Virus record (IMG/VR): IMGVR_UViG_3300008952_000326
Coordinates: 1 to 22,505 of that record
DNA length: 22,505 bases
Direction: 5' to 3' (one strand)
Source of the DNA: a virus
Below, one piece after another: positions 1 to 22,505 of the stretch (its first letter is position 1; every line of letters starts with the position of its first letter). A program made the position numbers and the translations under genes. The notes below the pieces were generated by a model that saw nothing but the letters and a program-made list of their open reading frames with translations, did not search any database and was not told where the DNA came from.

Positions 1-1462
1 TTAGATTGATAATATCTTCTTCTTTGCTCGCAGAATAGCGAGCTTTGCCTGAGCGTGGCTCAAGACGAAGACCAACGCCATCAATATCCGTTCCAAGAAA
101 ACTCGTTTGAGCCAAGACATTATCTTCTCCTATAATGGTAAGCAGCCTTGGCTCGGTGTAGTAGTTACGCACCAAGACCAGCGTCTTTCTCCATGCTTCG
201 AGTAAAAACTTCTCGATGGACCGCGCTGTTCCAGACTGCTTCATCCCATCCAGCTCGCTGAGGTACGCGATTGTCTTTGCGCTCTGGCCACTCTTTGCGG
301 CCTCCGCTCCAACCATCAACTCGTTTAACCCAGCGAGATCATACATTCTTTTCTGCAAGACCTCTCTGTCTTGAAACAAAAGATTGTTAATGCGAGGCGG
401 CTCCATGTACCGGATCATCTGTGCCTGCATCGGATCGTCTACCTTTAAAATCTGATTGCCCGTGTCTATCGCGTTGGCGATAGATCCGGGCGCAACAAGC
501 TTTGCTCCCGCAGTATCTCTTCTCAGTTTGGTAAGAGTAGATTCCACTTCGTTGATCTGACGCTGTGTTGGTACAGCATCATTCACCCAAGTGTCTCCAT
601 ACACCGTACCTCTAACTGGGTCCACTGTGAACAGTGCGATGGGGAGAAAGCTTTCTTCCTGTGTGTCACCGGGAGACTCTAAGCGTTTGAAAATGTAGGG
701 ATAATCCATTGCAGTCGTGATCTCGCCTGAGACTTCAAGGCAGTATAGTCCTGCTGGTATTCTAGGATCTGGGCGATACCAGAGTTCTCTAACCTTTACG
801 CCTTGGCGATAATCATTCACGCCTACATAGTATTGCTCCGGCGTTGCTCTAGTTGTCGAACCTGCTTCCCGTAGAAGCATGTTCGCCTCAGCCTCGTCAA
901 TGTACTTCTCGTATATGAGCCAAACGGAATCTTGCGGATTGTTCTGTGGGTCCATAACAAAATCAAAGATAGTAATGGGGTCCCAAGTAACATTATCATC
1001 GTCTGGATCATAAACAAGTTTAACTCCCCCTACGCCATGAGCGCAGCCTCTTGACACCATTTCGAACATCATATCATCAATATCGATGTCATGCTCAAAG
1101 AACTCGATGATCGTTGAAGCAGCTGACGCACTGGTCATGTCTGCTATTTCCCCGTTATGTGGGTAAGCAGAAACAGATGGACGGTTTCGAAGAAGCCGAG
1201 AAGTCCAAGTAAGCACAAGGTTTCTAAGAAGGTTGACCGTAACCTTTGGAACGTAGGACTGCCACGGCACATCTTGCAGTACGCCCGTAAGCCGATTGAT
1301 GTCTTGGTACTGCTCACCGTGTACATATCTTTCATTACGATCTGCCTTGACTAAGAACCTAGATCTCGCGGTAGCGCCTTTCTTGTACAGCTCCTCAATA
1401 AGCTGCTCACAAGTAATCGCTTCGCTAGTAGGTCCTACTTTTACTTCTTTGTCTAGTGCCAT
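1..1462 (-). CDS. Phage portal protein (C-terminus beyond window)
   Basis: Portal proteins form the dodecameric ring at the head vertex through which DNA is packaged and ejected. The reading frame is open from the ATG at 1462 to the window edge, giving 487 residues without a stop, so the C-terminus is missing. The N-terminal third has the usual layout for this family: a helical start, then VPKVTVNLLRNLV, a segment on bound or neighbouring residues (RGCAHGVGGVKLVYDPD), and WDPITIFDFVMDP. Later come a PIALFTVDPVRG segment, a helical stretch with QRQINEVES, and AGLNELMVGAEAAKSGQSAKT. The start codon overlaps the stop of the upstream gene by one base (TAATG), which suggests translational coupling. 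It lies downstream of the large terminase, the usual place for a portal. The assignment rests on recognising the sequence pattern and the position; no alignment was run. Confidence 0.85.
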   Translation of the reverse strand, partial: MALDKEVKVGPTSEAITCEQLIEELYKKGATARSRFLVKADRNERYVHGEQYQDINRLTGVLQDVPWQSYVPKVTVNLLRNLVLTWTSRLLRNRPSVSAYPHNGEIADMTSASAASTIIEFFEHDIDIDDMMFEMVSRGCAHGVGGVKLVYDPDDDNVTWDPITIFDFVMDPQNNPQDSVWLIYEKYIDEAEANMLLREAGSTTRATPEQYYVGVNDYRQGVKVRELWYRPDPRIPAGLYCLEVSGEITTAMDYPYIFKRLESPGDTQEESFLPIALFTVDPVRGTVYGDTWVNDAVPTQRQINEVESTLTKLRRDTAGAKLVAPGSIANAIDTGNQILKVDDPMQAQMIRYMEPPRINNLLFQDREVLQKRMYDLAGLNELMVGAEAAKSGQSAKTIAYLSELDGMKQSGTARSIEKFLLEAWRKTLVLVRNYYTEPRLLTIIGEDNVLAQTSFLGTDIDGVGLRLEPRSGKARYSASKEEDIINL

Positions 1463-1704
1463 TAGTATTCTTCTTCTACTTCTTCTTCTTCCAGTTCGCC
1501 GCCATGCTTCGTGTAAACTTCTTTAAGTTCCTTGTAGTAGTCATGATCCATATCATCCCAACCATCAAGAAGCTTCTTCAGTTCATCAAGCAGTTCGCCT
1601 TCTATGCTTTCTGTTTCTTCTTTTTTCTTTTTGTCCATGCCGCTTGACATCTTATCTGCGGCCATATCCTTGGCTTCAAGGATCAGCATTGCACCGTTAT
1701 CCAT
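1462..1704 (-). CDS. Hypothetical acidic protein between terminase and portal, 80 aa
   Basis: This 80-residue protein is highly charged. Basic KKKKEE near residue 25 is followed by a helical acidic body, ending in a run of glutamates (ELEEEEVEEEY). No domain or membrane segment is visible. Its start overlaps the preceding gene's stop by one base, and its own stop overlaps the portal start by one base, so it sits in a tightly coupled late operon of terminase, 156-aa protein, this protein and portal. Small acidic proteins in head operons are often scaffold-like or assembly factors, but nothing here proves that role. Confidence 0.75.
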   Translation of the reverse strand: MDNGAMLILEAKDMAADKMSSGMDKKKKEETESIEGELLDELKKLLDGWDDMDHDYYKELKEVYTKHGGELEEEEVEEEY

Positions 1705-2174
1705 TACGCATTCCTCCAGTTGCTTGCTTTAAATGTATGCTCCGGGCTAGTCTTCTTTGTATTTGCGTTAATCATTTCTTTGAACGAGAAATCTATTGCG
1801 GCCTGACGAGCTTCCTCCTCAGCCTCCATCTGTTCAAGAACTGCCCACTTACTCATATCGTATTCTTGTTGAGCCTGCTGTGCATAGTAGTCTGCTTGGG
1901 CTGCAACAGCATCCTCTCCACCAATAGCGCCACCGATTTGGTTGCCAAGACTAGCGCCTGCCAATGTTGTTGGTATCCCAACAGCGGGGCCACCGAAGAA
2001 GCCGAACGCGCCCGTGAGTCCACCAAGCAATGTACCAAGCCACGATCCAAAGCTCTGCTGATCTGCGGCGTGTTCCATTCTTGCGGTGCTGATGTTCTGA
2101 TATTCTGGAGGAAGCTTTCTCTTTGTCTTCCGCTTCTTGCGTATGATGCTTCTATTGGGATCTTCCATTGCCAT
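1704..2174 (-). CDS. Hypothetical structural protein with glycine-rich hydrophobic core, 156 aa
   Basis: The protein has three visible parts. The N-terminus is basic (RKKRKTKRK, about residues 12-20). Residues 41-87 form a glycine-rich hydrophobic segment with repeated small-residue motifs (WLGTLLGGL, GNQIGGAIGG). The alanine- and glutamine-rich C-terminal part (AAQADYYAQQAQQEYDMSKW and onwards) is predicted helical, perhaps coiled-coil. Hydrophobic glycine-rich segments followed by Ala/Gln helices occur in phage internal virion or DNA-ejection proteins, so a minor virion protein is a reasonable guess. It overlaps the large terminase stop by one base and the 80-aa gene start by one base. The family was not recognised. 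Confidence 0.75.
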   Translation of the reverse strand: MAMEDPNRSIIRKKRKTKRKLPPEYQNISTARMEHAADQQSFGSWLGTLLGGLTGAFGFFGGPAVGIPTTLAGASLGNQIGGAIGGEDAVAAQADYYAQQAQQEYDMSKWAVLEQMEAEEEARQAAIDFSFKEMINANTKKTSPEHTFKASNWRNA

Positions 2175-3607
2175 TAGAACTCGCTCCAGTTTCCGGCCTT
2201 CTGCCTGTTATGATACCTACTGAGGGAGAAAACATTTTCAGTTGGCTCCTCTTTAGGTATCTCTCCCATAGGAGATTTGTCAATAAATAGTAAGGAAAAA
2301 CCTATCGCCATACACAGATCTTTCTTCCCGTCAAACTTCTCATGCCTATTAACATGAAGGCTGTCGCACTCTTCGGCTAGTTCAGATGGGCCTGCCAGTG
2401 AGCCATCTTCCACTTTCCTCTTCACCGCGAGCAGACCTTGGTACTGTCTTGCCTGAGAAGTCTTAGCTTCGATCACTGGTATGCCTCTAGCTCTAGCTGC
2501 TTGCACCGTCGCCAACCCGATGCCGTTAGACTCAATAACTACACTGCCACCATATATTTGATAAGCTGCGCGTACGAAATCCGCAAGGGTGTCAATGGTA
2601 GCATCCTCGTCTACCCACGTTGCAACTAGGGACAAATCGCTTTTTTGTATAACGGCAATGGCGCTTGCGTCCTTGCCTAAGCCTCCAGCTGTATCGACAC
2701 CTATAACATATTCCTCAAGCTGTTGTTTAGGTTTGAATATCTTCAAGCCCTGCATCATTGTATGTGCCAACACTGGAGGAGTTAAGTCGATCCATCTTCC
2801 CTCCGCCGACATGAATGCGTGTTCTGGTCTTTGCGGATATTCCCGCAAAGCCCGAACAAGATGGCCTTGGAATCTATTGTTAAGGGTTTCCTTAAACCAA
2901 GCCGCAGCGTTTGGTTCTGTAAACCCAAGATCCTGCATCTCCCGCCACTCTTCTGCTGTTAAGGGTAGGTCTGATCGATATGCTTGGTGATCCTCTACCG
3001 AAAAGAACAGCTTGGCAAACTCATTCTTTTCTGTCCAAAGTCTCCACATCAAATCGCCGGGACCAGATGATGTTGACTCGATAAGGATTGGTGCAGACAA
3101 TCCAGCCGAACTAGCCAACGCGCCAAAGGCATCTTGATCTGGCCAGAACGCCAGCTCCGAAAGGTGCAGCATCTGGAAGCTCATAGATCTCCCAGCCTTG
3201 GATTGTTCCTGTCCTTTCGCTGCGTTAGCAGTAACGGCATGGACTTCCGATCCTTCTCTCGTTACTATCTTAGATCGGTTAGATATTCTCAGCGGTACTT
3301 CAAGATCGCGGTACACCTCACGAACACGGTCCAGTAAACCGTGGACCTTTTGTTCCGTGTCGGCCACAACCGCGACCTTGGCACCGGGATTCAGAATAGT
3401 ATAGACGGCATCCAGAAAACAACAAATCTGCGAGCAACCAATCTGCCTGCTCTTTAGGATGATAATGTTCCGCGATTCGTGGGCCGCCTTCAAGATCCTT
3501 TCTTGTTCCTCATACACCTGAAACTGTATGGGTTTCCCACTCACCTGATCTGTTATCCTGCACAGGCTCGCCAGCATCTTCATCTTTTTTGGATTCGGAA
3601 AAGTCAT
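2174..3607 (-). CDS. terL: Terminase large subunit (packaging ATPase and nuclease)
   Basis: TerL is the motor that cuts concatemeric DNA and drives it through the portal. The N-terminal ATPase has a terminase-style Walker A (LKSRQIGCSQ, residues 51-60) and a Walker B ending in the catalytic glutamate (MLHLSELAFW, E151). A STSSGPGD coupling-motif region lies near residues 178-186. The typical link YPQRPEHAFM is at 257-266. The C-terminal RNase H-like nuclease shows GVDTAGG (D305) and VVIESNG (E359), with a further acidic/basic motif near KKDLCMAIGF. The length, 477 aa, is normal. The ATG at 3607 has a GAGAGGG ribosome site upstream but lies 98 nt inside the upstream gene. Internal ATGs at 3583 and 3577 would give slightly smaller overlaps and are possible alternative starts. 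Confidence 0.95.
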   Translation of the reverse strand: MTFPNPKKMKMLASLCRITDQVSGKPIQFQVYEEQERILKAAHESRNIIILKSRQIGCSQICCFLDAVYTILNPGAKVAVVADTEQKVHGLLDRVREVYRDLEVPLRISNRSKIVTREGSEVHAVTANAAKGQEQSKAGRSMSFQMLHLSELAFWPDQDAFGALASSAGLSAPILIESTSSGPGDLMWRLWTEKNEFAKLFFSVEDHQAYRSDLPLTAEEWREMQDLGFTEPNAAAWFKETLNNRFQGHLVRALREYPQRPEHAFMSAEGRWIDLTPPVLAHTMMQGLKIFKPKQQLEEYVIGVDTAGGLGKDASAIAVIQKSDLSLVATWVDEDATIDTLADFVRAAYQIYGGSVVIESNGIGLATVQAARARGIPVIEAKTSQARQYQGLLAVKRKVEDGSLAGPSELAEECDSLHVNRHEKFDGKKDLCMAIGFSLLFIDKSPMGEIPKEEPTENVFSLSRYHNRQKAGNWSEF

Positions 3608-4013
3608 CAGTCAATAGCCCTCTCAGTTTCTCGGCAGCACTGACCTCTTCAGCTCCAACCTCTGGTAATGTTTTAAGAACATGCGCTACGAGACTGCTGA
3701 CAACAGCAGCAGTCCGTGGCTCAAGATGCCCCGTCCGAACCTGATGCAATGTTTCAACCGCGAACTGTCTCACCTGCTCAAGCGTTTCCATTTCAGGTGC
3801 TGGCATCTGCGGAGGCAAAAGCCTTGGGGCCTTTCCTCCTTTCCGTCCGTTCTCACTTCTTTGTTCTGCGTAGGTAGGCTCATGGTAGTAGCAGTATGTA
3901 TAGCCAAGCATCTTCAATGCTCGGCACTGCTCTTCGTTAGGATGATAGTACTTACACCTGCGCTCCTGCTCAGGTATGTTGTACTTTCTTTTCTTACTGG
4001 GCTTGTCCCACAT
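3510..4013 (-). CDS. Probable terminase small subunit with N-terminal zinc-binding motif, 167 aa
   Basis: This is the first gene of the leftward late operon, immediately upstream of terL. The N-terminus carries a cysteine/histidine cluster, C20-x(9)-C30 and C41-x(2)-H44 (RRCKYYHP, QCRALK, YCYYHEP), resembling a small zinc finger. A GRKGGKAPR basic linker follows. The helical segment QVRQFAVETLHQVRTGHLEPRTAAVV resembles the oligomerisation helices in DNA-recognition subunits of some phage terminases. The C-terminus is acidic. A GCGAGGTAG ribosome site precedes the ATG at 4013. The last 98 nt are read in a second frame by terL. The small-terminase call rests on position and on this zinc/helix arrangement; a DNA-binding regulator is the alternative. 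Confidence 0.6.
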   Translation of the reverse strand: MWDKPSKKRKYNIPEQERRCKYYHPNEEQCRALKMLGYTYCYYHEPTYAEQRSENGRKGGKAPRLLPPQMPAPEMETLEQVRQFAVETLHQVRTGHLEPRTAAVVSSLVAHVLKTLPEVGAEEVSAAEKLRGLLTDDFSESKKDEDAGEPVQDNRSGEWETHTVSGV

Positions 4014-4065
4014 GTGCCTACCTCGCTTTTCAAAATTTCATCGGGGTGTAATTTACGGGGTTTTG

Positions 4066-4084
4066 AAGGGGTCGTGGACCCCTT
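4066..4084. other. Perfect 8-bp stem-loop in the leader of the 4013 gene
   Basis: AAGGGGTC, loop GTG, GACCCCTT form a perfect 8-bp stem with a 3-nt loop. It lies about 50 nt upstream of the start codon at 4013, within the presumed 5' leader of the late operon. No U-tract follows on the minus strand, so it is more likely a leader structure or protein-binding site than a terminator. Confidence 0.45.
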
Positions 4085-4500
4085 CCTTGGTCTTCCCGAC
4101 AGGGCCACTTCGTTGCCCCTATCCTATAAGGTATGAACTACTAGCGTAGCTCACTTAATTTGTTTTAGTAAATCTGAATACCTTACTCTTACTATTCTTT
4201 ATTCTAACTATCTTCCCTATATCTAACCTTCCCTTCCCCCATATCCCCCTTGTATCCTATCCCCCCTTTGTGAAAGAGAGAACCCCTTACCTACTATACT
4301 ATACTTAATACATATACATTACATATACATTATTATTATTATATATATAATATATATATAATTGTTTTTTTAAAACCCTCGGGTAAATACCCCATATCTT
4401 ATTTAGATTTATTATTATTTAAATTAAAATTATCTAATTCATTGATACTAAAAAGTTCATCCATTTCATTCACCTACTTACTCTAGGCTCCCCCCCTCCG

Positions 4501-4559
4501 CCCCAACCCAACACAACCAACACAACCCAACCAACACCAACACCACTACTAACCAACAA
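4501..4559. other. 59-nt G-free C/A tract (G/T-rich on minus strand)
   Basis: The plus strand has no G for 59 nt and is almost entirely C and A in CCAAC/CCAACA units. The minus strand is therefore a string of GTTGG and GTGTTGG units with many GG pairs, which could form two-quartet G-quadruplexes. It lies between the A+T-rich section and the dyad cluster. The composition is directly visible; a function is not. Confidence 0.5.
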
Positions 4560-4664
4560 GCTATGTAAACTAAATAAGACAAACACCACCCAATCCGCAA
4601 GGCTCCCGATCTTCCGATCTGCCCACCCTATCCCTATCCCTCACTTCGTTCGGGACTATACTTC

Positions 4665-4709
4665 GGACCAAGGTCCATCAGTCACACGGACAAGACCAAG
4701 GTCTGGTCC
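4665..4709. promoter_or_regulatory. Pair of related dyads sharing GACC-AA-GGTC
   Basis: The first dyad (4665-4676) is GGACC-AA-GGTCC. The second (4695-4706) is AGACC-AA-GGTCT, and it is extended by an outer GGAC/GTCC to make a 22-nt imperfect hairpin at 4688-4709. The outermost pair of the shared core changes from G-C to A-T on both sides, so the symmetry is kept. This looks like two copies of an operator or of a small stem-loop. The binding protein is unknown. Confidence 0.4.
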
Positions 4710-4835
4710 ACTGGCTTCGAGGCAATGGCTGCGCCACCAGCAATAGCTCCGCCAGCAAAGCTGTCACACCTATCGCAAGTGTCACATCCATCGCATCTCT
4801 CTCAGCTAGTCCACCGTCTTGTCGCTGGACCTCAA

Positions 4836-4856
4836 GCAAACAACTGCTGTGTTTGC
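4836..4856. other. 7-bp stem-loop upstream of tandem palindromes
   Basis: GCAAACA and TGTTTGC form a perfect 7-bp stem around a 7-nt loop, ten bases before the A+T-rich palindromes. It is too short and lacks a T-tract, so it is not called a terminator. It is listed as part of the structured control region. Confidence 0.3.
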
Positions 4857-4864
4857 ATCCAGCA

Positions 4865-4896
4865 ATAAATATATTTATCTGTCATAAATATATTTA
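4865..4896. promoter_or_regulatory. Two tandem 12-bp perfect palindromes, operator-like
   Basis: TAAATATATTTA occurs at 4866-4877 and again at 4885-4896, each copy perfectly self-complementary and each preceded by A. The copies are 19 bp apart centre to centre. Repeated palindromes on nearly the same face of the helix, upstream of an early operon, are the usual form of a repressor operator pair. An A+T-rich unwinding element of an origin is the alternative. Confidence 0.5.
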
Positions 4897-4920
4897 CATC
4901 ACTGCATTCTACGCTTCACC

Positions 4921-5117
4921 TTCGTTCGCTATATCTCCGATGGGTCTACGCTCACCTGCGTTCGCTATGCCTCCGGCGGTTCCACGCTTCGCATTCGCTC
5001 GCTATATCTGCGATGCTGCTACGCTCGCTTGCGCTCGCTATATCTCCGATGGTCCACGGTCGCTTCGCTCCCTCCTGCCTTCGGCCTTCTTCGCTCCGCT
5101 ATATCTGCGATGCTGAC
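4921..5117. repeat. Degenerate array of about 36-bp units
   Basis: The core CGCTATATCTSCGATG recurs at 4927, 5000, 5036 and 5097, with a more diverged copy (CGCTATGCCTCCGGCG) at 4963. Successive spacings are 36, 37, 36 and 61 bp. The intervening sequence also repeats loosely as TCTACGCTCRC. The array ends about 20 bp before the first copy of the early-gene leader repeat. It could be an iteron-like replication or protein-binding array, or a decayed non-coding repeat. It is not CRISPR-like: the units are imperfect and the intervening sequence is itself repeated. Confidence 0.6.
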
Positions 5118-5136
5118 ACCAACGGTCGTAACCTCC

Positions 5137-5170
5137 CTTAGTTAAATGCAAAGCATTGAAAACAAAGGAG
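5137..5170 (+). promoter_or_regulatory. Early-gene leader repeat, copy 1 (stem-loop plus Shine-Dalgarno)
   Basis: This 34-bp element begins CTTAGTTAAATGC and ends AACAAAGGAG. It matches 33 of 34 bases at 5748-5781 and shares its first 25 bases with copy 2. Within it AATGC (5145-5149) and GCATT (5153-5157) can pair around AAA, placing a small stem-loop just upstream of the AAAGGAG ribosome site of the next gene. Confidence 0.7.
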
Positions 5171-5176
5171 ATACTC

Positions 5177-5374
5177 ATGAAACAAATATACTATGTGTTC
5201 CTTACCGAAGGCCGCGACGATCAGTTCACCTTTGACCTTGGTCATGACTTCACTTCCGTAGTCGCAGAGATCGTCGAGATCTATGGCCGCAAGAACGTAC
5301 TCGGCATCGATCCCATTGATGCTGATGGCGAACGCATCAACATCGGCTACCGCATCGGAGATCCTATCTCCTAA
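5177..5374 (+). CDS. Hypothetical early protein, 65 aa
   Basis: First rightward gene after the divergent region. The start chosen is the ATG at 5177, six bases after AAAGGAG. A TTG at 5156 is in frame but lies inside the leader repeat upstream of the ribosome site, so it is rejected. The product is small and acidic, begins MKQIYYVFLTEGRDDQFTFD and includes VVAEIVEIYGRKNVLGIDPIDADGERINIGYRIGDP. It has no signal peptide, membrane segment or known motif that I recognise. The short alternating hydrophobic/charged pattern would suit a compact alpha/beta fold. The gene is followed within 20 bp by the second leader repeat, so each of the first genes appears to have its own expression cassette. Confidence 0.7.
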   Translation: MKQIYYVFLTEGRDDQFTFDLGHDFTSVVAEIVEIYGRKNVLGIDPIDADGERINIGYRIGDPIS

Positions 5375-5417
5375 CCCAAGGCAAACGCTTCGCTTAGTTA
5401 AATGCAAAGCATTGAAA
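5374..5417 (+). promoter_or_regulatory. Early-gene leader repeat, copy 2
   Basis: This 44-bp element matches 42 of 44 bases at 5729-5772. It starts at ACCCAAGGCAAACGCT, a portion absent from copy 1, and continues through CTTAGTTAAATGC and the AATGC/GCATT stem. The Shine-Dalgarno GAGGAG of the next gene follows at once (5418-5423). Confidence 0.7.
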
Positions 5418-5428
5418 GAGGAGAAGTT

Positions 5429-5752
5429 ATGCAAGTCATGAACATAAAGCAGCATGGTAAAGCGCAGGTGTACATCGGCCGCCCTTCGGTCTACGGAAAT
5501 CCTTTCCGCCCAACCGAACGGTCAGCCGCTGCACACCACAAAGTTTGCACCCAATACAAAAAGTATTTGTGGCACAAACTTTGTAACAGCCCGTCCTTTG
5601 TCCTTCAAGTCCGTGGACTTAAAGGCAAAACCCTTGGCTGTTTCTGCAAGCCCTTGCCATGTCATGGCGACGTGCTTGCAGCAGCCATCGCTTGGTTACA
5701 CAGCGATGAAGGCAAGGCTGTCTTCGACACCCAAGGCAAACGCTGCGCTTAG
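5429..5752 (+). CDS. DUF4326-family protein, 107 aa
   Basis: Two family signatures are clear: an N-terminal VYIGRPSVYGNPF (residues 14-26) and a C-terminal LGCFCKPLPCHGDVL (69-83). These match the DUF4326 family, found in many phages and bacteria. Its molecular function is not established; the conserved Cys/His set (C71, C73, C78, H79, D81) suggests metal binding or catalysis. The length is typical. The start is the ATG at 5429, five bases after GAGGAG. The in-frame ATG at 5402 lies inside the leader repeat and is rejected. The 3' end of the gene (QGKRCA and the stop codon) is itself encoded by the next leader repeat, so the repeat and the gene end overlap. Confidence 0.85.
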   Translation: MQVMNIKQHGKAQVYIGRPSVYGNPFRPTERSAAAHHKVCTQYKKYLWHKLCNSPSFVLQVRGLKGKTLGCFCKPLPCHGDVLAAAIAWLHSDEGKAVFDTQGKRCA

Positions 5753-5781
5753 TTAAATGCAAGGCATTGAAAACAAAGGAG
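5729..5781 (+). promoter_or_regulatory. Early-gene leader repeat, copy 3
   Basis: This copy combines both halves: the upstream ACCCAAGGCAAACGCT part shared with copy 2 and the downstream AACAAAGGAG part shared with copy 1. The loop of the stem changes from AAA to AAG, while both arms (AATGC, GCATT) are unchanged. Its first half codes for the C-terminus of the DUF4326 protein. A Shine-Dalgarno GGAG at 5778-5781 serves the next gene. Confidence 0.7.
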
Positions 5782-5787
5782 AACATC

Positions 5788-5997
5788 ATGGTCTACAACA
5801 ACAAACTTACATTCAAGCAATGGTGCGAACACATGGGATACACCTACACTTTTCAAGGCAACAAGTTCGAGCAACGTGTAGCTCAGTACGAAGCTTATCT
5901 CTTTGATCCTCAGTGCGACAAGTACCCTGACAACATCGAACTCCCTCCAGAGTTTGACACAACTGAACCACACTTGGCATCATGGATGCAGGAGTAA
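5788..5997 (+). CDS. Hypothetical early protein, 69 aa
   Basis: The start is the ATG at 5788 in the box GGAGAACATCATG. The upstream in-frame TTG at 5767 is part of the leader repeat. The product begins MVYNNKLTFKQWCEHMGYTY and is rich in aromatic and acidic residues (DPQCDKYPDNIELPPEFDTT). The opening resembles a short helix-turn-helix-like segment (LTFKQWCEHMGYTYTF), but this is too weak to assign. No membrane segment. It is separated from the next gene by four bases and is probably cotranscribed with it. Confidence 0.65.
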   Translation: MVYNNKLTFKQWCEHMGYTYTFQGNKFEQRVAQYEAYLFDPQCDKYPDNIELPPEFDTTEPHLASWMQE

Positions 5998-6001
5998 CAT
6001 C

Positions 6002-6241
6002 ATGACACCACACACTAATGGCTACATCAAACGGCTATTCGTACGAGGACTTGGACTCGATGACCAACCAGCAGACATGCTTTCCTTAGAGAAAGCCTGT
6101 CTGCATTTCTATTGTTACAACGGTAACAACTACAACCGCTTAGTTAAATGGATACAAGATGAGGTTGATTCATCTATGACACAGGACAAGTTCGATGGTC
6201 TAATGATGGACCTTGATAACCACCTAACACAATGGAGCTAA
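6002..6241 (+). CDS. Hypothetical early protein, 79 aa
   Basis: The ATG at 6002 follows GGAGTAACATC, the same initiation pattern used by its neighbours. The product (MTPHTNGYIKRLFVRGLGLD...) is probably mostly helical, with ADMLSLEKACLHFYCYNGNN followed by an amphipathic stretch VKWIQDEVDSSMTQDKFDGL. No family recognised. Inside the coding sequence, CGCTTAGTTAAATG (6137-6150) matches the core of the leader repeat and encodes RLVKW. The stop is followed after four bases by the next start. Confidence 0.6.
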   Translation: MTPHTNGYIKRLFVRGLGLDDQPADMLSLEKACLHFYCYNGNNYNRLVKWIQDEVDSSMTQDKFDGLMMDLDNHLTQWS

Positions 6242-6245
6242 CATC

Positions 6246-6596
6246 ATGGCAACTACATTCTTGCCTACTATTACTTGGCACTCACCTCATGACTCATGTC
6301 ACGACGCTGCCATCATTGAAGGCGAAGACAACTGGGGCAACACGTTCGAAGCATCATGCGACAGACTCATGCCTGCCCACCTTGTCGGAGAACAAACAGA
6401 GTTTCCCAACATCTACGACATCGAGTGTACCGATGGAGAACTCAAGGGAAAACAATGGGATACACCCGATGACTTGTTCAAAGACTGCGAGCTGTACTAC
6501 ATGCAGAAACACGCAGACGTTTACGTTCAAGGCATCGTCGCGCAGAACAAACCAATCATCGATCTCTTTGATATGCTCTGCAAACCCAAGACCTAA
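6246..6596 (+). CDS. Hypothetical early protein, 116 aa
   Basis: The ATG at 6246 follows GGAGCTAACATC. The protein begins MATTFLPTITWHSPHDSCHD and contains several Cys and His residues: HSPHDSCHD near residue 12, C38 and C61, and DCELYYMQKHADVY near residue 80. The middle is acidic (NIYDIECTDGELKGKQWDTP). Metal binding is conceivable but the spacing fits no finger I know. No membrane segment. It ends in a run of genes sharing the same initiation box; a 78-nt gap follows. Confidence 0.6.
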   Translation: MATTFLPTITWHSPHDSCHDAAIIEGEDNWGNTFEASCDRLMPAHLVGEQTEFPNIYDIECTDGELKGKQWDTPDDLFKDCELYYMQKHADVYVQGIVAQNKPIIDLFDMLCKPKT

Positions 6597-6674
6597 CCCT
6601 ACCAGAAAAAATATTTTCGGCTCATTACATTCGCCGAAGCAAACTCGTTCATCCTCGTTTGAAAGGTTTAAAGA

Positions 6675-6824
6675 ATGACACTATTCATATTGGCTGTCGC
6701 CATTGTCCTTACAATGGCAACAGCCTCATGGTGTACAGGGATACTAGGTCAAGACGTAACAGTCTCCCGCATCGCAATCGCGTTCATCCTATTTGTAATC
6801 GGGCTTCTAACTCTTGACGATTAA
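6675..6824 (+). CDS. Small membrane protein, 49 aa, two predicted TM segments
   Basis: A short frame from the ATG at 6675 to the stop at 6824 encodes MTLFILAVAIVLTMATASWC, then a polar link GILGQDVTVSR, then IAIAFILFVIGLLTLDD. Two hydrophobic segments (about residues 2-20 and 31-46) suggest a hairpin in the inner membrane. The upstream AAAGG at 6662-6666 is a weak ribosome site. Small early membrane proteins in phages often act in superinfection exclusion or host takeover, but no family was recognised. The membrane topology is the only firm statement. Confidence 0.55.
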   Translation: MTLFILAVAIVLTMATASWCTGILGQDVTVSRIAIAFILFVIGLLTLDD

Positions 6825-6873
6825 AGCATTAGTTAAATAGTTTATCGTGAAACTCAAAACACAGGAGGCCAGC

Positions 6874-7167
6874 ATGGGCTACTTCAAGAATAAACAAATC
6901 GAACAGCAAACCAAACACCTCGACAACGAAGCCAAGTCAACAGACTATGAGCTGTCTGACTACGAGCAAATGGAGCAGGACTACGCTGAGATGGAGCAAG
7001 CAATACTCGACAAGCAACAGTCTGCGATGTGCGAACTCTCCCTTGCCATCATCGAAATCAAGTCTGCTCTCGAAGTCAATCCATCTCAGGAACTGCGAAC
7101 CGCATTGACCAGAGTCAAAGTAGTTTACGAGAGCATGTGGAATCGCTCACTCTACTCAAGCCTATAG
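6874..7167 (+). CDS. Hypothetical helical/coiled-coil protein, 97 aa
   Basis: The chosen start is the ATG at 6874, five bases after a strong AGGAGG. An in-frame GTG at 6847 lies upstream of that site and is rejected. The sequence MGYFKNKQIEQQTKHLDNEA, and the Glu/Gln/Lys-rich body up to about residue 60 (DYEQMEQDYAEMEQAILDKQ), predict a long helix or coiled coil. A second helical part (SLAIIEIKSALEVNPSQELR) follows. No catalytic motif. Its stop codon (7165-7167) overlaps the GGAG of the next gene. Just upstream, GCATTAGTTAAATA resembles a decayed leader repeat. Confidence 0.65.
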   Translation: MGYFKNKQIEQQTKHLDNEAKSTDYELSDYEQMEQDYAEMEQAILDKQQSAMCELSLAIIEIKSALEVNPSQELRTALTRVKVVYESMWNRSLYSSL

Positions 7168-7176
7168 GAGAACATC

Positions 7177-7722
7177 ATGACCTACGACATTCACGGCAAG
7201 TGCATCGGAGAAGCAAGCATCGACTTCTGTTCTAACTGCAAAGAGATCTGGCCCAAGTTCTCCTATCACCCTGAAACATCAGAAGACTTTGACCGTCCCT
7301 TTGGAGAAGGCACGTTCAAAGTACATTACAAAGACGGAGACTTCACTGAATGCTGCGAGGCAGAAGTCTCACGTCTTGACTATGATACGCACGTCAACTG
7401 GATCACAGATCTTAACGTGCATCTCAAAGACTTCAGCTCTTACGACGAAACGTGCGAGGCGTTAGCAGTCTTCACCTTTGACGACGACTTCGACTATGGC
7501 ATTGTCCATGACTGGTTCGGATTCGATACGAACCTTGAGCTTGCTCAGACCGCAAGCATCGTATCGAATCCTCAAGCTCGCTGGAGCAACAGACTTCACG
7601 AGTGGATCTCAGATCTACTTGAAGAGTTCTGCGACTACGACAATGCCAACAAAGACTCAACAAAGTTTCGTCTAAAGTTTAATGCAGACGAACAAACCAT
7701 GAAGATCCTTTGGATCTTATAG
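7177..7722 (+). CDS. Hypothetical acidic protein, 181 aa
   Basis: The start lies in an exact copy of the GGAGAACATCATG box (7167-7179), also used at 5788. The protein opens MTYDIHGKCIGEASIDFCSN and has an early cysteine pair (CSNC, about residues 18-21) and a later ECCEAEVS (58-65), together a possible zinc site. Long acidic aromatic stretches follow (FTFDDDFDYGIVHDWFGFDT). The C-terminal part is helical (WSNRLHEWISDLLEEFCDYD). The overall negative charge recalls DNA-mimic or host-takeover proteins, but that is speculation. A 12-bp perfect inverted repeat lies inside the gene (7519-7571). No family recognised. Confidence 0.65.
   Translation: MTYDIHGKCIGEASIDFCSNCKEIWPKFSYHPETSEDFDRPFGEGTFKVHYKDGDFTECCEAEVSRLDYDTHVNWITDLNVHLKDFSSYDETCEALAVFTFDDDFDYGIVHDWFGFDTNLELAQTASIVSNPQARWSNRLHEWISDLLEEFCDYDNANKDSTKFRLKFNADEQTMKILWIL
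7519..7571. repeat. 12-bp perfect inverted repeat with nested stem, inside the 7177 gene
   Basis: GGATTCGATACG (7519-7530) and CGTATCGAATCC (7560-7571) are exact reverse complements around 29 nt. Inside the loop, GCTTGC and GCAAGC can form a second stem. The arms encode GFDT and IVSNP, so protein constraint alone does not explain the match. Confidence 0.5.
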
Positions 7723-7730
7723 GAGACAAC

Positions 7731-7949
7731 ATGTACATTACACACACCATGAACATCGACGAAGCCATCGACGTAGAGATTGACATCGACGACTTCGTTA
7801 AGGAACACGAAGAAGAAGTTCTTAAATCCTGCGAACGATTAGATCTCATCCCCGGCAAAATGCAGAGGGACGAGATCATTGAACACGTCAAGATCGCTCG
7901 CGGAAAACTTACAACCCTCATCAGAATCTTGGAGTCTAACGATGGGTAA
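7731..7949 (+). CDS. Hypothetical acidic helical protein, 72 aa
   Basis: The start is the ATG at 7731 after AGGAGACAAC; the in-frame ATG at 7710 precedes the ribosome site and is rejected. The product is rich in Asp, Glu and Ile (NIDEAIDVEIDIDDFVKEHE) and ends in a helix (IIEHVKIARGKLTTLIRILE). No motif recognised. It overlaps the next gene by eight bases (7942-7949), so the two are probably translated in a coupled way. This places a small acidic protein next to a nuclease-like protein, which could mean a partner or inhibitor; nothing in the sequence proves it. Confidence 0.65.
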   Translation: MYITHTMNIDEAIDVEIDIDDFVKEHEEEVLKSCERLDLIPGKMQRDEIIEHVKIARGKLTTLIRILESNDG

Positions 7950-8289
7950 AAGCCAACGAGACAAAGGTGCTAGATACGAGCGCCTGATCCGTGACAAACT
8001 CAAGCCCATCTTCGGAGAGGATATTGCCAGAGGCAACCAGAAGATGGGCGCTCTTCAGCCAGACCTAATAGTCCCAGACTATTGGGTCGAAGTTACACAC
8101 GGTAAAAGTCCTAGAGTTTACAGTAAGATACGACAGGCCAACCGTGACCTGACTGAGTGCAGCCCAGAACACAGAGGCAAAATCCCCTTGATCGTTTCAC
8201 GAAAAGATCAAGGCTCTGACTGGGCAACACTTCCACTGGATCATCTGCTTTATCTCATAGCTGAGATAAAAAAAATCCCACGACGGTAA
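7942..8289 (+). CDS. PD-(D/E)XK nuclease-like protein, 115 aa (atypical active site)
   Basis: The opening MGKSQRDKGARYERLIRDKL matches the N-terminus of small phage nucleases and Holliday-junction-resolvase-like proteins: a basic start, then a helix with a conserved Glu (E13). The core PDLIVPDYWVEVTHGKSPRV gives D41 and E50 as the acidic pair, followed by KIRQANRDL, the usual post-catalytic helix. The E-x-K lysine is replaced: the sequence reads E50-V-T-H-G-K, with K55 five positions on. The protein may therefore be an unusual or inactive member. The length suits the family. The stop codon lies within the loop of the terminator at 8272-8306, and the start overlaps the upstream gene by 8 nt. 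Confidence 0.6.
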   Translation: MGKSQRDKGARYERLIRDKLKPIFGEDIARGNQKMGALQPDLIVPDYWVEVTHGKSPRVYSKIRQANRDLTECSPEHRGKIPLIVSRKDQGSDWATLPLDHLLYLIAEIKKIPRR

Positions 8290-8306
8290 ACAGATCGTGG
8301 GATTTT
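8272..8306 (+). terminator. Terminator hairpin overlapping the 8289 stop codon
   Basis: AAAATCCCACGA (8272-8283) pairs perfectly with TCGTGGGATTTT (8295-8306) over 12 bp, giving an A-tract/T-tract hairpin of the intrinsic, bidirectional type. The loop holds the stop codon of the nuclease-like gene. It closes the first early block. Confidence 0.75.
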
Positions 8307-8312
8307 CTAAGG

Positions 8313-8333
8313 CTAATAAGCATAGCTTATTAG
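8313..8333. other. 9-bp perfect stem-loop
   Basis: CTAATAAGC (8313-8321), loop ATA, GCTTATTAG (8325-8333). It lies seven bases after the terminator and directly abuts the next hairpin. It lacks a G+C-rich stem, so a protein-binding or processing site is as likely as termination. Confidence 0.55.
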
Positions 8334-8373
8334 TTTATGTATGTTGTTTGTTTTTGCAAACAACATACATAAA
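8334..8373. other. 17-bp perfect stem-loop
   Basis: TTTATGTATGTTGTTTG (8334-8350) is the exact reverse complement of 8357-8373, around a six-base loop TTTTTG. It is the longest perfect hairpin noticed in the window. It lies 15 bp before a sigma70-like promoter and 61 bp before the ardC-like gene. Confidence 0.65.
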
Positions 8374-8387
8374 TATATATAAGATAG

Positions 8388-8416
8388 TTGACTGGGAAAA
8401 CGCAAGGTACTAAAGT
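8388..8416 (+). promoter_or_regulatory. Sigma70-like promoter for the ardC-like operon
   Basis: TTGACT (8388-8393), a 17-bp spacer and TAAAGT (8411-8416) match the -35 and -10 consensus at 5/6 and 4/6 positions. It lies between the hairpin cluster and the start codon at 8435, so transcription could restart here after the terminator. Confidence 0.45.
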
Positions 8417-8434
8417 ACAGAAAGGTAAACAATC

Positions 8435-9313
8435 ATGCAACGTAAAACTAAAGACGATATTATACAGGGAGTTACATCCTCGATTCTTTCTCAGCTTGAG
8501 AAAGGTGTCGTGCCTTGGCAGTCTCCCTATCTCAAACAGCAAAGCATTAACGGTCACGTTTACCGTGGCCTCAACACTTTGATCCTGAACCTCGAAGCTA
8601 TGACCAACAACTACCAGTCTCCCTACTGGCTTACGTCTAACGCAGTGCGTAAACGTGAGGGACACATAGCCAAAGGCTCGAAGGCAACAACCATCGTTTA
8701 CAATGGTTGGAACAAATCCGACAGGCTCGATCAAGACGGAAAAGAAATCTGGTATCCAGTCTTTAAGTCTTGGTCAGTCTTCAACCTTGATCAATGCTGC
8801 TTCGATGATCACAGCTTTCTTGACTGGATACCGGAACAGTCTGAGTCAAAGCAGACCGAACAGATAATCAGAGATTATCTTGAACGGGAAAACATTCCGC
8901 TCACCCACCTTGCAGGCATGGCGAGCTACAGTCCGAAGAAGGACAGAATCAACTGCCCTTCTCCTTCTGCTTTGACAGACCCCAAGCACTACTACCCAAC
9001 TCTGTTTCACGAGATGGGTCACAGCACAGGAGCTGCATCTCGTCTTAACAGAGAAGGCATCACAGACTTCGACGCCTTTGGCTCACACCAATACGGCGTC
9101 GAAGAACTCGTGGCCGAGATGACGGCAGCTTACCTGTGTGGCTACACTGGAAGCAGCATGGATTGCCAAGAGCAATCGGCTGCTTACATTGCTCACTGGT
9201 ACAAGCAGATCAAAGAAGATCCTTCGATCCTTCAGACTGCTTGCACCGAAGCAGAGAAAGCCTTCCAGTATATACTGGAAGGTAAACACAACATGGAAAA
9301 CAAGGAGAGTTAA
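8435..9313 (+). CDS. ardC: ArdC-like antirestriction protein with zinc metallopeptidase domain, 292 aa
   Basis: ArdC proteins combine an N-terminal ssDNA-binding domain with a C-terminal metallopeptidase-like domain and protect incoming DNA from host restriction. Here residues 1-120 carry the N-domain pattern (KGVVPWQSPY, NGHVYRGLNTLIL, SPYWLTSNAV, KGSKATTIVYNGW). The C-domain has the zinc motif HEMGHSTG (H192, E193, H196) and a downstream EELVAEMTAAYL whose acidic residues likely provide the third ligand. The length is normal for the family. The ATG at 8435 follows AAAGG at a suitable distance. The gene heads the second early block and has its own promoter-like sequence. A perfect 22-bp palindrome (9261-9282) sits in its 3' end. 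Confidence 0.9.
   Translation: MQRKTKDDIIQGVTSSILSQLEKGVVPWQSPYLKQQSINGHVYRGLNTLILNLEAMTNNYQSPYWLTSNAVRKREGHIAKGSKATTIVYNGWNKSDRLDQDGKEIWYPVFKSWSVFNLDQCCFDDHSFLDWIPEQSESKQTEQIIRDYLERENIPLTHLAGMASYSPKKDRINCPSPSALTDPKHYYPTLFHEMGHSTGAASRLNREGITDFDAFGSHQYGVEELVAEMTAAYLCGYTGSSMDCQEQSAAYIAHWYKQIKEDPSILQTACTEAEKAFQYILEGKHNMENKES
9261..9282. promoter_or_regulatory. Perfect 22-bp palindrome near the end of the ardC-like gene
   Basis: CCTTCCAGTAT (9261-9271) is followed immediately by its exact reverse complement (9272-9282), with no spacer. It encodes AFQYILEG in the ardC-like gene and lies 31 bp upstream of the next start codon. A site of this form suits a dimeric regulator or a nuclease better than an RNA hairpin, because it has no loop. 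Confidence 0.55.
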
Positions 9314-9625
9314 ATGCGTGACGTGTATAAAAGAGGCTTTGATTTCAAGGCATTACAACCTGTGTTCATGACAGAGGGAAGGGCAATCATCAAAGGGATT
9401 GTCCCTTCCGACTTCGACCAGATCATCGGCACTGATCATCTCAATGAGATGCACCATTGCAAGATCTGGGAAGTTATCTCTGTCAGCGACGGAGTTAAAC
9501 AGATCGAGAAAGGAGACACAGTTCTTGTACTCAAGGCTGGCATCGACAAGATAGATCCCGACTCACCGAAACATGGAATCGTTCCATGCGAAGTGATCGC
9601 CGCAAAGATGAATGTTTACAAGTAG
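9314..9625 (+). CDS. Hypothetical protein, possible GroES-like beta-barrel, 103 aa
   Basis: The ATG at 9314 follows AAGGAG by six bases and directly abuts the ardC-like stop. The sequence has the order of short beta strands found in small barrel proteins: GRAIIKGIVPSDF, CKIWEVISVSDG, IEKGDTVLVLKAGID and GIVPCEVIAAKM. The V(K)xGDTVL element followed by a late I/V-rich strand resembles phage GroES-type co-chaperonins, but the mobile-loop region is not clear and the match is loose. No membrane segment. It sits between the antirestriction gene and the recombination genes. An unrelated small beta protein is the alternative. Confidence 0.6.
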   Translation: MRDVYKRGFDFKALQPVFMTEGRAIIKGIVPSDFDQIIGTDHLNEMHHCKIWEVISVSDGVKQIEKGDTVLVLKAGIDKIDPDSPKHGIVPCEVIAAKMNVYK

Positions 9626-9641
9626 CCAACGGAGGTAAGCA

Positions 9642-10208
9642 ATGGCAACAATCAAACCGCAGGTCAAAGCCCTGCTTGAGAAGTACGACCTTAACCCACG
9701 GGAATCCATCTGGGATTGCCACGGGACTTGGGTACTCTATCACTCGGCCTGCCAAGTGATAGCAGCAAAGCTGGACATCAGGTTCTCTGAACCCGAAGTC
9801 GTACACCAAGACCTCTCAAAGAAAGAGGTCGTAATCAAAGTCCGTGGTTACACACAGGACGGACGCGAACGCTGGGACTTTGGCGAAGCCCTGCCCAGCA
9901 ACAACAAGAATGCTTACCCTGTAAGCATGGCACAGAAACGTGGCGAAGATAAAGTTATCCTTCATCTCGCCAACCTGCGCCAGTACGGTGTCTACTCTTC
10001 TGAGGAGTCTGATGACTTCCGAAAGAAACCAGCTTCACGGAAAGATTCAGATAATGCTAAACGCATTATGACTTTGATCCGCGAAGCTACGACTGAACAA
10101 AATGTCCAGTCAATCATGAGCCATCATACTGATGACCTCATGGAACTACCCGCCGCAGTTCAACGGCAAATCAAGAAAGCTAGTCAGACTAAGCTGGCTA
10201 GTCTATAA
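9642..10208 (+). CDS. Probable phage single-strand annealing/recombination protein, 188 aa
   Basis: The N-terminal two thirds include GTWVLYHSACQVIAAKLDIR, a strand-rich VVIKVRGYTQDGRERWDFGE, and the conserved-looking SNNKNAYPVSMAQKRGEDKV followed by ILHLANLRQYGVYSSEESDD. This last pattern (a YPxxMAxKRxxDRAILxLAGL type helix before an acidic tail) is one I associate with phage annealing-type recombinases and their relatives. The C-terminal third is charged and probably flexible. Context supports the role: the next gene is SSB, and a YqaJ-type exonuclease lies downstream in the same operon, the usual partners of an annealing protein. GGAGG at 9631-9635 serves the ATG at 9642. The exact superfamily (Rad52-, RecT- or ERF-like) cannot be stated. 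Confidence 0.55.
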   Translation: MATIKPQVKALLEKYDLNPRESIWDCHGTWVLYHSACQVIAAKLDIRFSEPEVVHQDLSKKEVVIKVRGYTQDGRERWDFGEALPSNNKNAYPVSMAQKRGEDKVILHLANLRQYGVYSSEESDDFRKKPASRKDSDNAKRIMTLIREATTEQNVQSIMSHHTDDLMELPAAVQRQIKKASQTKLASL

Positions 10209-10219
10209 AGGAGAATGTT

Positions 10220-10624
10220 ATGGCAGTACGTGGCTTTAACCGTTTGATAATCTCAGGTCGGCTTGGCGCTGATCCTGAGTTGAATACCAAAAGTAAAATC
10301 CCAGTGTGTCAACTTAGCGTTGCCACACCGGGCAAGATGTCCGATGGCGAGCAAACCGTTGAATGGGTCAAGGTTGTTTGCTTTGGCAATCAAGCTGAAT
10401 CATGCAGCAAGTACCTAACCAAAGGGCGAGAAGTTCTGGTTGAAGGCAGGCTTCAAACAGATCGCTACACAGGAAAAGATGGAGTCGAAAGATTCTCCTC
10501 CAAGTGTGTAGCGAATCAAGTCCACTTCATCGGGAGCGGTGGTGATGCCAAAGCAAAACCAAAGCAAGAAGAAACATCGGAGTCGTATGACTTCGGCGGA
10601 GCTGATGCTTACACGCCATTCTAA
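10220..10624 (+). CDS. ssb: Single-stranded DNA-binding protein, 134 aa
   Basis: A classical bacterial-type SSB coats ssDNA and recruits partners through its C-terminal tip. The OB fold is complete: FNRLIISGRLGADPELNTKS, VCQLSVATPGKM, EWVKVVCFGNQAESCSKYL, KGREVLVEGRLQTDRYTGKD and CVANQVHFIGSG. A short Lys/Glu-rich linker leads to the C-terminal end GGADAYTPF; the terminal Pro-Phe is the conserved interaction tip, though fewer acids precede it than in the usual DDDIPF. AAAGGAG precedes the ATG at 10220. Its last 80 bp are also read in another frame by the sigma-like gene. Confidence 0.95.
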   Translation: MAVRGFNRLIISGRLGADPELNTKSKIPVCQLSVATPGKMSDGEQTVEWVKVVCFGNQAESCSKYLTKGREVLVEGRLQTDRYTGKDGVERFSSKCVANQVHFIGSGGDAKAKPKQEETSESYDFGGADAYTPF

Positions 10625-11108
10625 GATAGTTGATTACTACCTTAGAAACTTTACGGTCCCGCATTCCTACGCTGGAGGCAAGGAAGACTTGCGTCAGGTC
10701 GGACTGCTTGGACTCGTGAAGGCAGACCAAACTTGGAACAAAGAGAAATCTTCGTTCCAAGTTTGGGCTTGGTATTGGATACGAAGCTTCATCAGAGATG
10801 AGATAAAGAAACACAAACCAATAGACCGTAGTCTTGATTTGCTTTATCCTAACGTATCCAACCCAGAACAGACAATCTACCTGAACACCGTAGTCTCGGA
10901 GTTCAATGGTAGAGACAGAGAAATGCTCGGCAGGTTTTGTTGTGGACAAAACACTACCGAGATAGGTAAGGCGTGGGGCATAAGCAGACAGGCTGTTGAC
11001 CAACGTCTAGCAAAGGTACTCGGTAAACTAAAGAAGGAGTTAGCTTATGCCAAACCTAACGATGTTAAACGCCTCAGAGTTCTTCAGCATTCCGCCAAAG
11101 AAACTTGA
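10545..11108 (+). CDS. Phage-encoded sigma-factor-like protein, 187 aa
   Basis: Sigma factors direct RNA polymerase to promoters. Region 2-like sequence occupies about residues 45-90 (KEDLRQVGLLGLVKADQTWN, then FQVWAWYWIRSFIRDEIKKH), matching the core-binding and -10 recognition helices. Region 4-like sequence lies at about 113-166 (NGRDREMLGRFCCGQNTTEI, then a helix-turn-helix GISRQAVDQRLAKVLGKLKK). The length fits a two-domain sigma. The ATG at 10545 has GGGAG eight bases upstream; a GTG at 10539 and ATGs at 10587 and 10605 are alternatives. The gene starts 80 bp inside ssb and ends 62 bp inside the next gene, so its expression is coupled to both. It may switch transcription towards middle or late phage promoters. 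Confidence 0.75.
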   Translation: MPKQNQSKKKHRSRMTSAELMLTRHSKIVDYYLRNFTVPHSYAGGKEDLRQVGLLGLVKADQTWNKEKSSFQVWAWYWIRSFIRDEIKKHKPIDRSLDLLYPNVSNPEQTIYLNTVVSEFNGRDREMLGRFCCGQNTTEIGKAWGISRQAVDQRLAKVLGKLKKELAYAKPNDVKRLRVLQHSAKET

Positions 11109-11865
11109 GTGGACTGTCAGAGGTTTAATCGAACAGTCCACCTTTGTTGTCTTAGGCGGCGAACCAAAGACAAGCAAGACTTGGGCAGTCTTGGAGATTG
11201 CTCTCAGCGTAGCAAGTGGAACCGATTGCTTCAACAGTCATGAGTTCACTTGCTACCATGAACGCAGACCAGTCTACTTGTTTCTACTTGAAGATGGAAT
11301 CTTTAATGTCCAAGCTAGACTCACCGCACTAGGAGCAGCCAAGGGCCTGAGCGTTGAAGACCTCAAAGATCTACCGCTCTATATTCGGTGCCGCGAACCA
11401 CTGGATCTTCTACAGGATTCCGATTCGATTATCAGAACAGTTCTTGATTTAGATCAAGAACGTGCAGGTTTAATCATCATCGATCCCCTACGCAACGCTC
11501 ATGCCGAGGACGAGAATGACTCATCCTCCATGAAGCAAGTCATGGAACGGTGCATCGCTATCAGAAATAAAACCTTCTGCTCAGTGGTAATCAATCACCA
11601 CTTCAAGAAGATGAAGAAGTCAGACGAGGAAAGCGTTGGCCATTCCATGCGTGGATCTTCCTCACTGTACGGAGCAGTTGATGGAATCATTGGTATGAGA
11701 AAGATCGAATGCAACGAGCGAAACATTTGGCAGAACAATGTGATCTGCCAAGTCAAAGCTGGCCCCCAAGCGGAGCCATTTAGTTTAACGCTAAGGGTTA
11801 AGGACGGAGCAGAATCAGGACGTTCCGTGTACGCAGACTGGGAAATATCTCAGCCATTCACTTAG
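11047..11865 (+). CDS. RepA/AAA_25-like ATPase, probable replicative helicase or recombinase, 272 aa
   Basis: The RecA-like core begins TFVVLGGEPKTSKTWAVLEI; its Walker A GGEPKTSKT (residues 37-45) has serine in place of the second glycine, but keeps Lys-Thr. Next are VYLFLLEDG (76-84), Walker B GLIIIDPLRN (141-150), VVINHHFKK (180-188) and MRGSSSLYGAVDGIIGM (201-217). This order matches RepA-type hexameric helicases and AAA_25 proteins of phages and plasmids. The ATG at 11047 has AGGAG seven bases upstream and lies 62 bp inside the sigma-like gene. Role: probably DNA unwinding or annealing-protein loading during replication. No primase domain is fused to it, and no DNA polymerase occurs in the window. 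Confidence 0.8.
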   Translation: MPNLTMLNASEFFSIPPKKLEWTVRGLIEQSTFVVLGGEPKTSKTWAVLEIALSVASGTDCFNSHEFTCYHERRPVYLFLLEDGIFNVQARLTALGAAKGLSVEDLKDLPLYIRCREPLDLLQDSDSIIRTVLDLDQERAGLIIIDPLRNAHAEDENDSSSMKQVMERCIAIRNKTFCSVVINHHFKKMKKSDEESVGHSMRGSSSLYGAVDGIIGMRKIECNERNIWQNNVICQVKAGPQAEPFSLTLRVKDGAESGRSVYADWEISQPFT

Positions 11866-11874
11866 GAGATCAAC

Positions 11875-12213
11875 ATGAAAGACAAGAACGCAGAACCAGC
11901 ACCGCTTCCAGAGTACATCGTAGAAGCAATCCAAGACGGCTACGTTTTTGAGTGCAGCTGTGGTGAGCTGTACAACACCATCGATGCCGCATGGGATTGT
12001 CGCAAGTGTCGTAGGTACTTGGGACGCAGCGCATCCGAAGTCTACAACCACCTCACAGAAGAGTGGACCCATGAACGTGACGAGTGGGCATTCCTCGATG
12101 GCTACTCACCAGTCAACGCTGTACAGGCAGAGAGAGAAGACAGACTACTGGACTCAGTTCTCAGCAGCAAGACAGTTGACCTCATCAAAACATTCACAGG
12201 AGAAACATCATGA
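11875..12213 (+). CDS. Zinc-ribbon-like hypothetical protein, 112 aa
   Basis: The ATG at 11875 follows AGGAGATCAAC. After a short Pro/Ala-rich start, residues 24-46 contain FECSCGELYNTIDAAWDCRK with a final cysteine: C-x-C and C-x2-C pairs about 13 residues apart, the form of a small zinc ribbon. The rest is charged and helical (EVYNHLTEEWTHERDEWAFL and onwards), with no further motif. Such ribbons commonly bind nucleic acid or act as adaptors. The stop overlaps the start of the next gene by four bases (12210-12213). No family recognised. Confidence 0.7.
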   Translation: MKDKNAEPAPLPEYIVEAIQDGYVFECSCGELYNTIDAAWDCRKCRRYLGRSASEVYNHLTEEWTHERDEWAFLDGYSPVNAVQAEREDRLLDSVLSSKTVDLIKTFTGETS

Positions 12214-12587
12214 TCGATGAAGATCTCGATATCGACTACGACTATGAGCAATGGCGCATCCAGCAATCACTGGATGTCGCCGCCAATGCTACGCATTGGA
12301 TTGCCATGATCGGCATGGGAAAAAAGCTCAGAGGCAAAACCCTTGTCCACACCAGAAGCGGAACACACCTTGGTCACGCCGAACCCTATCGTGGTGGTGG
12401 ACCAAAGGAAATGGTTGACGGAGAGATGCACTTCAAGAAAGGCTGGTGGGTCACAGTTCTTGACTGCGCCATGCCATTCAAGTGCGAAGGCTTCTATGCG
12501 AAAGAGTACTGCACCCACAGAAAAACCCTTGAAGATGCAGAGAATATTATTCGAGAACTGAAAGGACTAAGCAATGCAACTAACTGA
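12210..12587 (+). CDS. Hypothetical protein, 125 aa
   Basis: The start is coupled to the previous stop (ATGA overlap) and sits in the box GGAGAAACATCATG. The first 15 residues are very acidic (MIDEDLDIDYDYEQW). The body includes a basic KKLRGKTLVHTRSGTHLGHA, a PYRGGGPKEMVDGEMHFKKG loop, and WWVTVLDCAMPFKCEGFYAK, which looks like one beta-rich domain. The C-terminus is helical. Two Cys lie in the second half. No family recognised. It overlaps the YqaJ-type gene start by 14 bp, so it belongs to the same transcription and translation unit as the recombination genes. Confidence 0.65.
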   Translation: MIDEDLDIDYDYEQWRIQQSLDVAANATHWIAMIGMGKKLRGKTLVHTRSGTHLGHAEPYRGGGPKEMVDGEMHFKKGWWVTVLDCAMPFKCEGFYAKEYCTHRKTLEDAENIIRELKGLSNATN

Positions 12588-13254
12588 TTTCGAATGGGAA
12601 GTTATCGACAGAGGAGAAATCATCGGCGGCTCGGATGTCGCAGCCATCCTCGGCTTTTCCAAGTGGACTACGCCACAGCAGCTTCTCGAAAGAAAAGCTC
12701 TTGGAAAAGAAGTCAAAGTAAACGAGCCAATGTTCTGGGGAACACAGCTCGAATCCGCTATCGCAGATGTCTACGCTGAACGGTACTGTGACGACGAGCA
12801 TACAATCTTTGACCCAGTTAAGGACTGGGACAAAGGGCATCAGGTTCGTCATCCCGATTACCCTTGGCTCGCAGCATCACCCGACAGGCTCATCCTCAAA
12901 GGAGACAAGATTGTCGGTGGCCTTGAGATTAAAAACATCGGCACCTTCTCTAAGAAATCGTGGAGAGAAGGAGTGCCGATCTACTACCAGACTCAAGCCC
13001 AGACCTACATGATGGTATTCGGTTTGCCATCATGGGAGTTCTATGTTCTCTGTGGAGGACAATCAGTATTCCATATTGAGCTTGAGGAGAATCCCACCAT
13101 GCAGGAAAAGATCCTTGCTGAAGGCGTCAAGTTTTACAGGATGCTCACCATGTGTGATAACCTGCTTATCGAAGAAGCTTTAAGTCAATACGAAAAACTA
13201 CTAGGAGAAGACAATGAAAAAAGAGACCACGCTATCCCGATGGGGAAGATATAA
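12574..13254 (+). CDS. YqaJ-type phage exonuclease (PD-(D/E)XK), 226 aa
   Basis: YqaJ/lambda-exonuclease-like enzymes resect double-stranded DNA ends so that an annealing protein can recombine them. All family signatures are visible: IIGGSDVAAILGFSKWTTP (residues 16-34), FWGTQLESAIADVY (54-67, E60), WLAASPDRLI (98-107, D104), GGLEIKN (115-121, E118 and K120), and YYQTQAQTYMMVFGL (137-151). The catalytic D...E-x-K is intact. The length is normal. The ATG at 12574 follows AAAGGA and overlaps the previous gene by 14 bp. It fits with the annealing protein and SSB upstream as a recombination set. Confidence 0.92.
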   Translation: MQLTDFEWEVIDRGEIIGGSDVAAILGFSKWTTPQQLLERKALGKEVKVNEPMFWGTQLESAIADVYAERYCDDEHTIFDPVKDWDKGHQVRHPDYPWLAASPDRLILKGDKIVGGLEIKNIGTFSKKSWREGVPIYYQTQAQTYMMVFGLPSWEFYVLCGGQSVFHIELEENPTMQEKILAEGVKFYRMLTMCDNLLIEEALSQYEKLLGEDNEKRDHAIPMGKI

Positions 13255-13555
13255 GACCATGATCAAGAACACCGTGGTCGAAGATACCGCATCGGATAAT
13301 CTCAACGAACGCATGGAAGAAGTTCTAAACACTGCCGTCGCGCTCGATCTTTGCAGCTCTGCTCTCGTTAAGCTCGCAGAGGAATGGGGCAATGAAGATG
13401 CGCATGACGACGTAATGGAAATAGGCTACGCCCTCCAACCGATAGCTGAAGCATTCCAAGAGCTAATGGTAACTGAGGTATCTATTGCCATATCAAAGGC
13501 ACAGTCTGAAAGAGAAAAGCCTTTTCGTTTTGCGATGAAGGGCGAGGAAGTTTAA
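13214..13555 (+). CDS. Hypothetical helical protein, 113 aa
   Basis: The ATG at 13214 follows AGGAGAAGACA and lies 41 bp inside the end of the YqaJ-type gene. After a basic N-terminus (MKKETTLSRWGRYKTMIKNT), the rest is predicted helical and acidic (NLNERMEEVLNTAVALDLCS, ALQPIAEAFQELMVTEVSIA). No motif or membrane segment. It is the last plus-strand gene before the inverted duplication, and its stop (13553-13555) is followed within 15 bp by the left-arm terminator. Operon position suggests a helper of DNA metabolism, without direct support. Confidence 0.65.
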   Translation: MKKETTLSRWGRYKTMIKNTVVEDTASDNLNERMEEVLNTAVALDLCSSALVKLAEEWGNEDAHDDVMEIGYALQPIAEAFQELMVTEVSIAISKAQSEREKPFRFAMKGEEV

Positions 13556-13570
13556 CACCCGACCCCGAAA

Positions 13571-13600
13571 CAAAAAGCTACACCTGCATCACAGCTTTTG
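13571..13600 (-). terminator. Terminator of the left-arm copy (also faces plus-strand reading)
   Basis: On the minus strand CAAAAGCT and AGCTTTTTG form the stem, separated by a 13-nt loop and ending in a T-run. The same outer stem occurs in the right arm at 15043-15072. On the plus strand it follows the stop of the 13214 gene by 15 bp and could end that operon too. Confidence 0.65.
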
Positions 13601-13608
13601 AATGTCGG

Positions 13609-13634
13609 CTTGTCCATCTAACAAGATGGACAAG
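13609..13634 (-). ncRNA. Conserved 3' stem-loop, left-arm copy
   Basis: CTTGTCCATCT and AGATGGACAAG form a perfect 11-bp stem with a 4-nt loop. It lies 8 nt before the terminator on the minus strand, the same distance as in the right arm. Two base pairs differ from the right arm, and in both the partner base has changed too, so pairing is preserved. Confidence 0.65.
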
Positions 13635-14161
13635 TTCACTCGTGTCTAATCGAGAGCATCTTCAGTATGCCACTCCTCGTCTTCATAGTGATTCCATCTT
13701 GGAACCGAATCCCTTGAGTCCCTTGCTCATGGGTACAGATTTTCCATAAGCTCATATTGAACACAGATAGCAGCCAAATCTTTCTCGGAACGAAAGCACC
13801 CCGTTAAGCAGCAGGATCTGCGCCTGACTTCCGTTGGATGGATGTTCTGTCCGTAGCAACAATCGCTGTTGCCCGGTACGCTTCAACATCTTCAAGGTGA
13901 TCCCGAATAACTTCATTCGTCGGGAAAGCCTTAACCAAGCAGCGAGCCATGCAGCGTCGATACGTGCGACCATGCCCCCATGCGTCACAATCAATCTCAC
14001 CCAAGTGCATTGATGACCTATGCGATATTCTCCAACACCCGGCGTCTTGGTGCGCCTTGGCCGATCTTCGAGGAAGACGTGTTATCTATCGAACTTTTCT
14101 TCCACAGAGCCAGCATCTTGTTGTGCAGTACAGATTTCGGCTTCGGGTTTTGATGCGTCAT
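13620..14161 (-). pseudogene. Frameshifted inverted copy of the 14480 gene
   Basis: The minus strand keeps an AAAGGAG ribosome site and an ATG at 14161 matching those of the intact gene, but the frame closes at 14015 after 48 codons. Homology then continues in another frame: QDAGCW..., EIDCDAWGHGRTY and YRATAIVATD correspond to QDLCDW..., KIDFECDEWEQGRTD and YRATAKQIVATD of the intact protein. That frame stops at 13804. Homology resumes again (KIW..., EQG, EDALD-like DNA) to the 3' stem-loop. At least two or three frameshifts are needed, so no full-length product can be made. The ribosome site and the 3' structure look better kept than the frame. Confidence 0.8.
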
Positions 14162-14321
14162 TGACTCACTCCTTTGTCAGTGTGGCCTAAGAGTGTGGGT
14201 TAGAGCTTCCGTCGGCCAGCAGAGCTGTCCCATTAACGGAATCCTACGGACGTGCCAAGCCTCGACGGTCCTCGAAAAGCCGACCAGCTACGACAACCTA
14301 AGCCACTCATGCACTCAGGGA

Positions 14322-14352
14322 CCCTTGACATTCCTCGGAGGAAAGTCAAGGG
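14322..14352. other. Imperfect hairpin near the centre of the inverted duplication
   Basis: CCCTTGAC (14322-14329) pairs with GTCAAGGG (14345-14352), continued by TTCC/GGAA after one A-A mismatch, leaving a small loop. It lies close to the midpoint between the two arm start codons (14161 and 14480). TTGACA at 14325 and its mirror TTGACT on the other strand resemble -35 boxes, but no matching -10 was found on either side. Confidence 0.45.
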
Positions 14353-14479
14353 CAAGGCAAGTCCCAGTGCTAGTGTCTTCATGGTTTGTCTTGCGTGGTC
14401 CATTAACTTTTCTCAAACCTTACTACGATTGTCACGGCTCTCCCCACGGGATTGGCCAAACACTAACAAGGAGATCATC

Positions 14480-15025
14480 ATGACTTTCAAAACCCTCACC
14501 GAAATCGCACAACAAGAAGCAGGCATCCGTGTTGAAAAGATCGTAGATAACTACGACTTCCTCTTGAACGGCCAAGACTTCCAAGACTTGTGTGATTGGG
14601 AATCTCGCATGGACATCTTCCGCACTTGGGACAAGATTGATTTTGAATGTGACGAATGGGAGCAAGGCCGCACCGACGCAGCATTGGCTCACCGCTTGGA
14701 GGCTTTCAACCGCCTCGATGAAGATATTCGGAATCAAGATTCCTTGAAAATGTTGAAGCATATGTACCGAGCAACAGCAAAGCAGATTGTTGCTACGGAC
14801 CATCCCTCCAACTGGAAGGCAGGCTTGCCCTGCAAGCTTAACGAGGAGCTTGCGTTCCTCCCCAAGAAAGATTTGATCTGCGTGATCAATATGATCTCAT
14901 GGAAAATCCATGAGCAAGGGGACATCAAGGGATACCAAGAATGGAATCACTACGAAGAAGAGGAGTCTGGAAAGAGCGAAGATGCTCTCGACCAGCCACT
15001 CGCTTCACTTGACCTTCTCTTATAG
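14480..15025 (+). CDS. Hypothetical acidic protein, intact member of an inverted gene pair, 181 aa
   Basis: The start is the ATG at 14480 in the box AAGGAGATCATCATG; an in-frame upstream ATG at 14252 lies in non-coding sequence without a ribosome site and is rejected. The product is acidic, probably mostly helical and rich in Trp and Asp (DLCDWESRMDIFRTWDKIDF; YRATAKQIVATDHPSNWKAG; CVINMISWKIHEQGDIKGYQ). The C-terminus is very acidic (YEEEESGKSEDALDQPLASL). No family or active site recognised. The stop codon lies inside a stem-loop (15008-15034), and a terminator follows. It has no other plus-strand gene close by, so it is probably transcribed alone. A frameshifted copy lies inverted upstream. 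Confidence 0.7.
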   Translation: MTFKTLTEIAQQEAGIRVEKIVDNYDFLLNGQDFQDLCDWESRMDIFRTWDKIDFECDEWEQGRTDAALAHRLEAFNRLDEDIRNQDSLKMLKHMYRATAKQIVATDHPSNWKAGLPCKLNEELAFLPKKDLICVINMISWKIHEQGDIKGYQEWNHYEEEESGKSEDALDQPLASLDLLL

Positions 15026-15034
15026 AAGGTCAAG
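15008..15034 (+). ncRNA. Conserved 3' stem-loop, right-arm copy
   Basis: CTTGACCTTCT (15008-15018) and AGAAGGTCAAG (15024-15034) form a perfect 11-bp stem with a 5-nt loop. The stop codon TAG of the 14480 gene (15023-15025) spans the loop and the start of the right arm. It is followed after 8 nt by the terminator. It differs from the left-arm copy at two paired positions, both compensated. Confidence 0.65.
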
Positions 15035-15042
15035 CCTCTCAT

Positions 15043-15072
15043 CAAAAGCTGCGCCTCCGGTGTAGCTTTTTG
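15043..15072 (+). terminator. Intrinsic terminator of the 14480 gene
   Basis: AAAAGCT (15044-15050) and AGCTTTT (15064-15070) form the stem, extended inside by GCGCC/GGTGT with G-T pairs, and a T-run follows (TTTTTG). On the minus strand the same sequence could end leftward transcription from the lysis genes. Confidence 0.8.
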
Positions 15073-15108
15073 TTTACCCACCCACCCAAGGGTGTTAAAC
15101 TTCCTCTT

Positions 15109-15459
15109 ATGAAGGTGGTGTTTGAAAAACACGAATCGATTATACTGGACTCAGTGAACGCATCCCCTGAATCCAGAAGACTCATCGCTTACATCAAAGG
15201 ACTTTTCTCCGGTGAGGTTGTAGGTGCTACACCTTTGATAGATGAAGATGATCCTTCCAGTTACGTAGTTCGATATGGTAGGGGTCCCATCCGAGGGCAA
15301 CTTGTTTCCCTCGACGCCAGTCACCACCCCATCGAATCTCAGGATGCTTCATCTTCAACTCGCGCCCAAGCCAAAGCCAGACGGCAAGAACATCGGGAAA
15401 GACAACTCGGCCTGACTTTACCCCTGTCTCCCACGGAGAAAAACCAGATAGATCGCTAA
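15109..15459 (+). CDS. Doubtful ORF, 116 aa, antisense to the endolysin 3' half
   Basis: An open frame starts at the ATG at 15109 (MKVVFEKHESIILDSVNASP, then ESRRLIAYIKGLFSGEVVG). The first 40 residues look protein-like and lie in the otherwise empty 15073-15226 gap. From about 15227 the frame runs antisense to the conserved M15 domain of the endolysin, so that part is probably a shadow. No ribosome site precedes the ATG, and the terminator at 15043-15072 separates it from any plus-strand promoter. It may be a remnant or chance frame. Confidence 0.25.
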   Translation: MKVVFEKHESIILDSVNASPESRRLIAYIKGLFSGEVVGATPLIDEDDPSSYVVRYGRGPIRGQLVSLDASHHPIESQDASSSTRAQAKARRQEHRERQLGLTLPLSPTEKNQIDR

Positions 15460-15697
15460 AGTTTTCCGTATCAAGAATCAAGTCTACCGCCATTCCGTGA
15501 CAGTGAGCGCCAGACTTCCCCTTGAGCTTGGATCTTCCTTCTTCAAAAAGATATGTCTGTCTCTCGGAGGATCGGTATGTCTCAAAGATTACGAGAGGCA
15601 AACCGTTCTCCTCGATAGTCTCTGCCACCTTTTCCCATATAGGGGAAAAGGTTGGACTTAGCTTTGACAGATCTTTCTCTACAGATTTAACGCTCAT
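15227..15697 (-). CDS. M15-family peptidase endolysin, 156 aa
   Basis: The enzyme cleaves peptide cross-links in peptidoglycan to lyse the host. The M15 (VanY / L-alanoyl-D-glutamate peptidase-like) zinc site is complete: AHCHGMAVDL with H65, G68 and D72, and WDPYHIEL with H141 and E143. Other family features are the substrate-groove segment ETYRSSERQTYLFEEGRSKL and IRWGGDW (121-127) just before the second zinc motif. There is no signal peptide, so export through a holin is expected. The start overlaps the upstream holin-like gene by four bases (ATGA). It is the last gene of the leftward lysis and virion operon. A 10-bp perfect stem-loop (15627-15652) lies in its early coding region. Confidence 0.92.
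   Translation of the reverse strand: MSVKSVEKDLSKLSPTFSPIWEKVAETIEENGLPLVIFETYRSSERQTYLFEEGRSKLKGKSGAHCHGMAVDLILDTENFSDLSGFSPWETGVKSGRVVFPDVLAVWLWLGRELKMKHPEIRWGGDWRRGKQVALGWDPYHIELRNWKDHLHLSKV
15627..15652 (-). other. 10-bp perfect stem-loop within the endolysin coding region
   Basis: ACCTTTTCCC (15627-15636) pairs perfectly with GGGAAAAGGT (15643-15652) around a six-base loop. In the mRNA it lies roughly 45-70 nt after the endolysin start codon. It could slow translation of the endolysin relative to the holin; this is not shown. Confidence 0.35.
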
Positions 15698-16032
15698 TTG
15701 TTCTTCAGCCTTAACGAGTTTTTTTTGCTGGACTCGTGCAGCACAGAGATAGTTCTCAAGATAACATTCTTTTCCCTCGCCTTTGGCTGTCGTCCTAGTT
15801 CTTCTGAAACGACCTTCAAAGCCTCAGCAATCTTGTCATCGATCTTGTTGTCTGACTTGCGAGCCATCTTCTCAATCGCGAAGTACGCGCCTTCAGCGAT
15901 GCGAGAGAGGGTGATCTCTTGCTCGTTGTTGAGCTTTGCCCTTAACAACTTGATGAGCCAAGGCAGTGCCATTGTTATAACTATCGGTAATCCAATATTG
16001 CCTACCATTCCTAAGAGTTCTAGCGTGATCAT
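15694..16032 (-). CDS. Putative holin, single TM segment, 112 aa
   Basis: One hydrophobic segment (about residues 5-31, ELLGMVGNIGLPIVITMALP, then WLIKLL) is followed by a long soluble helical part (IAEGAYFAIEKMARKSDNKI, DDKIAEALKVVSEELGRQPK). This N-terminal TM plus amphipathic helix resembles holins of the LL-H type. The position directly before the endolysin, with a four-base overlap, supports the call. Its start overlaps the stop of the 54-aa gene by four bases. A structural membrane protein is the main alternative. Confidence 0.55.
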   Translation of the reverse strand: MITLELLGMVGNIGLPIVITMALPWLIKLLRAKLNNEQEITLSRIAEGAYFAIEKMARKSDNKIDDKIAEALKVVSEELGRQPKAREKNVILRTISVLHESSKKNSLRLKNK

Positions 16033-16193
16033 TTCTTACCTACCTTTTCTGCGGCCCTGTTCTTTGCCGCCTGTCCTAGTTTGGCAAAGCCCTTCTTGCC
16101 GTATTTCTTTCTGCCGATCCATGCCGCTAATGCGTCAGGATCTTCAGCGCCATCTTCCTTTAGCTCTTTGCTTAACTTCTTAAACTTGCTCAT
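16029..16193 (-). CDS. Small basic protein, 54 aa, in the lysis cassette
   Basis: This short frame lies exactly between two neighbours, with four-base overlaps at both ends (16029-16032 and 16190-16193), which makes it very likely real. It reads MSKFKKLSKELKEDGAEDPD, then ALAAWIGRKKYGKKGFAKLG and QAAKNRAAEKVGKK. The segment DPDALAAWIGRKKYGKKGF is a pattern I know from small proteins in phage lysis and structural regions, of unknown function. It is strongly basic and helical and has no membrane segment. It may bind DNA or a membrane surface. Confidence 0.8.
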   Translation of the reverse strand: MSKFKKLSKELKEDGAEDPDALAAWIGRKKYGKKGFAKLGQAAKNRAAEKVGKK

Positions 16194-16459
16194 AGCTTGC
16201 CGCCTCCCATCATTCTGTTCTTAACGTAGTCGCTGATTATGTCCAGCTTGCCCTCTTGGTTTGACAGCTCCTTCTCGATGTCTGTCAAACGCTCAAGTAC
16301 TTTGATCTGCATCTCATGAAGTTCTTTGTGGGATTCTTGAAACTGTGCAGCCTTTCCCACGAGAGCAAACATCACGATGCGATACAGGGCAATGGCCATA
16401 GCAACTGCCGCAACCAGCGTGAATCCGTACCTATCTATAAAGTGAAATGTCTCTTCCAT
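16190..16459 (-). CDS. Small membrane protein with coiled coil, 89 aa, lysis-associated
   Basis: After a short N-terminus (MEETFHFIDRYG), one TM segment (about residues 13-34, FTLVAAVAMAIALYRIVMFA) is followed by a helix of coiled-coil type (HKELHEMQIKVLERLTDIEK, then ELSNQEGKLDIISDYVKNRM). This layout is the reverse of hemolysin XhlA-type proteins and could be a holin partner, an antiholin or an inner-membrane spanin-like protein; no lipobox is present. It overlaps the 54-aa gene by four bases and follows the 1185-aa virion gene by nine bases. Confidence 0.65.
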   Translation of the reverse strand: MEETFHFIDRYGFTLVAAVAMAIALYRIVMFALVGKAAQFQESHKELHEMQIKVLERLTDIEKELSNQEGKLDIISDYVKNRMMGGGKL

Positions 16460-16468
16460 TTTTTATTC

Positions 16469-19400
16469 CTAAAACAATGTGAGTCTGGATTGGCGACGAA
16501 GTGCCTCTTCTTCCATTCTCATCTGGTCTTTGTAGGTAGCACCCTTGTATCTGGGTTCACCTTTCAACTTTCGTATTGCCTGTTGACCTCTATCGAAAGC
16601 TGCCTTCCTGTGTGTCTTAGGTATAACCCGCAATCCAAATAATGACTGAGCAATCAAGTCTCGACTCTCGACTGGTATTCCATACAGTTGGTCCCTGCTC
16701 AGTTTCGGCATGTATGTCGGTGCTGCTTCTGACGCACCGCGCAAAAGTCTTTCGGATAATGTAGGCGCTCTCTTTTCTCCGTCGAGATCTTTGACCTCCT
16801 TGGGGTCGAGCATCTTTAAGATTGGTGCCAGCCCCATCGGGTCGGGTATAGGCAGACCACCAATCTCTTCGCCCTTCCAGTCCCTGCGGCCATATCCCTC
16901 CGGCATATCAATGCCAAGCGCCTCTGTTATTCTGCCTGCCGAACTTCTCTGGTCCAGCCAAGTCAGACCTGCCTCTCCAATGGTTGTCCCTTTTCCGGCA
17001 AACCTATCCACGCTCAGTCCCAAGGTTTCTTCTGGAACCCTTGGGACGGGCGACCAGTACCTACCGGATATGTTTACTTCATCCCACTTGGGACCACCAC
17101 CAGCAAGAGATGCCTTGTTCATTATGTCTCTTAGGCCCCGGCTCACTGGGTACATGAAATCGCCGGGGAACCTAGACCTTCTTCTCTGTCTATCTTCCTT
17201 GGTGTCAGTCTGATGCTCGGCTCTCTGCCATGCGTCAAGAGTCAGATACGATTTTCTCTTGCGGAAAGGATACTCTAAATAATATCTGGTGGCTCTCCAA
17301 GGGTATGCTATGAAGGGAGCAACACCAGATTGCCGCATCCACTGAACTGCTGTCGGGAGATCTGAGTAGTCGAGCATTATATCAGATTGAAACTTTGCAG
17401 CCTCGTCAACTAGCTTGGGGTTTTTCAATGCTTGCTCTGGAGACACACCTGCTTCTTTGGCTACCTCCCGCAATCTCTTCTTGAAGAAACCATACCTTGC
17501 CATCCGGTCAACAGCCGTAAACCATTTAGCCATTCTACCGCCAGCACCAAGAACTCCGTAGCTGGCAAACTCTAATGTCTTCATTGGTAGAGCGGGCGCA
17601 CCCCTAGCAAGTGTACTCGCTCCTGCCGCAATCCTTCCACGCCCACCCTTGACTTGCTTGTCCATGTCTTTCCACATGACCTTTGCGAAATCAAAAGGGT
17701 TATGCGTCTTGATGATTGCCGAGGTGATGTCGCTAATATCTCCAACACCGCGAGCGGCTTTCGGTAACGTGCCTGTCTCAAGGAGTGCGCGATAGAATGG
17801 ATCATCCTTGTGCTTCATGAACTTGAGAGAGTCCTCCCAAACATGGCGAAACTTTGTCGGAGAAAGCGGATTGAAAGCGTCAAGGCTTTCCCCGACAACA
17901 AGGTTCGCAACACCATAGATGTTGTGGAACTGTGTGGAAAAGTTTGCAATAAGCTTGTTATGCTTAACCATATTCAGAAGCGCACGATGTGAATCTCCTA
18001 GCTTCGTGAATAGGTTTTCATAATCCTTGATATGCTTTTCCCCACCACGGATAACAGCTCTAACTCCCTTGGGAACATACATTCCCTCAAGCGCACCGTA
18101 CCTCATGATGTCGCCACCCTTAGTCATGTCTCTTGATTTGTGAAGACCTGCCTTCGGTGCCTCTATCTTAACCCATCCCTTCTTCGGGACTTTGGATGCT
18201 AGGTCTGCATTCTCTGCTACCTGCTGATAAAAACGATACCGCTCTAGGGTGTCTATCGTTTTTGGCAGCGATAGCTCCAGCGCCTCGATAAACCTATCGC
18301 CTACTGCGTAGCCTTCATCCTTCAGCTTGTTCACCCAGTCTGCACTTTTTGCTGCATACTTCCTCACGTCAGCAGCAGTCCCGGTCATACCAGTATCCAC
18401 TTCGTTCCATCTTTTCTTTAGAGAGAACCAAGTCTTCCAGTCCGGCATACCACCTGCCTGAGTTTTAACGAGAGGCAGGTAGTCTGACGCTGTTGCCTTA
18501 AAGAAATCTTCTGCAAGAAAAGTGTTGTCAGATACGCGAGCGTGTCTTCCTCTTCCCACTCCACCAAAGCCGGGCGAGGTTTTAACTTTTGTTTGATTCG
18601 CGCCTAAATCAAACAAGGTCTTCTTGATCGCAATAAGGCGATCAATGTTCTGCCGTACCGCTGGCGGAGCGTCCGGCATAATCTTCGCAGTGATCTTTGC
18701 CGCATCCCACTGCTGAGGTTTAAAGTCAAAGATAAACTGAGAGGTGTTCATGGGTATCCCGTCGTACTCCCATGTAACATACTTAGGCACTGCGCTGTCT
18801 ATCTCGTGCCTAGCGCCACCCATCAGTAATCTTTTAGTTGAGCTGTCTGGCTCCATCGCCAGAGCGACAGCTTTCTTTCTTTGAGAAACTGTTTGCAATG
18901 TACTCACCAAGGCTGTGTACATCTGAGACATTTCCTCTGGTCCTATATTCTTTTGCTTCGCCATCTTGTGTAATGGCTGCAAAACAAACTCTTCAATAAC
19001 GGCAGAGTCTGCATCCCTCTTCCGTTGGAACTTTTTCCTCAAGGCTTTAAATGGCTCCGGTGTTCCGGCATAGAGATCTATGAACGCTCGCTTCAGTCCA
19101 TTGGGAACTGGCGCTGCGTCAACAATAGATTTCCCTACGCCTCTCACGATGTCGCCGCTCTTTGTATTCTTCCAGTAAGTCATTGCTTCCTTACCAGCTT
19201 CGCTAACTTTTCTGGTACGGGCCAAAGCCTTCGAGCCTTTGGCCACAGCACCCGGCACCTTGAGAGCGGAACCTATCGGCAACCAAGCTGCCGCATCAAG
19301 TGGCTGCTCTCTCATGTACGACAAGGGTCTGGTGACAAGTGCAAGTGCATCAGCTCCGAACTCGATAGCCATTATCTCCGCTATATCTTTGGTCACTTCC

Positions 19401-20026
19401 CAGTCACGAGCCAGTCCCTCTGTGTCACCCTCGACGGCGTGGTCTATCATCTGACCAACTCCACTCGCTGCGGCAGGCAATATATCAGACATGACCAGCA
19501 TCAACTCTTCCCAGCTCCGAGACATATTATCCGCCATCGATGTTTGCCTTGCAACAATGGCCATCCTTTCTCGGTCGCCCATCAGACCTGCTTCAACCTT
19601 TTGACGCATCTCGTTTTCGTCTTGCCAGTCTATCCCTGTAGATTCTTTGTACAGGGCCTTTGCGTCATAGCCCATCGCATTGCCATAGTCTCGCAACCAA
19701 CTGCTTGCCGGACCTGTGGGTGTAAGCATTTGGGTTGCGATCTCTTGGTCAATCAAGTCTGGCAGATCGGCAAGACCGAAGAACGGTTTGGGACCGTCCT
19801 TCTTTAGTCTTTCAAGCTCTATATCCAAAGCATCCTTGTGACCCTCGTGCATCATGGTGTGGTCTTCAGGAAGCTCGTACTCCCTTTCTTGAAGGGTACT
19901 CAAGTCAAAGTGAATCTGCTCAAGCAGATTGTCTGACTGTCCCTTAGAAAATGAAACATCCTCAAGCTGCTCGTCGATGCTGCCTTGGGATAAATCTAAA
20001 TCTATTTGTTCAAGAATCTCGTCCAT
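16469..20026 (-). CDS. Large virion protein, probable internal/ejection protein, 1185 aa
   Basis: The largest protein of the window. Its N-terminus has a short internal repeat (ILEQIDLDLSQ at 4-14, LLEQIHFDLST at 34-44) in an acidic stretch. The centre alternates helical and small hydrophobic segments (for example EFGADALALVTRPLSYM near residue 220). Towards the C-terminus, FQSDIMLDYSDLPTAVQWMR followed by APFIAYPWRATRYYLEYPFR resembles a motif seen in very large phage and mobile-element proteins (large polyvalent type) and in internal virion proteins. No lysozyme or transglycosylase motif was found. The start lies two bases after the stop of the preceding gene, so translation is probably coupled. 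Ejection or inner-core protein is the best inference. Confidence 0.7.
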   Translation of the reverse strand: MDEILEQIDLDLSQGSIDEQLEDVSFSKGQSDNLLEQIHFDLSTLQEREYELPEDHTMMHEGHKDALDIELERLKKDGPKPFFGLADLPDLIDQEIATQMLTPTGPASSWLRDYGNAMGYDAKALYKESTGIDWQDENEMRQKVEAGLMGDRERMAIVARQTSMADNMSRSWEELMLVMSDILPAAASGVGQMIDHAVEGDTEGLARDWEVTKDIAEIMAIEFGADALALVTRPLSYMREQPLDAAAWLPIGSALKVPGAVAKGSKALARTRKVSEAGKEAMTYWKNTKSGDIVRGVGKSIVDAAPVPNGLKRAFIDLYAGTPEPFKALRKKFQRKRDADSAVIEEFVLQPLHKMAKQKNIGPEEMSQMYTALVSTLQTVSQRKKAVALAMEPDSSTKRLLMGGARHEIDSAVPKYVTWEYDGIPMNTSQFIFDFKPQQWDAAKITAKIMPDAPPAVRQNIDRLIAIKKTLFDLGANQTKVKTSPGFGGVGRGRHARVSDNTFLAEDFFKATASDYLPLVKTQAGGMPDWKTWFSLKKRWNEVDTGMTGTAADVRKYAAKSADWVNKLKDEGYAVGDRFIEALELSLPKTIDTLERYRFYQQVAENADLASKVPKKGWVKIEAPKAGLHKSRDMTKGGDIMRYGALEGMYVPKGVRAVIRGGEKHIKDYENLFTKLGDSHRALLNMVKHNKLIANFSTQFHNIYGVANLVVGESLDAFNPLSPTKFRHVWEDSLKFMKHKDDPFYRALLETGTLPKAARGVGDISDITSAIIKTHNPFDFAKVMWKDMDKQVKGGRGRIAAGASTLARGAPALPMKTLEFASYGVLGAGGRMAKWFTAVDRMARYGFFKKRLREVAKEAGVSPEQALKNPKLVDEAAKFQSDIMLDYSDLPTAVQWMRQSGVAPFIAYPWRATRYYLEYPFRKRKSYLTLDAWQRAEHQTDTKEDRQRRRSRFPGDFMYPVSRGLRDIMNKASLAGGGPKWDEVNISGRYWSPVPRVPEETLGLSVDRFAGKGTTIGEAGLTWLDQRSSAGRITEALGIDMPEGYGRRDWKGEEIGGLPIPDPMGLAPILKMLDPKEVKDLDGEKRAPTLSERLLRGASEAAPTYMPKLSRDQLYGIPVESRDLIAQSLFGLRVIPKTHRKAAFDRGQQAIRKLKGEPRYKGATYKDQMRMEEEALRRQSRLTLF

Positions 20027-20028
20027 TG

Positions 20029-21540
20029 TTATTTGCTTTTCTTTTTCTGTTTTGATTGCGTGGAAGCGTAGGCCTTTCTTGGAGATGCAAGCCTTAGCTT
20101 TCTATCAACAATAAAGTCCACCATGTCCTCAACCTTGTCTCTGTCGTACCTCTCTCTGCGGTCGCCGCCCGATGTTGACTCAGGGCGAAAGCCAATGTCC
20201 TTAGCAAGTTTCTTGTCTGTCCGAGCAAGATCTAGTACTCGGCTATGAAGGATTCCTCTTAACGCATCCTCGTTTGCAGTCCATGTCTTTCCATAGAAAG
20301 GCCCATCGTGTTCACCTCTTAGATTTGTCCTCATCTTAGAGGATGCTATCTGGGATGCAACATTGTTTAGATTGTTCTCCATTGCGGTAGGGTTCCGCAT
20401 TGCCTCAGCCAACATCTCTTTCTGCTTCTCTGGGCTGGCCTGCTTATACTCTTCATCACTTAACATCAGTCTGCCGAATTGCTTTTCGGCATTCTTGCCC
20501 TTATGCACCTGCACTTGCTGAGTAACTTCATACTGAACATTCCTCATTCCCTCAACAAGCTTATTCAGATCTGCTGTTTCCTCGCTGTTGAACGCCATGA
20601 TCTTGTTGTAGTTCTTGTTCGCAGTGCCTTGTGATTTCTTTGAGGACTTCCCGCCTTTGCCTTTCCTGCCCTTCTTTCTTGCATCGGCCATCACCTTCTG
20701 TCTCTTCACGAAGTATTTGTGATCTTCCTCTCTCGAATAGTCTGCATCTTCTCGTGCATCCTTTCTCGCACGATGGCGATCCATTGATCGAAGAACCCAA
20801 TCCATATACTTGCCGTCGTCATTGTATCGACCATACGCCTCTTCGTGCTTTGATCTCACGTTGAGAACAACATTCTCAACGGCATCGCGACTAAGCCAAG
20901 GGTTCTTGTCTGCGTACTTATCAATGATGACCTGAAAAATATCACCATCATATTGATCGTTTGCTAGAGACTGAAGGTTGGCCGAGTACATCTCTGGTCT
21001 AACGACTTCCTTTTTGACTTCCTCAAACCTAGCCGCTGTTTCACGTGGAACACCTTTGGCTGGTCTGTACTCCTCCTCCCTCACTGAAATAGATTCAGAT
21101 CGTGGAGTTTGAGAGCGAGCCTCCTCAAGCAAGGCCACCCCCTCTGGAGGAAGGACATCAGGCACATACTGTCCTGATGGAGCCTTGTATATGCTCGTAC
21201 CTTTTTCAGCGGGCAGCTCCTTCGGCATTGGCAACGGCTGACTTTCAAACTTGGTATTGCTGTGCCAGTCCGGTACTGGGGATACTCGACCACCTGTGGC
21301 GTTTATAGTTTCCCTGTCCCTCACGGTCAGATCAAGCGCCTCGCGATTGCCTCGCTCAATCATATCCTCGTATGCCGTTTTACGCCCACGTTTCTTCTGG
21401 ATCTCGCCAAAGGTTAAACCTTCTATGTTTTCCGGGTTGTTGTTTACATTGATGTTGACCACGGGGCTTGCCGGAGACTGCGCCGAGGCAAGCCTTGCAA
21501 GCGTGTCCCTGATATGTGGTGTTGCAAATGTTGATGACAT
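20029..21540 (-). CDS. Hypothetical virion-associated protein, 503 aa
   Basis: The start at 21540 has AGGAG upstream. The N-terminus is rich in Ala, Pro and Asn (SPASPVVNINVNNNPENIEG). A long charged, mostly unstructured or helical body follows, with a proline-rich part near residues 90-135 and a very basic lysine/glycine cluster (ARKKGRKGKGGKSSKKSQGT, about residue 290). The C-terminal third is helical, with RESTSGGDRRERYDRDK-type charge. No enzymatic motif. It lies between two other virion-like genes in the same leftward operon. It may bind DNA inside the capsid or act as a scaffold-like core protein. The family was not recognised. Confidence 0.65.
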   Translation of the reverse strand: MSSTFATPHIRDTLARLASAQSPASPVVNINVNNNPENIEGLTFGEIQKKRGRKTAYEDMIERGNREALDLTVRDRETINATGGRVSPVPDWHSNTKFESQPLPMPKELPAEKGTSIYKAPSGQYVPDVLPPEGVALLEEARSQTPRSESISVREEEYRPAKGVPRETAARFEEVKKEVVRPEMYSANLQSLANDQYDGDIFQVIIDKYADKNPWLSRDAVENVVLNVRSKHEEAYGRYNDDGKYMDWVLRSMDRHRARKDAREDADYSREEDHKYFVKRQKVMADARKKGRKGKGGKSSKKSQGTANKNYNKIMAFNSEETADLNKLVEGMRNVQYEVTQQVQVHKGKNAEKQFGRLMLSDEEYKQASPEKQKEMLAEAMRNPTAMENNLNNVASQIASSKMRTNLRGEHDGPFYGKTWTANEDALRGILHSRVLDLARTDKKLAKDIGFRPESTSGGDRRERYDRDKVEDMVDFIVDRKLRLASPRKAYASTQSKQKKKSK

Positions 21541-21549
21541 ACCAATCTC

Positions 21550-22398
21550 CTATAGCAATCCAAACGGATCATTCGGGAGATGCTTGGGCTTTCTTTGCTG
21601 AAACATCTCCCCGTTCATAAGCCATCTTAAAAAGGGATGCTGTCTCTCTTCTTTTTCTTTTGGCTGCTCAACTTGAACTTCCTCAACCGTAACCTCTGGC
21701 TGTGCAGAGGTCGCTATATCCAGCGGCTCCATACCCTCAACAGGGTTGGTTAGCTGGGGAACGGTCGTTGTATTGATCACCACTGACGGTGTATCCGTCG
21801 GAGGTTCGAGCCAGCGATCCATGTAGTTCCTCTCTGGTGGAGGACCATACACAGAATCCACAGCACCGACCGCAGCCTGTATGGGGCTTAGGCCAGTGGC
21901 TCCTTGTGGGTTCTCCTTTAGGAAAGCATCTGCATAGTTTCTTTGATATTCATCGTTCATGAATATCTTGCTGCCTTGATTAACTGCCTTGTTGATTTTC
22001 TGTTTGGATTGCGAGATGATCGCCTGCTGCTGGGCAAGCAGTGCGGGATCATCCTGACCAATACCAGAAGCAATCAACGCTTCGGCTGTGTTAATCTTTA
22101 TCTGCTCTGTCGCGATAACATCCTCGATGCGCTGCATCGCGGCTTCTGTCTTTAGCGTTCGCGTTGCTTCAGACTGAGCTGCCGCCAAGTCTTTCGTTGC
22201 TTCCGCTTGCCCAATGGCATTAGCTGTCATGGCCGCATCTCTTAATGCGTTCATGATTTGCTCCTGCTGTTGAGCGCCATAGTTCGCCTTCCTTGTCTGG
22301 GCCATTCCCTGCTTCTGAAGCATTTTGGAATATGCGTCAGCCAAGGCTCTTGATCCTGATGATGCGTACGGTGGTGGTGCTGCTGCTGGTATAAACAT
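21550..22398 (-). CDS. Hypothetical virion protein with Ala-rich helical core, 282 aa
   Basis: The ATG at 22398 follows AAAGGAGAAGCC; this Shine-Dalgarno overlaps the stop of the upstream gene. Residues of about 17-145 are Ala/Gln/Glu-rich and helical (SRALADAYSKMLQKQGMAQT, NALRDAAMTANAIGQAEATK, EQIKINTAEALIASGIGQDD), a composition typical of internal virion or core proteins in podoviruses. The C-terminal half is proline- and Glu-rich with VEVQVEQPKEKEE-type charge, ending HPFLRWLMNGEMFQQRKPKH. It is the first complete gene of the leftward virion operon in this window. Function inferred from composition and position only. Confidence 0.65.
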   Translation of the reverse strand: MFIPAAAPPPYASSGSRALADAYSKMLQKQGMAQTRKANYGAQQQEQIMNALRDAAMTANAIGQAEATKDLAAAQSEATRTLKTEAAMQRIEDVIATEQIKINTAEALIASGIGQDDPALLAQQQAIISQSKQKINKAVNQGSKIFMNDEYQRNYADAFLKENPQGATGLSPIQAAVGAVDSVYGPPPERNYMDRWLEPPTDTPSVVINTTTVPQLTNPVEGMEPLDIATSAQPEVTVEEVQVEQPKEKEERQHPFLRWLMNGEMFQQRKPKHLPNDPFGLL

Positions 22399-22408
22399 GG
22401 CTTCTCCT

Positions 22409-22505
22409 TTATGCTGGGACGTAGATAACTAGGTCGCCTGATTTGTATTTGTTGTGAACAATCTCTTCGCCCCTGCTGTTGGTCACAGTAATGGTATCCC
22501 CGGTA
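22409..22505 (-). CDS. C-terminal end of an unidentified protein (N-terminus beyond window)
   Basis: Only the last 32 residues are present: TGDTITVTNSRGEEIVHNKY, then KSGDLVIYVPA and a stop (22409-22411). The sequence is beta-strand-rich, with glycine turns. It is the gene directly upstream of the 282-aa virion protein, and its stop is part of that gene's ribosome site. Too little is visible to assign a function. Confidence 0.6.
   Translation of the reverse strand, partial: TGDTITVTNSRGEEIVHNKYKSGDLVIYVPA

Follow-up and report, generated by a model that had tools for sequence, protein, structure and literature searches.

A 1.56-kb imperfect palindrome at a tailed-phage gene junction, with an intact orphan gene in one arm and a frameshifted copy in the other

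A phage moron is an accessory gene with its own promoter and terminator that is inserted between conserved genes. The entry of accessory genes into phage genomes is rarely visible; at the locus described here, the empty site is found in three relatives. In E. coli, inverted duplications centred on palindromes form via replication of hairpin-capped ends, as described for a large chromosomal duplication with a 246-bp interrupted palindrome in sbcDC recA mutants (PMC3315005), and template-switch (quasipalindrome) mutation has been documented for RNA stems (PMC8794818).

Like a moron, the present locus has an extra gene that is missing in relatives, lies exactly between two genes that are adjacent there, carries its own terminator and is without homologues. 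Unlike described morons, it is a head-to-head duplicate with one copy that appears dead, and a promoter scan found none. With the E. coli duplications it shares an inverted duplication around a hairpin-forming sequence, whereas those are large and chromosomal and the one reported here is interstitial, with arms of 0.77–0.79 kb and a mechanism that is proposed. The kind of event is already known, and the palindrome is a well-preserved scar with no evidence for a new regulatory device.

Geometry of the palindrome

The DNA analysed, 22,505 nucleotides of IMG/VR record IMGVR_UViG_3300008952_000326 (the window), is a tailed-phage fragment that encodes a terminase (2174–3607), an ArdC-like protein, a sigma-like protein, an AAA ATPase, a RecE/YqaJ exonuclease and an endolysin. 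Early genes lie to the left of the palindrome on the plus strand and structural genes to its right on the minus strand. The features of the locus are as follows.

13214–13555, plus strand: gene A, 113 aa, immediately preceding the putative insertion; homologous in one relative (L166), with positional counterparts in two others (G004 and G005)
13544–13560, plus strand: left terminal 17 bp, GAGGAAGTTTAACACCC, a perfect inverted match of 15090–15106; covers the gene A stop codon
13544–14337, minus strand: left arm, the putatively decayed copy, with leader, ribosome-binding site (RBS) AAGGAG, ATG, frameshifted coding part and 3' hairpins
13568–13605, minus strand: left-arm terminator-like hairpin, AAAAGCT...AGCTTTTTGTTT, with a core of 7–8 bp kept and the inner stem degraded
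13609–13634, minus strand: left-arm 11-bp perfect stem, CTTGTCCATCT/AGATGGACAAG, with two paired (compensatory) changes relative to the right-arm stem
14322–14352, no strand: central hairpin, CCCTTGACATTCCTC-G-GAGGAAAGTCAAGGG, at the midpoint of the palindrome
14338–15106, plus strand: right arm, intact copy, with leader, gene and terminator
14480–15025, plus strand: P181, intact orphan gene, 181 aa
15008–15034, plus strand: right-arm 11-bp perfect stem, CTTGACCTTCT/AGAAGGTCAAG, covering the P181 stop codon
15044–15075, plus strand: right-arm intrinsic terminator, AAAAGCTGCGCC-TCC-GGTGTAGCTTTTTGTTT, from folding
15090–15106, plus strand: right terminal 17 bp, GGGTGTTAAACTTCCTC, in which AAACTTCCTC repeats the gene A end in inverted orientation
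15109–15459, plus strand: gene B, 116 aa, adjoining the putative insertion; its start overlaps the gene A stop in three relatives

The original prediction described a large inverted duplication of about 70% identity, in which one copy is intact and the other broken, and both statements hold. The minus strand of the left arm aligns to the plus strand of the right arm with a local score of 392, against a best score of 31 in 100 shuffles, which rules out a chance alignment, and blastn gives 73.4% identity over 606 columns (E = 3e-37). Homology is indeed present at the predicted 13564–14240 and 14400–15075, although these limits are slightly too narrow; it extends over 13544–15106, centre included. 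Specifically, symmetry carries on through the leader and the centre in a global alignment with no unrelated spacer between the arms, the central hairpin marks the midpoint, and perfect inverted termini of 17 bp close the palindrome on either side. Taken together, 13544–15106 forms one single imperfect palindrome of 1563 bp. In line with this geometry, 14180–14480 is predicted to fold as a single long imperfect stem (z = −3.1).

Head-to-head palindromes are a typical product of chimera formation, which would fit an artefact of assembly or sequencing. However, identity between the arms reaches only 73%, and the palindrome recurs in another contig, IMGVR_UViG_3300008624_000042 (31,890 bp), which carries 13540–15110 at 100% identity while differing from the window at about 40 positions outside the palindrome. 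Because both arms recur letter for letter in a strain that differs elsewhere, an assembly or sequencing error is an unlikely source of the palindrome, to the point of being barely credible, as the original prediction had also held. The strain differences nearly all fall in two clusters, 4213–4621 and 22243–22433, which suggests recombination patches or variable loci. The further proposal that the arms supply gene variants by conversion finds no backing: neither arm differs between the two strains, and no transfer of sequence patches is seen.

Other hairpins, palindromes and inverted repeats occur elsewhere. Strong short hairpins lie at 8323–8373, 9261–9282 and 10724–10766 of the window, the second being a 22-bp perfect palindrome within the end of the ArdC-like gene. 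G004 has a 115-bp imperfect palindrome at 10591–10703, and L166 (reverse complement) has a 30-bp perfect inverted repeat pair at 2793–2822 and 4506–4535.

An empty junction in relatives and the orphan gene

Terminase relatives in IMG/VR share 56–82% identity. The locus is spanned in three relatives: G004 (3300033153_004569), G005 (3300002231_003612) and L166 (3300031886_001120). All three have the gene order exonuclease–A–B–endolysin, with the A stop overlapping the B start and with neither palindrome nor P181 at the junction, whereas in the window the palindrome separates A from B. L166 lay outside the direct P181 search; its A/B junction leaves no room for the gene, and the viral-contig scan with P181 did not recover it. 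Because A and B overlap in three relatives that lack both palindrome and P181, the entire 1.56 kb is most simply explained as an insertion at the A/B junction in this lineage, and parallel loss in three relatives would be less parsimonious. In viral contigs, no further junction-spanning relative came up with alignments of gene B, the endolysin or the 112-aa protein, nor did the endolysin alignment find one in genomes; scanning viral contigs for a 14-base pattern gave no useful information. No relative with an intact left-arm gene, which would have counted against the original prediction, was found; those close relatives whose sequence reaches across the locus have neither arm.

Next to the junction, gene B (15109–15459) and the endolysin gene (15227–15697) overlap antiparallel by 233 nt, and their matches overlap likewise in the three relatives. 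Rfam gave no matches within the window. A tRNA-associated insertion was considered and rejected, as no tRNA was found.

The right arm encodes a full 181-aa protein, as originally read from the open reading frame. P181 is acidic (37 D+E versus 21 K+R), and its composition and phage-like codon use lie inside the range of the phage's other genes; the deviating composition that is common, not obligatory, among morons is not seen. No homologue was found in phages, plasmids, Pfam, PHROGs or NCBIfam, and no match below E = 0.3 in the PDB. Among viral contigs only the near-identical contig matched, and no homologue was found in genomes, both scans being sensitive to close relatives only. PADLOC returned a weak partial match to a 2TM effector (E = 0.019, 39 residues), and single-sequence structure prediction gave a mean pLDDT of 35.7 and no usable model. 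The right arm carries its own intrinsic terminator, a 12-bp stem plus TTTTTGTTT at 15044–15075, which a simple pattern scan missed; a scan of 13200–15700 found no sigma-70-like promoter, and the phage has a sigma-like protein of its own. P181 is most simply viewed as an orphan, moron-like accessory gene. We infer that it is under selection chiefly because the right arm alone stays open; its intactness and composition are the whole basis for this, P181 having no homologue.

The perfect 17-bp termini and the precise placement at the A/B junction would also suit a mobile inverted-repeat element that bore P181 and inserted as a ready-made palindrome, and an inverted-repeat element had been among the original ideas. 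We regard it as distinctly unlikely: the palindrome has no internal recombinase or transposase gene, the flanks show no direct target-site duplication, the contig holds no second copy, and no P181 homologue turned up in the phages, plasmids, viral contigs and genomes searched. Moreover, the last codons of gene A, the neighbouring phage gene, lie inside the terminal repeat.

Decay of the left copy and its 3' hairpins

The left coding part (543 bp) differs from P181 by 66 substitutions, distributed 19/28/19 over the P181 codon positions, and by approximately 40 gap events, mostly not multiples of three; the corresponding totals for the entire arm are 93 and 65. The frameshifts that were originally noted are real, and far more numerous than the "two or three" given as a minimum. 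The arm does retain AAGGAG and the ATG, as had been pointed out, and the reading frame from the old ATG now runs for 47 codons. The codon-position count is frame-blind: the third-position share of 19/66 falls below an expected 0.425 (P = 0.015), an expectation that is a rough estimate assuming neutral synonymous change in the right arm. The absence of a third-position excess suggests that few of the changes lie in the right arm. With a homologous copy, frame-breaking indels and no codon-position constraint, the left coding region is predicted to be an unconstrained pseudogene.

The same count bears on whether the arms were two divergent paralogues, both functional for a while before the left one was lost. 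Both arms contain a complete leader–gene–terminator unit, as such a history would leave, whereas the lack of a third-position excess means that a period of shared coding constraint is not detectable. Two intact, divergent copies were found in no relative, and we consider this history highly improbable. The original premise that a broken copy in so compact a genome must be recent or useful is also weakened, since about 65 gap events speak for a copy of some age that nevertheless persists in the genome.

The spacing of differences fits random decay, as judged from perfect-match run lengths in simulations with equivalent numbers of substitutions, gaps and matches. On this comparison, the idea that selection disfavours long perfect stems was rejected (longest run 17, P = 0.22; weighted mean run 7.02, P = 0.35), and the matched simulation supersedes an earlier, poorly matched one that had hinted at a run-length difference. 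The mismatch spectrum is transition-poor (28 transitions versus 60 transversions; P = 0.013 when compared with terminase genes, using the terminase of a relative) and the difference spectrum is gap-rich. Template-switch mutation within the palindrome is one candidate cause. Relative to the right arm, TGTACY is inserted after AAATC twice in the left arm, at 13733–13742 and 14128–14137.

At the 3' ends, both arms fold better than shuffles, with z = −6.7 for 14990–15085 in the right arm and z of about −3.2 for the left 3' part. Within the left arm, these 3' hairpins alone look retained, in keeping with the original claim: the 11-bp stem is whole, and the terminator-like hairpin has its 7–8-bp core. 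Specifically, the right-arm stem CTTGACCTTCT/AGAAGGTCAAG has become CTTGTCCATCT/AGATGGACAAG in the left arm through two paired changes and is still perfect, an outcome with P = 8.6e-4 for four random substitutions, a value computed after the stem was noticed. Difference events per 100 nt amount to 25.8, 29.0 and 22.5 in the RBS/start and hairpin segments, compared with 15–22 in the coding part. Because the hairpin segments are overall no less diverged than the rest, any conservation in the left hairpins would concern only pairing rather than sequence. Template-switch mutations of the documented kind (PMC8794818) would yield just such paired changes that preserve a perfect stem; their action here is a candidate, and differs from the described cases in resting on two paired changes. 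Either the left 3' hairpins still serve, for example as an early operon end after gene A, or the paired changes come from a template switch.

These data also bear on the idea that the left arm works as a non-coding RNA, either a decoy that binds factors acting on the ends of P181 mRNA, as originally suggested, or an antisense source against P181. The retained RBS and ATG, the 11-bp stem kept via two paired changes (P about 9e-4) and the folding of the left 3' part all fit such a role. Nevertheless, the RBS/start and hairpin segments are as diverged as the coding part or more, the left arm retains few local stems (two, versus five in the right arm), the coding part appears unconstrained, and the 3' pairing could equally be a transcript-end structure or the product of a template switch. 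The support is thus faint and ambiguous, and we think the RNA role unlikely. We also entertain, as a doubtful reading, that the decayed arm is still used, its 3' hairpins, possibly along with a short transcript, acting at the early operon end or on P181 expression, and that a palindrome-driven, template-switch-rich mutation process alters the arm as well. Such a process is suggested by the gap-rich, transition-poor spectrum, the paired stem changes and the repeated TGTACY after AAATC.

Proposed origin by fold-back synthesis

Starting from the palindrome itself, the junction that is empty in three relatives, the left copy's frame-blind decay and the right copy's intactness, we propose an order of events, to which we assign a probability of roughly 0.7: a moron-like insertion between A and B was duplicated head to head by fold-back, after which the left copy decayed and the right copy was kept. 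In this scenario, P181 would have arrived with its leader and terminator on the minus strand beside gene A. DNA synthesis would then have folded back at the central hairpin, by a template switch or by copying of a hairpin-capped end, and would have copied the arm as far as the gene A end before rejoining at gene B. The right copy, codirectional with the early operon, may have been retained by selection for the P181 protein, while the redundant, opposing left copy would have decayed into a pseudogene whose 3' hairpins may persist as transcript ends on the gene A side.

The direction of copying is read from the two termini. The last codons of gene A, GAG GAA GTT T, form the left end of the palindrome, and AAACTTCCTC at the right terminus is the inverted copy of GAGGAAGTTT from these codons. 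Because the C-terminus of gene A, KGEEV in the window, resembles KGEVV in L166, the gene A end is probably ancestral phage sequence that was subsequently copied. An inverted copy of a neighbouring gene's end, still present in the insertion, points to fold-back synthesis, and its position beside gene B suggests copying from left to right, with P181 first beside gene A on the minus strand. This direction is moderately supported, by about 10 bp. Further points count against the proposed origin: no intermediate, whether a single-P181 insertion or a near-perfect palindrome, was found, the gap-rich, transition-poor spectrum is unexpected from plain point-mutation decay, and selection on P181, which has no homologue, is judged from its intactness and composition. 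If the proposed order is correct, the palindrome offers a built-in comparison on the same molecule, with one arm presumably under protein selection and the other decaying freely.

Other repeats occur in the window. Near-identical leaders of about 44 nt (CTTAGTTAAATGCAAAGCATTGAAA...) occur three times upstream of small early ORFs (5137–5179, 5374–5417 and 5729–5790), and an imperfect tandem array of about 35-nt units (CGCTATATCTCCGATGG...) lies at 4907–5115, within the large intergenic region.
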